Position numbers and translations under genes: made by a program
DNA from: Kushneria indalinina DSM 14324
GTDB lineage: Bacteria; Pseudomonadota; Gammaproteobacteria; Pseudomonadales; Halomonadaceae
NCBI RefSeq assembly: GCF_003385845.1
Contig: NZ_QRDJ01000006.1
Location: forward strand, 496,001 to 560,000
DNA length: 64,000 nucleotides
Reading direction: 5' to 3'
Notes under the pieces: generated by a model
What the model saw: the letters and a program-made list of their open reading frames with translations, nothing else
Database searches by the model: none
What the model was told of the DNA's origin: nothing
In this document: piece after piece, positions 1 to 64,000 of the stretch
Layout: every line of letters begins with the position of its first letter
Numbering within the stretch: position 1 is the first letter of the stretch

Positions 1-279
1 TCCGGCGGTGAGCAGGGCCGCATGCTCTTTGGCAAGCTGGCGCTGCAAAAGCCCAACGTGCTGGTGATGGATGAGCCCACCAACCACCTGGACATGGAAT
101 CGATCGAGGCGCTCAACCTGGCACTCGACAACTATCCCGGCACGCTGATCTTTGTCAGCCACGATCGCGAGTTTGTCAGCTCGCTGGCCACACGCATCAT
201 TGAGATGAAAGACGATGGCATTGTGGACTTCAGCGGCAGTTACGAGGACTACCTGCGCAGTCAGGGCATCTACGGCTAA
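1..279 (+). CDS. ybiT: ABC-F family ATPase, YbiT type (3' end only)
   Basis: The window opens inside this gene; reading frame 1 runs from base 1 to the TAA at 277-279, giving the last 92 residues. The visible part holds the second ABC signature (SGGEQGR at the very start), the Walker B segment [11 protein letters not shown] and the switch histidine in VSHDREF. This DEPTNHLD form is the hallmark of soluble ABC-F proteins, which act on the ribosome E site and are not transporters. The C-terminal end [10 protein letters not shown] closely resembles my recollection of E. coli YbiT, which is why I prefer YbiT over EttA or Uup. The N-terminal half and promoter are outside the window. Confidence 0.85.
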
Positions 280-655
280 GTACGTGTGAGGACGGCGTGC
301 TGCAGCCAATCCCCAAGGCTGCAGGCGCCGCTCATTGCTGGATGACTCCCGGTGCGCCCACCCCAGGTGCCCACTTTTTTGTGCCGATAAGAGCATCTTT
401 TGTCAGAAAACTGCCTTTGCATTGAGCAATACGGGGTTACGCATCAAGCGTTATGCCGGCCGTATTTTATAACCTGAGTTAGCGCCGTTTACGACCCGAT
501 AAGCGCCTCGCCTCTGACACGCCAGATTACTGTAATGCCGCGTAACCCTGGCGCCTTAAAAAGGGCGCCGTATGCAGCCGCGTCCTCGTTGTATAGGGAA
601 CTATCCAGTGCCGTTTGAATCCCAGGTAATGTCATGCCAACAGGGAGGGCACATC
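280..655. other. Intergenic region with two hairpins
   Basis: No convincing gene is present. An 8-bp inverted repeat (300-307 with 317-324, CTGCAGCC/GGCTGCAG) follows ybiT and may act as a weak terminator; it lacks a T tract. A second repeat, GGCGCC at 550-555 and 564-569 with an A-rich loop, lies before the small gene at 656. The stretch around 360-480 is AT-richer than its surroundings and probably holds the promoter of the small gene, but I cannot fix a single -35/-10 pair. Confidence 0.4.
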
Positions 656-850
656 ATGAGCAAGCACGGCAGCGAGCAGTTCGAGAAGTTCAAGAGCGGT
701 CTCAAGACACAGGTAGCGGTGGCCACCAACAGCGACCGCCTGTACGAAGATGCCGAAAAACAGCGGCTGATGGTACGGCTGATGGAGACCAGGGGACTGA
801 CGCAGGAAGAGGCCGAAAAGGAAGCTGCCAGCCAGCTGCGCAACGAGTAG
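656..850 (+). CDS. Small hypothetical protein with charged helical C-terminus
   Basis: A 64-residue, highly charged, probably helical protein with no signal peptide or membrane segment. The start at 656 is chosen because AGGGAGGG lies just upstream; a longer in-frame start at 572 has no such site. The C-terminal part, GLTQEEAEKEAASQLRNE, matches the pattern at the end of the CsbD-like protein at 34619 (GLSAEEAQRQAESSF) in this window, suggesting a distant stress-protein relative. A strong terminator follows at 904. Function unknown. Confidence 0.65.
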   Translation: MSKHGSEQFEKFKSGLKTQVAVATNSDRLYEDAEKQRLMVRLMETRGLTQEEAEKEAASQLRNE

Positions 851-903
851 CCGCCAGTACATTGCGGCGTGGCCGATATTGACCGGCCACGCCCCGTTGA
901 TCA

Positions 904-939
904 GGCCCGGCATCATTCACGATGCCGGGCCTTTTCTTT
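904..939 (+). terminator. Rho-independent terminator after the small gene
   Basis: A GC-rich stem, GGCCCGGCATC pairing with GATGCCGGGCC, is followed by TTTTCTTT. It ends the 656-850 gene and overlaps the 3' end of the converging serine hydrolase gene, so it may serve both strands. Confidence 0.8.
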
Positions 940-1957
940 ATTGCGTGGCCCTGATCAGCTCGCCGACCAGCGTTTTGATCTGCCCCAGATAGCTGCCGCT
1001 CGAAGGCGGGTTGGGATCGGAGGTCAATACGATCGTCATCGCGCGCTCCGGCACCACGAAGAGCACCTGACCGCCGTAGCCCCAGCCGTAGTACACCGGT
1101 TCATTTTCGATCTCGCCGCGAAACCAGCCATAGCCGTAGTCATCACCGTTATAAAACGAGTGCGTGCGCGGCTGCCAGGAGGTGGTGGTCCAGTCACTTG
1201 AGAGCACCTGCCGGCCGTTGTAGCGCCCTTTCAGACGATACATCTCACCGAACGCCAGAAGCGCCTGTGGCGTCATTCCCATCTCGTTGCCGCCGAAATA
1301 GATGCCCTGCGGGTCGCGCGTCCAGGGTGGGATGGCGATGTCCAGCGGCGCCCCCAGCCAGTCCCGCATCAGGGCAAGCGTCGAGCGTCCAGTGGCATGG
1401 GTCAGCGCTGCCGAGAGCAGATGGGTGTTGCCGGTGGAGTAGAGCATGCGCCCGCCGGGCTCGGCCACGAAAGGCCGTGAAAGCGCGTTGCGTACCCAGT
1501 TGTTGCTGGCCACCCAGGCGCCGTAGTGCTGCCCTGAGGTGCGCTCAAGCCCCGCCTGCATCGACAGCAGGTGGCCCACGGTAATCTCACGGATTCGCGG
1601 GTCGGCCTCCGCGGGGATCTGGTTGGCGGCCAGCAGTTCGACAATCGGCTGATCGACGCCCTGGATCACGCCGCGCTCGATGGCCTCCCCCACGGGGGCC
1701 GACATCAGCGTCTTGGACAGCGACTTGATATTGGCCGTCTGGTTCGTGCGGTGGCCGCGATAGTCGCGATCGATCACGGTCTCGCCGTGAATGGCGACCA
1801 TCAGGGTATGGGTGCGCGGCAGGGCGCCGGCGCGATTTTCCAGATGGGACAGCGTTGATGAATCAAGGCTGACAGGTGCGGCGGACGAGGGCATCGACAC
1901 CAGCCAGAACGCACCGGCCACTAGCAGGGCATAACATACGTGTCCGGGCTGTCGCAT
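938..1957 (-). CDS. Serine hydrolase of the beta-lactamase / PBP-like esterase family
   Basis: A 339-residue exported enzyme of the class C beta-lactamase fold (PF00144 type). From the chosen ATG at 1957 (GGGAG 8 nt upstream) it begins with a short basic stretch and a hydrophobic signal peptide ending near SSAAPV. The catalytic SxxK motif is SLSK at about 79-82, the second motif tyrosine lies in YSTGN near 173, and GWGYGG near 291 sits where beta-lactamases have KTG. Replacement of KTG argues for an esterase, transesterase or peptidase rather than an antibiotic-hydrolysing lactamase. An in-frame TTG at 1984 would add nine residues. It converges on the small gene at 656 and is divergent to betC. 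Substrate unknown. Confidence 0.8.
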   Translation of the reverse strand: MRQPGHVCYALLVAGAFWLVSMPSSAAPVSLDSSTLSHLENRAGALPRTHTLMVAIHGETVIDRDYRGHRTNQTANIKSLSKTLMSAPVGEAIERGVIQGVDQPIVELLAANQIPAEADPRIREITVGHLLSMQAGLERTSGQHYGAWVASNNWVRNALSRPFVAEPGGRMLYSTGNTHLLSAALTHATGRSTLALMRDWLGAPLDIAIPPWTRDPQGIYFGGNEMGMTPQALLAFGEMYRLKGRYNGRQVLSSDWTTTSWQPRTHSFYNGDDYGYGWFRGEIENEPVYYGWGYGGQVLFVVPERAMTIVLTSDPNPPSSGSYLGQIKTLVGELIRATQ

Positions 1958-2150
1958 GCGGGCCACTCCCTTGAAAAACGTCAACAGATGCCTCGAAGTG
2001 TGGCGTATATCCCGGGTGTTTGCTTGCCTCTGACAGGGTCATGGTCCGCTGAGCCTGGTCTGTGCCCCATAATAAATCGTTCGCCGAAGGCGTTGCGTCG
2101 CGTGCATGCTGTCAGGGCTGTCGATGTTTTATCCTCTGTGGGAGATTGTC

Positions 2151-3665
2151 ATGACGCGACCCAATGTATTGATCCTGATGGCGGATCAGGTCAACGGCAC
2201 GCTGTTTGAGGGCGGCCCGGCCGATTTTCTGCACACGCCACACCTGAAAGCGCTGGCCCAGCGCAGCGTACGGTTCAACAACGCCTATACGCCCAGCTAT
2301 CTCTGCGCGCCGGGGCGGGCGGCCTTCATGTCAGGGCAGCTGCCCTCGCGCACCGGCGTCTATGACAACGCCGCCGAGTTTCCCTCGAGCGTGCCGACCT
2401 GGGCGCACCATCTCAGGCGCGCCGGCTATCAGACCTGTCTGTCCGGCAAGATGCATTTCGTGGGGCCCGATCAGCTGCATGGGTTCGAGCGCCGGCTGAC
2501 CACCGATGTCTATCCGCCCGACTTTGGCTGGACGCCGGACTATCGCCGGCCCGGGGAGCGTATTGACTGGTGGTATCATAATCTGGGGTCGGTCACCGGC
2601 GCGGGCGTGGCTGAAATCTCCAATCAGATGGAATATGACGACGAGGTTGCCTTTCATGCCGAGCAGAAGCTCTTTGACCTGGCTCGTGGTCATGATGAGC
2701 GACCCTGGGCGTTGTGCGTGAGCTTTACCCATCCGCACGACCCCTACGTGGCACGGCGGAAGTTCTGGGATCTCTACAACGACTGCGACCACCTTGAGCC
2801 GAAGCTTGCAGAAGTACCCTATGCCAAACAGGACTCGCACTCAAAACGTCTTTACGAGGCCAACGACTACACAAAATTCGACATCCAGCCGGAAGATGTG
2901 CGCCGGGCGCGGCAGGGCTATTTTGCCAGCCTGTCCTATGTGGATGACAAGGTGGGCGGCATTCTGGACGTGCTCAGGCGCACCCGCATGGATGAAAACA
3001 CCATCGTGGTATTTGTCTCCGACCACGGCGACATGCTCGGCGAGCGCGGGCTGTGGTTCAAGATGAGCCCCCTTGAGGGCTCCTCGCGCGTGCCGCTGAT
3101 GATCAGCGCGCCGGGTATTGATCCGCAGTGCATCGATACGCCGGTGTCATCGATTGATATCAATCCGACGCTGGCCGAGCTGGTCGGCATCGATGTCAGT
3201 GCCATTGCGGACTGGACTGATGGCGAGTCGCTCGTGCCGCTGATCCGCGGGGAGAAGCGTACGTCGCCGGTCTATATGGAGTACGCCGCCGAGGGCACGA
3301 TTGCGCCGCTGGTAACCATTCGCGACGGTCAGTGGAAATTCAATCACTGCGAGATGGATCCGCCGCAGCTGTTCAATCTGGAAGACGACCCGGATGAGCA
3401 GCGCAACCTGGCCGAAGACCCCGACCACGCTGCGGTACTGGAAGACTTTACGCGCCGGATGCGCAACCGCTGGGACATGGCACGCTTTGACGCTGATGTG
3501 CGGGAGAGTCAGGCGCGGCGGCTGATCGTCTATGAAGCCCTGCGTAACGGACACTACTTTCCCTGGGATCACCAGCCGCTGCAGGTGGCCTCCGAGCGCT
3601 ACATGCGCAATCACATGGATCTCAATGTGCTCGAAGATGCGCAGCGCTTTCCGCGCGGGAAATAA
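2151..3665 (+). CDS. betC: Choline-sulfatase
   Basis: Hydrolyses choline-O-sulfate to choline and sulfate in the cytoplasm; choline then feeds glycine-betaine synthesis for osmoprotection. The 504-residue product carries the sulfatase signature CAPGR at 52-56, whose cysteine becomes the formylglycine nucleophile, and the metal-site segment SDHGDMLGERG. Long blocks (DNAAE, LSGKMH, VGPDQLHGFE, DWWYHNLGSVTGAG) match my recollection of Sinorhizobium BetC nearly residue for residue. The start at 2151 has GGGAGA upstream; an earlier ATG at 2106 lacks a site and extends beyond the family N-terminus. No betA, betB, betI or choline transporter lies in the window, so the gene appears to stand alone. 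Confidence 0.93.
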   Translation: MTRPNVLILMADQVNGTLFEGGPADFLHTPHLKALAQRSVRFNNAYTPSYLCAPGRAAFMSGQLPSRTGVYDNAAEFPSSVPTWAHHLRRAGYQTCLSGKMHFVGPDQLHGFERRLTTDVYPPDFGWTPDYRRPGERIDWWYHNLGSVTGAGVAEISNQMEYDDEVAFHAEQKLFDLARGHDERPWALCVSFTHPHDPYVARRKFWDLYNDCDHLEPKLAEVPYAKQDSHSKRLYEANDYTKFDIQPEDVRRARQGYFASLSYVDDKVGGILDVLRRTRMDENTIVVFVSDHGDMLGERGLWFKMSPLEGSSRVPLMISAPGIDPQCIDTPVSSIDINPTLAELVGIDVSAIADWTDGESLVPLIRGEKRTSPVYMEYAAEGTIAPLVTIRDGQWKFNHCEMDPPQLFNLEDDPDEQRNLAEDPDHAAVLEDFTRRMRNRWDMARFDADVRESQARRLIVYEALRNGHYFPWDHQPLQVASERYMRNHMDLNVLEDAQRFPRGK

Positions 3666-3804
3666 ATCGCCGGCAGTGCTCGAGCCTTGTTCCTCGGGGC
3701 GGGGCCATGAAACTTCCGAATGGGGCATCAGGAGCTTTCATGGCAGCGTTTGGCCACACGCGTACCCTCATTGTCCTGACCGACACTGACGGAGGGGGCG
3801 CAGC

Positions 3805-4416
3805 ATGCAGGCATTCTGGACGGGACTGGGGCTCGGGCTTTCATTGATCATGGCGATCGGCGCGCAGAACGCGTTCGTGCTGCGCCAGGGCCTCCGGGGA
3901 GAGCATATCCTGTGGGTCTGTCTGTTTTGTGCATTGTCGGATGCGCTGCTGTTGACGTTCGGCGTCTATGGTGCCGCGACCCTGACTGCGCGCTTCCCTG
4001 CGCTTGATGACGTCATGCGCCTTGTCGGTGCGATCTTCCTGTTGCTCTATGGTGTTCGGGCCATGCGCTCAGCCCTTCGCGGCGGGCAGGCGCTCGACCC
4101 GGCTGGCCAGGCCGGGGCTTCTTTGGGCAGAACACTGGCGGTATGCCTGGCGCTGACCTGGCTCAATCCGCATGTTTATCTGGACACGGTGATGCTGGTG
4201 GGGGCGGTCTCGGCGCAGCAGACGCCAAAGGCGGCGTTTCTGGCCGGCGCGGTGGTGGCGTCCTTCACCTTCTTTTTCGCTCTGGGGTACGCAGCGATAC
4301 GCCTGCGCCCGCTGCTGGTCAGGCCGCGTGCCTGGCAGGGTCTTGATGGTGTGATGGCGATTTTGATGTGGGCTGTGGCCCTGTCACTGTTGTGGCCCAT
4401 GGTCGTATCGCCGTGA
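3805..4416 (+). CDS. argO: LysE/ArgO family amino-acid exporter
   Basis: A 203-residue inner-membrane protein with about six hydrophobic segments. The N-terminus (GLSLIMAIGAQNAFVLRQG) is the characteristic LysE/ArgO start, including the conserved GAQNAFVLRQG. LNPHVYLDTVML in the middle is also typical of ArgO. ArgO exports arginine and toxic analogues such as canavanine; LysE exports lysine. A LysR-type activator (ArgP/LysG) is often next to such genes, but here the neighbours are betC and a MetE-like gene. GGAGG at about 3790 is placed for the ATG at 3805. The substrate is inferred from the family. Confidence 0.85.
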   Translation: MQAFWTGLGLGLSLIMAIGAQNAFVLRQGLRGEHILWVCLFCALSDALLLTFGVYGAATLTARFPALDDVMRLVGAIFLLLYGVRAMRSALRGGQALDPAGQAGASLGRTLAVCLALTWLNPHVYLDTVMLVGAVSAQQTPKAAFLAGAVVASFTFFFALGYAAIRLRPLLVRPRAWQGLDGVMAILMWAVALSLLWPMVVSP

Positions 4417-4447
4417 AAAATTTATTGTGAAAGGAAGGCCGCATTAA

Positions 4448-4510
4448 TGAATACCAGATCATGGTTGAACAACGTTCATGGTGTCGGTGAATAACCCTTG
4501 CTGGTATTCA
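4448..4510. promoter_or_regulatory. 10-bp inverted repeat flanking the MetR-like box
   Basis: TGAATACCAG at 4448-4457 is an exact reverse complement of CTGGTATTCA at 4501-4510. The arms enclose the MetR-like site at 4466-4478. The repeat could form a long-looped RNA stem or serve as a pair of protein half-sites in the leader of the MetE-like gene. Confidence 0.5.
4466..4478. promoter_or_regulatory. Putative MetR operator
   Basis: TGAACAACGTTCA fits the MetR consensus TGAA-N5-TTCA exactly. It lies about 120 bp upstream of a MetE-family gene, the expected target of this LysR-type homocysteine-responsive regulator. No metR gene is in the window. Confidence 0.6.
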
Positions 4511-4596
4511 CATTGGCGCCACGGCATATTGTTTGACGATAAAAGCTACGTGATGAAAAAAGCTGTTCTGCAGCACTTGTTGATTAAGGAATGATC

Positions 4597-5709
4597 ATGT
4601 CTTTACCCATGCCTCCCTACCGCGCCGACACGGTTGGCAGTCTGCTGCGCAGCGACAGCATCAAGCACGCGCGTGAACAGCACGCGCAGGGGACCATCGA
4701 CCAGGCATCTCTCAAGGCCATTGAGGACGAGGAGATCACGCGGCTGGTCAAAAAGCAGGAGTCACTGGGGCTCAAGGCCGTGACCGATGGCGAGTTGCGC
4801 CGCGCCTGGTGGCATTTCGATTTTCTCGAGCACCTCAAGGGTGTCGAGGGATTCGAGTCCGAGCAGGGCATCCAGTTTCAGGGTCGTCAGACGCCATCAC
4901 ACGGCGTGCGGGTGGTGGATCGTGTCGGGTTCAACCCGGATCACCCGATGCTTGAGCATTTTCGCTATCTCAATGCGCAGACGACCGGCTCCGTCGCCAA
5001 GATGACGATTCCAAGCCCCAGCGTGCTTCATTTTCGCGGTGCCGCTCAGGTCGATCGCAGTGTCTATGCCGAGTGGGGCAGCTACTTCAACGATCTGGCC
5101 GATACCTGGCGCGAAGCCATCCAGGCGTTTTATGACGCGGGCTGTCGCTACCTGCAGCTGGATGACACGGTGTGGGCCTATCTCTGCTCTGACAGTGAGC
5201 TGGAGGCAGCGCGCGAGCGGGGTATCGAGGCGCCAGAAAAGCTTCAGTACGTCTACGCCGATGTCCTCAACCGGGCACTGGAGGGCCGGCCGGCCGACAT
5301 GCACATCAGTCTGCACGTCTGTCGTGGCAATTTCCGCTCGACCTGGATCAGCGAGGGCGGCTATGAGCCGGTGGCGGAAACGCTGCTGGGCAGCGTCAAT
5401 GTCGATGCCTTCTTCCTGGAGTACGACACTGACCGGGCGGGCGACTTCAAGCCGCTGCGCTTTCTGCCTCGCGGTCATCAGCAGGTCGTGCTGGGACTGG
5501 TCACGACCAAAAGCGGTGAACTCGAAGCCGGTGAGCAGATCCGGGAGCGCCTCAATGAGGCCAGCGAATTCGTGCCGATGGACCAGATCTGTCTGAGTCC
5601 GCAGTGCGGCTTTGCCTCGACCCATGAGGGCAACAACCTCACCGAGCAGCAGCAGTGGGAAAAGCTGGACCTGATCGTCGATCTCGCCGAGGAGTCCTGG
5701 GGCTACTAA
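4597..5709 (+). CDS. Core-MetE type methyltransferase (cobalamin-independent methionine synthase family)
   Basis: A 370-residue protein equivalent only to the C-terminal catalytic half of MetE, which is about 750 residues. It therefore belongs to the short YxjG/YxjH or core-MetE group, which transfers methyl groups to homocysteine from donors that often are not folate. Zinc ligands expected for the family are visible: His and Cys in LHVCRGN, Glu in FFLEYD and Cys in PQCGFAS. The N-terminal PYRADTVGSLLR is the family start. TAAGGA ends right before 4591, so the ATG at 4597 (spacing 6) is preferred. The upstream MetR-like box supports a role in methionine metabolism. The methyl donor is unknown. 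Confidence 0.85.
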   Translation: MSLPMPPYRADTVGSLLRSDSIKHAREQHAQGTIDQASLKAIEDEEITRLVKKQESLGLKAVTDGELRRAWWHFDFLEHLKGVEGFESEQGIQFQGRQTPSHGVRVVDRVGFNPDHPMLEHFRYLNAQTTGSVAKMTIPSPSVLHFRGAAQVDRSVYAEWGSYFNDLADTWREAIQAFYDAGCRYLQLDDTVWAYLCSDSELEAARERGIEAPEKLQYVYADVLNRALEGRPADMHISLHVCRGNFRSTWISEGGYEPVAETLLGSVNVDAFFLEYDTDRAGDFKPLRFLPRGHQQVVLGLVTTKSGELEAGEQIRERLNEASEFVPMDQICLSPQCGFASTHEGNNLTEQQQWEKLDLIVDLAEESWGY

Positions 5710-5731
5710 CCAGGCCCGGGAGATGTTCATC

Positions 5732-5764
5732 AACGCCTGACCGTTCTCCGGTCAGGCGTTTTTC
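5732..5764 (+). terminator. Rho-independent terminator after the MetE-like gene
   Basis: AACGCCTGACC (5732-5742) pairs perfectly with GGTCAGGCGTT (5750-5760), followed by TTTTC. It makes a MATE start at 5765 unlikely. Confidence 0.85.
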
Positions 5765-5848
5765 ATGCGCTTTTGCAGCGTGAGGGCTGCAGGCGTCGGC
5801 GTGGCCCGCTATCGTTGGCGCATGTTTTTACACAAGAAGGCCTCTCCC

Positions 5849-7282
5849 TTGGCACGACAGACCGGCGCATCACGCTATCAGGCTACCCTGCTGGAAGGGC
5901 CCATTCTGGGCTCTCTTTTAAAACTGGCGGTCCCGATTGTGCTGGCCAATATCCTGCAGTCGGGCTATCAGCTCATTGATGCCTTCTGGGTCGGGCGACT
6001 GGGCGGCCATGCGGTGGCGGCCGTGTCGGTCAGCTTCCCGGTGACCTTTTTGCTGATCGCGCTGGGCTCGGGCTTCAGCATGGCGGGTTCCACCCTGGTG
6101 GCCCAGCACATGGGGGCGGGCAATCATCACCGGGTCAATCAGGTGGCGGGGCAGACCATCCTTTTGGTGGTGGTGACCTCCATCAGCCTCTCGGTACTCG
6201 GCATCCTGCTGGCGCCGGGGCTTCTGGGGCTGCTGGGCGTCGAGGAGGCCGTGTATGACGGCGCGCTGGTCTTTCTGCGCATCTCGATGGCGGCCATGGT
6301 CTTCACCTTCGGCTTTTCCATGTTCCAGGCGCTGATGCGCGGCATCGGTGAGGTGCGCCTGCCGCTGTATATCGTGACCGGAACGGTGCTTTTGAACGTG
6401 GTGCTCGACCCACTGTTCATCTTCGGTTTCAACCTCGGCGTGGGCGGTGCGGCGCTGGCCACCCTGGTCACCCAGGCGTTGGCGCTGGGCACCGGGCTGT
6501 GGCTTCTGGTCCGCGGGCGTCACGGCATCGAGCTCAAGGCCCATCATCTGCGCCCTGATCCGGTCTTCATCCGTCGCGCGCTGGCGCTGGGCCTGCCGGC
6601 CTCGGTCGAGCTCTCGGCCCGGGCGCTGGGCATGAATGTCATGGTCTTTCTGGTGACGGGCTTTGGCACCGTCACCATCGCCGCCTATGGGGTGGGTACC
6701 AATATCATGGGCTTTATCATCATCCCGGCGCTGGGGCTTTCCATGTCAACCGCGGCGCTGGTGGGCCAGAACATCGGCGCCGGCCAGATCGAACGCGCCG
6801 GGCGTATTGCCCGCCTGTCGGCCGTGATTGCGCTGGTGGGGCTGAGCGTGATCGGGCTTTTGGTCTTCACGTTTGCCCGCGAGCTGGTGGCCTTTTTCGT
6901 CCCGGGCGATGCCGCCATCATCGCGGCCGGCAGCCACTTTCTTCACATTACCTCGCTGACGTTCGGCTTTATCGGCGCCCAGATGGCGCTGACCGGGGTC
7001 TTTCGCGCGGCGGGCCATACCGTGGTGGCGATGCTGCTGGCGCTGGTATCGCAGTGGGTGCTGCAGTTTCCGCTGGCCTTTATTCTGTCGCGCGATACCG
7101 TGATGGGCGTTGACGGCATCTGGTGGGCCTTCCCGGTGACCAACATGATTACCGCCCTGATCGCGCTGATTCTTTTCATGCGCGGTGACTGGCAAAAGGG
7201 GCGATTGGCCGAGCAGGAGGATCCGCTGGCCAGGCAGGTCTCCGGTGAGATCATTGGCAAGGGGCACGGCCCGGCGTCGTGA
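5849..7282 (+). CDS. MATE family multidrug/sodium antiporter
   Basis: A 477-residue polytopic inner-membrane protein with about twelve hydrophobic helices in two repeats, as in MATE (MatE, NorM/DinF) exporters. The N-terminal LLEGPILGSLLKLAVPIVLANILQ and the following DAFWVGRLG are family hallmarks. These pumps expel cationic compounds in exchange for sodium or protons. I favour the TTG at 5849 because AAGAAGG lies 8 nt upstream and the protein then starts just before the conserved region; the ATG at 5822 is the alternative and has no clear ribosome site. Subfamily and substrate cannot be read from the sequence. Confidence 0.88.
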   Translation: MARQTGASRYQATLLEGPILGSLLKLAVPIVLANILQSGYQLIDAFWVGRLGGHAVAAVSVSFPVTFLLIALGSGFSMAGSTLVAQHMGAGNHHRVNQVAGQTILLVVVTSISLSVLGILLAPGLLGLLGVEEAVYDGALVFLRISMAAMVFTFGFSMFQALMRGIGEVRLPLYIVTGTVLLNVVLDPLFIFGFNLGVGGAALATLVTQALALGTGLWLLVRGRHGIELKAHHLRPDPVFIRRALALGLPASVELSARALGMNVMVFLVTGFGTVTIAAYGVGTNIMGFIIIPALGLSMSTAALVGQNIGAGQIERAGRIARLSAVIALVGLSVIGLLVFTFARELVAFFVPGDAAIIAAGSHFLHITSLTFGFIGAQMALTGVFRAAGHTVVAMLLALVSQWVLQFPLAFILSRDTVMGVDGIWWAFPVTNMITALIALILFMRGDWQKGRLAEQEDPLARQVSGEIIGKGHGPAS

Positions 7283-7327
7283 CCGCCTGCCTATAAGCAG
7301 GACACTCAAACAACAGGAGAGCGGCAC

Positions 7328-7927
7328 ATGGCAGACAGTGATCGGTTTGATTCAGCGATGGCGCAGCTGGACGCGCTGCACGCCGAAGACCCGCGAATGG
7401 AGACGGTCGACGGCGAAGAAGTCCCCTACGAGCTCTTGTACGCCCAGCGCATGAGCGAGTGGCTGGAAAGGCTCAGGCCTGATGCCGGTGAGACGCTGCA
7501 GCTGGCGGTGCGCGCCCAGCATCTAAAGCGCTGGGAAGTGCCGCGCGACAGCTATCCGATGGACCGGCCCGGCTATCACGCCTGGCGTACCGGCCTCAAA
7601 CAGCGCCAGGCCGACATGGCGGCGGATGTCCTGCGTCAGTCAGGCTATGAAGAGACGGATTGCGCGCGGGTGGCGGCACTGGTACGCAAGGAGGATCTGA
7701 AAAACGACGAGGAAACACGCGCGCTTGAGGATGCTGCCTGTCTGGTCTTTTTGCAGGACTACTACGGTCCCTTTGCCGCCGAGCATGACGATGACAAGGT
7801 GATCGGCATTTTACGCAAGACCCTGCGCAAGATGTCTGCAGACGGTCATCGTTTGGCCGGAGATATTCCGCTGGAGGGCCGTGCCAGAGCGCTGCTTGAA
7901 AAGGCCGTCGCCATGGAGACGCACTGA
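7328..7927 (+). CDS. DUF4202 domain protein
   Basis: A 199-residue soluble protein resembling the DUF4202 family throughout its length, with conserved segments ELLYAQRMSEWLERL, AVRAQHLKRWEVPR and VRKEDLKNDEETRALEDAACLVFL. The multiple His/Asp positions (QHLKRW, YHAWR, EDAACL) recall an all-helical HD-like arrangement, but catalytic activity has not been shown to my knowledge. GGAGAG precedes the ATG. It sits 45 bp downstream of the MATE gene on the same strand, so co-transcription is possible. A strong terminator follows. Confidence 0.8.
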   Translation: MADSDRFDSAMAQLDALHAEDPRMETVDGEEVPYELLYAQRMSEWLERLRPDAGETLQLAVRAQHLKRWEVPRDSYPMDRPGYHAWRTGLKQRQADMAADVLRQSGYEETDCARVAALVRKEDLKNDEETRALEDAACLVFLQDYYGPFAAEHDDDKVIGILRKTLRKMSADGHRLAGDIPLEGRARALLEKAVAMETH

Positions 7928-7955
7928 CGCAGTGCGTCATGACATCACCGTCCTA

Positions 7956-7986
7956 TAAAAAACCCCGCCGGAGAGCGGGGTTTTTC
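7956..7986. terminator. Bidirectional terminator between DUF4202 gene and chemoreceptor gene
   Basis: A run of A, the stem ACCCCGC/GCGGGGT and a run of T make a symmetrical intrinsic terminator that can stop transcription from both converging genes. Confidence 0.88.
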
Positions 7987-8002
7987 GTGGGAGAGGACAG
8001 GA

Positions 8003-9706
8003 TCAGAACTCGGCCCACTCTTCGACATCGTGACGCTGCGCAGCCGGTCGTTTGACCTCGGGGCGAGCCGGCGTTGCAGATACCTTGGCAGGCCGTGGCG
8101 TTGACGGTGCAGAAGCGGTGGCCGGTCTTGAGACGGCAGGCGCCCTGGCAGGGCCCGTGGCGGTATCAACCCTGAAAAACGCGATCTCCTGTTGCAGCGC
8201 TTCGGCGCGGCTGCGCAGGGCATGGCTGGCCATGCTCGATTCTTCCACCAGTGACGCGTTTTGCTGGGTAACGGCGTCCATCTGGGAGACGGCCACGTTG
8301 ACCTGGTCGATGCCCGTGGCCTGCTCCCGGCTGGCGACGGCGATTTCGCTGACCAGATCGGTGACACGCTTCACGCTGGAGACAATCTCGGTCAGTGTCT
8401 GGCCCGAGCGATTGACCAGCTCGGCGCCGGTATCCACGCGTTTAACGCTTTCCTCGACCAGCTGCTTGATTTCACGCGCGGCGTCGGCGCTGCGCCCGGC
8501 AAGGTTGCGCACTTCGTTGGCGACCACGGCAAAACCGCGGCCCTGTTCACCGGCGCGGGCGGCTTCTACCGAGGCGTTGAGCGCCAGCAGGTTGGTCTGA
8601 AAGGCGATCTCATCGATCAGGCTGACAATGGTGGCAATCTTGTGGCTCGAGGCGCTGATCTCATCCATGGCAGAGACGGCGTTTTGCACCACGTTGCCTC
8701 CTGTTTGCGCCTGCTGGCTGACCTCACGAACCAGCCGGTCGGCCTGGGCTGCGTTATCGGCGTTGTGGCGCACCGTGGTCGTGATCTCCTCCATCGAGGC
8801 GGCGGTCTCTTCAAGGCTTGCCGCCTGCTCCTGGGTACGACGGTTGAGGTCCTCGTTGCCGCGGCTAATGTTCTGCGCCGCCTCATTAACGGCCACGGTA
8901 TTGTGACTGACCGAGCGGATGACGTCTGACATCCTGTGCTGCATGGCGGTCAGTGCGCGCAGCATGTCGCCGAACTCATCCTGACAGGTGATGTGGGTCT
9001 CCACTCCCAGATTGCCCTGAGCCAGTTCATTGGCGAAATGGCGCGCCTTGCCCAGCGGCGTCATGATGCCGCGCACCAGCCAGACTGACAGCGCCAGTGC
9101 CAGACCGATGGCCAGGGCGATGACCCCCAGCATGGTGTTTCTAAGCGCCTCGTAGGCCGCAAGACTGCTCTGATTGTGCTGCGCGGCCCGTGCAATCTCG
9201 CCTTCAAAAAGCGCCGCGATGCCGTCGACCACGACCTGATAATCACCGCGCAGGGTGGCAGTGTTGAAAGCGCTGGCGGCGGTGAAGTCGCCGGCGGCCA
9301 TCATGGTCATCATGCGCTGCAGATCGCCCTGCAGGGCGGTGATGCTCTGCTGCAGCCGGGTAGCCTGGGCTTGCTCCTGCTCATCAGTAATCACCGATAG
9401 ATAGGTCTGCATGGCTGCGTTGGTACGTGCATCGTTCTGCGCCATTTCGGCCTGCGTCGTGGCCACGGTCGCTACGTTTTGGTCACGCTGTTCGGCCACT
9501 ACCTTGACGCGATTGCCCAGAATCGCCGTGCGCATGATGCCCAGCTGCTCAAGCGCGGTCACATTGGTATTGAAGGTGGTCTCGAGCGCCCCCTGTGAGC
9601 GCTGTGCGCTGTAGATACCCAGTGCCCCGACGATCAGCAGCAGGACAATACAAACGGCCAGGCTGCCTGACAGTCGAAGCCTGACGCTCTTTTTGGGGTT
9701 CAGCAT
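8003..9706 (-). CDS. Methyl-accepting chemotaxis protein
   Basis: A 567-residue transmembrane chemoreceptor. Membrane helix 1 is about 11-32; a periplasmic helical sensor domain of the four-helix-bundle type spans about 33-190; helix 2 is about 191-211; a HAMP domain follows (about 212-265). The cytoplasmic signalling domain has the highly conserved tip [20 protein letters not shown] at about 366-385, which contacts CheA and CheW. The C-terminus ends EWAEF, resembling the NWETF pentapeptide that tethers CheR and CheB, so the receptor is probably well methylated. GAGGAAG precedes the ATG. It is divergent to the sigma-28-type operon at 10028. The ligand is unknown. Confidence 0.92.
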
Positions 9707-10027
9707 GTTCTGCTTCCTCGAAATAATGGATCCGATCGCTTCCGTTGCGAGTCGGCCGCGCCCCCGGCGCAGGCCCTGTTTGACGGAGTGTTTCGTCGTT
9801 GGATATATCGACCATCGCGCGATTTAATCGAGTGCGAAAAGACCTATCGGTTAAATAAATAATGACTAATTAAAGTTGAAGCAGGTTAACGATAGCCGCG
9901 CCCACACAAGCTGCGTCGCGTAAAGTTTCCCGCGCGGAAGCCGATGATGATGACTCAAGGCGTAATCATTCATCACATGGGCGCGACCGACAGGTGACGT
10001 CGGACGTGCCATCGGGTGGGAAACCGG
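9707..10027. other. Divergent regulatory region between chemoreceptor and c-di-GMP operon
   Basis: No gene. Besides the sigma-28-like promoter at 9921-9947, a second TAAAGTT lies 50 bp upstream (9871) followed by AACGATAG at a non-standard spacing of 9. On the minus strand, ACCGATAG (9844-9851) resembles a sigma-28 -10 element for the chemoreceptor, but its -35 match is poor. The centre (9850-9880) is AT-rich. Confidence 0.45.
9921..9947 (+). promoter_or_regulatory. Sigma-28 (FliA) type promoter
   Basis: TAAAGTTT, 11 nt, then GCCGATGA. The FliA consensus is TAAAGTTT-N11-GCCGATAA, so only one of sixteen defined bases differs and the spacing is exact. It points into the operon starting at 10028, with a leader of roughly 70 nt. 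This places the c-di-GMP operon in the late flagellar regulon. Confidence 0.75.
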
Positions 10028-10702
10028 ATGCTGCATTTCCTGAAAGGGTGTTTGCTGACACTGCTGTTGCTGTCTTCGCTGACGGCGGTGGCCAGTGGCT
10101 CGTTGCAGCTGATACAGGCCGGCAACCAGGCGTCCCTTGATCAGGCCGTGATCGAAATCAGCCTGCCGGAAAACCGGCGTGATGCTGTTCCGGATGAGCA
10201 CTACGAGATCGTGCAGCGCGATGCGCGCTTCAATCCACAGGTGAGCTTGATTCCAGTGGGGGGGCTTGTCAGCTTTCCCAACCGGGACATCACCCGCCAT
10301 CAGGTCTTTTCCTTCTCCCCGCCAAGGGTTTTCAGCCTCGATCTCTATCTCAAGGAGACGCCCCCGCCAATGCGATTTGAAACGCCGGGCGTCGAGGTGC
10401 TGGGCTGCAATATTCATGACCGGATGCAGGGCTTTATCGTCATCAGCAATGCCTCCTTTTCCGCCATGACCGATGCTGATGGTCGTATCGATCTGACGTC
10501 GCTGCCGCCCGGTCGCTACCCGATGCGGATCTGGCATCCGCGTCTTGAGGATACGCATCAGCAGTGGTGGGAAGGGGAGGTCGATACCCGCCTTGATAGT
10601 CGTATTGCACTGACGCTGGCGGCCACGCCGCCGCCCATGGCCGAGCCCTCCCTTCTGCAGCAGCGCTTCAAGCGCGGGCTCCGGCATCAGGAGCATCCGT
10701 AA
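10028..10702 (+). CDS. Secreted cupredoxin-like protein ('methylamine utilization protein' type)
   Basis: A 224-residue protein with a signal peptide (about 1-23, ending AVASG). The middle resembles a plastocyanin-like copper site: His91 in RHQVFSF, then Cys127, His130 and Met133 in CNIHDRM, the usual ligand set of type 1 copper. The C-terminal part (DGRIDLTSLPPGRYPMRIW) looks like a carboxypeptidase regulatory-like beta domain. Databases commonly label such proteins 'methylamine utilization', but no methylamine genes are here. It is the first gene of a four-gene operon and its stop overlaps the next start. A GTG at 10016 is an alternative start. Copper binding is inferred. Confidence 0.7.
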   Translation: MLHFLKGCLLTLLLLSSLTAVASGSLQLIQAGNQASLDQAVIEISLPENRRDAVPDEHYEIVQRDARFNPQVSLIPVGGLVSFPNRDITRHQVFSFSPPRVFSLDLYLKETPPPMRFETPGVEVLGCNIHDRMQGFIVISNASFSAMTDADGRIDLTSLPPGRYPMRIWHPRLEDTHQQWWEGEVDTRLDSRIALTLAATPPPMAEPSLLQQRFKRGLRHQEHP

Positions 10703-13050
10703 TGTCCTTTCGAGCTCGTCTCCTGCTGGTCATGCTGGCCGTGCTGGTGGTCGCGCAGCTGGGCACGGCCGTGGCCACGCTCGACACCATTCGTCGCGAT
10801 GTCCTGCACAAGGGCAGTCGCGAGCTTGATGTGGCACTGGACGTCACCCGGCAGCTGCTGGCCGAGCGTGGCCATCATCTACGTGACAACGTGGCCGTAC
10901 TGGCGTCGGATTTCGGTTTCAGGGCGGCCGTGGCCACTCAGGACACCGGTACATTGAACAGTGTGCTGCTCAATCACGGTGAGCGCGCCGGTGCTGACAT
11001 GGTGCTGCTGACCGATCCCCAGGGCCGCATTCTGGCCAGCAGCCATCAGGTGGTAGGGAGTGCCATACCCTTTGACGCCATGTGGCAGCAGGCCGGTAAC
11101 GCTGACAGCGCCGTAGGTGTGGTGTTACAGGACAGCGTGCCCTATCAGATGGTGTTGATGCCGGTACGTGCGCCGGGACTGATCGGCTGGGTGGGCATGG
11201 GCTTTATGCTTGATGACCGCCTGGCTCATGAGCTTGGCGCGCTGACCCGCCTGTCGGTCAGTTTCATGGTGGATGATGGTGCACTTGAAGGTGGCGGGCC
11301 TGCCTTTGTGACCGGTGCGCTTCAGGCCGCGCCCGAGTTGGTGCTCGATACCTTTCGAGAAGCCCTGATGCAGGGGCGCTTCATCGATCACAGTGGCATG
11401 GAGGAGATGACCGATACACTGTCACGGGCCATGCAGCTTCAGCGGGATGACCAGGGGCGCACCTGGGTGATCATCCAGCATGGCCGGGACGATCTGCTGG
11501 CGGTCTATCACGCCCTGAGCTGGCAGCTGCTGTCCATTTTTGGCGTCATGCTGGTGTTGACCGCCATTGTGGCAGCGCTGATTGCGCGCAGCATGACACG
11601 CCCTCTGTTGCAGCTGGTGGCCTCTGCCCGGCGTATCGGCCGGGGGGAGCGTGTTTCGGCTTTGAGTCATGGTCGTCATCGCGAAATTGGCCTTCTGGCC
11701 AATACCCTGATGGGGATGCAGACCGATATCGATCAGCGGGAACAGCGCCTGCTGCACCAGTCCCGTCATGACCGGCTGACGGGGCTTTCCAACCGAGACA
11801 GTGCCCAGCAGGACATTGTGCGAAGCATCGAGCAGGGCGCGCCCTTTACGCTATTGCGTCTTTCCATTGTAGGGTTTCGCCAGATCAACGATACCTTTGG
11901 CTACAACGTTGGAGATGAAGTACTGCGCATGCTGGCGCAGCGGCTCGAGACACTTTCACTGCCATGTCAGCGTGCCTATCGCCTGGGGGGTGACGAGTTC
12001 CTGCTGATGTTGCAGGGAGAGAACATCGTCCCGCAGTGGATCACCACACTGCACGAAGACCTGGCCCGGCCCGTTGAACATGAGCGCTCGCCAATTGCGC
12101 TCACGCTTGTTGCAGGCGAGGTCAGCTCTCCGGCGCATGGTGAGAGTGTCGGCCTGCTGCTGCGTTGTGCCGAAATCGCCATGGACCGTGCCCGCCACGA
12201 GCGTACCCGGCACGTGCGCTATGAGCCGGGCCAGGACGAGCAGCATCAGCGCCGGCTGATGCTTGCCCGCGATCTGGGGGCTGCCGTGGAGCAGGATCAG
12301 CTCACCATGGTGTACCAGCCCAAGGTAATGGCAGCCAGCGGTGAGGTCATGGGGCTTGAGGCCCTGATGCGCTGGCAGCATCCGACGTTCGGATTTGTAC
12401 CGCCTGATGAGTTTATTGCCCTGGCCGAACAGTCAGGTCGAATCACGCTGCTGACCCAGTGGATGCTGCGCACCGTCTGTCGCCAGATCGATCAATGGGC
12501 GCAGCAGGGGGAGCCACTGTGCGTGGCCGTTAATCTGTCGGCCCATGATGTGATGGATGCCACGCTGCCCGAACGCATTCATCTGCTGCTGCAGGATTAT
12601 CAGCTGGGCCCGGAAAGACTGAGACTCGAGGTCACCGAAAGTGCGCTGATTCAGGACCCGACCCTGGCACAGGGCAATCTGATCGCGCTGCGTGAGGCCG
12701 GTCTGCATATTGCCGTGGATGACTACGGCACCGGCTATTCATCGCTTGCCCAGCTCAAGCGCCTGCCCGTACAGGAGCTCAAGATCGACAAGTCCTTCAT
12801 CCTGAAACTCGACAATGATCAGGAAGATCGCATTATCGTGCACTCCACCATCGAACTGGCGCATAACCTGGGACTGAGTGTGGTCGCCGAAGGCGTCGAG
12901 ACGGAGGCTTCACGGTTATTGCTGATGAGCATGGGATGCGACGTGCTGCAGGGCTATCTGATTTCACGTCCATTGCCGTTGGCTCAGGTGATCGACTGGA
13001 TCAGGCAGTACCGCGAAGGGGGCACTACCCCCCGGAGGGCGCTGGGATGA
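10702..13050 (+). CDS. GGDEF-EAL protein with periplasmic sensor and HAMP domain
   Basis: A 782-residue inner-membrane cyclic-di-GMP enzyme. A membrane helix near 5-25 and another near 275-297 bracket a periplasmic sensor of about 245 residues; HAMP follows (about 298-350). The GGDEF domain (about 355-515) has an intact RLGGDEF, so synthesis is possible. The EAL domain (about 530-775) has EALMRW, NLSAHD, VTES, DDYGTGYSSL, KIDKSF and EGVET, so hydrolysis is also possible. The direction of net activity cannot be told. Its ATG overlaps the stop of the cupredoxin-like gene and its stop overlaps the next start, showing tight translational coupling. The sigma-28 promoter suggests a link to motility. 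Confidence 0.93.
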   Translation: MSFRARLLLVMLAVLVVAQLGTAVATLDTIRRDVLHKGSRELDVALDVTRQLLAERGHHLRDNVAVLASDFGFRAAVATQDTGTLNSVLLNHGERAGADMVLLTDPQGRILASSHQVVGSAIPFDAMWQQAGNADSAVGVVLQDSVPYQMVLMPVRAPGLIGWVGMGFMLDDRLAHELGALTRLSVSFMVDDGALEGGGPAFVTGALQAAPELVLDTFREALMQGRFIDHSGMEEMTDTLSRAMQLQRDDQGRTWVIIQHGRDDLLAVYHALSWQLLSIFGVMLVLTAIVAALIARSMTRPLLQLVASARRIGRGERVSALSHGRHREIGLLANTLMGMQTDIDQREQRLLHQSRHDRLTGLSNRDSAQQDIVRSIEQGAPFTLLRLSIVGFRQINDTFGYNVGDEVLRMLAQRLETLSLPCQRAYRLGGDEFLLMLQGENIVPQWITTLHEDLARPVEHERSPIALTLVAGEVSSPAHGESVGLLLRCAEIAMDRARHERTRHVRYEPGQDEQHQRRLMLARDLGAAVEQDQLTMVYQPKVMAASGEVMGLEALMRWQHPTFGFVPPDEFIALAEQSGRITLLTQWMLRTVCRQIDQWAQQGEPLCVAVNLSAHDVMDATLPERIHLLLQDYQLGPERLRLEVTESALIQDPTLAQGNLIALREAGLHIAVDDYGTGYSSLAQLKRLPVQELKIDKSFILKLDNDQEDRIIVHSTIELAHNLGLSVVAEGVETEASRLLLMSMGCDVLQGYLISRPLPLAQVIDWIRQYREGGTTPRRALG

Positions 13051-13898
13051 CGTCATGTCAGAGAGCCGCGACGCTGCTGATCGGGGCGTGCTGCTTCATG
13101 ATGGCAAACCAGGCCCCGGCCGGCAGCCGCCTGCAGGGCACCGGCGGTGTCATGCCGATCGAGGGAGGCAGCGGCGGCGGCCTTTCTCCCTGGGGCGTGC
13201 TGGCAGGCACTGCCAGTGACACCGAGACAGCGGTGACGGTGGGCGCCACGCGCGCCGATGTGGATGATTACCACCTTGTGGTCAACGGCGTGGCCGCCAA
13301 CCTTTACGATCGCGTCGAACTTTCCTATGCGAACCAGCGTCTGGCGCTTGATACCCTCGGAGGGCATCAGGCCCAAGAGATTTATGGCGCCAGGCTGCGT
13401 CTGTTCGGCGATGTGCTCTATCGCCCCTGGGGGAGCTGGAGTCTGGGCGTGCAGCACAAGCAACTCATCGAGGGCCGGGAGCTGGCCCGTGCCGTGGGCG
13501 CCCGGGACACCCAGGGCAACGATGTCTATCTGGCCGGCAGCAAGCTCTTTTTCGACGCGTTTGCCGGTCGCAACCTGCTGCTCAATACCACGCTGCGCTC
13601 GACTAGGGCCAATCAGGGCGGCCTTTTGGGGTTTGGCGGTGATGAAGGCAACCACCGGGAGCTGATGGTCGAAACCTCAGTCGGGCTTTTCCTGAATCCG
13701 GACTGGGTGGTGGGCGTCGAATACCGTCAGAAACCGGATAACCTGGGCTTTGCCAGCGAGGACGACTGGCGCGATCTCTATGTCGCGTGGCTGATCAACA
13801 AACACGTGTCGTTGACCGGGGCTCTGCTCGATCTGGGCAGTATCGCGGGCCTTGAGCAACAGCGTGGCGGCTACCTGTCACTTCAGCTGGCGCTGTAA
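13047..13898 (+). CDS. DUF3034 family outer-membrane-like protein
   Basis: A 283-residue protein with an N-terminal signal peptide (about 1-25). The rest is rich in alternating and aromatic beta strands (YDRVELSYANQRLAL, WSLGVQHKQLI, WVVGVEYRQKPDNLG) and ends with a strand finishing in LSLQLAL, as expected for a small outer-membrane barrel. I recognise DUF3034 from the opening LQGTGGVMPIEGGSGGGLSPW and the VEYRQKPDNLG segment. The ATG at 13047 overlaps the upstream stop as ATGA. Its molecular role is not known; the operon suggests a partner of a periplasmic sensing or redox module. Confidence 0.8.
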   Translation: MTSCQRAATLLIGACCFMMANQAPAGSRLQGTGGVMPIEGGSGGGLSPWGVLAGTASDTETAVTVGATRADVDDYHLVVNGVAANLYDRVELSYANQRLALDTLGGHQAQEIYGARLRLFGDVLYRPWGSWSLGVQHKQLIEGRELARAVGARDTQGNDVYLAGSKLFFDAFAGRNLLLNTTLRSTRANQGGLLGFGGDEGNHRELMVETSVGLFLNPDWVVGVEYRQKPDNLGFASEDDWRDLYVAWLINKHVSLTGALLDLGSIAGLEQQRGGYLSLQLAL

Positions 13899-13915
13899 TC
13901 CCTTCGGGAGGGACC

Positions 13916-14356
13916 ATGAGTGCGTTGTGTCGTTTTGCCCTGATTACGGTGCTGCTGGTCAGCCTGTCAGGCTGCGCCGGGCAGCAGAGTGGCTCGTCGC
14001 CATCACTTTATCAGCGCCTGGGCGGGCAGGCGGGTATCCATGACATTGTCACGGACTTTCTCATCAACGTGGCCGATGATCCGCGCATCGTCGGTTATTT
14101 TGCCCATACCAATATCGATTATCTGGCCGCGTCGCTGGAGCAGTACATTTGTGACCTCAGTGATGGCCCCTGCACCTATGAGGGTCCCTCCATGGCGCGG
14201 GCGCATCAGCACATGGGGCTGACCGATGCCAGCTTCAACGCGCTGGTCGACAACCTGCAACAGGCGCTGATAGCCCGTGACATCGACACGGGCGCGCGCA
14301 ATGCGCTGCTGGGTCGACTGGCGCCGCAGTACAACGAGGTCATGCGCGATCAGTAG
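13916..14356 (+). CDS. Lipoprotein group 1 truncated haemoglobin
   Basis: A 146-residue protein made of a lipoprotein signal (LSGC, acylated Cys20) and a group 1 truncated globin. The globin is recognised from LYQRLGGQAGIHDIVTDFL, YLAASLEQYICDLSDGPCTYEG and MARAHQHMGLTDASFNALV; His97 is the likely proximal haem ligand. Most truncated haemoglobins are cytosolic, so export and membrane anchoring are unusual. GGGAGG precedes the ATG and the gene lies 17 bp after the DUF3034 gene, closing the operon. It may bind oxygen or nitric oxide in the periplasm; this is inferred. Confidence 0.88.
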   Translation: MSALCRFALITVLLVSLSGCAGQQSGSSPSLYQRLGGQAGIHDIVTDFLINVADDPRIVGYFAHTNIDYLAASLEQYICDLSDGPCTYEGPSMARAHQHMGLTDASFNALVDNLQQALIARDIDTGARNALLGRLAPQYNEVMRDQ

Positions 14357-14442
14357 GGCCCCCGGTCTTACGGTGGATGACACGGTGACAATACGCGCTG
14401 CGCACTCGACAATAGCGCCTCATTTTTTGCAAAGAATCGCTC

Positions 14443-15138
14443 ATGAGCACTTTTGACAAGACCACGCTGGTCCTGTTGCCCGGCTGGGTGCTGGGACCGC
14501 GACCGCTGGCGCCGCTGGCACGTGCCATCGAGCGCCTTGATCCCCGCATCAGCGTGCAGTGTCCGGTCTATCCGCGTCTGAAGGAGGCTCGGCTGGAGAC
14601 GTGGCTTGAGGCACTGGATGCCCAGCTGCCCGACAACGCCTGGCTGGGGGGCTGGTCGATGGGTGGCATGTTGGCCACGGCGCTGGCCGAACGGCGTGGC
14701 GCGCGTACCCCCGGGCTGATCACCATGGGTGCCAGCGCGCGGGTGATGCCACCCGCCTGGTCGGAGATGAGCGTGCGTCCGCGAGCGTTGGGGTCATGGC
14801 TGGATCAGGGACGACATGACGTCTGGCATCTGGGTAAACGACTGCTGGCGACACTGCCCCGGGCCGGCGCGCGTCAGTCGGCGACGGAGCTGGCGCTGCT
14901 GGGAAGCATGGACCTGCGTCAAACGCTGGGTCGACTGACGATCCCTCAGCTGCATCTTTTTGGCGAGCACGACATGTTGATTCCGTGGCCGGCGCGTCAG
15001 GCCATGGCAGAGTGTCTGCCACCCACCGGGCAGATACAGATGATCACCGATGCAGGACATGGCCTGGTGATCGATCGGACGGATGACACCGCGCAGGCCA
15101 TCGTGGCCTTTCTGAACGCGTCTTCTCGATCAGCCTGA
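14443..15138 (+). CDS. BioH-like alpha/beta-hydrolase
   Basis: A 231-residue cytosolic esterase of the alpha/beta-hydrolase fold. The nucleophile Ser72 is in GWSMGG, the acid Asp177 in FGEHDMLIP and the base His206 in DAGHG. The GWSMGG elbow and overall length fit BioH, which cleaves pimeloyl-ACP methyl ester in biotin synthesis. The usual partners bioF, bioC and bioD are not here, so the specific function is uncertain. It is followed by a minus-strand small gene and has its own short upstream region. Confidence 0.7.
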   Translation: MSTFDKTTLVLLPGWVLGPRPLAPLARAIERLDPRISVQCPVYPRLKEARLETWLEALDAQLPDNAWLGGWSMGGMLATALAERRGARTPGLITMGASARVMPPAWSEMSVRPRALGSWLDQGRHDVWHLGKRLLATLPRAGARQSATELALLGSMDLRQTLGRLTIPQLHLFGEHDMLIPWPARQAMAECLPPTGQIQMITDAGHGLVIDRTDDTAQAIVAFLNASSRSA

Positions 15139-15248
15139 GGCGAGCAAAAAGCCTTTCGGGCGCAGCAGGCAGATATGAAAACGCGTGATGAACAGAAGTT
15201 CACCACGCGGGAAAAAGTGGTAAGGACAGCAGAGTCGGGGCCGCGGTA

Positions 15249-15407
15249 TTAACGCTGCTGGCGCGGGGAGTTACGGCCATTTTTGGCCGCCGTTCCCTTA
15301 CCCTGCTGAAAGCGGTTCCACACGTTCTGCGCCGTCTGTTTGGCCTTGCGGCGGTTTTCCGGCTTGCGAAGCCAGTTGGCGATGAATGCCCCAATTGCTC
15401 GTTTCAT
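15249..15407 (-). CDS. Small basic protein, 52 residues
   Basis: A short gene read on the minus strand: ATG at 15405-15407, TAA at 15249-15251. GGGAGGG lies 6 nt upstream of the ATG, one of the strongest ribosome sites in the window. The product begins MKRAIGAFIANWLRKPENRR and continues with many Lys, Arg, Gln and Asn residues; the first 14 residues could form an amphipathic helix. It is strongly basic and might bind nucleic acid or membranes. I do not recognise a family. A possible -10 (TATACT on the minus strand, 15448-15453) lies about 45 bp upstream. Confidence 0.6.
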   Translation of the reverse strand: MKRAIGAFIANWLRKPENRRKAKQTAQNVWNRFQQGKGTAAKNGRNSPRQQR

Positions 15408-15645
15408 GCTGATCCCTCCCTGGGTGTCGGGATGTTTCCCTGATCCCAGTATATGCGGTTAGCGTCGGGGGGATTCAATATACCAGGCTAAATAACGGCT
15501 GAAGATTCCTTTTGACGGCATCATGTTAACGTTTTATTGGCTGTTCCGGTCGTTTTCACGTTTTTTATCGCCCGTTTGGGGGTTCGAGGCATTTATCTGG
15601 AAACGGCTTTGTTCACTGCTGCCATGACGGTAGAAGAGCAGTCGA

Positions 15646-15672
15646 TTGCTGCGCCTCGGGCTGGCGCAGCAA
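15646..15672 (-). terminator. Stem-loop after the C45 acyltransferase gene
   Basis: TTGCTGCGCC (15646-15655) pairs with GGCGCAGCAA (15663-15672), a perfect 10-bp stem with a 7-nt loop, a few bases past the stop of the minus-strand gene at 15681. There is no T tract, so termination is likely but not certain. Confidence 0.4.
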
Positions 15673-15680
15673 AAGGGGCT

Positions 15681-16736
15681 TCACAGGCTCAATGTGACAA
15701 TGTCCGGCTGATCGGCCGGTTTGCCCAGACTCAATTCGGCACGCTTTTCCGTCAGGTTCATGACGATCGTGAAAATCGTTTCCATGCGTTCGCCCTCGGG
15801 CGTGTCCGGATTTTCTCTCCGATTAATGGCATCCGGCGCGCCCTGTTCATCACTCAGGTGTGATCGCAGGGTCTCAAAGGAGGGCTCGCTGTCGGCGACC
15901 AGTTCGCGCAGGCGATCAAGGCGGGTAAAGGAGTCCTCACGGGGGAAGTCCTCAAGCCCGGGTGGCAGATGTCTGGCGATCAGATGATTGGTATGGCAGA
16001 GTCGCCCGTGACGCGGGGTCATGGCGCTGTCCCCCATCGGAGACACCTCGACGCCTGCGGCGTGGCCGCTGCCATCGGCAATCAGAAAATGCGCCGGTGA
16101 GGCCACCCCCACCTCATCGATCATGTCCAGGGCGTGTTCGACGCCGTCACTTTCCAGCACCCGACGCAGCATGACATGGACCGGCAGCTTGGGCTTGCAG
16201 ATCTGCGAGCGCAGCGCGTTAAGACATACCCCCACGCCGTGCTCGTTGAAGCCGATCTTGCCGATGATGCCGGCCTCGGTCACCATCGCAATCGCCGGCT
16301 TGTCCGGTGCCCGCAGGGTCATGCAGATCAGGGCGTCACGCTGTGAAGCCTTCCAGTCCCAGTTCTGCGCCAGCCACTGTACGCCACTGGTGGTGTCGCG
16401 CTGCGAGAGCGCCGAGCAACCATCGGGCTGAATGGGGCCGCCGGCATGGGTCAGCGCAATTTCGCTGCGGGCGTTGAGCACCAGCACGTCCAGTGGGTCG
16501 ATATCGGCCCCCTGGGCGATACCGGCCATCTCTTCGAGAAGCTCCGGGCAGACATGCTCGATGGCCGCCTTGAAGCGTTCGGCCTCATAGCGCGCCGTGT
16601 CCCAGTCAAGTCCGGCCATGTCCTGAAACATCCGACGATAGGTGGCCAGGCTGATGGCGATTTCCGACGCTGCCTGTCGCCCATGCGCTTCACCGATTTC
16701 GAAATGGGTGCCCCGAACATCGATATGTTTGACCAC
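15681..16736 (-). CDS. C45 family autoproteolytic acyltransferase/hydrolase
   Basis: A 351-residue member of the Ntn-hydrolase family that includes acyl-CoA:6-aminopenicillanate acyltransferase. Such proteins cut themselves before a cysteine that becomes the N-terminal nucleophile; Cys107 in PDGCSAL is that residue, preceded by NARSEI. NWDW and the following GVGVCLNALRS are also characteristic. No signal peptide is evident. The real substrate in bacteria outside penicillin pathways is generally unknown. It is divergent to recB with about 170 bp between, and the position upstream of recB where recC would be expected is taken by this gene. Confidence 0.82.
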   Translation of the reverse strand: MVKHIDVRGTHFEIGEAHGRQAASEIAISLATYRRMFQDMAGLDWDTARYEAERFKAAIEHVCPELLEEMAGIAQGADIDPLDVLVLNARSEIALTHAGGPIQPDGCSALSQRDTTSGVQWLAQNWDWKASQRDALICMTLRAPDKPAIAMVTEAGIIGKIGFNEHGVGVCLNALRSQICKPKLPVHVMLRRVLESDGVEHALDMIDEVGVASPAHFLIADGSGHAAGVEVSPMGDSAMTPRHGRLCHTNHLIARHLPPGLEDFPREDSFTRLDRLRELVADSEPSFETLRSHLSDEQGAPDAINRRENPDTPEGERMETIFTIVMNLTEKRAELSLGKPADQPDIVTLSL

Positions 16737-16903
16737 GTCGCGCTCCTGTTGTTATCCGCCTGATTCACTTCCAGCATGAGCCCCAGAAGTCGATCCGTCG
16801 AGTGCTGACCGGGCGCCGATGCGCGGCACAGCGCTTTCACAAGAGACTTTCGCGATGAATAACGCCCATGGCACACGAGGCGCGGCGATGGTGTAATGCG
16901 CTC

Positions 16904-19900
16904 ATGACCACATCGCTTGATATCCCCACGCTACCGCTTAATGGCCGCCGCCTGATCGAGGCCGGCGCCGGCACCGGCAAGACCTTTACCCTGGCCGCGC
17001 TCTATGTACGGCTGGTGCTGGGTCATGGCGGTGACGCTGCCTATCCTCGCCCTTTAATGCCGCCGGAAATCCTGGTGGTGACCTTTACCGAGGCCGCCAC
17101 CGAGGAGCTGCGCGATCGTATCCGCGCGCGCCTGCGTCAGGCCCGCGAAGTGCTGTTGGGACGTGCCGACAGCGACGCCGTGCTGGATCGGCTGCTGGCA
17201 GACATCGACGCCGGTGATCGAGAGCGTGCGGCCTCGCAGCTCGATGCCGCCGCGCGCGTAATGGACGATGCGGCCATTTTTACCATTCATGGCTTTTGCC
17301 AGCGCATGCTCAAGCGCCACGCCTTCGACAGCGGTGCGCTGTTTGCCAGCGAGCTGGTGCCGGACAGCAGCGTTCTGTTCAGGTCACTGGTGGAAGACTA
17401 CTGGCGTCGTCAGTTCTATCGACAGTCTGCGGCGCGCCAGCGTCTGCTGGCGCAGTGGTGGGAAACGCCGGATGACCTGCGCCAGGAGATCGGCCTGCTG
17501 CTGCACGGCGGCCGCCCCCGGGCACTGATGCTGGGGGAGACGCTGATCCAGGCACCGGCTTCCATCGATGAGGCGCTGGGCCGGCTGGATCAAAGTCTGG
17601 CGCAGAGCGATGCCCAGCTGGCCCGGTTGCGTGAGCTGTGGCAGAGCGCCAGTGACGAGATTGCAGCACTGCTGCGAGAGGCGATCGAGGGCGGCTCACT
17701 CAAGGCCAACATGTTCAAGCCGGCGGATCTGGACGCGCGCCTTGTCGCCCTGGGTCAGTGGATGATGGGCGAACAGGACGTGCCCGACGAGACGCTTCGG
17801 GATTCGAAAGGGCGGCTATGGTGTTCAAGGGCGCGTCTGGAAGACGCCACCAAAAAGAATCACACGCCGCCGATGCATCCCTTTTTCGAGGCGCTTGCGC
17901 AGTTTGAAACGCTTGCCGAGACCCAGCGTGACCAGCAGACCACGGTGCGTGCACAGCTCCTGGCGCACGCCCGGGATACGCTGGCGCAGTCGCTGGCCCT
18001 TGAAAAGCGCCGGCGCGGCATGTGGGATTTCGATGATCTGCTCAACAGCCTTGATGAGGCGCTGGCAGGGCAGGCCGGTGCGCGGCTTGCCGCGCGCATT
18101 CGTCACAACCTGCCGGTGGCGATGATCGATGAGTTTCAGGATACCGACCCGGTCCAGTACCGGATCTTTTCCACCATCTACGCCATGCCGCACCAGATGG
18201 AAGGGCTTGTGTCGGATAATGCTGATGTGTCTGACCCGGGCATGGGGTTGTCGGACACCTCCGAGGTGCCCACCGCGCTTTTGATGATTGGTGATCCGCG
18301 CCAGGCCATTTACGGCTTTCGCGGCGCCGATATCGACACCTACCTGCAGGCGCGCCGCCATGTGGACCAGCGCTACACGCTGGATCGCAACTTTCGCTCG
18401 ACCCAGGCGATGGTCAGTGCCGTCAATCAACTCTTTGCCACCGAGGCGCCCTTTCAGCTGGCGGAGATCCCCTATGAAGCGGTGACGGCCCAGGGGCGCG
18501 ATGAAGTGTTTGTCGAGGCCGGCGAGCCGGTCGAGGCGCTGACCTGCTGGCACATGGACGGTAACGACTCGGTCAAACGCGATGACTATCTCGACACCAT
18601 GGCCACGGCCACCTGTGCCGACATCACGCGACTGCTGGCCGGTGCCCGTCGCGGGGAGACCGGGTTTCGCAGCACCGACGGTGAACTCAGGCCTCTAAGG
18701 CCCGCGGATATCGCCATTCTGGTGCGCACCGGCAGCGAGGCCATGCGGGTGCGCCAGAAGCTGCTGGAGGGCGGGGTCCGCTCGGTCTATCTGAGCCAGA
18801 AGACCTCGGTGTTCGAGTCACGCGAGGCGTTTTACCTGCTGCAGCTGCTGGAAGCCTGTGCCCACCCGCGCAATGATCGCTCCCTGCGCGCGGCGCTGGC
18901 CACCCGACTCATGAGTGATTCGCTGGCGGAAGTGGCGCGTCTGGAGGCCGATGAGCTTGCCTGGGAGGCGATGGTGGCGCGCTTTGATGGCTATCATCGC
19001 CTCTGGCAACGCCAGGGCGTGCTGCCGATGCTGCGCGTGATCATGCGTGATTTTGATGTGCCCGCCCGGCTGCTGGCTCAGGCCGACGGCGAACGAGCCT
19101 TGACCGATGTCCTGCATCTGGGCGAGCTGGCACAGACCGCCAGCGCCCGGCTGGACGGCGAGCAGGCGCTGCTGCGCTGGTGGCATCAGTCGCTTGCCGG
19201 GCGCTTTGACAGCGGCATGGACCCGCAGTCGCTGATTCTGCGGCTGGAAAGTGACGACACCTTGGTGCGGGTCATTACCATCCACAAGTCCAAGGGGCTT
19301 GAGTATCCGCTGGTCTATCTGCCCTTTATTGCCGACCACCGCGAGGTGGATGGCAAAAGCAAAACGCTGATGTTGAGCGACGCCGATCACGGTGCCTCGC
19401 TGATCATGCAGGTCAGCGATGAGCAGCGCGCCCGGGCCGATCGGGTCCGCCTTCAGGAGGATCTGCGGCTTTTGTATGTGGCGCTGACACGGGCGCGCTA
19501 TCTGTGTCGGTTAGGGATCGGGCCGATTTACAAGGGCGCGCCGCGCAAGGACACACCGGAAGGGGCGACAACCCTGGCCGGCGCCGCAATCGGCGCACTG
19601 CTGTGTCAGCACGGCGGGTACACGTCGCTGGATACTGCCACCCTGCGCGAGGTACTGAAATCGCTGGTAACGCCGGGCAGCATCGCGCTGGCGGCGCCGC
19701 CTACCGAGTTGACGCAGACGGTACCGGCGGGGGACGGCGCGTCGGAGGTGGGCAGGGCGCGGCGCTTTGAGGGGCGCATCGACCGCGATTGGTGGGTGGC
19801 CTCCTATACGGCGCTGGTCGAGGGCGCACGCCAGCCCGGTGACATGACCCGCCAGGCGCGCGACGCGATGCTTGAGGCGCAGGGCCCGGGGCTTGACCTG

Positions 19901-20743
19901 GAGGTGCTGGCCGAGACCAGTCCCATTCCGCTGCCGCCGGTACGCCGGTTGCTCGACTTCCCGCGCGGTCCGCGGGCGGGCACCTTCTTGCACGCCCTGC
20001 TGGAAAACATCGACCCGGACCGCCTGGGCGAGCTGGCGGTGCCGGGCTCGGACTATCGCGACGAGCTCTATCGACTGATTCGCCAGCGGGTACAGCGCGG
20101 CAATCTGGACCCGCACTGGGTCACGGTGCTGCATGACTGGTGCTGCGCCGTCCTGACGGCGCCGCTGCATCCGGCCCTGCCGGGGCTGGCGCTGGATCGT
20201 CTGGCCGGCTGGCGCACCGAACTCGAGTTCTGGCTGCCGGCCCGCGGCGTCAGCAGTGATCGCCTGGATGCGCTGATCCGTGAGCATGAGCCACTGCCGG
20301 GAATACGGGCAGAGCTGGCACCCAGAACGCTTGCCGGCATGCTCAAGGGCTATATCGATCTGGTCATTGAACACGACGGACGCTTCTACGTGATCGACTG
20401 GAAATCCAACCATCTGGGCGACACCCTGGAGGCCTATGACCAGGCGGCCATGGTGGCCTCGGTGGTGTCACACCGCTACGACATCCAGTACGTGCTCTAT
20501 ACCCTGGCGCTGCATCGTCACCTGCGTAGCCGGCTGCCGGACTATGACTATGATCATCATCTCGGTGGCGTGCTCTATCTCTTTTTGCGCGGGATGACGG
20601 CCGAAGGCGGAAGAGGCGTGCTGTATCGCAGGCCGGCACGTGAATTGATCGAGCAGCTGGACCAACTGCTGGCGCAAGGCGAGCGGGGCCCCAACGGCGA
20701 CAGCGTCGGGGATGCAATGGCCGGTGCAGGAGCGTTGTCATGA
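16904..20743 (+). CDS. recB: Exodeoxyribonuclease V beta subunit RecB
   Basis: A 1,279-residue helicase-nuclease, somewhat longer than E. coli RecB (about 1,180). Walker A is EAGAGTGKTF near 19-28, the DEFQDTDPVQYRIF box and GDPRQAIYGFRGADID follow, and HKSKGLEYPLVYLPF is the later helicase motif. The C-terminal nuclease domain has GYIDLVIEHDGRFYVIDWKSN at about 1147-1167 with the catalytic Asp and DWK. RecB unwinds DNA 3' to 5' and loads RecA after Chi. The ATG at 16904 places the family N-terminus correctly; an ATG at 16868 adds 12 residues. Its stop overlaps the recD start. recC is not adjacent. Confidence 0.95.
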   Translation: MTTSLDIPTLPLNGRRLIEAGAGTGKTFTLAALYVRLVLGHGGDAAYPRPLMPPEILVVTFTEAATEELRDRIRARLRQAREVLLGRADSDAVLDRLLADIDAGDRERAASQLDAAARVMDDAAIFTIHGFCQRMLKRHAFDSGALFASELVPDSSVLFRSLVEDYWRRQFYRQSAARQRLLAQWWETPDDLRQEIGLLLHGGRPRALMLGETLIQAPASIDEALGRLDQSLAQSDAQLARLRELWQSASDEIAALLREAIEGGSLKANMFKPADLDARLVALGQWMMGEQDVPDETLRDSKGRLWCSRARLEDATKKNHTPPMHPFFEALAQFETLAETQRDQQTTVRAQLLAHARDTLAQSLALEKRRRGMWDFDDLLNSLDEALAGQAGARLAARIRHNLPVAMIDEFQDTDPVQYRIFSTIYAMPHQMEGLVSDNADVSDPGMGLSDTSEVPTALLMIGDPRQAIYGFRGADIDTYLQARRHVDQRYTLDRNFRSTQAMVSAVNQLFATEAPFQLAEIPYEAVTAQGRDEVFVEAGEPVEALTCWHMDGNDSVKRDDYLDTMATATCADITRLLAGARRGETGFRSTDGELRPLRPADIAILVRTGSEAMRVRQKLLEGGVRSVYLSQKTSVFESREAFYLLQLLEACAHPRNDRSLRAALATRLMSDSLAEVARLEADELAWEAMVARFDGYHRLWQRQGVLPMLRVIMRDFDVPARLLAQADGERALTDVLHLGELAQTASARLDGEQALLRWWHQSLAGRFDSGMDPQSLILRLESDDTLVRVITIHKSKGLEYPLVYLPFIADHREVDGKSKTLMLSDADHGASLIMQVSDEQRARADRVRLQEDLRLLYVALTRARYLCRLGIGPIYKGAPRKDTPEGATTLAGAAIGALLCQHGGYTSLDTATLREVLKSLVTPGSIALAAPPTELTQTVPAGDGASEVGRARRFEGRIDRDWWVASYTALVEGARQPGDMTRQARDAMLEAQGPGLDLEVLAETSPIPLPPVRRLLDFPRGPRAGTFLHALLENIDPDRLGELAVPGSDYRDELYRLIRQRVQRGNLDPHWVTVLHDWCCAVLTAPLHPALPGLALDRLAGWRTELEFWLPARGVSSDRLDALIREHEPLPGIRAELAPRTLAGMLKGYIDLVIEHDGRFYVIDWKSNHLGDTLEAYDQAAMVASVVSHRYDIQYVLYTLALHRHLRSRLPDYDYDHHLGGVLYLFLRGMTAEGGRGVLYRRPARELIEQLDQLLAQGERGPNGDSVGDAMAGAGALS

Positions 20744-22842
20744 CACGTCGGGACAAAAGCCTGGAGAGCGGTCAGTTCTCCCTGTTCGATGCTGATGAGC
20801 CGCTGGAGACGCCGGATGCCGACGACGTCGTGCCTGGTGATGACGCCTCGTTCGAGTCCGGACCGGGCTCATATCCGGCGCTCCCGGACGGCGCAGTGGA
20901 CATGGCCTTTATCGAGCAGCAGCTTGAGCGCTGGGTCGCGGTAGGGTGGCTGCGGCCGCTGGATGCCCATCTGGCCCGGTTTGTCAGCGCGCGTGAGCCG
21001 GGAGGCGACCCGCTGGTGACGCTGAGCGCTGCCCTGGTCAGCCATCAGCTGGGGCGCGGACATATCTGTCTGGATCTTGAGCATGCCCTGCGCGACCCCG
21101 ACGCGGTGCTGTCCCTGCCGCCTCATGATGGCCAGGCGTCGGGAGAGGCGGTCGGCATCGTCACCCCCGGTGCGCTGCTGGCGGCGCTGGGGGTTCATCA
21201 TGTCGAGTCATGGAGCGAGCGCTTGCGTGTCTCCTGTGTGCTGGGCCAGGGAGAGGAGGACACCACCTCGCGGCCGCTGGTGCTGGAGGACCGGAGACTT
21301 TATCTGCGTCGCTTCTGGCAGCACGAATGCAGCGTCGTGGCGCGTCTTCAGAGCCTGATGGCCGGCGCCGGTGCGGTCAGCGATGAGATGCTGGCACGAC
21401 TGGAGTCGCTCTTTGGCGATTCGAGCGCGGCCGCGGCGCCCGACTGGCAGAAAGTGGCCTGTGCCATGGCCCTGCGCAATCGTCTGACCGTGATCTCCGG
21501 CGGGCCGGGCACCGGCAAGACCACCACGGTGACCCGCCTGCTGGCGCTGTTACAGGAGAGCGCCCTGAACGAGCAGGGGCGCGCGCTGATCACTCATCTG
21601 GCCGCGCCGACCGGCAAGGCGGCGGCACGGCTGTCTCAGTCGCTGGGCGGGGCGGTCGCCGCCCTGGACGTCCCCGAGGCGGTTCGAGCTTCCCTGCCGC
21701 GGGAGGCCACCACGCTCCATCGGCTGCTGGGTGTTCGGCGTGACAGCCGGCATTTTCGTCACGACGCCGATCATCCGCTGGCACTGGATGTACTGGTCGT
21801 GGATGAAGCCTCCATGGTGGATCTGGAGCTGATGGCCTCGCTTTTGGCCGCGCTGCCGAGCCACGCGCGATTGATCCTGCTGGGCGATCGCGACCAGCTG
21901 GCCTCCGTTGAGGCCGGTGCCGTACTGGGTGATCTCTGTGAAGGAGCCGAACAGGGGCGATGCAGCGATGCGGTGCAGACGTTGACCGAAAGGGCTGCCG
22001 GGCAGGCCCTGCCGGTACGAGATGCGCCGCCGTCGGTGCTCGCCGATCATGTGGTAGTGCTGCAAAAGAGCTATCGCTTTCACGAGCACTCGGGGATCGG
22101 CGCCCTGGCGCGTGGCGTGAATCACGGCAGTCTGGAAGAGATCAGACGCTGCTGGCAGGCCGGGTTTCAGGACATCGAGTTTCAGCTGGTCAGGGAGCAG
22201 GGTGGTGCACTGATCCGCCAGGCGGTCAACGGCTATCGGGAAGCCCTCAGGGCCATGGCCGATGGGGCGGCGCCAGAGGCAGTGCTGCGCCTTTTCGCGC
22301 GCTTTCAGGTGCTTTGCGCCCTGCGTCGAGGATCCTGGGGGGTGGAAGGTCTCAACGACGCGATCGTCGAGGCGCTCTTTCGGGAGAAGCTGGTGGGCGG
22401 TACCCGCGGCTGGTACGCCGGGCGTCCGGTGATGGTCACGCGCAATGATCCGCAGCTGGGGTTATACAATGGCGATATCGGCATCGCGATGGTCATGCCC
22501 ACCGATAAAGCCAATCGTAACGACGCGTCAGGCCGACTGCGCGTCTTCTTCCCGCATCCCTCCGGTGACGGGGTGCGTGCTGTACTGCCGGGCAGGCTGG
22601 GTGGGGTGGAGACGGCATTTGCGATGACGGTGCACAAGTCGCAGGGCTCGGAGTTTGAGCGGGTATTACTGGTACTGCCGGAACGCCCCAATCCGATCAT
22701 GACCAGAGAGCTGGTCTATACCGGCATTACGCGGGCCAGATCGCACTGTTTGATCATGACCGCCTTTGCTGGCGCCGTCGAGAGCGCAGCACTCAGGCAG
22801 ACGTGGCGGGCATCCGGGGTGGGCAAACGCTTAGGCGCATAG
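20740..22842 (+). CDS. recD: Exodeoxyribonuclease V alpha subunit RecD
   Basis: A 700-residue 5'-to-3' helicase of the SF1B group, longer than E. coli RecD (608). Walker A is SGGPGTGKTTT near 250-260, Walker B is VVDEASMVDLELM, and the late motif AMTVHKSQGSEFERVLLVLP and YTGITRARSH are present. The first 60 residues are an acidic, low-complexity extension (SLFDADEPLETPDADD), which accounts for part of the extra length. It overlaps recB by 4 bp (ATGA), implying coupled production. RecD drives the fast motor of RecBCD and holds the nuclease in check after Chi. Confidence 0.94.
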   Translation: MTRRDKSLESGQFSLFDADEPLETPDADDVVPGDDASFESGPGSYPALPDGAVDMAFIEQQLERWVAVGWLRPLDAHLARFVSAREPGGDPLVTLSAALVSHQLGRGHICLDLEHALRDPDAVLSLPPHDGQASGEAVGIVTPGALLAALGVHHVESWSERLRVSCVLGQGEEDTTSRPLVLEDRRLYLRRFWQHECSVVARLQSLMAGAGAVSDEMLARLESLFGDSSAAAAPDWQKVACAMALRNRLTVISGGPGTGKTTTVTRLLALLQESALNEQGRALITHLAAPTGKAAARLSQSLGGAVAALDVPEAVRASLPREATTLHRLLGVRRDSRHFRHDADHPLALDVLVVDEASMVDLELMASLLAALPSHARLILLGDRDQLASVEAGAVLGDLCEGAEQGRCSDAVQTLTERAAGQALPVRDAPPSVLADHVVVLQKSYRFHEHSGIGALARGVNHGSLEEIRRCWQAGFQDIEFQLVREQGGALIRQAVNGYREALRAMADGAAPEAVLRLFARFQVLCALRRGSWGVEGLNDAIVEALFREKLVGGTRGWYAGRPVMVTRNDPQLGLYNGDIGIAMVMPTDKANRNDASGRLRVFFPHPSGDGVRAVLPGRLGGVETAFAMTVHKSQGSEFERVLLVLPERPNPIMTRELVYTGITRARSHCLIMTAFAGAVESAALRQTWRASGVGKRLGA

Positions 22843-22873
22843 GGGACGACAGAGCTTCGGGAGCCGACAACGT

Positions 22874-23017
22874 TTAACTCTGGCCCAGGCGTACCAGCAG
22901 CTGATGGCGAACTGCAGACGGACAGGTCGCCAGATAGCGGCAGAGCAACGCTCTGGGCAGGGCATTCATATCGGCCAGCCGGGTGTTGTGAACGCGCAGA
23001 TAATCGCTTGAAGACAT
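22874..23017 (-). CDS. Small hypothetical protein, 47 residues
   Basis: A short minus-strand gene starting at the ATG 23015-23017, chosen because AGAGGAGAT lies just upstream. The product (MSSSDYLRVHNTRLADMNAL at its start) is basic with hydrophobic Leu-rich stretches and two cysteines, and has no membrane helix or motif I recognise. A longer frame up to 23155 has no ribosome site. It converges on recD and is divergent to the RibD-like gene. The good ribosome site is the main reason for calling it. Confidence 0.5.
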   Translation of the reverse strand: MSSSDYLRVHNTRLADMNALPRALLCRYLATCPSAVRHQLLVRLGQS

Positions 23018-23413
23018 GACAATATCTCCTCTCTGGATGATCGACATGTGCTGATGGTGACAGGCCTTTGGGTAGCGACCCGGGCCACCATGTAATGGCT
23101 TAAATTCTTGTACATTATCAGTACAAGGCGTGTTGAATTGCCAGTCAACGCTCATGAATTTTCACAATCAGCAGGCATGACATTTTTGAACACTGTTCCT
23201 TGAAGCCTCTGAATAAGCCGGTTTCGGCCCATAAGAACCTCATTGCATGGACCTTTTCAGTTAACGGCAGAGGTTTTTGGGAAACTTGTACAATTTTATT
23301 CTTATCAAGGGGCGTCGTGTGTGCATGACAGGCCTTTTGAAGCGGCAAGGCTGTCCGTAGGGTCGCTATTGTCATGTTTTTAAACCGCAACGTACCGGAG
23401 TAGCAGAAGGCTT
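23018..23413. other. Divergent intergenic region with TTGTAC repeats
   Basis: About 400 bp without a convincing gene, AT-richer than its neighbours. It holds the perfect inverted repeat at 23107-23127 and a second palindrome TTGTACAA at 23286-23293. It should contain promoters for the small minus-strand gene and for the RibD-like gene. A minus-strand reading frame across 23145-23390 has no ribosome site or family features, and I leave it out. Confidence 0.5.
23107..23127. promoter_or_regulatory. Perfect inverted repeat CTTGTAC-N7-GTACAAG
   Basis: CTTGTAC at 23107-23113 mirrors GTACAAG at 23121-23127 with seven bases between, a typical operator geometry for a dimeric regulator. The related palindrome TTGTACAA recurs at 23286-23293, about 120 bp before the RibD-like gene. 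The regulator is unknown. Confidence 0.5.
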
Positions 23414-24283
23414 ATGGCAGCGACGACAATTTCCAGAGCGCAGGCCTGGGAACATGTATTGCGCGCCCGCCGGTTTGACTGGCAGCGCGGTCTCTCGTAT
23501 CAGCACGGGCCGATATCAATAACGGCCGGGGGAGAGTGGCACTGTAGTGACGACATTGACGCACCCGCGTCGCAGCTGCTCGACATCATGCTGCCGCTGG
23601 TGGCCCGCACGACGCCCCTGGTCATGGCGCAGCTGGGTCAGAGCCTTGATGGGCGTATCGCCACGGAGTGCGGGGCGTCCTACTACGTGACCGGACAGCA
23701 AGGCCTTGTTCATCTGCATGCACTGCGGGCCGTGGTCGATGCCGTTGTGGTCGGCGCCGGCACCGTGGCCATGGATGATCCGCGCCTGACCGTGCGCCAT
23801 GTGGCAGGGGAGAATCCGGTCCGGGTGGTGCTGGACCCGCGGGGTCGAATGTCTGAAAGTCGCTTTGTCTTTGAAGATGACAGCGCCCCGACGCTGCATC
23901 TGGTGGGGCATGAGCATGTGGCGCGCTGGCAGGCATGTCACGAGCGCCACGGCCGTGGCGTCAGCGTAGGCGGGCTTGGCCTGAAGGAGGACGGTGTCGA
24001 CCCCCGCGAGGTCATCGACCTTTTGCGCCATCAGGGATTGAACAGCGTGCTGGTAGAAGGGGGCGGGATGACCATTTCGCGGTTTTTACAGGAAGGCTGC
24101 CTCAATCGTCTGCACAGTATGGTCACCCCCATGATTATCGGTTCGGGCCGGCCCACGCTGACCCTGCCGGTCATCGAGTGCCTGAGTCAGGCGATGCGTC
24201 CGTCGGCTCGTCATTACACGCTGGGTGATGATGTGCTTTTTGACCTCGATCTTGGCGCTGTTGCGCAAACAGACCGTAATTAA
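23414..24283 (+). CDS. RibD C-terminal type pyrimidine/pterin reductase
   Basis: A 289-residue NADPH-dependent reductase of the RibD-C / dihydrofolate-reductase-like fold. The core is clear: MAQLGQSLDGRIATECGAS, VDAVVVGAGTVAMDDPRLTVR, NPVRVVLDPRGRM and SVLVEGGGMTISRFL. The deaminase half of RibD is absent; instead there are about 70 residues of unassigned N-terminal sequence. Stand-alone reductases of this kind act on riboflavin-type pyrimidines or on pterins. GGAG lies about 14 nt before the ATG. It heads the pterin/glycosyl cluster that runs to about 30 kb, and no other riboflavin gene is in the window, which favours a specialised role. Confidence 0.82.
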   Translation: MAATTISRAQAWEHVLRARRFDWQRGLSYQHGPISITAGGEWHCSDDIDAPASQLLDIMLPLVARTTPLVMAQLGQSLDGRIATECGASYYVTGQQGLVHLHALRAVVDAVVVGAGTVAMDDPRLTVRHVAGENPVRVVLDPRGRMSESRFVFEDDSAPTLHLVGHEHVARWQACHERHGRGVSVGGLGLKEDGVDPREVIDLLRHQGLNSVLVEGGGMTISRFLQEGCLNRLHSMVTPMIIGSGRPTLTLPVIECLSQAMRPSARHYTLGDDVLFDLDLGAVAQTDRN

Positions 24284-24361
24284 CCTTTCTTTTCAGGGCC
24301 TTCGTTGATCGGGTTTCTGTGAAAATGCCAGGGTCCCCTCGTCATTGACTGGAGCCTGAGA

Positions 24362-24589
24362 ATGAGTGTGAAAGGGTTGGTATCGCTGCTGTTTTGTGTG
24401 TTGCTGGTGGTGTCCGGCATCTGGCTGACGCTGGATCAGGCACATCAGGAGCGGCAGTGGAACCTCAAAAGGGATGCGGCCAATGGGGTGATCCCCGGCG
24501 AGCTCCCGGGCGATGAAGCCACTGCCGGCACCGGTCAGCAGAGCAGCGAAGACGATAGCGATAGCGGTATCGTCAACATGCTGCCCTGA
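24362..24589 (+). CDS. Small single-pass membrane protein
   Basis: A 75-residue protein with one N-terminal hydrophobic helix (LVSLLFCVLLVVSGIWLTL, about 6-24), then a charged region and an acidic, Gly/Ser/Asp-rich tail. CTGGAG precedes the ATG at a good distance. The topology suggests a periplasmic acidic tail anchored by an uncleaved signal. It follows the RibD-like gene by 78 bp on the same strand and ends two bases before the stop of the converging UPF0104 gene. No family recognised. Confidence 0.6.
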   Translation: MSVKGLVSLLFCVLLVVSGIWLTLDQAHQERQWNLKRDAANGVIPGELPGDEATAGTGQQSSEDDSDSGIVNMLP

Positions 24590-24591
24590 TC

Positions 24592-25596
24592 CTATCCGGG
24601 CACCTGACGAGAGCTGGTGTGTCGTCCCATCAGCAGGACCACGGCGCCCGGCAGACTCGAGAGTAATATGATTGCCCCGTAGGTCACTGAAATGGCCACG
24701 CCCTGCTGAGCCGATAGCCCGGCCAGCATCCAGATCAGCGCCGCCGCGCTCTCCCTGATCCCCCAGCCGGCCACGGAAATCGGAATGGCCATGGCCATCA
24801 GCACTGGTGGCGTCAGCGCCAGCAGAGTGGTCGTCGGCAGAGGCTCTCCCAGGGCTCTGGCGCAACAGACAAATACCAGCATGTAGCTCAGGACAATGGC
24901 CAGCGAACTCGCCAGCTGGCGCAGCCACAGCCGTCGGTTCCAGAGCCCGCGACGCAGATCGCGGCGCAGGGCGCTCAGCCATTGTGGCGGGTGCCTAAAG
25001 GCCCACACGCCCGCCAGCCCCATCATCATCAATGCCAGGTAGACCAGCGCGTAGGGTATGTCGGTGCGGTCATGCAGCATCAGATTCAGCCGTGACCATC
25101 GCTCGACCAGCCCGTGGCGCAGCGGTGTAAAGATGAGCAGCGTGGCCAGCGCGACCAGTAACAGGGCAGCCTGACCCGAGGCGCGCTCGATAATGACCGC
25201 CCGCAGTGCGGCACCATGAGAGGCATTTCGGGTGCCGTGTCGCCAGGCACGTCCCAGATCCCCCGTCACGCCGCCCGGCAGCATCTGATTGAGAAAGGTC
25301 GATAGATAGTATTCACGGATGGCGGTGGTCAGCGGCAGCGACATGTCCATGTGGCGCGCGGTCAGTCGCCATCGCCAGGCGGACAGCATGATCTGAGGCA
25401 CCGAGATCAGCAGTGCCAGGGCCAGCCAGCCCGGAGAAAGATCGCTCAGGCGCGCCAGCAGGGCATTGATATCCACCAGCCAGAACACGCTTCCCAGCAG
25501 GATCAGCGTCAGCGTCCAGCGCAGTATCGAAGAGCTCAGCAGGCACCGATACCCGCGCATGAGGCCCGCCGCTTGTCGAGGTCGGTCGGCGCTCAT
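24592..25596 (-). CDS. UPF0104 / lysylphosphatidylglycerol-synthase-like membrane protein
   Basis: A 334-residue polytopic membrane protein with about eight helices, matching the transmembrane domain family of MprF and AglD (UPF0104). Recognisable parts are YYLSTFLNQMLPGGVTGDLGRAWR, the family's conserved loop, and ISVAGWGIRESAAALI near the end. The aminoacyltransferase domain of MprF is missing, so lipid translocation or an accessory role in glycolipid or polysaccharide export is likelier than lysine transfer. It is the last gene of the minus-strand operon, overlapping the methyltransferase stop by 4 bp. Confidence 0.8.
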   Translation of the reverse strand: MSADRPRQAAGLMRGYRCLLSSSILRWTLTLILLGSVFWLVDINALLARLSDLSPGWLALALLISVPQIMLSAWRWRLTARHMDMSLPLTTAIREYYLSTFLNQMLPGGVTGDLGRAWRHGTRNASHGAALRAVIIERASGQAALLLVALATLLIFTPLRHGLVERWSRLNLMLHDRTDIPYALVYLALMMMGLAGVWAFRHPPQWLSALRRDLRRGLWNRRLWLRQLASSLAIVLSYMLVFVCCARALGEPLPTTTLLALTPPVLMAMAIPISVAGWGIRESAAALIWMLAGLSAQQGVAISVTYGAIILLSSLPGAVVLLMGRHTSSRQVPG

Positions 25597-26501
25597 GACC
25601 CCTCGGGCACGGCGAACAGATCGGTATGCCCCACTGTGATGACGAGACGGCCATGGGCAATATCCTGCTGGCGCCTGTCATGCCACTGCTTCAGGGCCTG
25701 GCGCTGATCGCTCGCCTGTTCCAGCGCGGCCTCCAGCCAGCCCTGAACCAGCGCCTGCGCCAGAAGTGCCTGGTCGGGAGAAGCGCAGTCCAGCTGCCAG
25801 GGAGCACTGGTTCTGGTGACCTGATAGCCGGCCTCTTCAAGCAGGGTGGCGGCCACCTCCGGTGCCTGCGTACCCAGTGCACCGTTAAAGCCCTTGTCAC
25901 GCTGCTGATGGGCTCGGATCAGTGCCTGCACCTGCTGATCCATCGCCAGCAGGTCAGCATCGCCATGGTTGCCGTCACGGTCGATAAGCGCATTGTCACC
26001 ATTGATGCTCATGGCCAGCCAGACCGCGCATTGATGCGACGCGCATCGAGCAGTCAGCGTTTCCAGCCATGGGCTTGAGACCAGATCCAGCAGGGCGGAG
26101 GCGGTGACAATATCGGTTTTGCTTAGTACATCGTCCGTCAGCGCCTGATCCAGCCCGGAAAGGTCGCGCTGCAGGCAGTGCAGTTCGGCAATATGGTCAT
26201 GATGGGGATGGCCCTCGCCACGGGCATGCGCCAGCAGCGCAGGGTCCTGATCGATCAGGGTCCAGTGCTGTTGCGGTGGCAGGCGAGGGGCGAGATAGCG
26301 CAGGTTGTTGCCACTGCCACAGCCCAGATCCAGCAATCGCAAGGCGCCCTGGTGCGGGCGTGATGACAGCCAGTGTCGGCAGATGCCGGCCAGCGGCTGC
26401 TCATCGCGGGCACGATGATCGGCTGCTTCACGCAGGGCAAGCCACGATGGGCTGAAATCACTGTGCTCGGCCATCTCGCCCTGAGGCCGTGGTGGGGTCA
26501 T
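25593..26501 (-). CDS. Class I SAM-dependent methyltransferase
   Basis: A 302-residue protein with a Rossmann-like SAM-binding core. Motif I is LLDLGCGSGNNLRYLAP near residues 50-66, and the acidic residue after strand 2 is in WTLIDQDPALLAHA. The C-terminal portion (QALKQWHDRRQQDIAHGRL) is helical and has no named domain. The substrate is unknown; placement between a glycosyltransferase and a UPF0104 protein suggests modification of the cluster's product. The start lies 15 bp after the GT4 gene stop and its stop overlaps the next start. Confidence 0.82.
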   Translation of the reverse strand: MTPPRPQGEMAEHSDFSPSWLALREAADHRARDEQPLAGICRHWLSSRPHQGALRLLDLGCGSGNNLRYLAPRLPPQQHWTLIDQDPALLAHARGEGHPHHDHIAELHCLQRDLSGLDQALTDDVLSKTDIVTASALLDLVSSPWLETLTARCASHQCAVWLAMSINGDNALIDRDGNHGDADLLAMDQQVQALIRAHQQRDKGFNGALGTQAPEVAATLLEEAGYQVTRTSAPWQLDCASPDQALLAQALVQGWLEAALEQASDQRQALKQWHDRRQQDIAHGRLVITVGHTDLFAVPEGS

Positions 26502-26516
26502 CGGCGGTCGCTCCGG

Positions 26517-27608
26517 TCAGGAAACAGCATTGGCGTGCAGGCGATTGAGACAGGCCAGAAAGCGCTCGGCAGCGCCCGGCCAGTCATTGAGCGTCCGGCG
26601 GGCTTCCAGCGCCCCCTGACGCAAACTCTGATACTGCGTGCTGCGCGTCTCGGTGTCGTCAAACAGCAGTGTACGCAGCGCGTCTCGCAGCGCCATCGCA
26701 TCGTCAGGGGGAACGTGGACACCGGCACTGTCAGGCAGGGTGTCGGCCAGAGCGCCGCCGGTGGTCGTGACCGCTGGCAGACCATGGGCCAGCGCCTCGG
26801 CGATCACCATGCCATAGCCTTCGTAAAAAGAGGGCAGGACAAACAGATCGCTGTGCTGCCAGTGCGCTTCGAGCGCCTCGGGCGGCTGCGCGCCGTGAAT
26901 CGTGACGCGCTGCTCGAGCTGATGCTCGATGATCAAATCGCGAAGCCTCTCGGTATAGCGTTCGTCGCGGGTGTCATCGCCGATCAGAGCACAGTGCCAG
27001 TCGTGCGCCTTGAGATCGGCCAGCGCCTCGATCAGCAGATGCTGGCCCTTGCGAGGAATCAGTGTGGCGATGCACAGCAGTCGCGGTGTGTCGTTGTCTG
27101 CCGGGGCGATGGGTACCGGCGTAATGCCGGGCTCGATCACGCTGATGCGTGAGGCATCGATATCCAGCTCGATCAGACGGCGCCGCGTGAAGGCGCTGGT
27201 GACGATAATGCCGGCGACTGACTGCAGCGCCTGGCATTCAAGCGTCAATAGCGTTTCCCGCTGATTCTTTTCGAGGCCGGTTTCATCTCCCAGGGGATGA
27301 TGAACAAGCGCCACCAGCGTCAGGCGATGGGCATGCACTTCCAGCACATCGGGCATGGCGCTGGCGGCCAGGCCATCAACGACCACCAGGCTGCGATCGG
27401 TACAGCCCCCCAGCGCCCGCTGCAGCGATTCACGGGCAATATCATCCGGCCACGGGAAGCGGCCATCCAGGCCGATGACCTCGACGGCAATGCCGGTCTC
27501 GCGCAGTGCCTCGACAATACGCCTGTCATAGATATAACCGCCGGTCAGCTGATCCGGCCGCCCGGCAACGATCAGGGTCAGGCGGCGAACGGAACTCTCG
27601 GATGTCAT
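26517..27608 (-). CDS. GT4 family glycosyltransferase
   Basis: A 363-residue GT-B fold enzyme. The donor-binding half is typical: PRLLCIATLIPRKGQHLLIEAL, the EGYGMVIAEALAHGLPAV segment with the EX7E pattern, and AGVHVPPDDAMALRDAL. Such enzymes retain anomeric configuration and use a nucleotide sugar. The acceptor half starts with VAGRPDQLTGGYIYDRRI. Its ATG overlaps the PTPS-like stop by 4 bp, a sign that it is made with that protein. Sugar and acceptor are unknown. Confidence 0.88.
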   Translation of the reverse strand: MTSESSVRRLTLIVAGRPDQLTGGYIYDRRIVEALRETGIAVEVIGLDGRFPWPDDIARESLQRALGGCTDRSLVVVDGLAASAMPDVLEVHAHRLTLVALVHHPLGDETGLEKNQRETLLTLECQALQSVAGIIVTSAFTRRRLIELDIDASRISVIEPGITPVPIAPADNDTPRLLCIATLIPRKGQHLLIEALADLKAHDWHCALIGDDTRDERYTERLRDLIIEHQLEQRVTIHGAQPPEALEAHWQHSDLFVLPSFYEGYGMVIAEALAHGLPAVTTTGGALADTLPDSAGVHVPPDDAMALRDALRTLLFDDTETRSTQYQSLRQGALEARRTLNDWPGAAERFLACLNRLHANAVS

Positions 27609-28003
27609 AGCGACCCTTCATAGCTTGCACAAGCAATGTGGGATTCATGCAGGGTGACGCTCAGCGCCGTCAGTCCCTTGCCGGTTTCACCCAGCTGGTC
27701 GGCCTCGATCGAGGCGGCCATGCGGTCAAAGATGACCCGGGCCATGAACTCGGTGGTGGTATTACGCCCCTTGAACTCCTCGATCTCGTCAAGGTTTTGC
27801 ATGTTGATATCGCTCAGCACTTCCGACAGCGTCTGGCTGGCAAGGCCGATATCGACGATCAGATCATCCTGATCCAGGTCGGGACGCTTGAAGGTGACGT
27901 CCACAATGTAGGTGGCGCCATGCAGTTTCTGGGCCGGGCCGAAGATCTGGCCGTTGAAGCTGTGGGCGATCATGACGTGATCGCGAACGGTAAGGCTATA
28001 CAT
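27605..28003 (-). CDS. 6-pyruvoyltetrahydropterin synthase / QueD homologue with altered active site
   Basis: A 132-residue member of the PTPS/QueD fold, recognised from DHVMIAHSF, KLHGATYIVDVTF, NTTTEFMARVIF and the final LHESHIACASYEG. In QueD the motif CxxxHxH supplies the catalytic cysteine and two zinc histidines. By manual alignment this protein keeps His14 and His28, but Ala24 replaces the cysteine and Ala30 the third zinc ligand. The catalytic Asp-His pair also appears to be absent. Glu120 is retained. It is therefore unlikely to be an ordinary QueD and may catalyse another pterin reaction or only bind pterin. It is placed between an MDR dehydrogenase and a glycosyltransferase in one operon. 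Confidence 0.78.
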   Translation of the reverse strand: MYSLTVRDHVMIAHSFNGQIFGPAQKLHGATYIVDVTFKRPDLDQDDLIVDIGLASQTLSEVLSDINMQNLDEIEEFKGRNTTTEFMARVIFDRMAASIEADQLGETGKGLTALSVTLHESHIACASYEGSL

Positions 28004-28030
28004 GGCGAAACTCCGAAAAGAAAAAATGAA

Positions 28031-29011
28031 TCAGGTGCTGTAGCGAATGCGGTGGCACAGCGTGCCGGGCTCGGTGGTCACGCGCGCCATGGTCTCGGGC
28101 AGCGCTTCAAAGGCGCTTTCTGCATCGATCAGGATGTCCAGGCGGTCATCTTCCAGCAGCGACAGGGCCTGTGTCATGCGCTCACCATGCGTGCGCCGTG
28201 CCGCGCGGGAAGGGGAGACCGTGCCGACCTGGCTGGCCCTCAGCGTCAGTCGGCGCGAGTGAAACGCCTCGCCCAGCGGCAGACTGACCGACTGCGCGCC
28301 GAACCAGCTCATCTCGATAATGGTCGCCTCCTGCCCGGCAAGGGTCAGCGCCTGTTGAAGCCCGCCCTGGCTGCCGCTGGCATGGATGACCAGGTCGCAT
28401 TCTCCCTGCGCCTGTGCCGGCGTTGAAAAGGCGATATCCAGTGCTCGGGCCAGCGTTTTGCGCGAGTCGTCGATATCGATCAGCTCGACCCGGGTGCCCG
28501 GGATATTGCGACACAGCCAGGCCATGAGCGTGCCGACAACGCCTGCGCCGATAACGGCAATGCGGTCACCGATGCGGGGGGCAGCGTCCCACAGGCCGTT
28601 GAGCGCCGTTTCCATGTTGGCGGCCAGCACGGCCCGCTCGGCAGGTAGCCCATCAGGCAGGGGGATAAGCATGGCGGCCGGGGCCACGTAGCGGTCCTGA
28701 TGGGGATGCAGACAGAAGACGTAGCGGCCTTCAAGCTCCCGCGGGCCTACTTCCACCACGCCCACGCTGGAATAGCCGTATTTGACCGGCCCCGGAAAGT
28801 CACCCTCCTGAAAGGGCGCGCGCATGCGCGCATGTTCGCTTTCAGGAACCCTGCCGTGAAAGACCAGCGTTTCGGTGCCCCGACTGATGGCGCTGTAACA
28901 GGTGCGAACCCTGGCCTCATTGGGGCCGGGAACTGCCAACGGCTGTGTTCGAATCACGCCCTGTCCGGGGGCTTCGACCCAGAAGGCGCGAGCGGTATTG
29001 TCCGAGCTCAT
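28031..29011 (-). CDS. MDR-superfamily dehydrogenase lacking usual zinc ligands
   Basis: A 326-residue medium-chain dehydrogenase. The nucleotide fold is [16 protein letters not shown] with the acidic residue in [11 protein letters not shown], which favours NAD(H). In zinc alcohol dehydrogenases the catalytic Cys lies in CGxCGTD and the His in GHE; here those sites read SAISRGTE and YGYSS, so catalytic zinc is probably absent. SxISRGTE is the form I associate with BchC-like bacteriochlorophyllide dehydrogenases. It is the first gene of the five-gene minus-strand operon, 27 bp before the PTPS homologue. Substrate unknown. Confidence 0.82.
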
Positions 29012-29308
29012 TCATGACCCTGTGCGTTGTGGAATGACACTGTGCCACCAAAGGGCGCCGGGTAGTATAGACACTGTCCATGCATTCGCCGTGTCGTGCA
29101 AAGCTTGAGTCAACCTGCTCCAGCCGTGAGCATTGCGTCACAAAAGGTGATCAAACGCTTTTTTGGTAACATGGTTTATCATGAAGGCATCCGCTTTTAC
29201 TGCTGTATGATGACATGCTGATGAATATTGTATGTCCTTTCCGGGGCTGTCCAGAACATGACCGGGCAAGGGCAGGAATGTCTGCTGATGGTACTGGAGG
29301 TCCTCGAC

Positions 29309-30046
29309 ATGCGTGAACAACGGATTGCCATACGCCAGTTCACCTGGCCCGCTTCCGGCGTGTGCAGGGAGCTTCTGGTCGGGTTTGTCGGGCTGATGCT
29401 GCTGGCATTTGTGCTGCGTGTCATGGACATGGCGCCGGTATCACTTTATCCCGGCGCTGGAGGCGCCTATCTGGTGCTGGTCGGGGTGATGATATATGGC
29501 TGGCCCGCTGGCCAGCAGCGCCTTGGCTGGGCCAATCGCGTTACCCTGGGGCGGGCAGTGCTGATCGCGCTGCTCACTGCCATGCTGCCACTACCGGCGT
29601 TCATCAATGAACACCATTTGCTGGTGTTTGCCATGGCCCTGATGGCGCTGGCGCTGGACGGGGTGGATGGCCTTGTGGCGCGTCGGACGCACACCGAGAG
29701 TCGTTTTGGCGCGCGTCTGGACATGGAACTCGATGCCTTTTTCATCCTGATGCTGTGTCTGATGCTGGTGATCCAGGCCAAGGCCGGCATGTGGATCATG
29801 GCCATTGGCGCCATGCGCTATCTGCTGATTGCCGCCGCCTGGCGATGGCCCTGGCTCGGAAGTGAGCTGCCGGTCAGCTACCGTCGCAAGACCATCTGTG
29901 TCTGGCAGGTCTCTACGCTCATGACGTGTCTGCTGCCCTGGGTGGCAACGCCCTGGTCAAATCTGCTTCTGGCACTGTCGCTACTGCTGCTGCTGATCTC
30001 CTTTGCCGTGGATATCACCGACCTGTACCGACGTCGCCCTCGATAA
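29309..30046 (+). CDS. CDP-alcohol phosphatidyltransferase family protein
   Basis: A 245-residue membrane enzyme with six or more hydrophobic helices. The signature D-x2-D-G-x2-A-R-x8-G-x3-D-x3-D is intact in ALDGVDGLVARR followed by FGARLDMELD, so it should transfer a phosphatidyl or similar phospho-group from a CDP-linked donor to an alcohol. The ATG at 29309 has GGAGG 8 nt upstream; longer in-frame starts (29228 and 29258) do not. It is divergent to the MDR-PTPS-GT operon and followed by an AstE-like gene. Whether the product is a phospholipid is unknown. Confidence 0.88.
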   Translation: MREQRIAIRQFTWPASGVCRELLVGFVGLMLLAFVLRVMDMAPVSLYPGAGGAYLVLVGVMIYGWPAGQQRLGWANRVTLGRAVLIALLTAMLPLPAFINEHHLLVFAMALMALALDGVDGLVARRTHTESRFGARLDMELDAFFILMLCLMLVIQAKAGMWIMAIGAMRYLLIAAAWRWPWLGSELPVSYRRKTICVWQVSTLMTCLLPWVATPWSNLLLALSLLLLLISFAVDITDLYRRRPR

Positions 30047-30109
30047 GGCTGTATTTCCGGCGAGAACAGCCGATACAGTGTCTCGTTTGCCTCTACTTTC
30101 AACGCCCTG

Positions 30110-31129
30110 ATGAGTATCCGTATGGCCCGTGACGCCTTTGTACTGGCGGGAGAGCAGGTGCTTCCCGGCCAGCGCCGCCAGATTGATGTGCCGGTAGCCC
30201 GTCTTTATACCCACACACCGCTCAATATCCCGGTAGAGGTCGTTCATGGCCGCCGGGAAGGCCCCATCATGCTGGTGTGCGGGGCCATTCATGGTGACGA
30301 AATCAACGGGGTGGAAATCGTTCGGCGGGTGCTCAAGACGCGGTCACTGTCGCGTCTGCGCGGGACCCTGATTGCCGTGCCGATCGTCAATGTGTTCGGT
30401 TTCGTCCAGCACAGCCGTTATCTGCCGGACCGTCGGGATCTGAACCGCTGCTTTCCCGGCAGCGAGTCAGGATCGCTGGGGTCACGCATTGCCGCGCTCT
30501 TTCGTGAGCAGGTGGTGGATCTGGCCACGCACATTCTGGATCTGCACACTGGTGCCATCCATCGCACCAACCTGCCCCAGATTCGCGCCCAGCTGGAACG
30601 CAACGAGCAGACCCGCGCCATGGCGGATGCCTTTGGCGCGCCGGTGATTCTCAATGCCGAACTGCGCGGCGGCAGTCTGCGCGAATATGCCGAGCGCCGC
30701 GGTATCCCGGTGCTGACCTACGAGGCGGGCGAAGCGCTGCGCTTTGATGAATGGGCCATCAGTGCCGGTGTGCGCGGCGTACTGCGGGTCATGCGTTTGC
30801 TGGACATGTTGCCGGCCGGTCGTGGCAGCAAGGTGCCGGCTTCCGAGGTGGCGCGCAGTTCCAGCTGGGCTCGCGCGCCCATTGATGGCGTGCTGCGCCC
30901 GCGCGTTCGACTGGGGGCGCGGGTGGTCAAGGGCGAACGACTGGGGATCGTGGCCGGCCCCTTTGGTAACGAGGAGGGCGATGTGCTGGCCTCAAGCGAG
31001 GGGATCGTGATCGGCATGAGCAATCTGCCGCTGGTCAACGAGGGCGAGGCGGTCTTTCATATTGCCCGCTTTCACGAGCTGGGGGATGCCGAACACGCCG
31101 TGGAAGCCTGGCAGGCGCGCGTCGAGTAG
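30110..31129 (+). CDS. Succinylglutamate desuccinylase / aspartoacylase family protein
   Basis: A 339-residue zinc amidohydrolase of the M14-related AstE/AspA family. Zinc ligands are seen in GAIHGDEINGVE (His, Glu) and in LDLHTGA (His). RDLNRCFPG is the conserved substrate loop. The C-terminal segment (ARAPIDGVLRPRVRLGARVVKGERLG) forms a small beta domain that is common in this subgroup. No astABCD genes are near, so arginine catabolism is not indicated. It lies 63 bp downstream of the CDP-alcohol transferase on the same strand. Confidence 0.85.
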   Translation: MSIRMARDAFVLAGEQVLPGQRRQIDVPVARLYTHTPLNIPVEVVHGRREGPIMLVCGAIHGDEINGVEIVRRVLKTRSLSRLRGTLIAVPIVNVFGFVQHSRYLPDRRDLNRCFPGSESGSLGSRIAALFREQVVDLATHILDLHTGAIHRTNLPQIRAQLERNEQTRAMADAFGAPVILNAELRGGSLREYAERRGIPVLTYEAGEALRFDEWAISAGVRGVLRVMRLLDMLPAGRGSKVPASEVARSSSWARAPIDGVLRPRVRLGARVVKGERLGIVAGPFGNEEGDVLASSEGIVIGMSNLPLVNEGEAVFHIARFHELGDAEHAVEAWQARVE

Positions 31130-31138
31130 GAGAGGAGA

Positions 31139-31159
31139 CCCTGACGCCGAGCGTCAGGG
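31139..31159. terminator. Stem-loop between converging genes
   Basis: CCCTGACGC (31139-31147) pairs with GCGTCAGGG (31151-31159), a perfect 9-bp stem with a 3-nt loop between the AstE-like gene and the converging aldo-keto reductase gene. No clear T tract. Confidence 0.45.
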
Positions 31160-31178
31160 CATGGTGCAGTAAAATCGA

Positions 31179-32156
31179 TCAGCCGGCGGCGGGAATCGGA
31201 GCATCCATCGACACAAGCCCTTCATTCCAGAGCGTCTGCCACAGGGCGCTGGGAATGGCGGTCGTCATCAGGGCCTGATTTTCGGCAATGCGCTCCGGAC
31301 GCGTGGTGCCCGGAATCACGGCCGCCACGGCGCGTGGCGCGGCGCTGAACTGCAGGGCTACGGCGCGGATATCGACCCCGAAGCGCTCGCAGATATCGCG
31401 AAGGCGCCGGGTACGTTCACGCACCTCATCGGAGGCCTGCCTGTAGTCATAGTGATCGCCCCCGGCCAGAATGCCCGAATTGTAGGCACCGCCGATGACC
31501 AGGCGTGCGCCGCGGCGGTCACACTCCGGCAGCAGGGTGCTCAGGGCACCTTCATGGTCGAGCAGTGAATAGCGCCCGGCGAGCAGGAAACCATCGGGGT
31601 CGGCCCTTTCAAGCGCGCGCGTGCAGGCTTCCACGCGATTGACCCCCAGCCCCCAGGCGCGAATCACGCCTTCCTCGCGCAGTCGCGTCAGGGCGCGCGC
31701 GGCGCCATTCATGGCCTGATCGTGCACCTCCTCCCAGTGCTCGCCGTGGGCATCAGACGCGCAGTCATGAATCCAGGCGATATCGATGCGGTCCATGTTC
31801 AGGCGTTCGAGGCTTTCTTCAATCGAGCGCAGGGTCGCGGATTCCGAGTAGTCATACACCACCTTGTTGGCACGACCCTGGGCAAAAATTCCCTGTTTTT
31901 GCTCCTGCTCTTCAAGAATCAGACGCCCCACCTTGGTGGACACCACGTAAGTACCGCGAGGTTCGTCGGCCAGGGCCTCACCCAGACGCATTTCCGACAG
32001 TCCGGCACCGTATTGCGGCGCCGTATCGAAATAACGGATGCCGGCGTCCCAGGCGGTGCGCAGCGTCTCGATGGCGCGCGTGTCCGGTACTTCTTCATAC
32101 ATGTTGCCCAGGGGAGCCGTGCCCAGCCCCATCCTGCCTGGCAGTTCAAAACGCAT
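31179..32156 (-). CDS. Aldo/keto reductase, D-threo-aldose dehydrogenase type
   Basis: A 325-residue (beta/alpha)8 NAD(P)-dependent oxidoreductase. The opening GLGTAPLGNMYEEV and the catalytic segment YFDTAPQYGAGLSEMRLGEAL (Asp and Tyr of the tetrad) resemble D-threo-aldose 1-dehydrogenase and pyridoxal 4-dehydrogenase relatives. The cofactor region is AAVIPGTTRPERIAEN. AAGGAGG lies directly upstream of the ATG at 32156; the frame extends further but without a site. Probably acts on sugars or aldehydes; the substrate is not fixed by sequence. Confidence 0.85.
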   Translation of the reverse strand: MRFELPGRMGLGTAPLGNMYEEVPDTRAIETLRTAWDAGIRYFDTAPQYGAGLSEMRLGEALADEPRGTYVVSTKVGRLILEEQEQKQGIFAQGRANKVVYDYSESATLRSIEESLERLNMDRIDIAWIHDCASDAHGEHWEEVHDQAMNGAARALTRLREEGVIRAWGLGVNRVEACTRALERADPDGFLLAGRYSLLDHEGALSTLLPECDRRGARLVIGGAYNSGILAGGDHYDYRQASDEVRERTRRLRDICERFGVDIRAVALQFSAAPRAVAAVIPGTTRPERIAENQALMTTAIPSALWQTLWNEGLVSMDAPIPAAG

Positions 32157-32285
32157 AGCGCCTCCTTGACGATCATGGTGTGCCCGGATCTGCTCCGGGC
32201 GGTGCGTCAAGTATGGCCAGGGTGGCGGAAAGGACAACTCTGAAAGGCTGGCGTATGGCAGCTCGACGCCACATCGAGCTGCCGG

Positions 32286-32309
32286 AAAAAGAGCGCCTCA
32301 GGCAGAGGC
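32286..32309 (-). terminator. Terminator after dusA
   Basis: On the minus strand GCCTC and GAGGC (32295-32309) form a short stem followed by GCTC and five T. A second, perfect 10-bp inverted repeat, GGCAGCTCGA with TCGAGCTGCC, lies further on at 32257-32283. Confidence 0.5.
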
Positions 32310-32324
32310 TTCAGGGGAGTGGGT

Positions 32325-33362
32325 TCAGCCGGGCATGTGTGCCGGCAGCTCTCGTTCGGCGTCGATATCATCCACCAGGGCGAGCGCCTGATCGAAGACA
32401 TCAATACCGGCATCCGGTCGGTGTGCGGTTTCGGAGAGATAGCGACGAAAACGACGCCCGCCGCGGCAGCCGGTAAAGAGCCCGAGAAGGTGGCGCGTGA
32501 TGTGATTGAGCCGCACGCCTGCTTCAAGACGGGAAACCAGATAGGGCCGAAAGGCCTGCATGGCCTCATGTCGTGTGGGGGGCGTGGTGGCCTCCCCGAA
32601 GATGTCGCGGTCAACGTGCGCCAGCAAGAACGGGTTCTGGTAGGCTTCGCGCCCGACCATGACACTGTCGACGTGCGCAAGCTCGCGCTGACAGTCATCG
32701 ATGCTCTTGAGGCCACCGTTGATGCCGATATGCAGCTCGGGGTGGGCGGCCTTGAGGCGATGCACACGCGGATAGTTCAGCGGTGGCACGTCGCGATTCT
32801 GCTTGGGAGAGAGCCCCTCAAGCCAGGCCTTGCGGGCATGCACGGTAAAAGTCGTGCAGCCGGCGGCCGCCACGGTCTCGATAAAGCGCGCCAGATCTTC
32901 ATCCTCGTCCTGATCATCGATGCCGATACGACACTTGACCGTGACCGGGATCGTGACCGCTGCCTGCATGGCCGTCACACAGCGCGCCACCAGCTCGGGG
33001 TAGCCCATCAAACAGGCGCCGATCATGTTGTTCTGCACGCGATCACTCGGGCAGCCGACGTTCAGGTTGACCTCCTGATAGCCCCAGCTTTCTGCGATGG
33101 CGGCACATTCGGCCAGCGCCGCGGGGTCACTGCCGCCCAGCTGCAGCGCCAGCGGATATTCAAGCGCGTCATGGCCGAGAAAACGCTCACGCGGGCTGCC
33201 ATGCAGGATGGCGCCGGTCGTGACCATTTCGGTGTACAAAAGCGCGCGTTTGGTCAGGGTACGTGCGAACGCACGCTGATCGCGCGGCGTCCAGTCCATC
33301 ATGGGAGCAATGGAAAAACGGCGCGCGGCGTCAGCGGCGTGAAGCGGGGTGGTGGCGGGCAT
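32325..33362 (-). CDS. dusA: tRNA-dihydrouridine(20/20a) synthase
   Basis: A 345-residue flavoprotein that reduces uridines 20 and 20a in the tRNA D-loop. The N-terminus RFSIAPMMDWTPRDQRAFAR and YTEMVTTGAILHG are DusA-specific. The catalytic cysteine is in EVNLNVGCPSDRVQ, and FTVHARKAWLEGLSPKQNR is the DusA phosphate-binding/TIM segment. Length agrees with E. coli DusA (about 330-345). It stands alone on the minus strand, with a terminator downstream. Confidence 0.95.
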   Translation of the reverse strand: MPATTPLHAADAARRFSIAPMMDWTPRDQRAFARTLTKRALLYTEMVTTGAILHGSPRERFLGHDALEYPLALQLGGSDPAALAECAAIAESWGYQEVNLNVGCPSDRVQNNMIGACLMGYPELVARCVTAMQAAVTIPVTVKCRIGIDDQDEDEDLARFIETVAAAGCTTFTVHARKAWLEGLSPKQNRDVPPLNYPRVHRLKAAHPELHIGINGGLKSIDDCQRELAHVDSVMVGREAYQNPFLLAHVDRDIFGEATTPPTRHEAMQAFRPYLVSRLEAGVRLNHITRHLLGLFTGCRGGRRFRRYLSETAHRPDAGIDVFDQALALVDDIDAERELPAHMPG

Positions 33363-33438
33363 GGCAGATGTTTTCCGGCGTTACGGGTCGGTCTGAAGGC
33401 AGATTGTCATTTTCTCACAGCCCCGATCATTCACCCAA

Positions 33439-34005
33439 TCAGGACGACGGCGTTTCACTGGAAATGGCGTCCTGTGTCTGGCGGCACCACGCCACACCCT
33501 GCTTTCTGAGCAGCGCCTGATTGCGCTCGGGAATGCGCTCTGGATTGGGAAAACGTGCCAGTGCGGCTTCGAGGCTGGTCTCGCGAAGCAGGTGGAAAAG
33601 CGGCAAGGGAGAGCGGTTGGTGTAGTCCGCAGCGTCTTCCTGGCCGGGTGAGGCCTGGCTGTCGCCGAACAGATAGTCAGGGTGGAAGCTTGCCAGCTGA
33701 TAGACGCCTTCGTAGCCTTCGCTGATCATGAGCCGCTCGGTTATGTCGAGCTTGTCCAGAAAGGTGAAGAAGTCCTCGGCGCCGGGCGTGAGGACCAAAA
33801 GCGTCGTTTCCGTGTCCGGATGCTGGTCAAGATGCTCGCACTCTTCGATCACGGCCATGAGCAGGGCGGCATCGTCAGCACCGTCAAGCAGGCGATAGCG
33901 AATACGCTCTCGCTCGAACTCGGCGGCGGCAAACGGGCACAGATCGTGCGCCATGACCCAGTCCCTGACCCAGCGTCGGGTGGCCTCCAGTGGATGTGTT
34001 GTCAA
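33439..34005 (-). CDS. DUF1415 family protein
   Basis: A 188-residue soluble protein of the DUF1415 family, recognised from RRWVRDWVMAHDLCPFA near the start, FLDKLDITERLMISEGYEGVYQLASFHPDY and NRSPLPLFHLLRE. Conserved His, Cys and Asp positions hint at an enzyme, but no activity is known to me. I choose the TTG at 34005, with AAAGAG 6 nt upstream, because a longer start at 34053 would begin inside the terminator of the upstream gene. It is 76 bp upstream of dusA's start and on the same strand. Confidence 0.8.
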   Translation of the reverse strand: MTTHPLEATRRWVRDWVMAHDLCPFAAAEFERERIRYRLLDGADDAALLMAVIEECEHLDQHPDTETTLLVLTPGAEDFFTFLDKLDITERLMISEGYEGVYQLASFHPDYLFGDSQASPGQEDAADYTNRSPLPLFHLLRETSLEAALARFPNPERIPERNQALLRKQGVAWCRQTQDAISSETPSS

Positions 34006-34020
34006 AACAGGCTCTTTTTT

Positions 34021-34050
34021 AAAGGAAAAGGGCCGACAGTGTGTCGGCCC
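34021..34050 (-). terminator. Rho-independent terminator after the DUF6482 gene
   Basis: Read on the minus strand, GGGCCGACA pairs with TGTCGGCCC across a 3-nt loop (34030-34050) and is followed by TTTTCCTTT. It separates the DUF6482 gene from the DUF1415 gene. Confidence 0.8.
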
Positions 34051-34132
34051 CAAACCGATATACTAACCGCCAGCGGCATGATGTACAGCGCGAAAGACGC
34101 ATTGCTGTCAGGTGATGCCGCCGGCCGGCCGA

Positions 34133-34447
34133 CTACCAGGCCTCGCCTTCGAGCGTGATGGGCATGCGATCGTCGGCGGTTTCGGTCTCGGAGCCCATCA
34201 TTTCATCATGCGTAACGCTGTGTTTGAGATAGATCGGGACGCTTTCCAGTCCACCCATCTCACGCAGCATGGTCTTGGCAGAGTTAAGGGATTGTGGCGT
34301 CAGGATCGTGTCATCTTCGTTGAGCAGGGTGTCGGTTTCGCCACCGGTGGTGATATGCACGGTGAAGATATCGCCTTCCATTGATTCGATGACGATTTCA
34401 TCAATCTGCTGGGCGTGTGCTTTTTCAGTCAGTTCGTTGAGTTTCAT
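34133..34447 (-). CDS. DUF6482 family protein
   Basis: A 104-residue acidic soluble protein resembling DUF6482, a small family I associate with pseudomonads and halomonads. The frame begins MKLNELTEKAHAQQIDEIVIES and continues with beta-rich IFTVHITTGGETDTLLNEDD. The ATG at 34447 has GAGAGG only three bases upstream; an ATG nine bases earlier, in the same frame, is an alternative. It has its own terminator at 34021. Function unknown. Confidence 0.75.
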   Translation of the reverse strand: MKLNELTEKAHAQQIDEIVIESMEGDIFTVHITTGGETDTLLNEDDTILTPQSLNSAKTMLREMGGLESVPIYLKHSVTHDEMMGSETETADDRMPITLEGEAW

Positions 34448-34618
34448 CTGCCTCTCCATGGCCTCCGTAATCAATGACCTTCTTCAAGGTAGCCCGTCTG
34501 TCCCAAAAGCCCTGTACCGGCAGAGTTAAAAATTGTCATTAAATGCCGGGGCGATACCGCGCCCCTGCAGCAGGCACTATGATCAATGCATCCTGCGTAA
34601 TAGTTCGGAGACATGCTG

Positions 34619-34813
34619 ATGAGCGACAAGAGCCCGCCGCTGGAAGATCTCAAGGGCAAGGTCAAGGAGGCATGGGGAACGCTTTGTGATGATGAGGCGC
34701 TCAGCGATGAGGGCGAAATTCAGCAGCTTGCCGCCAGACTCGAGAAGGAGCAGGGCCTCTCTGCCGAAGAGGCCCAGCGCCAGGCCGAAAGCAGCTTCCA
34801 CGGCCGACGCTGA
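34619..34813 (+). CDS. CsbD-like stress-response small protein
   Basis: A 64-residue, highly charged helical protein. DLKGKVKEAWGTLCDDEAL resembles the CsbD/YjbJ repeat (KGKVKEQWGKLTDDDL), and the C-terminal GLSAEEAQRQAES matches the family's YGxSxxEAExQ element. CsbD-type proteins accumulate under general stress, but their action is unknown. TTCGGAG lies 8 nt before the ATG at 34619, which I prefer over the ATG at 34613. The C-terminal half resembles that of the small protein at 656. Confidence 0.75.
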   Translation: MSDKSPPLEDLKGKVKEAWGTLCDDEALSDEGEIQQLAARLEKEQGLSAEEAQRQAESSFHGRR

Positions 34814-34837
34814 CATGTCGGTGTTGTCTTCAGGGCA

Positions 34838-35308
34838 TCAGAGCCTGTGAAGCTCGTCATTGTGGTCGGTCTCCAGCGGCTGAAAACGCTCATCGACCAG
34901 TTGCAGCGTGGTGTTGTCTTCCATCAGTAGATAGATGGGCTCATGCTCGTCGTCGCCGCGGGCGGGATGCAGCACATAGACTGTGCCGCCGCCGGGTACG
35001 GCGTTGCCGCTGAGCACCTTCCAGTTTCCCTTGCGCTTTTGCGTCTGCCCATCCTCAGGCCCGCCTCGAGGGGTTTCGGTCAGGTTATAAACGCCCCCGG
35101 CACTGTCCGTACTGAAGTTCAGGGCCAGCTCGGTATCCACGCCATCGCAGTTATCGCATGGCAGGGAACCGCCATAAATCTGGTTGGTACCGGAACTGCG
35201 CTGTGACGAGCTGGTGGTAGCATTATCATGACCCTGATCACAACCGGTCATCAAAAGCCCCATCAGTGCCCCTGTCAGCGTCAGTGCGCTAAAACGTGTC
35301 AATGTCAT
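34838..35308 (-). CDS. NlpE-like lipoprotein
   Basis: A 156-residue lipoprotein with a signal peptide ending in the lipobox MTGC (acylated Cys23). The mature part has YGGSLPCDNCDGVDTELAL, equivalent to the NlpE N-terminal domain with its CxxC pair (Cys51, Cys54), then KRKGNWKVLSG and IYLLMEDNTTLQLVD, also family-like. NlpE proteins sit in the outer membrane, respond to copper and surface contact, and activate the Cpx envelope-stress system. No cpx genes are in view. It converges on the CsbD-like gene. Confidence 0.82.
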   Translation of the reverse strand: MTLTRFSALTLTGALMGLLMTGCDQGHDNATTSSSQRSSGTNQIYGGSLPCDNCDGVDTELALNFSTDSAGGVYNLTETPRGGPEDGQTQKRKGNWKVLSGNAVPGGGTVYVLHPARGDDEHEPIYLLMEDNTTLQLVDERFQPLETDHNDELHRL

Positions 35309-35547
35309 GCTCCTTGCTGTCCTGAAATCATCTGCCTCTGGCGGGTGCTTATACTCCTGCCTGCCAATCTCATGAAGCCTAAACGATCCGGTTGGTCATG
35401 TCTCTGTGACACTCTGGCGCCGTGAGCCCGGCATCATCCATGCCATTTCGCGACCATAGTCCAGGGGCTATTGTTGTTCACGGCGCTGGGGGCGAGAATC
35501 CCTGTGCTTTAACTTAATTCGAATATGACATTGCAAAGGGATCGGGC

Positions 35548-36858
35548 ATGAAAAAGGGATGGTGTTGCACGCTGGCGCTCATCAGCATGGGAATGACGTC
35601 ACAGGGCTGGGCAGCGGGCGCTTTCGATCCCGACGGCGATTATATGTTCGGTGACTGGGGCGGTGTGCGTTCTGACCTGGCCGATCAGGGCGTTGCCTTT
35701 CGCCTCGAGCACATCTCCGAGATGGCCTATTCCGTCGATGGCGGCTTTCGTGACAAGCGTACCGGTCGCTATTCCGACCAATGGACGGCCGGCGCCAATT
35801 TTGATCTTGATCGTCTGCTCGGCATTCCTGATGCGCGGTTTCAGTTCACCCTGAGCAACCGTAATGGCGAAAGTCTGAACAACGATGTTCTCAACAATCC
35901 CAACAGCGTGGGCGTCTCTTCCACTCAGGAAGTGTATGGGCGTGGCAGTGTCACCCGCATTACCCAGCTGTGGTATGGCCAGTCCTATATGAATGACACC
36001 TTCGAGATCAAGGCAGGGCGTGTGCCGGTAGGCGATGACTTTGCAGTCTATGACAGCAACTTTCAAAACCTTTATCTGGGCAGCGGCGAGCCCGGTAACC
36101 AGAACGGGGGGCTCTGGTACAACTGGCCGATCTCCCAGTGGGCGCTGGTCGGCAAATGGAACATCACCGATGAGCAGTATGCCCAGATCGGTTTTTTCAA
36201 TCTCAACGAATCCAACCTCGATCGTGATCACGGGCTGGATCTGAAACACAGTGGCACCAGCGGTACCCTGATCCCGGTGGAGTATGGCTTCGAGCCGGAC
36301 GAGGGGATTAACGGGCTGCCGGGCCAGTATCGGCTGGGGTATTACTACAGCAGCGCCGATGCCGATGACTATTCCTCGCGTGACAGCAATTCGGATGCCG
36401 AGAAGAGCCATCGCTACGGGCTCTACTATGTCATCAACCAGCAGGTAACCCGTCATGACGATGATCGCGATCGCGGGCTGAGCGTGTTCAGCATGGGCAC
36501 GTGGAACGACGGCGATACGGCCACCTTTGATCGCTACCTGTCGGCCGGTGTGACCTATACCGGACCGTTCGAGGGGCGCGAGCAGGATGAGATCGGGCTG
36601 GGTCTGGCCTACGCCCACGTCAACGATGACTATGACGCCTGGTCGCGCTCGGGCAATGCAGCGCTCGTGGGCGGATCGTCCGCGCCGGACTATGTACCGC
36701 GGCAGGGCGAGGAGTATAACGCTGAACTCTACTACTCCCTGCAGGCCACCCCCTGGCTGGCCTTTCGTCCCAATCTGCAGTACGTGCGCCATCCCGGAGC
36801 AGACAGTGACGTGGACAGCGCATGGGTAGGCGGTCTTTCGGTACTGGCCACCTTCTAG
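35548..36858 (+). CDS. OprB family carbohydrate porin
   Basis: A 436-residue outer-membrane protein with a cleaved signal peptide (about 1-22, ending GWA). The mature N-terminus YMFGDWGGVRSDLADQGVAF is the classical OprB opening, and LWYGQSYMNDTFEIKAGRVPVGDDF is the conserved central strand. The chain ends in Phe, as expected for insertion by the BAM complex. OprB forms sixteen-stranded, substrate-selective channels for glucose and related sugars. AAAGGGAT precedes the ATG. No sugar transport genes are adjacent. Confidence 0.9.
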   Translation: MKKGWCCTLALISMGMTSQGWAAGAFDPDGDYMFGDWGGVRSDLADQGVAFRLEHISEMAYSVDGGFRDKRTGRYSDQWTAGANFDLDRLLGIPDARFQFTLSNRNGESLNNDVLNNPNSVGVSSTQEVYGRGSVTRITQLWYGQSYMNDTFEIKAGRVPVGDDFAVYDSNFQNLYLGSGEPGNQNGGLWYNWPISQWALVGKWNITDEQYAQIGFFNLNESNLDRDHGLDLKHSGTSGTLIPVEYGFEPDEGINGLPGQYRLGYYYSSADADDYSSRDSNSDAEKSHRYGLYYVINQQVTRHDDDRDRGLSVFSMGTWNDGDTATFDRYLSAGVTYTGPFEGREQDEIGLGLAYAHVNDDYDAWSRSGNAALVGGSSAPDYVPRQGEEYNAELYYSLQATPWLAFRPNLQYVRHPGADSDVDSAWVGGLSVLATF

Positions 36859-36864
36859 TCCAGT

Positions 36865-36892
36865 GCAGGGCGCTACTGCGGTGGCGCCCTGC
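36865..36892. terminator. Stem-loop between the porin gene and vsr
   Basis: GCAGGGCGC (36865-36873) pairs with GCGCCCTGC (36884-36892) after the porin stop, overlapping the end of the converging vsr gene. No T tract is seen. Confidence 0.4.
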
Positions 36893-37349
36893 GGATGCGT
36901 GGCGGCTGAGGGGGCCACTCTTCAACGCTTGAGCCATGTTCGATCAGCGGCACAATCTCATGAAGCTGCGCCGGTATGTGACGCAGCCCGCACTCCCAGA
37001 CAACGATGGCGCGCCAGCCGAGGGCATTGAGCTGTTCCAGCTGGCGGCGATCGCGCATGACATTACCCTCCAGTTTTTCCTGCCAGAAGGTTTTTCGTGT
37101 TGCCGGTGATGTGGCATAGAAGCAGTGCTCGTGACGGTGCCAGAAGCAGCCGTGCACGAACACAACACAATGATGACGCGGCAGGGTCAGATCGGGGGTG
37201 CCCGGCAGGTCGCGCCGGTGGAGACGAAACCGATAGCCACAGGCATGCAGATAGCGTCTGACCAGAAGCTCCGGCTTTGTGTTTTTGCCCTGAATGCCCG
37301 CCATCATGCGGGATCGTGTCGCAGCGTCGACAACATCGACCAAGGTCAT
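36873..37349 (-). CDS. vsr: Very short patch repair endonuclease
   Basis: A 158-residue Vsr endonuclease, which nicks T:G mismatches produced by deamination of 5-methylcytosine. The opening VDAATRSRMMAGIQGKNTKPE and RDLPGTPDLTLPRHHCVVFVHGCFWHRHEHC contain the catalytic Asp and the zinc/active-site His and Cys positions. The ATG at 37349 has GGGAGG just upstream. Vsr genes usually sit beside a cytosine-5 methyltransferase (dcm or a restriction-system enzyme), but none is present here. The next gene is a repressor-like regulator. The local base composition drops upstream, suggesting acquisition. Confidence 0.92.
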   Translation of the reverse strand: MTLVDVVDAATRSRMMAGIQGKNTKPELLVRRYLHACGYRFRLHRRDLPGTPDLTLPRHHCVVFVHGCFWHRHEHCFYATSPATRKTFWQEKLEGNVMRDRRQLEQLNALGWRAIVVWECGLRHIPAQLHEIVPLIEHGSSVEEWPPQPPRIRRAPPQ

Positions 37350-37410
37350 GACCTCCCGTTTCACACAAGTCAAAGCGTTGAGTGTAGGAGATCATGCACC
37401 GGTCATGATG

Positions 37411-38040
37411 TCAGAAGTTCATGACCTTCATTGGCCAGACGGCGGGAATGGCAGCATGGAAGACAATCTCGTCACCGTGTGTTTTCTCTTCGGGATCGTG
37501 ACTGTTGGCCTCGCCAAAAATATTCAGGATCATGTTGAATGCCTGCTCGACTCTTTTAACCATCATGCGAGCATCTTTCTCAATAAGGTAAAGACCATTG
37601 CCGTTAAAACGAGAGCAATGTCTTGCCAGCATCAGGGTACCCGGTGGGCAGAAATCAAAGTGGCCGGGATGCTGTGGTGTCAGTAAATAGTCATCCTTTT
37701 TAATCAGCCCATTGTCGATAAACCCCATGGGGAAATGCGATATCGGTACGGCATTGATACCGACCGTTTCGGGGGAAATTGTTAATGGATAAAGAGGAAG
37801 TGACAGCAGCATGGCGTGACTGCCGCCGGAGGTGTCCCGCGTATTGCTCAGCAGATGCGAAATGCTGCAGCGCAGTGCCCTTGCCAACGGTTCCAGACGC
37901 GAATGTCCCACACGTTTGATGGTGCCATTTTCCCAATAGGAAATGGTGACATCTGAAACGCCTACGCGACGGGCCAGCTCAGCCTTGCTTAGTCCACACT
38001 GTTCTCGCAATTTGCGAATGCGCTCGCCCAACTCGTTCAT
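37411..38040 (-). CDS. XRE-family repressor with LexA/S24-like C-terminal region
   Basis: A 209-residue regulator. The helix-turn-helix lies at about 17-38 (LSKAELARRVGVSDVTISYW). The C-terminal part (about 125-175), with PPGTLMLARHCSRF and GLYLIEKDARMMVKRV, resembles the S24 dimerisation domain of phage CI-type repressors. The lysine of VKRV is kept, but I cannot find the serine of the usual DSMxP motif, so self-cleavage seems lost. Codon use looks less GC-biased than in neighbouring genes. Its upstream region holds TTAGT-N8-ACTAA (38099-38116), a possible operator. It may be a relic of a mobile element or regulate vsr. Confidence 0.75.
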   Translation of the reverse strand: MNELGERIRKLREQCGLSKAELARRVGVSDVTISYWENGTIKRVGHSRLEPLARALRCSISHLLSNTRDTSGGSHAMLLSLPLYPLTISPETVGINAVPISHFPMGFIDNGLIKKDDYLLTPQHPGHFDFCPPGTLMLARHCSRFNGNGLYLIEKDARMMVKRVEQAFNMILNIFGEANSHDPEEKTHGDEIVFHAAIPAVWPMKVMNF

Positions 38041-38232
38041 GCGTGGCCTCACATGTCTCATAAGCGAGCCAGCATAGCGAGCTGCATGTTAAGTATGTTT
38101 AGTAGTTTGTCACTAATTGAACACAACCAAGATCAATGAATTTAATTTTTTGGTATTAACCTGTTTAATTGAAAGTAGGGGTGAAGAGTCACTCTTTAAC
38201 AGAAAAAGACATCAGAAAAACCTGATAAATCG
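38041..38232. other. AT-rich intergenic region with possible operator
   Basis: This stretch is clearly AT-richer than the rest of the window. It holds the imperfect repeat TTAGT at 38099-38103 with ACTAA at 38112-38116, about 60 bp upstream of the repressor gene, and a run of A/T up to 38170. No gene is seen. Confidence 0.35.
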
Positions 38233-38949
38233 TTATTGACTCAGCCAGCCTGCCAGCAGAGGAAGAACAATGGCGCTGAGCGCGCCATTAAGCGCCATGG
38301 CGAGACTGGCAAAGGCACCGGTTTGTGCATCGATACCGAATCCACGTGCTGTGCCAAGACCATGTCCGTTGAGTCCGAGTGCCAGACCGACAACGCGTGG
38401 ATCCTGACAGCGCAGCATAATGGCCAGTGGCGGGATGGTGGAGGCTGCCAGAATGCCGGTCACCGTTACAATACCGGCGGTGAGGCCGGGATAGCCGCCC
38501 AGTCCTTCTGAAACGCCAATGGCGATGGGCGTTGTAATGGACCTGGGAGCCAGCGATGCCAGAATGTCGGGAGACAGCCCGAGTGCCCAGGCGATGGAAA
38601 GCGTCGCCGCGCAGGCGGTGATCGATCCTGTTACAAGGCTCACCGTCACGGGGATCAGCAGGCGCTTGATGTGTTGAAACTGCTCGTAAAGGGGAATCGC
38701 CAGCCCGACCGTGGCCGGTCCCAGAAGCAGCGTCAGCCAATGGGCGTCGAGATAGTAGGTGTCGTAATCGATCGGCAATACCGCAATGAAAAGCGCCAGA
38801 AGAAGGCTGCCGGTCAGCATTGGGGGCGCCCAGCTGGGATGGCGCATCAGCCGATAAAGGGACAGGGCAAGCATATAGGCGGCAAGTGTCATCACAATGG
38901 CCAGTGCTGGCGTTGCCATCATCTCCTGGGCCAGCGTTCGAAGATTCAT
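38233..38949 (-). CDS. lrgB: LrgB/CidB family membrane protein
   Basis: A 238-residue polytopic protein of the LrgB family. The conserved segments APRSITTPIAIGVSEGLGGYPGLTAG and GLNGHGLGTARGFGIDAQTGAFASLAMALNG are nearly invariant in the family. LrgAB/CidAB were first described as holin/antiholin-like controllers of murein hydrolase activity; plant and bacterial relatives transport glycolate or pyruvate. Its start overlaps the lrgA stop by 4 bp, so the two are made together. Confidence 0.9.
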   Translation of the reverse strand: MNLRTLAQEMMATPALAIVMTLAAYMLALSLYRLMRHPSWAPPMLTGSLLLALFIAVLPIDYDTYYLDAHWLTLLLGPATVGLAIPLYEQFQHIKRLLIPVTVSLVTGSITACAATLSIAWALGLSPDILASLAPRSITTPIAIGVSEGLGGYPGLTAGIVTVTGILAASTIPPLAIMLRCQDPRVVGLALGLNGHGLGTARGFGIDAQTGAFASLAMALNGALSAIVLPLLAGWLSQ

Positions 38950-39314
38950 GAAGCGCCTGCCGCGTCATCCCGACGCTGTTGCCAGCGCACCATGGCCTGC
39001 ATCGTCACAAGCGTCACCACACTGCTGATCAGCGTCCCCAGTACGATGGCGATCAAAAGCTTCAGCCAGTTATCGGTCAGGGAGGTACCCAGAAAAAAAA
39101 GACCTGCGGCGCTGGGCAGAATCAACAGGGTGAAATAGTGGATAAGATGGCTGGCGGCGACGCCCATCGAGCGTGAAGAGCGCTGGCGGACAATCAGAAC
39201 CAGAAAAAGCACCAGCATGCCCAGCACACTTCCCACGACGGGCAGTGCCAGCGTCGCCTGCAAAAGATTGCCGATGACCAGAAAGATCATCAGCCACATG
39301 AACCCCTTTAACAT
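38946..39314 (-). CDS. lrgA: LrgA/CidA family holin-like protein
   Basis: A 122-residue membrane protein with four hydrophobic helices. LPVVGSVLGMLVLFLVLIV is the family core (compare PGSIIGM in CidA), and FFLGTSLTDNWLKL is also typical. The ATG at 39314 has AGAGG upstream and gives the expected length; the open frame continues further but encodes atypical sequence. It is the first gene of a two-gene operon with lrgB and is divergent to the quinone reductase gene. The run of eight A at 39093-39100 lies in the coding region. Confidence 0.87.
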   Translation of the reverse strand: MLKGFMWLMIFLVIGNLLQATLALPVVGSVLGMLVLFLVLIVRQRSSRSMGVAASHLIHYFTLLILPSAAGLFFLGTSLTDNWLKLLIAIVLGTLISSVVTLVTMQAMVRWQQRRDDAAGAS

Positions 39315-39513
39315 TGCAGCCTCTGGAATAAGTCGGTCGATACCTCTCCCGAGGACAGGCGATACAGGCCTGGCGGGCCAGGTCTTCAGGTCATGATAAG
39401 CTAATGATATAAGGGAATGCAGTGACAAATCGTGAATGCTTGCTGGCATCAGCTCACCTGTCACGCTGATACTACGATTTCTTGTTCATACCTTCTATTG
39501 GGGACAATGGTTC

Positions 39514-40491
39514 ATGGCAAAACGCATTGAATTTGCAGAAACCGGCGGGCCTGAAGTGCTCAAAATGCGTGAATTCGAGCCCGAGGCCCTCGGGCCGCGA
39601 GACGTGCGGGTCACCAACTGGGCCATTGGCCTCAACTTCATCGATATCTACGTGCGCACTGGTCTCTATCCGGTGGGTGAGCTGCCTTCGGGACTGGGCA
39701 CTGAAGGGGCCGGGGTGATCGAGGCAGTAGGTGAAGAGGTTACCGAATTCAGGGAAGGTGATCGGGTGGTCTATGCCACCGGCCCGCTGGGCGCCTATTC
39801 GACACACCATACCCTGCCGGCCGACAAGGTGATCATGCTGCCGGACAGCATCGGCTTTGATCAGGCGGCCGCTGCCATGTTGAAGGGGATGACCGTGCAG
39901 TATCTACTGCGTCAGGTCTATCCGATCAAAAGCGGTGACACCTTTCTCTTTCATGCTGCCGCCGGCGGAGTGGGCCTGATTGCCTGTCAGTGGGCCAAAA
40001 GCCTGGGGGCACGATTGATCGGTACGGTATCCACGCCCGAAAAGGCGGCCCTTGCCCGCAAGAACGGGGCCTGGGCGACCATCAACTACCGGGAAGAGAA
40101 TGTGGTCGAGCGCGTCCGTGAACTGACCGATGGGCAGATGTGTCCGGTAGTCTATGACTCGGTCGGACGCGATACCTGGGAGACGTCGCTGGACTGTCTG
40201 GCGCCGCGCGGCCTGATGGTGAGCTTTGGCAATGCTTCCGGCCCGGTGGAAGGGGTGAACCTTGCCATTCTGAATCAGAAGGGATCGCTTTTCGTGACGC
40301 GCCCGAGCCTTGCCGGCTATGCCGATACCCGCGAGCGGCTGGAGGCGATGAGCCAGGAACTTTTCCAGGTGATGAGCAATGACAGTGTGCACGTCAATAT
40401 CGGCTGTCGCTTTCGTCTGGATGAGGCCGGGGAGGCGCAGCAGAACCTGGCGTCCCGCCGCACCTCAGGCTCGACCATTCTGATTCCCTGA
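39514..40491 (+). CDS. NADPH:quinone reductase (zeta-crystallin type)
   Basis: A 325-residue MDR protein without zinc ligands, as in QorA. The beginning MAKRIEFAETGGPEVLK, FIDIYVRTGLYP and the nucleotide-binding AAAGGVGLIACQWAKSLGARLIGTV are hallmarks. QorA reduces quinones by single or double electron transfer with NADPH and counters oxidative stress. The ATG at 39514 matches the family N-terminus; upstream in-frame codons do not. It is divergent to lrgAB and converges on an SDR gene. Confidence 0.9.
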   Translation: MAKRIEFAETGGPEVLKMREFEPEALGPRDVRVTNWAIGLNFIDIYVRTGLYPVGELPSGLGTEGAGVIEAVGEEVTEFREGDRVVYATGPLGAYSTHHTLPADKVIMLPDSIGFDQAAAAMLKGMTVQYLLRQVYPIKSGDTFLFHAAAGGVGLIACQWAKSLGARLIGTVSTPEKAALARKNGAWATINYREENVVERVRELTDGQMCPVVYDSVGRDTWETSLDCLAPRGLMVSFGNASGPVEGVNLAILNQKGSLFVTRPSLAGYADTRERLEAMSQELFQVMSNDSVHVNIGCRFRLDEAGEAQQNLASRRTSGSTILIP

Positions 40492-40549
40492 GCAGAGAGA
40501 GGACACACGCTGGCAGCGTTCGTATGGACGGCTGCCGGCGTGCGCCTGC

Positions 40550-41314
40550 CTACCACTCGATGGGCGTATCGTTCCAGTCATAAAACGCGCCGCTGTCATC
40601 AGGGGTGCGTCGATTGATCACCTCCAAAAGTCGCTCGGCCACGAAATCCGGTGTAAACAGCTTTTGCGCTGGCACTCTGGCCTGAAAGGGTCTGGAAAGC
40701 TCGGTATCCGTGGTGCCCGGATGCAGACAAAGCACGATGGCCTGCGGGTTGCGCCGTTTGAACTCGATCGATGCCGTCTTCATCAGCATGTTGAGCGCTG
40801 CCTTGCTGGCGCGATAGGCGTACCAGCCGCCCAGTTCGTTATCTCCGATCGACCCAACACGCGCCGACAGCGTGGCCATGATGGCCGGATGGCGAATCAT
40901 GCGATCCGCCAGGGTGCTGATCAGCATGGCGGCCGTGGCCGCGTTGACATGAAAGGCGTGATGCAGGGCCTCAAGGGAGAGCCTTTCAAGGCGCTTTTCA
41001 GGAGCAATGGCCACCGATTGATCGCTCTGGCCGTCGTGCAGCACGCCAATGGTGTTGAACAGAAGATGGATCGGGATCTGGTGCAGGTACGCGCTGAGCG
41101 TTGCCAGCCCCTGCTCGGTCGTGACATCGGCGTCGACAATGTCCAGCCGGTCACAGTCCAGCTGCGCATCCTGTTCCAGTCGCTCACGGTGGCGGGTCAC
41201 CGCAATGATTCGGCCGGCTCGCGGGTCCCGGGCAAGTCTTGCCAGCAGGGCGCGGCCGATGCCGCCGGCACCGGTGATGACGGCGGTGTATTGATCGGGA
41301 AGGTGGTCAGGCAT
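40550..41314 (-). CDS. Short-chain dehydrogenase/reductase
   Basis: A 254-residue SDR protein. The cofactor motif is AVITGAGGIGRALLARL near the N-terminus, with basic residues after strand 2 (TRHRERL), which favours NADPH. The catalytic Tyr-x3-Lys is YAYRASK, and the preceding Ser lies in TLSARVGSI. LCLHPGTTDTELSRPFQ is similar to the C-factor/CsgA-like SDR group. The substrate is unknown. It is 76 bp upstream of the cydDC operon's end and on the same strand, but separated from it. Confidence 0.87.
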   Translation of the reverse strand: MPDHLPDQYTAVITGAGGIGRALLARLARDPRAGRIIAVTRHRERLEQDAQLDCDRLDIVDADVTTEQGLATLSAYLHQIPIHLLFNTIGVLHDGQSDQSVAIAPEKRLERLSLEALHHAFHVNAATAAMLISTLADRMIRHPAIMATLSARVGSIGDNELGGWYAYRASKAALNMLMKTASIEFKRRNPQAIVLCLHPGTTDTELSRPFQARVPAQKLFTPDFVAERLLEVINRRTPDDSGAFYDWNDTPIEW

Positions 41315-41390
41315 GTCGTGGCTCGCCGGGGCAATGAGGATTTGATGTCAGATCACGAAAGATCCTCAAAGCATAGCGAAGGTTGCAGCG

Positions 41391-43160
41391 TCAGGCCGAA
41401 CGCATCAGGCCGGCAAGCTCGGGGTCGATACGCCGGTACAGTGTGGCCAGCCGGCTATCGGTCTCCGCAAGAAGGCGATCGGGCGTGTCATGTTCGACCA
41501 GACGGCCGTCATCGAACATGGCGATTCGGTCAAAGTACTCAAGCTGCGTCAGACGGTGGGTGATCACGATCAGTGTGCGCCCACGGCAGTAGTCGCGAAT
41601 CGTGTTCCATACCTGCTGCTCGGTGGCCTCATCCAGACCTTCGGTAGGCTCGTCGAGCAAAACGATGGGGGCCTGGCGCAGCAGAGTGCGGGCGATGCCA
41701 AAGCGCCTTAACTGGCCGCCGGAGAGGGAGCTGCCGCGCTCATCCGGAAAACCTGACAGCCCGTCGGGCTGATGCGCCAGCCAGTCACCCAGCGCCAGAG
41801 CGTCGAGCACGGCCATGATCTCGTCATCATCGATGGCCCGGCCCATGGTCAGGTTATCGCGGTAGCTGGCAGCAAAAAGGTGCGTCTCCTGCTGGGCAAC
41901 CGTGAATTGCGCGCGCAGGGTGGCCTCACACAGCCGATTCAGGGGCGCGCCGCCCAGCGTAATACTGCCACCGCTCGGCGAAACGAATCGGATCAGCGTA
42001 TTGAAAAGGGTCGTTTTGCCGCTGCCGGAAGGCCCGAGAATCAGCAGGTGTTCACCTTCCTCGACTGCCAGACTGAGCGAAGACACGGCCGCGACACCGG
42101 CGTCAAAGCGAACGCTCAGGTCATCGATCGACAGTCGAGTTCCTTCGGGCATTTGCTGCTCACCGGCGTCGGGGAAATCGGTTTCCGGTATGTGCGCCTG
42201 GATATCGTCCAGACGCGCTGCGGCGCGCTGAATACGGCCCAGGTGTTGCCAGGCCTGCGGCAGCAAAGCAATGGCCTCAAAGGCGCCCATGACGGCCAGG
42301 CCCATGAGGGCCACCAGGACCGGACTCATGCCGTGGTGGGTGACGGCCCAGCCGGCCATGCCCAGTACGCCGGTCAGCGTCAAACCCAGCAGTGCCTGGG
42401 AGAGCAGCTGTGAGCTGCCCCATTGGCGCGCCAGCTGATACTCATGGGCGTCGCGGGCGTGCTCGCCCTTGATGAGGTGATCGACCTCGCCCTGCCAGCG
42501 GTTGTAGATCATCAGTTCCGACAGGCCATTCAGCCGCTCCAGCAGGCGAGCACGAAGGCGGGTGTTGTCCTGCTGCCAGGCATCCGAATGGGGTCGGCCG
42601 GCGCGCCAGGCAAGCCACGGCCCCAAAAGACCCGAAAGCAGCAGGGCGAGGGCGGCAAACATGCCGATGGCCGGGGCAAAGACACCGATGACCACGCCAC
42701 AGACCACGATGCCCAGCAATGCCACGATGGAGGGCGCCAGGACCCGTAGATAGAGGCCATCGAGGGCGTCCACATCGGCCGTCAGGCGCGTCATGAGCTC
42801 GCTCTCACCGTGACGCTGCAGCTGGGCGGGGGAGAGCGGCTCAAGTTTTTCATAGACGTGGCGTCGCAGCCGTGACAACAGACGAAAGGTGGCGTCATGG
42901 GTGACCAGCCGTTCGCCATAGCGGGTGGCCGTGCGCGACAGTGCAAAAAAGCGCACGCCGGCCGAGGGCAGCAGGTAATTGAAGGTCTGCGCCGTGGCAA
43001 TACTCAAGCCGGCCAGCGCCGAGGCGGATAAAAACCAGCCCGAGAGGGCCATCAGGCCAATGCTGGACGCCAGTGCGATCAGCTGCAGGGCAATTCCGGT
43101 CCCCAGTAGCCAGGCCCAGGGTTTCATGAGGCGCAGATAGGGCAGGAGTTGTTTAAACAT
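41391..43160 (-). CDS. cydC: Thiol reductant ABC exporter subunit CydC
   Basis: A 589-residue half-transporter: six-helix membrane domain (about 1-320) and ATPase domain. Walker A is GPSGSGKTTLF, the signature SLSGGQLRRFGIAR and Walker B IVLLDEPTEGLD. With CydD it forms the exporter of glutathione and cysteine needed for periplasmic redox balance and assembly of cytochrome bd and c-type cytochromes. The ATG at 43160 overlaps the cydD stop by 8 bp; the frame opens further upstream but inside cydD. No cydAB is in the window. Confidence 0.9.
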   Translation of the reverse strand: MFKQLLPYLRLMKPWAWLLGTGIALQLIALASSIGLMALSGWFLSASALAGLSIATAQTFNYLLPSAGVRFFALSRTATRYGERLVTHDATFRLLSRLRRHVYEKLEPLSPAQLQRHGESELMTRLTADVDALDGLYLRVLAPSIVALLGIVVCGVVIGVFAPAIGMFAALALLLSGLLGPWLAWRAGRPHSDAWQQDNTRLRARLLERLNGLSELMIYNRWQGEVDHLIKGEHARDAHEYQLARQWGSSQLLSQALLGLTLTGVLGMAGWAVTHHGMSPVLVALMGLAVMGAFEAIALLPQAWQHLGRIQRAAARLDDIQAHIPETDFPDAGEQQMPEGTRLSIDDLSVRFDAGVAAVSSLSLAVEEGEHLLILGPSGSGKTTLFNTLIRFVSPSGGSITLGGAPLNRLCEATLRAQFTVAQQETHLFAASYRDNLTMGRAIDDDEIMAVLDALALGDWLAHQPDGLSGFPDERGSSLSGGQLRRFGIARTLLRQAPIVLLDEPTEGLDEATEQQVWNTIRDYCRGRTLIVITHRLTQLEYFDRIAMFDDGRLVEHDTPDRLLAETDSRLATLYRRIDPELAGLMRSA

Positions 43161-44943
43161 CGCGCATCTCCGACATATCGGTCGCGGCCGGGCGCGCCAG
43201 TGGCCCGCCGGGCGCGCGAAGGGCATCAAGTGTGTCCAGCGCCTGCACTCGGCCCTGATCCAGCATCAGCACGCGGTCGGCCAGCGCCAGCAGCTCCATC
43301 CGGTGGGTCAGCAGTACCACCGTGCGGCTCCGGCAAAGGCGCGCCAGCGCTTCCATGACCAGCCGTTCGCTGGCCTGGTCAAGGCTGGCGGTCGGTTCAT
43401 CAAGCAGTACCAGGCGGGCATCGCGCAAAAAGGCGCGCGCCAAGGCAATACGTCGTGCCTGACCGCCGGACACTGCCCGGCCGCCTTCTCCCAGTTGCGT
43501 TTCAAGCCCGTCGGGCAACCCGGCAAGCCAGTGATGAAGTGCTGCCTGTTCCAGGGCGTCCAGCAGGGCCGCATCATCTGCCTGAGCGTTGGCCAGTCGC
43601 AGGTTATCGGCAAGCGTGCCGGACACGATCACGGCTGACTGGCCGACCCAGGCGATCTGATGCTGCCAGTCATCAGGACGAATGTCGGTCAGCGCGCGCG
43701 GTGGCTGATCGCCATCCGTCACATTGATGGTGCCTGCCTCGGGATGCATGAAGCCCATCAAAACGTTGAGCAGGGTCGATTTGCCCGCACCGCTCGGCCC
43801 GATAACGGCCAGCATCTCATTGGCGCGCAGGTCGAGGGTGACATCCTCCAGCGCTGCCGACGAGCGACCGGCATAGCGTGCCGTCAGGCCTTCCAGAGAG
43901 AGCTTGAGGCTGCCTTCGGGCTGCCACGGTGGCTGACCGGTATCCCGTTCGAAGACGCGTCGATTGAGAATGGGCATCAGATCCTCGGCGGCGGCCTCCG
44001 CTTCGGCTTTGGCGTGGTAGTGAACGCCCAGGTCGCGCAGGGGCTGATAGAACTCGGGGGCCAGAATCAGGATGAACAGGCCAATGAAGAGATTGATGCC
44101 ATGGTCATACATGCCGAAATGGAACTGGCCCAGATAGACAAAGCCCAGATAGAGCGCCAGAAGGGCAATCGACACAGAGGCAAAAAATTCCAGCACGGTC
44201 GAGGAGAGAAAGGCCAAACGCAGTACACGCATGGTACGGCGTCGAAAGCCTTCGGACGTTGCATGTACCTCTTTCGCCTGACGCTTGCTGACATCGAAAA
44301 GCTTGAGCGTGGAAAGCCCCTGCAGCGTGTCCAGAAAGTGCCGGCTCATGCGGCCCATTTCCAGAAACTGATCTTCCTGACGCTTTTTGGCACCAATGCC
44401 CACCATGGCCATGTTCATCGGGATCAGCGGGCCGGTGGCGATCAGAATCAGGGCCGCCGCCCAGCTCAAGGGCGCCACTGCTACCAGAATGATCACCGGG
44501 ATAATGCCGCACAGCAGCATCTGTGGGCGGTAGTCGGCATAAAAGCCCTGCAGCGCATCGACCTGATCCCAGACACGATTGCTCAGCGTGGCGCTGTGCT
44601 GGCGTCGTGCCCAGAGCGGTCCAAGCACGGCGATGCGTTCGAGCAGCTCGCGGCGTACGGACTGACGAATTTCGATACCCCCGCGCGCACCACAAATGGT
44701 GCGGGCCCGAACCATCAGGCCACGAAGGATAAAGGCCGGCGGCAGCAGCAGGAGAGGGACGACAAGAGAGGAGAAATCGGCGCCTTCGATCACCATGCGC
44801 TGTGCAATGGTGGCAATGCACCATGCCTGTACCAGCAGAATCAGTGTGGAAAGGGTGCCTGCGATGACTGAAAGTCGGGACCAGCGAGCGCCTCGCCTGG
44901 CAGTGCGCTGCAGCCATTGGCGCGGTGTTTCATTCGATGCCAT
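43153..44943 (-). CDS. cydD: Thiol reductant ABC exporter subunit CydD
   Basis: A 596-residue ABC half-transporter. The membrane part contains LFIGLFILILAPEFYQPLRDLGVHYHAKAEAEAAAEDL, in which the APEFYQPLRDLG segment is diagnostic of CydD. The ATPase domain has GPSGAGKSTLL, VSGGQARRIALARAF and LVLLDEPTASLD. It is the first gene of the cydDC operon on the minus strand and diverges from gltX across about 165 bp. Confidence 0.92.
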   Translation of the reverse strand: MASNETPRQWLQRTARRGARWSRLSVIAGTLSTLILLVQAWCIATIAQRMVIEGADFSSLVVPLLLLPPAFILRGLMVRARTICGARGGIEIRQSVRRELLERIAVLGPLWARRQHSATLSNRVWDQVDALQGFYADYRPQMLLCGIIPVIILVAVAPLSWAAALILIATGPLIPMNMAMVGIGAKKRQEDQFLEMGRMSRHFLDTLQGLSTLKLFDVSKRQAKEVHATSEGFRRRTMRVLRLAFLSSTVLEFFASVSIALLALYLGFVYLGQFHFGMYDHGINLFIGLFILILAPEFYQPLRDLGVHYHAKAEAEAAAEDLMPILNRRVFERDTGQPPWQPEGSLKLSLEGLTARYAGRSSAALEDVTLDLRANEMLAVIGPSGAGKSTLLNVLMGFMHPEAGTINVTDGDQPPRALTDIRPDDWQHQIAWVGQSAVIVSGTLADNLRLANAQADDAALLDALEQAALHHWLAGLPDGLETQLGEGGRAVSGGQARRIALARAFLRDARLVLLDEPTASLDQASERLVMEALARLCRSRTVVLLTHRMELLALADRVLMLDQGRVQALDTLDALRAPGGPLARPAATDMSEMRDV

Positions 44944-45047
44944 GACGGCTCCATCGAGAGCGGGAACACAATATCAACAAAAATGCGCTTGTACGCACAG
45001 CGGTACTTCGTCGCAGCCGTACCGGGCGGGCGGTGCATGACGCTATC

Positions 45048-45076
45048 TTAAGTGCGCGTGCCAGTTGGCGTATAAT
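45048..45076 (+). promoter_or_regulatory. Probable gltX promoter
   Basis: A perfect TATAAT at 45071-45076, with a weak -35 (TTAAGT) 17 bp upstream, lies 32 bp before the gltX start. The -35 is poor, so the assignment rests mainly on the -10 element. Confidence 0.55.
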
Positions 45077-45108
45077 AGTGACACGTTTTCCAGCCAATGG
45101 CCGTTTTC

Positions 45109-46602
45109 ATGACTGTACGCACGCGTATTGCCCCTTCACCGACCGGTGACCCTCACGTCGGTACCGCCTATGTGGCGCTTTTCAACCTCTGCTTTGCGAA
45201 ACAACACGGTGGCGAGTTCATTCTGCGTATCGAGGATACCGACCGGGTGCGTTCAACGGCCGAGTCCGAGCAGATGATCCTGGATTCGCTGCGCTGGCTG
45301 GGCATTGACTGGTCCGAGGGCCCGGACGTGGGCGGCCCCCACGGGCCCTATCGTCAGAGCGAACGCGGCGATATCTACGCCGCCCACATCCAGAAACTTC
45401 TGGACAGCGGTCATGCCTTCAAGTGCTATCGCACCAGCGAAGAACTCGATGAGATGCGCGAGGCGCGCAAGGCGCAGGGGCTTTATGCCGCGCTCAAGCC
45501 CGATGACCTGTATCTGGATGAGGCCGAGCATGCCCGGCGCGAGCAGGAGGGCTGGCCGCATGTCGTGCGCATGAAGGTGCCGAGTGAGGGCAGCTGTCGC
45601 TTTGTGGATTTGCTGCGTGGCGAGATTGAGGTGGAGTGGGCGCAGGTGGATGCCCAGATCCTGATGAAATCGGACGGCATGCCGACCTATCATCTGGCCA
45701 ACGTGGTCGATGATCACCTCATGGGCATTACCCATGTCCTGCGTGGCGAGGAGTGGATCAACTCGGCGCCCAAGCACATTCTGCTCTATGAATATTTCGG
45801 CTGGGACATGCCGGTGCTGTGTCACCTGCCGCTTTTGCGCAATCCGGACAAGTCCAAGCTTTCCAAGCGCAAGAACCCGACCTCGATCAACTACTACAAG
45901 CGCATGGGCTATCTGCCCCAGGCCGTCACCAACTATCTGGGGCGCATGGGCTGGTCGATGCCCGACGAGCGCGAGAAGTTCACGCTTGATGAAATGATGG
46001 CCAGTTTCGACATCCAGCGTATTTCGCTGGGCGGGCCGGTATTTGATCTCGAGAAGCTGACCTGGCTCAACGGGGTCTACATTCGTGAAGATCTCGACGA
46101 TGCCGCCTTCATGCGCAAGCTGATGCAGTGGGCCTTCAACGAAGAGTACGTGGAGCAGATTCTGCCTCAGGTCAGACCGCGTGTGCAGACGCTTGCCGAG
46201 GTCATGCCGCTGGCCGGTCATTTCTTCTCGGGGCTGCCGAACCTGCAGGTCGAGCAGTTCGATGAGACCGGCATGACGCGTGAGCAGACGGTCCGACTGC
46301 TGCAGTTTCTGCTCTGGCGGCTGGAAAATGTCCGTGCCTGGGACAAGGAGGCGCTGCTGTCAGAGGTGAAGCTTTTGTCTAGCTATCTCGAGCTCAAGAT
46401 GAAGGCCTTTCTGGCGCCGGTGTTCATTGCCGTCACCGGCAGCCAGACCTCGACCTCCGTCATGGATGCCATGGTGATCCTGGGCTCTGACATGACCCGG
46501 GCACGGCTGCGACACGCCATTGCGATACTGGGTGGTGTGTCCAAGAAGCAGACTAAAGCGCTGGAGAAGGAATATCGGGATTTGCCCGCATCCAATGCAT
46601 AA
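45109..46602 (+). CDS. gltX: Glutamate-tRNA ligase
   Basis: A 497-residue class I aminoacyl-tRNA synthetase that charges tRNA-Glu. The N-terminus [20 protein letters not shown] carries the HIGH-type motif (HVGT) and [11 protein letters not shown] carries the KMSKS-type motif. [21 protein letters not shown] is also characteristic. The ATG at 45109 gives the canonical N-terminus; one at 45097 adds four residues. tRNA-Ala and tRNA-Glu genes follow directly, so the synthetase lies beside its own substrate gene. Confidence 0.96.
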
Positions 46603-46607
46603 GAGGC

Positions 46608-46636
46608 TTGACGCTTTTCAGTACAATCAGTAAGAT
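46608..46636 (+). promoter_or_regulatory. tRNA operon promoter with GC-rich discriminator
   Basis: TTGACG, 17 nt, TAAGAT, followed by GCGCCCC before the expected start of transcription. A GC-rich discriminator is usual for promoters under ppGpp stringent control. It lies 45 bp upstream of tRNA-Ala. Confidence 0.65.
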
Positions 46637-46680
46637 GCGCCCCGTTCCTGACCGCAGTACTCTGCACAGGTCGGGGCACT

Positions 46681-46756
46681 GGGGCCTTAGCTCAGCTGGG
46701 AGAGCGCGACACTGGCAGTGTCGAGGTCAGCGGTTCGATCCCGCTAGGCTCCACCA
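46681..46756 (+). tRNA. tRNA-Ala (anticodon GGC)
   Basis: A 76-nt cloverleaf. The acceptor stem GGGGCCT pairs with AGGCTCC with one G-T wobble, the anticodon stem is CGACA/TGTCG around loop CTGGCAG (anticodon GGC), the T arm has GGTTCGATCC, and CCA is encoded. It reads GCC and GCT alanine codons. Confidence 0.97.
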
Positions 46757-46764
46757 CCCTTTAC

Positions 46765-46840
46765 GTCCCATTCGTCTAGTGGTCCAGGACACCGCCCTTT
46801 CACGGCGGTAACAGGGGTTCGAACCCCCTATGGGACGCCA
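46765..46840 (+). tRNA. tRNA-Glu (anticodon TTC)
   Basis: A 76-nt cloverleaf starting GTCCCAT and ending ATGGGACGCCA. The anticodon stem CCGCC/GGCGG surrounds loop CTTTCAC (anticodon TTC), the T arm has GGTTCGAACCCC, and CCA is encoded. It lies 8 bp after tRNA-Ala, almost certainly in one transcript. Confidence 0.97.
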
Positions 46841-47255
46841 CTTCCTGCTGATCATTTTAGTCTTCGCACAGCGCAATCGTTGTGTTCGATCATTTCCCGA
46901 TGCGGCCAAAATTTTCTGCATCAGGGGCTTGACACCCTCTCTAATTGTCCACCGGTTTCGACCTTTGCTGAGCTGCTGTCCAGACAGTCTCAAGCGCAAT
47001 GGCTATCTCATTGTTTTTATAAAAAAGTCTTTATATTCAATCGTTTATGAGTGGTTAAAAAATATCCAATCTGTCTGGAGCGCCCTGAATATGGCGATTT
47101 TGAGACCTTCTTCATACGTTATGAACAGGCTTATCCACAGTTTGTGTGGACAATAAAGTGCCTGTCTCAAGAGTGCGAAATCGGGTCTGATGTCAAGCTA
47201 TAAAAAGCATGATAGGGAACGGGCAGAAAGACTTTCGCAGTAGTCTCACAAGCAT
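46841..47255. other. AT-rich intergenic spacer downstream of tRNA-Glu
   Basis: About 415 bp without a gene and much AT-richer than the surroundings, notably 47015-47075 (runs of T and A). It holds DnaA-box-like 9-mers at 47131 and 47145 and a weaker one (TTGTCCACC) at 46945. I see no clear tRNA terminator. An open frame across 46830-47156 has no ribosome site or protein-like composition. Confidence 0.6.
47131..47153. promoter_or_regulatory. Pair of inverted DnaA boxes
   Basis: TTATCCACA (47131-47139) is the perfect DnaA box. TGTGGACAA (47145-47153) is the reverse complement of TTGTCCACA, one base off consensus. The two boxes face each other with five bases between, next to an AT-rich stretch. 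Confidence 0.55.
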
Positions 47256-47283
47256 AAAAAAAGGCCGTTAACAACGGCCTTTT
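47256..47283 (-). terminator. Rho-independent terminator after gltA
   Basis: On the minus strand AGGCCGTT/AACGGCCT (47262-47280) forms a stem followed by seven T, located 20 bp past the gltA stop. Confidence 0.88.
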
Positions 47284-47302
47284 CAGGGTCTGGGCGATCA
47301 GC

Positions 47303-48592
<1,290 letters not shown>

Positions 48593-48656
48593 AAGGCCTC
48601 CTCGATTTGTATAAGATGCTGTTCTATCAGGTATGTCCGCCAGATCATTGGGGCCC

Positions 48657-48685
48657 ACTATTGAGCGGGTGCGACAGTTTGTCAA
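48657..48685 (-). promoter_or_regulatory. Sigma-70 promoter of gltA
   Basis: On the minus strand TTGACA (48680-48685) is a perfect -35, followed after 17 bp by AATAGT (48657-48662), four of six matches to TATAAT. Transcription would start about 70 bp before the gltA ATG. Confidence 0.68.
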
Positions 48686-48831
48686 TTCCATGCACGCCCG
48701 GCCCCGGGGATGATGCATTTATTTCATGTGCGCGTAACAAAAAGCTTTTTTTAATGCCCGCATGGCACGAATATAGTCTGTTTCCGCTTGAATTTTGAAC
48801 TTTATAAATGTTTACAAAAATGTGCGGCAAT

Positions 48832-48860
48832 TTGTCATCCGAATAGCAGGGACATATAAT
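48832..48860 (+). promoter_or_regulatory. Sigma-70 promoter of the sdh-suc operon
   Basis: TTGTCA (48832-48837), 17 bp, then a perfect TATAAT (48855-48860). Transcription should start near 48867, downstream of the ATG at 48863, so sdhC must start further on at the GTG 48977. Confidence 0.78.
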
Positions 48861-48976
48861 CAATGGCCGCGCGACGGGCGATTCATCGCCTGTCCAGGCG
48901 ACCTGACCTGATGATCATCGAATCCTACCAAAAACTGCCCGTGGTCTATTCATGCGGGCCGGGAGAGAAAAGCGCC

Positions 48977-49375
48977 GTGAAGAGTCAACGACCCTTGTCG
49001 ACTGCCAAGCGTCCGGTGAACCTGGACCTTTCAAGTATCCAGTTTCCCCTGCCTGCCCTTGTATCCATTTCGCACCGGGTGTCAGGCATTTTGTTGTTTA
49101 TTGGTCTGATCTTTCTGATGTGGGCCTTTCAGGTCTCCCTGTCCTCTCCTGCCGGGTTCGATACTGTCCGCGAGGCCATGGCCCACGGCTTTCTGGCCAG
49201 GCTGGTGCTCTGGGGGCTCCTGTCTGCACTGGGCTTTCATTTTGTAGCAGGTGTGCGCCACCTCATCATGGACATGGGGCATGGCGAAACGCTTGAAGGC
49301 GGTCAGCTTGGAGCACAGCTGACCATCATCATCAGTGCATTGCTGGTTGTTATGGCAGGAGTCTGGGTATGGTAA
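48977..49375 (+). CDS. sdhC: Succinate dehydrogenase cytochrome b556 subunit
   Basis: A 132-residue membrane subunit with three helices that, with SdhD, anchors the enzyme and binds haem b and ubiquinone. RPVNLDLSSIQFPLPALVSISHRVSG is the family N-terminus, with the conserved SxxHRxSG quinone-site motif, and FHFVAGVRHLIMD holds the haem His. The GTG start at 48977 is chosen since the promoter lies upstream and the longer frame is not protein-like. GGGAGAG precedes it. It overlaps sdhD by 7 bp. Confidence 0.92.
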   Translation: MKSQRPLSTAKRPVNLDLSSIQFPLPALVSISHRVSGILLFIGLIFLMWAFQVSLSSPAGFDTVREAMAHGFLARLVLWGLLSALGFHFVAGVRHLIMDMGHGETLEGGQLGAQLTIIISALLVVMAGVWVW

Positions 49376-49716
49376 TCAATATTATGAATCCGGGGCGCAA
49401 TGGTGTGGCCGACTGGATTATCCAGCGTGCTTCGGCCGTGATTCTGGGGCTCTACACCATCTTTATGGTGGCGTATCTACTGTTCCATCCTGATCTTGAC
49501 TATACCGCCTGGTCAGGGCTTTTCAGCCACATCTGGATGAAGGTGTTCACGCTGCTGGCACTGGTTTCCGTCGCCGCCCATGCCTGGGTAGGCCTCTGGA
49601 TCGTGGCAACCGACTACATCAAGCCCGCCGCCATCCGGTTCGGCGCGCTGCTATTCGTCATCCTGGCCCTGTTCGTGTTTGTGGTCTGGGGTGTGCAGGT
49701 TATCTGGGGAGTTTGA
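49369..49716 (+). CDS. sdhD: Succinate dehydrogenase membrane anchor subunit
   Basis: A 115-residue protein with three membrane helices. [22 protein letters not shown] is the conserved first helix (the Arg-Ala-Ser region takes part in the quinone site), and [17 protein letters not shown] contains the expected haem-side His and the typical ending of helix 2. It lies within the sdhCDAB operon, overlapping sdhC and one base before sdhA. Confidence 0.93.
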
Positions 49717-49717
49717 C

Positions 49718-51490
49718 ATGACACAGTTACGTACCCTGACCTTCGACGCCATCATCATCGGTGGCGGCGGTTCCGGTCTGCGCGCAGCGCTGCAGCTGGC
49801 ACAGTCCGGCAAACAGACGGCAGTGCTGTCGAAGGTCTTTCCCACCCGCTCCCATACCGTTTCCGCCCAGGGCGGTATCACCTGTGCCATCGGCAGTGCC
49901 GACCCGAACGATGACTGGCGCTGGCACATGTATGACACCGTCAAGGGTTCCGATTACATCGGTGATCAGGACGCTATCGAATATATGTGCAACGAAGGGC
50001 CCAAGGCCGTATTCGAGCTCGAGCACATGGGCCTTCCCTTTTCCCGCTTTGACAATGGGCGCATCTATCAGCGTCCCTTCGGCGGGCAGTCCAAGGACTA
50101 CGGCAAGGGCGGCCAGGCAGCCAGAACCTGTGCGGCGGCAGACCGTACCGGGCATGCGCTGCTGCATACCCTTTATCAGAACAATCTGAAGAACAATACG
50201 GTCTTTCTCAACGAGTGGTATGCCGTTGATCTGGTACGCAACGCCAATAACGATGTGGTCGGCGTCATCGCGATCTGCATGGAAACCGGCGAGACCGTCA
50301 TGATCAAGGCCAAGGCCACCGTACTGGCCACGGGCGGTGCCGGCCGCATTTATGCCTCCACTACCAATGCCCTGATTAATACCGGTGATGGTATTGGCAT
50401 GGCCCTGCGGGCCGGCTTCCCGGTGCAGGACATCGAGATGTGGCAGTTCCACCCGACCGGCATTTACGGCGCCGGCACCCTGGTGACGGAGGGCTGTCGT
50501 GGCGAAGGCGGCTATCTGATCAACAAGGATGGCGAGCGGTTCATGGAGCGCTACGCGCCCAATGCCAAGGATCTGGCCGGTCGTGACGTGGTAGCACGCT
50601 CGATGGTGCTTGAAGTGCTGGAAGGGCGTGGCTGCGGCGAGAATGGCGATCACGTCATGCTCAAGCTGGATCACCTGGGTGAAGACGTTCTCATGAAGCG
50701 TCTGCCGGGGATCGTGGAGCTCTCTCGTACCTTTGCGCACGTTGATCCGGTCAAGGAGCCGATTCCGGTTGTTCCAACCTGTCACTACATGATGGGCGGT
50801 ATCCCGACCAACGTGCACGGACAGGCGCTGACGGTCGACGCCGACGGCAACGATCAGGTCATCAACGGTCTCTTCGCCTGTGGTGAGGTGGCCTGTGTGT
50901 CCGTACACGGCAGTAACCGCCTGGGTGGTAACTCGCTGCTGGATCTGGTGGTTTTCGGCCGTGCCGCCGGCATGCACATCGAGGAGACCCTCAATCAGGG
51001 CATCGAGTACATGGAAGCCTCCCAGTCGGACATCGATGGTGCCATGGCACGTTTGAACCGCTGGAATGAATCGGGCAGTGGCGAGACGGTGCCCGAGCTC
51101 AAGCGCGACCTGCAGACCATCATGCAGAACAACTTCGGTGTTTTCCGCAAGGAAGACAACATGCAGGAAGGCGTGAAAAAACTCAAGGACCTGCGCGAGC
51201 GTATTGCCAATGCCTGGCTGCCTGACAAGTCAGACATGTTCAATACTGCCCGTATCGAGGCCCTGGAGCTGGACAACCTGATGGAAGTTGCCGAGGCGAC
51301 CGCCATTGCGGCCCTTGAGCGACGCGAAAGTCGTGGTGCTCACTCGCGTGAGGACTACCCCGATCGTGACGATGAAAACTGGCTGAAACACTCGGTCTAT
51401 CATCCGACGGACAAGACGCTGACCAAGCGTGATGTCAACTTCTCACCGAAGACCGTCGATACGTTCCAGCCCAAAATTCGTACCTATTGA
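49718..51490 (+). CDS. sdhA: Succinate dehydrogenase flavoprotein subunit
   Basis: A 590-residue FAD enzyme that oxidises succinate to fumarate. The dinucleotide fold [21 protein letters not shown] is near the N-terminus, [10 protein letters not shown] has the His that carries covalent FAD, and [21 protein letters not shown] and RSMVLEV hold substrate-site residues. [16 protein letters not shown] is also characteristic. Length matches E. coli SdhA (588). Confidence 0.97.
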
Positions 51491-51506
51491 TGAGGGGATG
51501 ACCCAT

Positions 51507-52217
51507 ATGTCGACATTACAGGTCTCCGTTTACCGCTATAACCCTGAAAGCGACGATGCGCCCTGGATGCAGGACTTCGAAGTCGATACTCAGGGACGCG
51601 ATCTGATGGTGCTCAACGTACTGCAGATCATCAAGGAGCAGGACAGTTCGCTGGTGTATCGTGCCAGCTGCCGTGAAGGTGTATGCGGCTCTGACGGCAT
51701 GAACATGAACGGCAAGAATGGTCTGTCATGCGTGACACCGCTGTCGGAAGTCGTCAAGGACAACCGGTTGGTACTGCGTCCCTTGCCGGGGCTGCCTGTC
51801 ATTCGTGATTTGATCATCGACATGTCGCTCTTTTACAAGCAGTACGAGCGTATTCAGCCCTATCTGCAAAACGATGAGCGTCCGCCGTCCATTGAGCGTC
51901 TGCAGTCGCCGGAAGATCGTGACAAGCTCGACGGCCTCTATGAGTGCATTCTGTGCGCCTGCTGCTCGACGTCCTGTCCTTCCTTCTGGTGGAATCCTGA
52001 CAAGTTTGTGGGGCCTGCCGGTCTGCTGCAGGCCTATCGTTTCCTGGCCGACTCTCGTGATACGCACACACAGGACCGTCTATCGGAACTGGATGATCCA
52101 TTCAGCGTATTCCGGTGTCGCGGCATCATGAACTGTGTCAACGTTTGTCCCAAGGGGCTCAATCCGACTCGAGCCATTGGCAAGATCCGTGAAATGCTGG
52201 TGCGCAATACCGCGTGA
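51507..52217 (+). CDS. sdhB: Succinate dehydrogenase iron-sulfur subunit
   Basis: A 236-residue subunit passing electrons from FAD to ubiquinone. The [2Fe-2S] ligands lie in SCREGVCGSDGMNMNG and the later LSC; the [4Fe-4S] and [3Fe-4S] ligands lie in CILCACCSTSCPSFWW and CRGIMNCVNVCPKGLNP. GAGGGG stands nine bases before the ATG at 51507, which I prefer to the ATG at 51498. It follows sdhA by 16 bp. A long stem-loop lies after it. Confidence 0.96.
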   Translation: MSTLQVSVYRYNPESDDAPWMQDFEVDTQGRDLMVLNVLQIIKEQDSSLVYRASCREGVCGSDGMNMNGKNGLSCVTPLSEVVKDNRLVLRPLPGLPVIRDLIIDMSLFYKQYERIQPYLQNDERPPSIERLQSPEDRDKLDGLYECILCACCSTSCPSFWWNPDKFVGPAGLLQAYRFLADSRDTHTQDRLSELDDPFSVFRCRGIMNCVNVCPKGLNPTRAIGKIREMLVRNTA

Positions 52218-52261
52218 ACGTCGGTTTTTGCTTAATATGACAGGCCTTGCTTGTTATCATT

Positions 52262-52301
52262 GAAAGTCTGCCGTCGCCTTGCGGGGCGGCGGTAGTCTTT
52301 C
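52262..52301 (+). promoter_or_regulatory. Long imperfect stem-loop between sdhB and sucA
   Basis: Bases 52262-52278 pair with 52285-52301 with a mismatch and wobbles, giving a GC-rich stem with a 6-nt loop and no T tract. It may process or partly end the sdh message, or stabilise its 3' end. Confidence 0.45.
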
Positions 52302-52428
52302 GAGTCCGAGCTTTGACACTGGCCCGGTAGATCGGGTCAAAGATATACAGCGCGATTCGTGATTTACATCAAGGTGGTCGCACCCACTGCGATCACTGAC
52401 CCCACCCCAGACCCAGGGTGATCGAGCG

Positions 52429-55272
52429 ATGCAAGAAGGCATAATGGAGTTGATGTGGCGCACCTCGCACATGAGCGGGAGCAACGCCCATTACGTAGAA
52501 GAGCTTTACGAACAGTATCTTTCCGATTCTCAGTCTGTCCCTGATGAGTGGCGACAGTACTTTGACAGCCTCCCCGGCTATGATGGTGGCCCTTCCCGGG
52601 ACGTTCCCCTTGCCCCGATTCGCGATCAGTTCTATCACCTCGCGCGTGAGCGTCGTTCACTGGCTCCGGTGGCGTCCGGTACCGCTGAAAACGAAGAAGT
52701 CAACCGCAAGCAGGTCCGTGTCCTTCAGCTGATCAACGCCTATCGGTTCAGGGGCCATCAAAAGGCCAACATTGATCCATTGGGGCTACGTGTTGCTGAA
52801 ACCGTCCCCGACCTCGAGCTCTCCTTTCACCAGCTTTCCGATGCCGACATGGATACCGAGTTTCAGACCGGTTCCCTGTTCATTGGCAAGGACAGCGCCC
52901 CCCTGAAGGAAATCATGCAGGCACTGGAGCAGACCTATTGTCGCTCGATTGGCTGCGAGTTCATGCATATCGTCAATACCGAAGAAAAGCGCTGGCTTGA
53001 GCAGCGGTTTGAATCGGTACGCTCAAAACCCGATTACTCGGCAGACGTGCGCAAGCATGTGCTGGAGCGTCTGACGGCAGCAGAGGGTCTTGAAAACTAC
53101 CTTGCCAGTCGGTATCCGGGCACCAAGCGCTTTGGTCTGGAAGGGGGTGAAAGCTTCATTCCCATGGTTGACGAGTTGATTCAGCGCTCGGGCAACTACG
53201 GGGTGCGTGAAGTTGTCATCGGCATGGCGCACCGCGGCCGTCTCAACCTGCTGGTCAATATCCTTGGCAAAAGCCCGAGTGAGCTGATCGACGAGTTCGA
53301 TGGCAAGAAGATGATCGAACACGGCTCCGGGGATGTGAAGTACCACCAGGGCTTTAGTTCGAACGTCATGACCCCGGGTGGAGAGGTGCACCTGGCACTG
53401 GCCTTCAACCCATCGCACCTTGAAATTGTCACTCCGGTGGTTGAGGGCTCCGTGCGGGCGCGTCAGGACCGTCGTGAGGACAGCGAGGGCGATCAGGTGT
53501 TGCCGCTGGTCGTGCATGGCGATGCTGCCGTGGCGGGCCAGGGCGTCATCATGGAAACCTTCCAGATGTCGCAGCTGCGGGGATACAAGACAGGCGGCAC
53601 GGTCCACATTGTCATTAACAACCAGGTCGGGTTTACGACCTCTCGTCGCGATGATGCGCGCTCGACCGAGTACTGCACCGATATCGCCAAGATGGTGCAG
53701 TCGCCCATCTTCCACGTGAACGGTGATGATCCCGACGCAGTGCTGCACGCCACGCAGGTCGCCATCGACTATCGCCAGCAGTTCAAGAAGGATGTGGTGA
53801 TCGACCTCATCTGCTATCGCCGGCGCGGGCACAATGAAGCGGATGAGCCTTCCGGCACACAGCCGCTCATGTATCAGAAGATCAAGAGCCATGACAGCTC
53901 TCGTACGCTCTATGCCCGTCGTCTGGTCGAAGAGGGCGTGCTGGACGAAGATGAGGTGAAAGGCCTGATCGACGCCTATCGAGAAGATCTCGATAGCGGT
54001 AATCATGTTGCCAATGCGCTGGTACAGGAGCCCAACAGCAACCTCTTTGTTGACTGGACCCCTTACCTGGGGCACCGCTGGACCGGTGAATCCGATACGT
54101 CCTTCGATCTCAAGCGCATGCAGGAACTGGCGACCAAGATGTGTGACATCCCCGATGATGTCGACACGCAACGCCAGGTGGCCAAGGTGTACGAAGATCG
54201 TCGCAAGATGATCGCCGGCAGTCTGGGCATTAACTGGGGTTTTGCGGAGACCCTGGCCTACGCCACGCTGATCGATCAGGGCCATCCAGTCCGTCTGACA
54301 GGGCAGGACACCGGACGGGGTACCTTCTCTCATCGTCACGCCGTCGTGCATAACCAGAAGGACGGTTCGCTCTGGACACCGCTTTGTCGCCTCAAGCCCA
54401 ATCAGCCGGACTTCATGATTTATGACTCCTTCCTGTCCGAGGAGGGGGCGATGGCCTTTGAGTACGGTTATGCCACGACCACGCCCAATGCCTTGATTGC
54501 CTGGGAGGCGCAGTTTGGTGACTTTGCCAACGGCGCTCAGGTGGTCATCGATCAGTTCATCTCATCCGGTGAAACCAAGTGGGGCCGTTTGTGCGGTCTG
54601 ACCCTACTGCTGCCCCATGGCTACGAGGGGCAGGGCCCCGAGCACTCCTCGGCGCGTCTCGAACGCTTTTTGCAGCTGTGTGCCGAAGAGAATATGCAGG
54701 TCTGTGTACCGACCACACCGGCGCAGATTTTCCATCTGTTGCGACGTCAGGTTGTTCGCGGGCTGCGCAAGCCCCTGATCATCATGTCGCCCAAAAGCCT
54801 TCTGCGCCACAAGGATGCGACGTCCACACTGGAAGAGCTTTCCGATGGTCGCTTCCAGATGGTCATCCCCGATCAGGGCAGGCTGGAGGCCGAGCAGGTC
54901 AAGCGCGTGATCTTCTGTTCCGGGAAGGTCTATTACGACCTTGCCACATGGCGCGTCGAAAACGAGCGTTTTGATACGGCCATCATCCGTGTCGAGCAGC
55001 TCTATCCGTTCCCGGAAGAGTCGCTTTTGGCTGCCATCGAAAGCTACACCAACCTCGAGCGTGTGATCTGGTGTCAGGAAGAGCCCAAAAACCAGGGCGC
55101 CTGGTATCAAAGCCAGCACCACATGCGCAAGGTAGCCGATCAGGTAAACCCGGGACTTGGCGGCGAGCTTGGTTTTGCAGGCCGTGCCGAATCGGCAGCA
55201 CCTGCAGCGGGATACATGGCAGTGCACAGTGAGCAGCAGCGATCGCTGGTGGACAAGGCGTTCAACGGTTGA
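52429..55272 (+). CDS. sucA: 2-oxoglutarate dehydrogenase E1 component
   Basis: A 947-residue thiamine-diphosphate enzyme that decarboxylates 2-oxoglutarate and passes the succinyl group to SucB. The start SGSNAHYVEELYEQYLSDSQ is the E1o N-terminal segment that binds E2. GMAHRGRLNLLVNILGKSP and the thiamine-binding GDAAVAGQGV...ETFQMSQLRGYKTGGTVH with NNQVGFTT are conserved. Length is close to E. coli SucA (933). The ATG at 52429 opens MQEGIMEL; a start at MELMWR 15 bases later is possible. Confidence 0.97.
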   Translation: MQEGIMELMWRTSHMSGSNAHYVEELYEQYLSDSQSVPDEWRQYFDSLPGYDGGPSRDVPLAPIRDQFYHLARERRSLAPVASGTAENEEVNRKQVRVLQLINAYRFRGHQKANIDPLGLRVAETVPDLELSFHQLSDADMDTEFQTGSLFIGKDSAPLKEIMQALEQTYCRSIGCEFMHIVNTEEKRWLEQRFESVRSKPDYSADVRKHVLERLTAAEGLENYLASRYPGTKRFGLEGGESFIPMVDELIQRSGNYGVREVVIGMAHRGRLNLLVNILGKSPSELIDEFDGKKMIEHGSGDVKYHQGFSSNVMTPGGEVHLALAFNPSHLEIVTPVVEGSVRARQDRREDSEGDQVLPLVVHGDAAVAGQGVIMETFQMSQLRGYKTGGTVHIVINNQVGFTTSRRDDARSTEYCTDIAKMVQSPIFHVNGDDPDAVLHATQVAIDYRQQFKKDVVIDLICYRRRGHNEADEPSGTQPLMYQKIKSHDSSRTLYARRLVEEGVLDEDEVKGLIDAYREDLDSGNHVANALVQEPNSNLFVDWTPYLGHRWTGESDTSFDLKRMQELATKMCDIPDDVDTQRQVAKVYEDRRKMIAGSLGINWGFAETLAYATLIDQGHPVRLTGQDTGRGTFSHRHAVVHNQKDGSLWTPLCRLKPNQPDFMIYDSFLSEEGAMAFEYGYATTTPNALIAWEAQFGDFANGAQVVIDQFISSGETKWGRLCGLTLLLPHGYEGQGPEHSSARLERFLQLCAEENMQVCVPTTPAQIFHLLRRQVVRGLRKPLIIMSPKSLLRHKDATSTLEELSDGRFQMVIPDQGRLEAEQVKRVIFCSGKVYYDLATWRVENERFDTAIIRVEQLYPFPEESLLAAIESYTNLERVIWCQEEPKNQGAWYQSQHHMRKVADQVNPGLGGELGFAGRAESAAPAAGYMAVHSEQQRSLVDKAFNG

Positions 55273-55342
55273 GCGCCTGAAAGCTCAGGAACATGAGTGC
55301 CGCGATTGCCGGCTACCGAGTAGAGGATATTAAGGAATAATC

Positions 55343-57010
55343 ATGGCAACAGACATCAAGGCGCCAAGCTTTCCCGAATCCGTCGCGGAAGGGACTGTAG
55401 CGACCTGGCACAAGAAGCCGGGCGACAGTGTCTCGCGTGACGAACTGATCGTCGAAATCGAAACCGACAAGGTGGTGCTTGAAGTCGTGGCACCCGCCGA
55501 TGGCACGGTAGAAGAGATCACTGTTGAGGAGGGCGAAACCTGCCAGTCCGAACAGGTACTGGGTCGTCTGGGTGACGGCAGCCAGTCTGCGAAGCAGGAC
55601 GAGGGTTCTGCCAATGCGAAAAACGAGGAAAAAGGCGGACAGGACAAGAAAGACAAGGCAGCCGAAAGCAAGGCTTCTTCCGACAAGCCTGCCGAGTCCT
55701 GCGAAAGCGGCGGCGACAAGCCGGCCACTTCCGGCACTTCGGTCGACGTCAAGGCGCCATCCTTCCCCGAGTCCGTTCAGGAAGGCACCGTTGCCAACTG
55801 GAACAAGAAAGTCGGTGATCCGGTCAAGCGCGATGAAGTGCTGGCAGAGATTGAAACCGACAAGGTGGTGCTGGAAGTGGTCGCCCCCTCTGACGGGGCC
55901 CTGACCGAAATTCTTGCCGACGAAGGCAGTCAGGTAACTTCCGAGCAGGTGCTGGCACGCTTTGGCGAGGGCGGTGGCGATGCTGCCGGCGCCTCTGCCG
56001 AATCCCGCGGCGACGACAGTCAGGCCGAATCGGGTGATGCCAATACCGAACAGGATGAAAAGGTCGGCGACAAGGTGCTGGCACCGGCGGCACGCAAGCT
56101 GGTGGCCGAGCACGATCTGGACGTCAACAGGATCGAGGGCACCGGCAAGGGGGGTCGCATCCTGAAGGAAGACGTACAGAAAGCGGTTGAGGCCGGCAGT
56201 GCCAAAAAGGGTGGCGGCGAAAAGAGCAGTGGCGAAAAACCGGCTGCCTCCAGTGGCCCGGGCGTTTCCAGAGAGGCGGCTGCACCGGCCACACAGGCCA
56301 TTCAGGGTGATCGCCCCGAACAGCGCGTCCCGATGAGCCGTCTGCGTCAGACCATCGCCAAGCGGCTGGTTCAGGCTCAGCAGACCGCGGCCATGCTCAC
56401 CACCTATAACGAGGTGGACATGAGCGCGGTCATGTCCCTGCGCAGCCAGTACAAGGACGATTTCCAGAAGGCGCATGATGTGAAGCTCGGCTTCATGGGC
56501 TTTTTCGTCAAGGCGGCAACCGAAGCACTCAAGCGCTTCCCGGATGTCAACGCCTCCATCGACGGGACCGATATCGTCTATCACGGCTATCAGGACATCG
56601 GCGTTGCCGTATCCACGCCGCGCGGTCTGGTGGTTCCGGTGCTGCGTGATACGGATGCCATGAAGCTTGCCGATGTTGAAAAGAATATCGGTGATTTCGG
56701 CAAGCGTGGCCGTGATGGCAAGCTCGGCATCGAAGACATGCAGGGCGGTACCTTTACCATTACCAATGGCGGTATCTTCGGCTCGCTGCTGTCAACGCCC
56801 ATTCTCAATCCGCCGCAGACGGCGATACTGGGAATGCACAAGATCCAGGAGCGTCCGATGGCGGTCAACGGCCAGGTCGAGATTCGCCCGATGATGTATC
56901 TGGCGCTTTCCTACGACCACCGCATGATCGATGGCAAGGACGCGGTTCAGTTCCTCGTGGCCATCAAGAGCCTGCTTGAGGATCCTGCGCGTTTCCTGCT
57001 GGACGTTTGA
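55343..57010 (+). CDS. sucB: Dihydrolipoyllysine succinyltransferase (E2o) with two lipoyl domains
   Basis: A 555-residue E2 protein, well above the 405 residues of E. coli SucB. It has two lipoyl domains, about 2-78 and 135-212, each with the lipoylated lysine in ETDKVVLEV, separated by a charged Lys/Glu/Ala/Ser linker. A peripheral-subunit-binding domain follows ([34 protein letters not shown], about 247-280), then a catalytic domain ending [16 protein letters not shown], with the active-site His. The two lipoyl domains are very similar, pointing to an internal duplication. It lies 70 bp after sucA. Confidence 0.95.
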
Positions 57011-57021
57011 GCTTGTTGATC

Positions 57022-57052
57022 CCGCCCGGTCCTGTACCGGGCGGATTGTTTT
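57022..57052 (+). terminator. Stem-loop between sucB and lpd (possible attenuator)
   Basis: CCGCCCGG (57022-57029) pairs with CCGGGCGG (57037-57044), followed by ATTGTTTT. It resembles an intrinsic terminator but sits within the operon, so it probably lowers rather than stops expression of downstream genes. Confidence 0.6.
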
Positions 57053-57081
57053 ATTACGATCACCGGCTGCGCGCAGGGTGA

Positions 57082-58545
<1,464 letters not shown>

Positions 58546-58571
58546 TGCACCGACATTGACGTTGAACCTCG

Positions 58572-58629
58572 CCCTGGCCGCGGCCAGGGTGAATCGGGAT
58601 GAGATGACGGGCTTACTGCTGTCATCTCA
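58572..58629 (+). promoter_or_regulatory. Two stem-loops between lpd and sucC
   Basis: CCCTGGCCGCGGCCAGGG (58572-58589) is a perfect palindrome. TGAGATGAC (58600-58608) pairs with GTCATCTCA (58621-58629). Neither has a T tract; they may set mRNA stability or ribosome access for sucC. Confidence 0.5.
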
Positions 58630-58664
58630 TTGATCGAGTCCAATGCAACCAATGGCATGAGACG

Positions 58665-59830
<1,166 letters not shown>

Positions 59831-59831
<1 letters not shown>

Positions 59832-60703
59832 TGAGTATCCTGATTGACAAGAACACCAAGGTCATCTGCCAGGGATTTACCGGTGGTCAGGGCACGTTCC
59901 ACTCGGAACAGGCCATGGAATACGGTACCAACATGGTCGGTGGTGTCACGCCGGGCAAGGGTGGTCAGACCCACCTTGGCCTGCCGGTGTTCAATACCGT
60001 CTCTGAAGCCGTCGAGCAGACCGGTGCTGAAGCGACCGTCATCTATGTGCCGGCTGCCTTTTGCAAGGACTCCATCCTTGAAGCCGCCAATGCCGGCATC
60101 AAGCTGATCATCTGCATCACTGAAGGCATCCCGACGCTGGATATGCTGGATGTGAAGGTCAAGTGTGATCAGCTGGGCGTTCGTCTGATCGGTCCCAACT
60201 GCCCGGGTGTCATCACACCGGGTCAGTCCAAGATCGGCATCATGCCCGGCCATATTCACAAGCCCGGCCGTGTGGGTATTGTCTCGCGTTCCGGCACGCT
60301 GACCTATGAAGCGGTCAAGCAGACCACCGATCACGGCTTTGGTCAGTCCACCTGTGTCGGCATCGGCGGTGACCCGATTCCGGGTTCCAACTTCATCGAC
60401 ATCCTTGAGATGTTCGAGAAGGATCCGTCGACTGAAGCCATCGTCATGATCGGTGAGATCGGCGGTACGGCTGAAGAGGAAGCGGCTCAATACATCAAGG
60501 AGCACGTGACCAAGCCGGTAGTCGCCTACATTGCAGGCGTGACCGCACCTCCAGGCAAGCGCATGGGCCATGCTGGCGCCATCATTGCCGGCGGCAAGGG
60601 CACTGCGGACGACAAGTTCCAGGCGCTTGAAGCGGCAGGCGTTCGTACCGTGCGTTCGCTGGCAGAAATCGGTGACAAGCTCAAGGAAGCGACCGGCTGG
60701 TAA
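59831..60703 (+). CDS. sucD: Succinyl-CoA synthetase alpha subunit
   Basis: A 290-residue subunit carrying the phosphohistidine. CoA-binding [15 protein letters not shown] and [15 protein letters not shown] are at the N-terminus; the catalytic His is in [18 protein letters not shown]. Length is as in E. coli (289). It is the last gene of the operon, followed by a strong terminator. Confidence 0.97.
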
Positions 60704-60725
60704 GGTCGCCCACGAGCGAAAAGAC

Positions 60726-60756
60726 AAAAAAGGGGGCCATCCGGCCCCCTTTTTTT
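60726..60756. terminator. Bidirectional terminator after sucD
   Basis: A run of A, AGGGGGCC (60731-60738) pairing with GGCCCCCT (60743-60750) and then a run of T. It serves both sucD and the converging UPF0104 gene. Confidence 0.9.
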
Positions 60757-60778
60757 GAGCGTTTTTCAGACTCGCCAA

Positions 60779-61795
60779 TCAGATGTCCGAGGGCTTTTCG
60801 GCCTTGCGGCCCTCAAAGACCTTTTTCAGCAGCGGCCTGCCGGCCATCATCATGAAAACCGGTGCGCCTGCGATCAGATAAAAATAGTAGGTGACCGCGC
60901 GCCAGATCAGAATGGCTGCCGCTGCCGTGCTCTGTCCGACCATTGGCGCCAGCAGTGCCGATGACGACAGCTCGGCGCCCCCGGCGCCGCCCGGCAGCAG
61001 CGTCAGCTGACCGGCCGCCATGGACAGCATCTGCACCAGAAAGGTCCATGCCCAGTCCAGATGCTGACCCAGACCGTACAGCGTGACGAACAAAATGCTG
61101 TAGCGCACGATCCAGTGCACGATGCCCAATCCAAAGGCCAGTGCCAGCGCCGAGCGCGGCAGGCGCAGGGTTTCGGTGAAGGCCTTTTTGAAAAGCAGGA
61201 TACGCCGAACCATTTTTTGCTGGAGTCGCGGGCTGACCTTCATTTTGCTCAACAGTCTGCCGGACACCACCAGAAAGCGGCGGTGGTAGCGACCCATCAA
61301 TATCACGCCCAGCAGCGCCAGACACAAAAGGGTCATCGGCAGGACCAGCATCCAGCCCAGACGGGCATCAATGGAGCGGGTGATGACGTAGATCATCATG
61401 GCGATCATCGAGCACAAGAAAAACAGCAGATCGATAATCTGATCCACGGCAAAGATGGCCGTGGTCTGCGCCGGGCGTACGCCACGACGGGTCAAAAGGG
61501 CGATCAGCGTTAGAGGCCCGCCGCTGCCACCGGGCGTGGCACAGATGGCAAATTCCGTGGCCATGACCGTGCCGGTCGCGCGCATGAGCCCCATTTCACC
61601 GGCGCGTCCGGCCAGCAGGACCCTGAGCTTGGCGCCATTGAGCAGCCAGCACAGCAGGACCATGCCCAGCATCAGGGCGAAGATGCCTGGCGGAAAGCCG
61701 GGAAGCAGATGCAATAGATCACGTCCGCCCAGTAGCACGGGAATTGCCATGACGGCAAAAAGGCCTGCTACCAGCAGCCAGAGAGTTCTTTTCAT
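60779..61795 (-). CDS. UPF0104 / flippase-like membrane protein (second copy)
   Basis: A 338-residue polytopic protein of the same family as the product at 24592, but clearly divergent. FAICATPGGSGGPLTLIALLTRRGV matches the conserved family loop (PGGxGG), and LLPGGAGGAELSSSALLAPM near the C-terminus is the second conserved patch. About eight helices are predicted by eye. It is the third gene of a minus-strand operon after a GT4 enzyme and a DUF2334 deacetylase, consistent with making or moving a surface glycoconjugate. Exact function unknown. Confidence 0.82.
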   Translation of the reverse strand: MKRTLWLLVAGLFAVMAIPVLLGGRDLLHLLPGFPPGIFALMLGMVLLCWLLNGAKLRVLLAGRAGEMGLMRATGTVMATEFAICATPGGSGGPLTLIALLTRRGVRPAQTTAIFAVDQIIDLLFFLCSMIAMMIYVITRSIDARLGWMLVLPMTLLCLALLGVILMGRYHRRFLVVSGRLLSKMKVSPRLQQKMVRRILLFKKAFTETLRLPRSALALAFGLGIVHWIVRYSILFVTLYGLGQHLDWAWTFLVQMLSMAAGQLTLLPGGAGGAELSSSALLAPMVGQSTAAAAILIWRAVTYYFYLIAGAPVFMMMAGRPLLKKVFEGRKAEKPSDI

Positions 61796-61864
61796 GACGT
61801 TAACTGATCAGGGAGTGGTTCATATCCGGACAGGCATCAGCGCAGGGCGCCGAGCCATTCAGGA

Positions 61865-62638
61865 TTACGACGTTGCCATGTTGCCCGGCGATGGGCTTGA
61901 TTGACGATGCAGCCAGCTGATCTTGGTGGTCGGCTGATAGCCTTCATCAAGCAGGCGACGGATCGTTTCAATCCAGTAGCGTCGGGAAATGTCGTGGCGC
62001 ATATCGACCGGATGCAGCCCCAGTCGAATCAGCGGCTCATGCTGATGACGTCGCCGCGCCCGCTCATTGACCAGCCATGACATGCCGCGACGCCAGCGAC
62101 TGCGGGCACTCCAGACCAGTGACGGTGCCTTGATGGCCGTATAGTCCGGCAGCCGATAAAGGTGATCGGGATCGCTGGTATAGGTAAACCCCTGTGTGGC
62201 AAGCGCCCGGCGCGCCCCGTCACCCAGAAGCCAGGCAGGTGCCACAAAGCCATCCAGCGGCCAGTCCTGACGGCGAAAGAGTTCGGCGCCGCGCTCCAGC
62301 CGTTCAAGGGCTTCATCGTAGTCGATGGGGTAGAACTCGCCTTCATAGGTGTAGAGCCTGCGCATGAAATAATCGCGCGGCGTGCGTGGGGGGGGGGCAT
62401 CATCACAGTGGTAGAAGCCGTGCAGGGCCAGTTCATCGCCTCGCGCCATGCGCTGATGCAAAAGGCGCAGCATGCCGGCATCCTCGAAGGTGTTGCTGCG
62501 ATGATGGAAGTCCGGCACGACCAGCCAGGTCATGGGAACCTGTCCCATGCCATCGATCTGCTCGACAAAGGAGCGATAGTCGGGCCAGGTGGCAGGTGCA
62601 ATATCATGCAATACCAGTGCAAATTCCCTGTCAGCCAT
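61865..62638 (-). CDS. DUF2334 polysaccharide-deacetylase-like protein
   Basis: A 257-residue protein of the DUF2334 branch of the carbohydrate esterase 4 fold. The catalytic and metal positions are visible as LVLHDIAP (Asp), ALHGFYH (His-x3-His) and VAPAWLLG. It probably removes acetyl groups from a sugar in the cytoplasm or at the membrane; no signal peptide is seen. The gene contains a ten-base C tract on the coding strand (62388-62397) encoding Pro-Pro-Pro. It overlaps the upstream GT4 gene by 8 bp. Confidence 0.8.
   Translation of the reverse strand: MADREFALVLHDIAPATWPDYRSFVEQIDGMGQVPMTWLVVPDFHHRSNTFEDAGMLRLLHQRMARGDELALHGFYHCDDAPPPRTPRDYFMRRLYTYEGEFYPIDYDEALERLERGAELFRRQDWPLDGFVAPAWLLGDGARRALATQGFTYTSDPDHLYRLPDYTAIKAPSLVWSARSRWRRGMSWLVNERARRRHQHEPLIRLGLHPVDMRHDISRRYWIETIRRLLDEGYQPTTKISWLHRQSSPSPGNMATS
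62388..62397 (-). repeat. Homopolymeric C(10) tract inside the DUF2334 gene
   Basis: Ten consecutive G on the plus strand, ten C on the coding strand, about 240 bp inside the gene. Gain or loss of one base would frameshift after residue 83 or so. It is the longest homopolymer I noticed in the window. Confidence 0.85.
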
Positions 62639-63770
62639 GTTGTACGCTCGCCCTTGCCGTCGTGCTGATCCCCAGCAGCTCCTGATAATGATGCGTCACG
62701 CCCTGCACCACGATATTCCAGTCATGATGGCGCTCGACATGCGCGCGCGCCTTCTGGCCCATCTTTCTGGCGTCATTTTCAAACAGCGCCAGAATGCTTT
62801 GCATCATGTCCTCGCTGTCCAGCGGCTGACACAGCATGCCGCAACCTTCCGGCACATTTTCCGCCAGGGCCCCGGCCCGGGTCGCCACCACTGGTATACC
62901 GCAGGCCATGGCTTCCAGCACCACCAGACCGAAGGTTTCCTGAGTGCCGGCGTGCAGCAGGGCGTCGCTGCTGGCGAAATAGCGTGCGATCTCGGCGGTC
63001 GGGCAGAAATGGTTGATCACCGTGACGTTATCCGGCACCTGGGTCGGCATGGAGGAGCCGACCAGCAGCAGGTGATAGGGCTGATGCTCGCCAGTGGCAA
63101 GCTTTCGCATCGCTTCCAGCAGGACATGCAGATTCTTTTCCTGTGAGCCGCGTCCGGCAAAGACCAGCAGCCGGGTCTCCTCGGAAAGCCCCAGCTCGGT
63201 CTTGACGCTGGCATCGCGCAGGGAAGGGTGAAAGGTCTTCAGATCCACCCCCAGCGGCTGAACGCGCACATGCTCGATCCCGAGTCTTTCGAGCCGCTGC
63301 GCCATGACGTTGCTGGGCGCCAGCACCCGGTCATAATGCGCATAAAGCCGTTTGATGTAGGTATTGATCAGCGGACGCGACCAGTTGCCCAGTCGATTGC
63401 TGATCATGGTCGGGAGATCGGAGTGATAAAAGGCCACCAGCGGAATATCCAGCTCGCGTGCACTGGCAATGGCCGCCCAGCCGACCATGTAGGGATCGCC
63501 GGCCTCGACCAGATCCGGGCGAACGTCACGCAGCGCGCGACGCCACGGCCGCCGTGTCAGAGGAAAGCGATAGCCGTTGCTGAAGGGCAGAGGTGCGGCA
63601 GGCACATTGACCCGATGGTCATCCTCGTGATGCGTGTACGCCTCTCCCGGTACCAGCAGCGTGTGTCGAATATCGGCAGTCGCGTTCAAGCGACGACGTT
63701 TGGCATCGAGATAGGTACGCACGCCACCGCTGGATGGCGCATAAAACATGGTCATGTCGGCAATATGCAC
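62631..63770 (-). CDS. GT4 family glycosyltransferase (second copy)
   Basis: A 379-residue GT-B enzyme. ADMTMFYAPSSGGVRTYLDAKRR is the acceptor-side glycine loop; LLVFAGRGSQEKNLHVLLEAM and HAGTQETFGLVVLEAMACGIPVVATRAGAL contain donor-binding residues and the EX7E pattern. It is related to, but not a close copy of, the GT4 enzyme at 26517. The GTG at 63770 is chosen because GAGGAGG lies 10 nt upstream; a TTG at 63812 would add 14 residues. First gene of an operon with the DUF2334 and UPF0104 genes. Sugar unknown. Confidence 0.88.
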   Translation of the reverse strand: MHIADMTMFYAPSSGGVRTYLDAKRRRLNATADIRHTLLVPGEAYTHHEDDHRVNVPAAPLPFSNGYRFPLTRRPWRRALRDVRPDLVEAGDPYMVGWAAIASARELDIPLVAFYHSDLPTMISNRLGNWSRPLINTYIKRLYAHYDRVLAPSNVMAQRLERLGIEHVRVQPLGVDLKTFHPSLRDASVKTELGLSEETRLLVFAGRGSQEKNLHVLLEAMRKLATGEHQPYHLLLVGSSMPTQVPDNVTVINHFCPTAEIARYFASSDALLHAGTQETFGLVVLEAMACGIPVVATRAGALAENVPEGCGMLCQPLDSEDMMQSILALFENDARKMGQKARAHVERHHDWNIVVQGVTHHYQELLGISTTARASVQHG

Positions 63771-63920
63771 TACGCCGATACCTCCTCGAACCGCACGTAT
63801 TTGATCAAACAAGCCACGCCCTGAAGGCGCAGGTTGTCAGCAGGCGCCCTAGTATAATGTGTCAATCTGATGACTGCCGCGGTAACGGGTAACAGACTGT
63901 AGCCCTGATGCAAAGGGTGA

Positions 63921-63949
63921 CTGCCCGCCCCGATGGCCGGAGCGGGCAG
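63921..63949 (-). terminator. Stem-loop after the gene entering from the right
   Basis: CTGCCCGC (63921-63928) pairs with GCGGGCAG (63942-63949), six bases beyond the stop of the partial minus-strand gene at 63955. No strong T tract. Confidence 0.45.
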
Positions 63950-63954
63950 ATGGT

Positions 63955-64000
63955 TCAGGCAGGACGTGCAACCAGTGAGCGAGTCTCTTCACGCGCTTCG
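63955..64000 (-). CDS. 3' end of an unidentified minus-strand gene
   Basis: The minus strand from the window edge reads in one frame as EAREETRSLVARPA followed by TGA at 63955-63957, with a stem-loop just past it. Only 14 residues are seen, so no function can be given. The call rests on the stem-loop position and the absence of earlier stops. Confidence 0.4.
   Translation of the reverse strand, partial: EAREETRSLVARPA

Follow-up and report, generated by a model that had tools for sequence, protein, structure and literature searches.

The 64,000-nucleotide stretch of the Kushneria indalinina genome analysed here (the window) carries a compact set of genes in two orientations. On the plus strand, a RibD_C-type reductase without a deaminase domain (RED; 23414–24283), assigned by Pfam (RibD_C, 123 bits), NCBIfam and PDB comparison, is followed by an ORF of 75 aa for a small one-helix membrane protein (24362–24589). 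The two converge on a run of minus-strand genes that begins with a zinc-less MDR oxidoreductase (28031–29011), placed by NCBIfam comparison, conserved residues and a structure model and carrying a GxGxxG NAD(P) motif. After a gap of 27 bp there follow a zinc-less PTPS/QueD-fold protein of the SCO6650 subfamily (27605–28003; Pfam PTPS, 82 bits), a GT4 glycosyltransferase with conserved E263-x7-E271 (26517–27608; Glycos_transf_1, 110 bits), a SAM-dependent methyltransferase in which Pfam methyltransferase domains were matched (MT; 25593–26501) and an LPG_synthase_TM/UPF0104 protein, that is, an MprF-type flippase domain (24592–25596; 138 bits). PTPS and GT4 overlap by 4 bp, as do MT and UPF0104, and 15 bp separate GT4 from MT. 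Divergent from the MDR gene, across an intergenic stretch (29012–29308) that may act as a shared control region, lie plus-strand genes for a CDP-alcohol phosphotransferase (29309–30046; CDP-OH_P_transf, 56 bits) and an AstE/AspA-like amidohydrolase (30110–31129; AstE_AspA_cat, 145 bits). The divergence of MDR and CDP-alcohol transferase recurs in many relatives' loci. The transferase probably starts at ATG 29309 rather than at the alternative TTG 29228, since the family median is ~240 aa. The ORF listing bore out the ORFs, gene names, both overlaps and the arrangement given in an earlier note on this DNA.

That note had treated the genes as one cluster and had named a lack of joint conservation in other genomes as something that would refute this. 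We compared 80 named loci from four phyla, 62 of them complete in their flanks, and a wider set of 106 loci; gene counts over the named loci come from six-frame profile searches, and the ORF calling used for the loci recovers PTPS in 77/80. MDR, PTPS and GT4 were each found in 80/80 named loci and MT in 78/80, counts that treat related loci alike, uncorrected for descent, and that for GT4 and MT, as for RED and the cyclohydrolase below, may also take in commonplace homologues from the flanking DNA. The same order, MDR-PTPS-GT4-MT, is found in different phyla, and therefore the grouping is more than chance. With both order and content recurring in four phyla, the set withstood the test and behaves as one conserved system. 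GT4 and MT are fused in 26 ORFs across the 80 named loci, a marker gene of the set was confirmed in at least 580 matched stretches of a species-level collection, and no GT4 was found in viral contigs. Actinobacterial named relatives possess MDR-PTPS-GT4-MT and mostly UPF0104 too. In one split genome (G534) a first locus holds OpgH, the CDP-alcohol transferase, YceI, FkbM and RED, and a second, ~64 kb away, holds MdoB-like, MDR, PTPS, GT4 and MT.

Two of the enzymes are altered, as had been proposed: the PTPS-fold protein is without the third zinc His and the Cys, and the MDR protein is without a zinc site among its conserved residues. Within the PTPS subfamily the third zinc His is replaced by Ala in 102 of 103 sequences and by Thr in one, and the remaining two (His14 and His28) are kept. 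Counting from the HG motif places Ala24, invariant in 18 sequences, where the Cys would be, and the sites aligned to E. coli QueD D70-H71 are mostly Asn and an aromatic residue or Met. The equivalent of E110, a Glu which we take to anchor the 2-amino-4-oxo ring, is kept in 102/103 subfamily sequences. Measured against QueD and 6-pyruvoyl-tetrahydropterin synthase (COG0720), the cluster protein matches the family and keeps two Glu, but has Ala at the third zinc His and at the Cys and does not keep the Asp-His; it thus has the ring Glu and neither the three zinc His nor the Cys-Asp-His triad of these enzymes. Among solved structures SCO6650 of Streptomyces coelicolor (PDB 3D7J) comes nearest to this protein, matched by profile over the whole length (199 bits, E 2.8e-58), and the motifs GPAQ-LHGAT and HESH are common to both. 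This likeness is at the protein level; the MDR-PTPS-GT4-MT context is seen in other, named actinobacterial relatives. Because this solved relative exists, the zinc-less subfamily is of a known, although uncharacterised, kind. According to Spoonamore, Bandarian and colleagues (2006, 2008), SCO6650 reportedly lacks zinc, the triad and PTPS activity, and SCO6655 is said to give a formylated product via a Met switch.

No Pfam family scored above cut-off against the MDR protein, and its best NCBIfam match, BchC, reached 43 bits against a cut-off of 291 bits. A structure model shows the MDR fold. Its top fold matches are a mixture of zinc alcohol dehydrogenases, polyol dehydrogenases and zinc-less reductases, so the model does not settle the substrate. 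In sequence the protein lies closest to polyol dehydrogenases, a weak match (E 5e-5). The catalytic zinc ligands of zinc MDR alcohol dehydrogenases are missing: among 102 sequences no Cys at all is conserved at 97%, and the lone His sits in a PHQ motif.

RED occurs in 55 of the 62 flank-complete named loci and is missing from 7/62; it is missing from 9/11 actinobacterial loci. Its nearest solved relatives (6P8C and 2AZN) are 2,5-diamino-6-ribosylamino-pyrimidinone 5'-phosphate reductases, and against the ArfC-type model TIGR01508 it scores 102.9 bits, under the 186.45 cut-off, this kind being nonetheless the closest in the PDB. One regular expression for the RibD-type deaminase motif found none in the called ORFs of the 106 loci, in line with PTPS keeping the Glu for a 2-amino-4-oxo ring. 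A GTP cyclohydrolase II and a creatininase are additional members of most relatives' clusters: over the 62 flank-complete loci both are present in 40, neither in 18 and one alone in 2 and 2. In contrast, both genes are absent from the window cluster, and the gap at 22843–23413 holds no convincing remnant of either (best E 0.026 among the matches listed). Two other Kushneria genomes retain the pair in the cluster. All three zinc Cys of the cyclohydrolase are present in 58 of the 59 matched loci; one locus (L105) was matched only piecewise.

The archaeal ArfA-ArfB-ArfC route leads to riboflavin and F420 precursors. The relatives' clusters resemble it in pairing a creatininase-family protein with a diaminopyrimidine reductase after GTP opening, but their cyclohydrolase is type II, and RED does not reach the ArfC-type cut-off, nor the creatininase that of ArfB. 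One creatininase (L063) scored 26.7 bits against ArfB NF033501 (cut-off 180) and matched MftE better, yet also sub-threshold. By the switch rule, Tyr-type cyclohydrolases are expected to need no deformylase. All 10 non-Tyr cyclohydrolases (9 actinobacterial and one from Halomonas, L097) have a creatininase beside them, and the cyclohydrolase loci without creatininase are Tyr-type in 9/9 cases; the majority of creatininases accompany Tyr-type cyclohydrolases. A possible role of the creatininase as a plain deformylase of a formylated pyrimidine thus fits in part.

The CDP-alcohol phosphotransferase motif DxxDGxxAR-x8-GxxxDxxxD is intact, and similarity to solved enzymes is weak. This subfamily was found in 18/32 genomes with PTPS against 5/365 others. 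The five come from one family and two of the five matches have a stop inside; in one of these PTPS-free genomes the transferase stands with OpgG, cytochrome b561, MdoB-like and UPF0104 genes, showing that the envelope module exists also without pterin genes. The export parts travel together: UPF0104 is present in 69/106 loci, in 69/69 together with a CDP-alcohol transferase, and YceI in 33 loci, again with the transferase in 33/33 and in one case fused to it. The UPF0104 protein matches the membrane domain of MprF (lysyl-phosphatidylglycerol synthase and flippase), but is without the lysyl-transferase domain and has the CDP-alcohol transferase as its partner. Transferase and PTPS lie on separate contigs in one genome (G787) and ~2 kb apart in two from other classes of the phylum (G720, G843). 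The transferase is absent at the locus in the 14 loci from those classes that were compared, and therefore the lipid link cannot be general; at 9/14 an OpgH paralogue stands in its stead. The glucan genes (OpgH, OpgG, MdoB-like), YceI and cytochrome b561 are links beyond those drawn in the earlier note.

We infer, with a probability of roughly 0.5, that the set turns GTP into a glycosylated, methylated, pterin-like envelope compound that is lipid- or glucan-linked and exported. What was observed is the conservation and linkage of the genes, the lost residues, the joint absence of cyclohydrolase and creatininase and the company that the export parts keep; each reaction, like the product, is deduced. 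The glycosylated, membrane-linked, reduced pterin-like product put forward earlier still appears to be the best fit. Ring opening of GTP by a GTP cyclohydrolase II would give the diamino-ribosylamino-pyrimidinone phosphate; for this step most relatives have their own enzyme together with a creatininase, and K. indalinina presumably draws on its housekeeping RibA. Judging from its relatives, RED would convert the ribosyl to a ribityl chain ahead of any deamination. The zinc-less MDR may oxidise or reduce this chain and the zinc-less PTPS-fold protein may grip the 2-amino-4-oxo ring via its conserved Glu, a joint step that would yield a reduced pterin-like ring or a modified pyrimidine. GT4 would attach a sugar and MT a methyl; the CDP-alcohol transferase is predicted to couple the product, via a polyol or sugar, to phospholipid, and the UPF0104 protein may flip the lipid-linked product outward. 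In other lineages an OpgH-type glucan synthase would replace transferase and flippase, and in some an MdoB-like transferase could pass the head group to periplasmic glucan.

It is unlikely, yet credible, that the system instead decorates osmoregulated periplasmic glucans, with the MdoB-like enzyme moving a substituent from lipid to glucan and the lipid a mere carrier; the substituent would be the GTP-derived unit itself or a polyol phosphate that this unit helps to make. OpgH is found in 31/106 loci in at least three arrangements, and cluster-linked rows from other classes form a separate OpgH clade (support 100/100), of which 13/14 rows come from PTPS genomes; five of these genomes have a second OpgH, which falls outside the clade. 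Moreover, an MdoB-like gene is present in 14/62 flank-complete named loci, and one genome (G668) has OpgG-cytochrome b561 adjoining CDP-alcohol transferase-MdoB-like-UPF0104. However, in 61/106 loci the CDP-alcohol transferase is present without an OpgH in the vicinity, and OpgH occurs in 0/11 actinobacterial loci. OpgH and MdoB-like proteins liken some relatives' clusters to known glucan synthesis (OpgG, OpgH, OpgB), but the window cluster contains none of those genes; the Kushneria OpgH sits elsewhere in the genome and groups in the tree with E. coli OpgH. One MdoB-like protein gave no match in the PDB.

The subfamily-wide loss of the zinc site and catalytic residues, while the ring-binding Glu stays, would also suit a carrier or sensor of a pterin or GTP breakdown product that controls a glycolipid pathway run by the other genes, and across the 29 family relatives compared no other protein of the set is as well conserved as PTPS. 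We regard this role as doubtful; that many clusters bring a cyclohydrolase, a creatininase and a reductase of their own argues for synthesis rather than sensing. Quite improbable is an alternative route to plain dihydroneopterin phosphate through the PTPS-fold and MDR proteins, in which RED reduction at C1' and MDR oxidation at C2' together do what GTP cyclohydrolase I does in its Amadori step, the product feeding folate or tetrahydropterins. On reasoning its chemistry balances, and the likeness of MDR to polyol dehydrogenases, several of which are among the top fold matches, would be consistent with it. However, it leaves GT4, MT, CDP-alcohol transferase, UPF0104, YceI and OpgH unexplained, and folate genes were not noticed as recurrent neighbours among the annotated neighbour families.

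The preferred reading, an exported pterin-like envelope compound, would connect pterin chemistry that starts from GTP with periplasmic glucans and the export of lipids; neither such a link nor a product assigned to the cluster was found in the literature searched. We tentatively suggest, at rather long odds, that a novel class of envelope molecule is produced in several phyla, namely a reduced pterin or ribityl-pyrimidine that bears methyl and sugar groups and is carried on phospholipid (or on periplasmic glucan). It might act as a redox cofactor in the membrane, with YceI and cytochrome b561 servicing it, and would be retained even in genomes of only 1 Mb. The PTPS subfamily is present in 11/11 good genomes of one family with genomes of 0.7–1.2 Mb. 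The SCO6650/SCO6655 puzzle would also become testable in easy hosts such as Halomonas or Chromohalobacter.

The notion that the cluster genes are unrelated neighbours is refuted for the core by the content and order recurring in four phyla and by the split genome, although RecB, RecD and AstE are indeed local flanking neighbours. The earlier note had counted AstE and the small membrane protein as parts of the cluster. AstE lies near 10/80 named loci, every one with a Halomonadaceae title, placing it outside the conserved set. The 75-aa ORF, which is probably outside the pathway, has matches only in the Kushneria loci L062 and L218 among the loci searched.

All genes that the earlier note had named in the cluster were recovered by ORF calling and Pfam/NCBIfam profile matches, at the positions and in the families it had assigned. 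The MDR, PTPS, GT4, methyltransferase (MT) and UPF0104 genes run in that order on the minus strand from 29011 downwards, and the 4-bp overlaps at PTPS-GT4 and MT-UPF0104 are borne out. The RibD_C-type reductase (RED) and a 75-aa membrane ORF (24362-24589), both on the plus strand, head towards this operon, and the CDP-alcohol transferase diverges from it; judged by family length, the ATG at 29309 would be a better start than the TTG at 29228. A 93-aa ORF beside RecD (22874-23155, minus strand) carries a conserved tail of ~47 aa (22874-23017) that is matched in Kushneria and Phytohalomonas loci. A Pfam search with its K. pakistanensis relative gave no match above the cut-off, and this ORF is not counted as part of the system. 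A tRNA-Ala and tRNA-Glu pair lies at 46681-46840.

The supposition that these genes belong together was upheld among relatives for the core of the set. Species-level genome contigs were scanned with an 18-row PTPS alignment, which matched at least 593 stretches, at least 580 of them confirmed. From the latter, 80 named loci were kept, the closest to the window being that of Kushneria pakistanensis (PTPS 98% identical). They come from Gammaproteobacteria including the beta-type, Alphaproteobacteria, Actinomycetota, Acidobacteria and one Gemmatimonadetes metagenome bin, labels that follow the sequence records and may be wrong for some bins. Content was counted by six-frame searches with profiles built from the same loci, those for GT4, MT, RED and cyclohydrolase possibly also matching ordinary relatives in the flanks. 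MDR, PTPS and GT4 are each present in 80/80 loci and MT in 78/80, followed by CDP-alcohol transferase (73), RED (64), UPF0104 (61), creatininase (50), GTP cyclohydrolase II (49), YceI (28), OpgG (26), FkbM (25), OpgH (22), MdoB-like (16) and AstE (10). Where both flanks extend to 8 kb or more (62 loci), CDP-alcohol transferase is found in 57, RED in 55, UPF0104 in 50, and cyclohydrolase and creatininase in 42 each. GT4 and MT are fused in 26 ORFs, and CDP-alcohol transferase and YceI in one (L103).

Several genes travel together, in counts and tests that are not corrected for descent. Across all 106 loci, CDP-alcohol transferase accompanies every UPF0104 (69) and every YceI (33); cytochrome b561 occurs in 8, 7 of which lack the transferase. 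The transferase subfamily is found in 18/32 PTPS genomes of the phylum vs 5/365 others (Fisher p 2e-18, likewise uncorrected). Those five all belong to one family, and in two of them the matching sequence is interrupted by a stop. G787 carries the transferase and PTPS on separate contigs. In G668 (L245), which has no PTPS, an OpgG-cytochrome b561 pair diverges from a run of CDP-alcohol transferase, MdoB-like and UPF0104 genes; thus an envelope module exists on its own, possibly as a stand-alone module for lipid-to-glucan head-group transfer.

Cyclohydrolase and creatininase mostly occur together or not at all: of the 62 flank-complete loci, 40 have both, 18 neither, and 2 and 2 one alone. Kushneria shows that the pair can be absent while the remaining genes persist, as would be the case if the same precursor came from RibA. 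In the window genome (3.75 Mb) the only cyclohydrolase candidates are two frames, a RibA-type one of 223 aa and one of 388 aa that matches GTP_cyclohydro2, and a search there for creatininase found none; two congeneric genomes (G082, G103) have kept the pair in the cluster. Among the cluster cyclohydrolases examined, those of proteobacteria and acidobacteria have Tyr as the switch residue, with a single exception (Ile in L097); the nine from actinobacteria have His, Met or Cys. SCO6655 has reportedly been shown to make a formylated pyrimidine, by way of Met in place of Tyr. In Halomonas sulfidaeris (L105:14167-15404) cyclohydrolase II matches spread over several overlapping frames, so the gene is broken or misassembled.

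Twenty further loci comprise six from the window's class and 14 that belong to other classes of its phylum and are presumably alphaproteobacterial. CDP-alcohol transferase, UPF0104 and creatininase were found at none of these 14 loci; OpgH adjoins the core in 9/14, and cyclohydrolase is present in 7/14 and cytochrome b561 in 6/14 (ORF profile). Other-class genomes differ among themselves in transferase linkage: it lies ~2 kb from PTPS in G720 and G843, and at the locus in 3/4 named alphaproteobacterial loci. In G534, one of the 14 and at the same position as the Rhodospirillaceae locus L119, the set is split over two loci ~64 kb apart, one holding OpgH, CDP-alcohol transferase, YceI, FkbM and RED, the other MdoB-like, MDR, PTPS, GT4 and MT.

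OpgH occurs in 137/397 genomes and is therefore not specific to this system. In a 50-row tree the other-class cluster-linked rows fall, with L103, in one 14-row clade (100/100), ten of whose members are cluster-linked. Thirteen of the 14 rows belong to genomes that have PTPS (the exception is G878), which is not an unbiased rate, since unlinked rows were picked among top matches and PTPS genomes. Five genomes in this clade have a second OpgH elsewhere in the tree. All 24 cluster-linked rows do not form one clade (two changes): the Halomonas-linked OpgH are a separate clade and those of Marinobacter, ~4.5-4.9 kb from RED, a third. Linkage of OpgH to the cluster therefore has more than one origin. 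In Kushneria, OpgH is not linked to the cluster and groups with that of E. coli.

The PTPS protein has lost catalytic residues. Its third zinc His is Ala in 102/103 sequences (window + 102) and the ring-anchoring Glu is kept in 102/103, in an alignment where gaps displace the first His and Cys; counted from the HG motif, the residue in place of Cys is Ala24, which with His14 and His28 is invariant in the 18-row alignment. The closest solved structure is 3D7J, of the Streptomyces coelicolor homologue SCO6650, whose authors are said to report that it lacks zinc, the triad and PTPS activity. The MDR protein has an MDR fold in its AlphaFold model (pLDDT 92.7); the 102 sequences compared share the signatures SRGTE, PHQ, ETAxNxxWD and SQV, and no zinc site was found among them. 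RED is closest to diamino-ribosylamino-pyrimidinone phosphate reductases, and the CDP-alcohol transferase motif is complete.

From these genes we infer a pathway in which a type II cyclohydrolase would open GTP, reduction would precede deamination, and the ring-binding T-fold protein and redox enzyme would act next. Glycosylation and then methylation would follow, and the final stage may be attachment to a lipid with subsequent flipping, or export of the OpgH type. Directly observed are the linkage of the genes, the lost residues and the joint absence of cyclohydrolase and creatininase. The kind is already known, in that one protein of the set has a solved structure; the whole system, its spread, the export variants and the periplasmic-glucan link were not found in the literature searched, which largely excluded subscription journals.

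Within the family, PTPS is present in 91/151 genomes and 13/24 genera. In one of the 91 (G091, locus L220) the cluster has decayed: just the two ends of the PTPS gene are left (contig bases ~775419-775580), and neither ORF profiles nor a six-frame profile search recovered MDR at this locus. Class-wide, matches in 107/369 genomes mix two kinds, 17 at 41-100% identity (E <=1e-27) and the remainder at just 21-31%, like ordinary QueD; phylum-wide, PTPS is found in 32/397 genomes at E <=1e-15. A family with genomes of 0.7-1.2 Mb has it in 18/25 (E <=1e-36), and in 11/11 of those with completeness of at least 90% and contamination of at most 5%. Fourteen of the 18 have a further, more distant match to the PTPS family, ~20 kb from the first when both are on one contig. 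The window genome's other PTPS-family matches (G000:C1:874463-875188) lie in one 283-aa frame that carries two tandem PTPS domains. Near YceI in three loci of the small-genome family (L210-L212) are genes for an O-methyltransferase and a TrhO homologue; the trhO gene of E. coli is a few kb away from opgGH.
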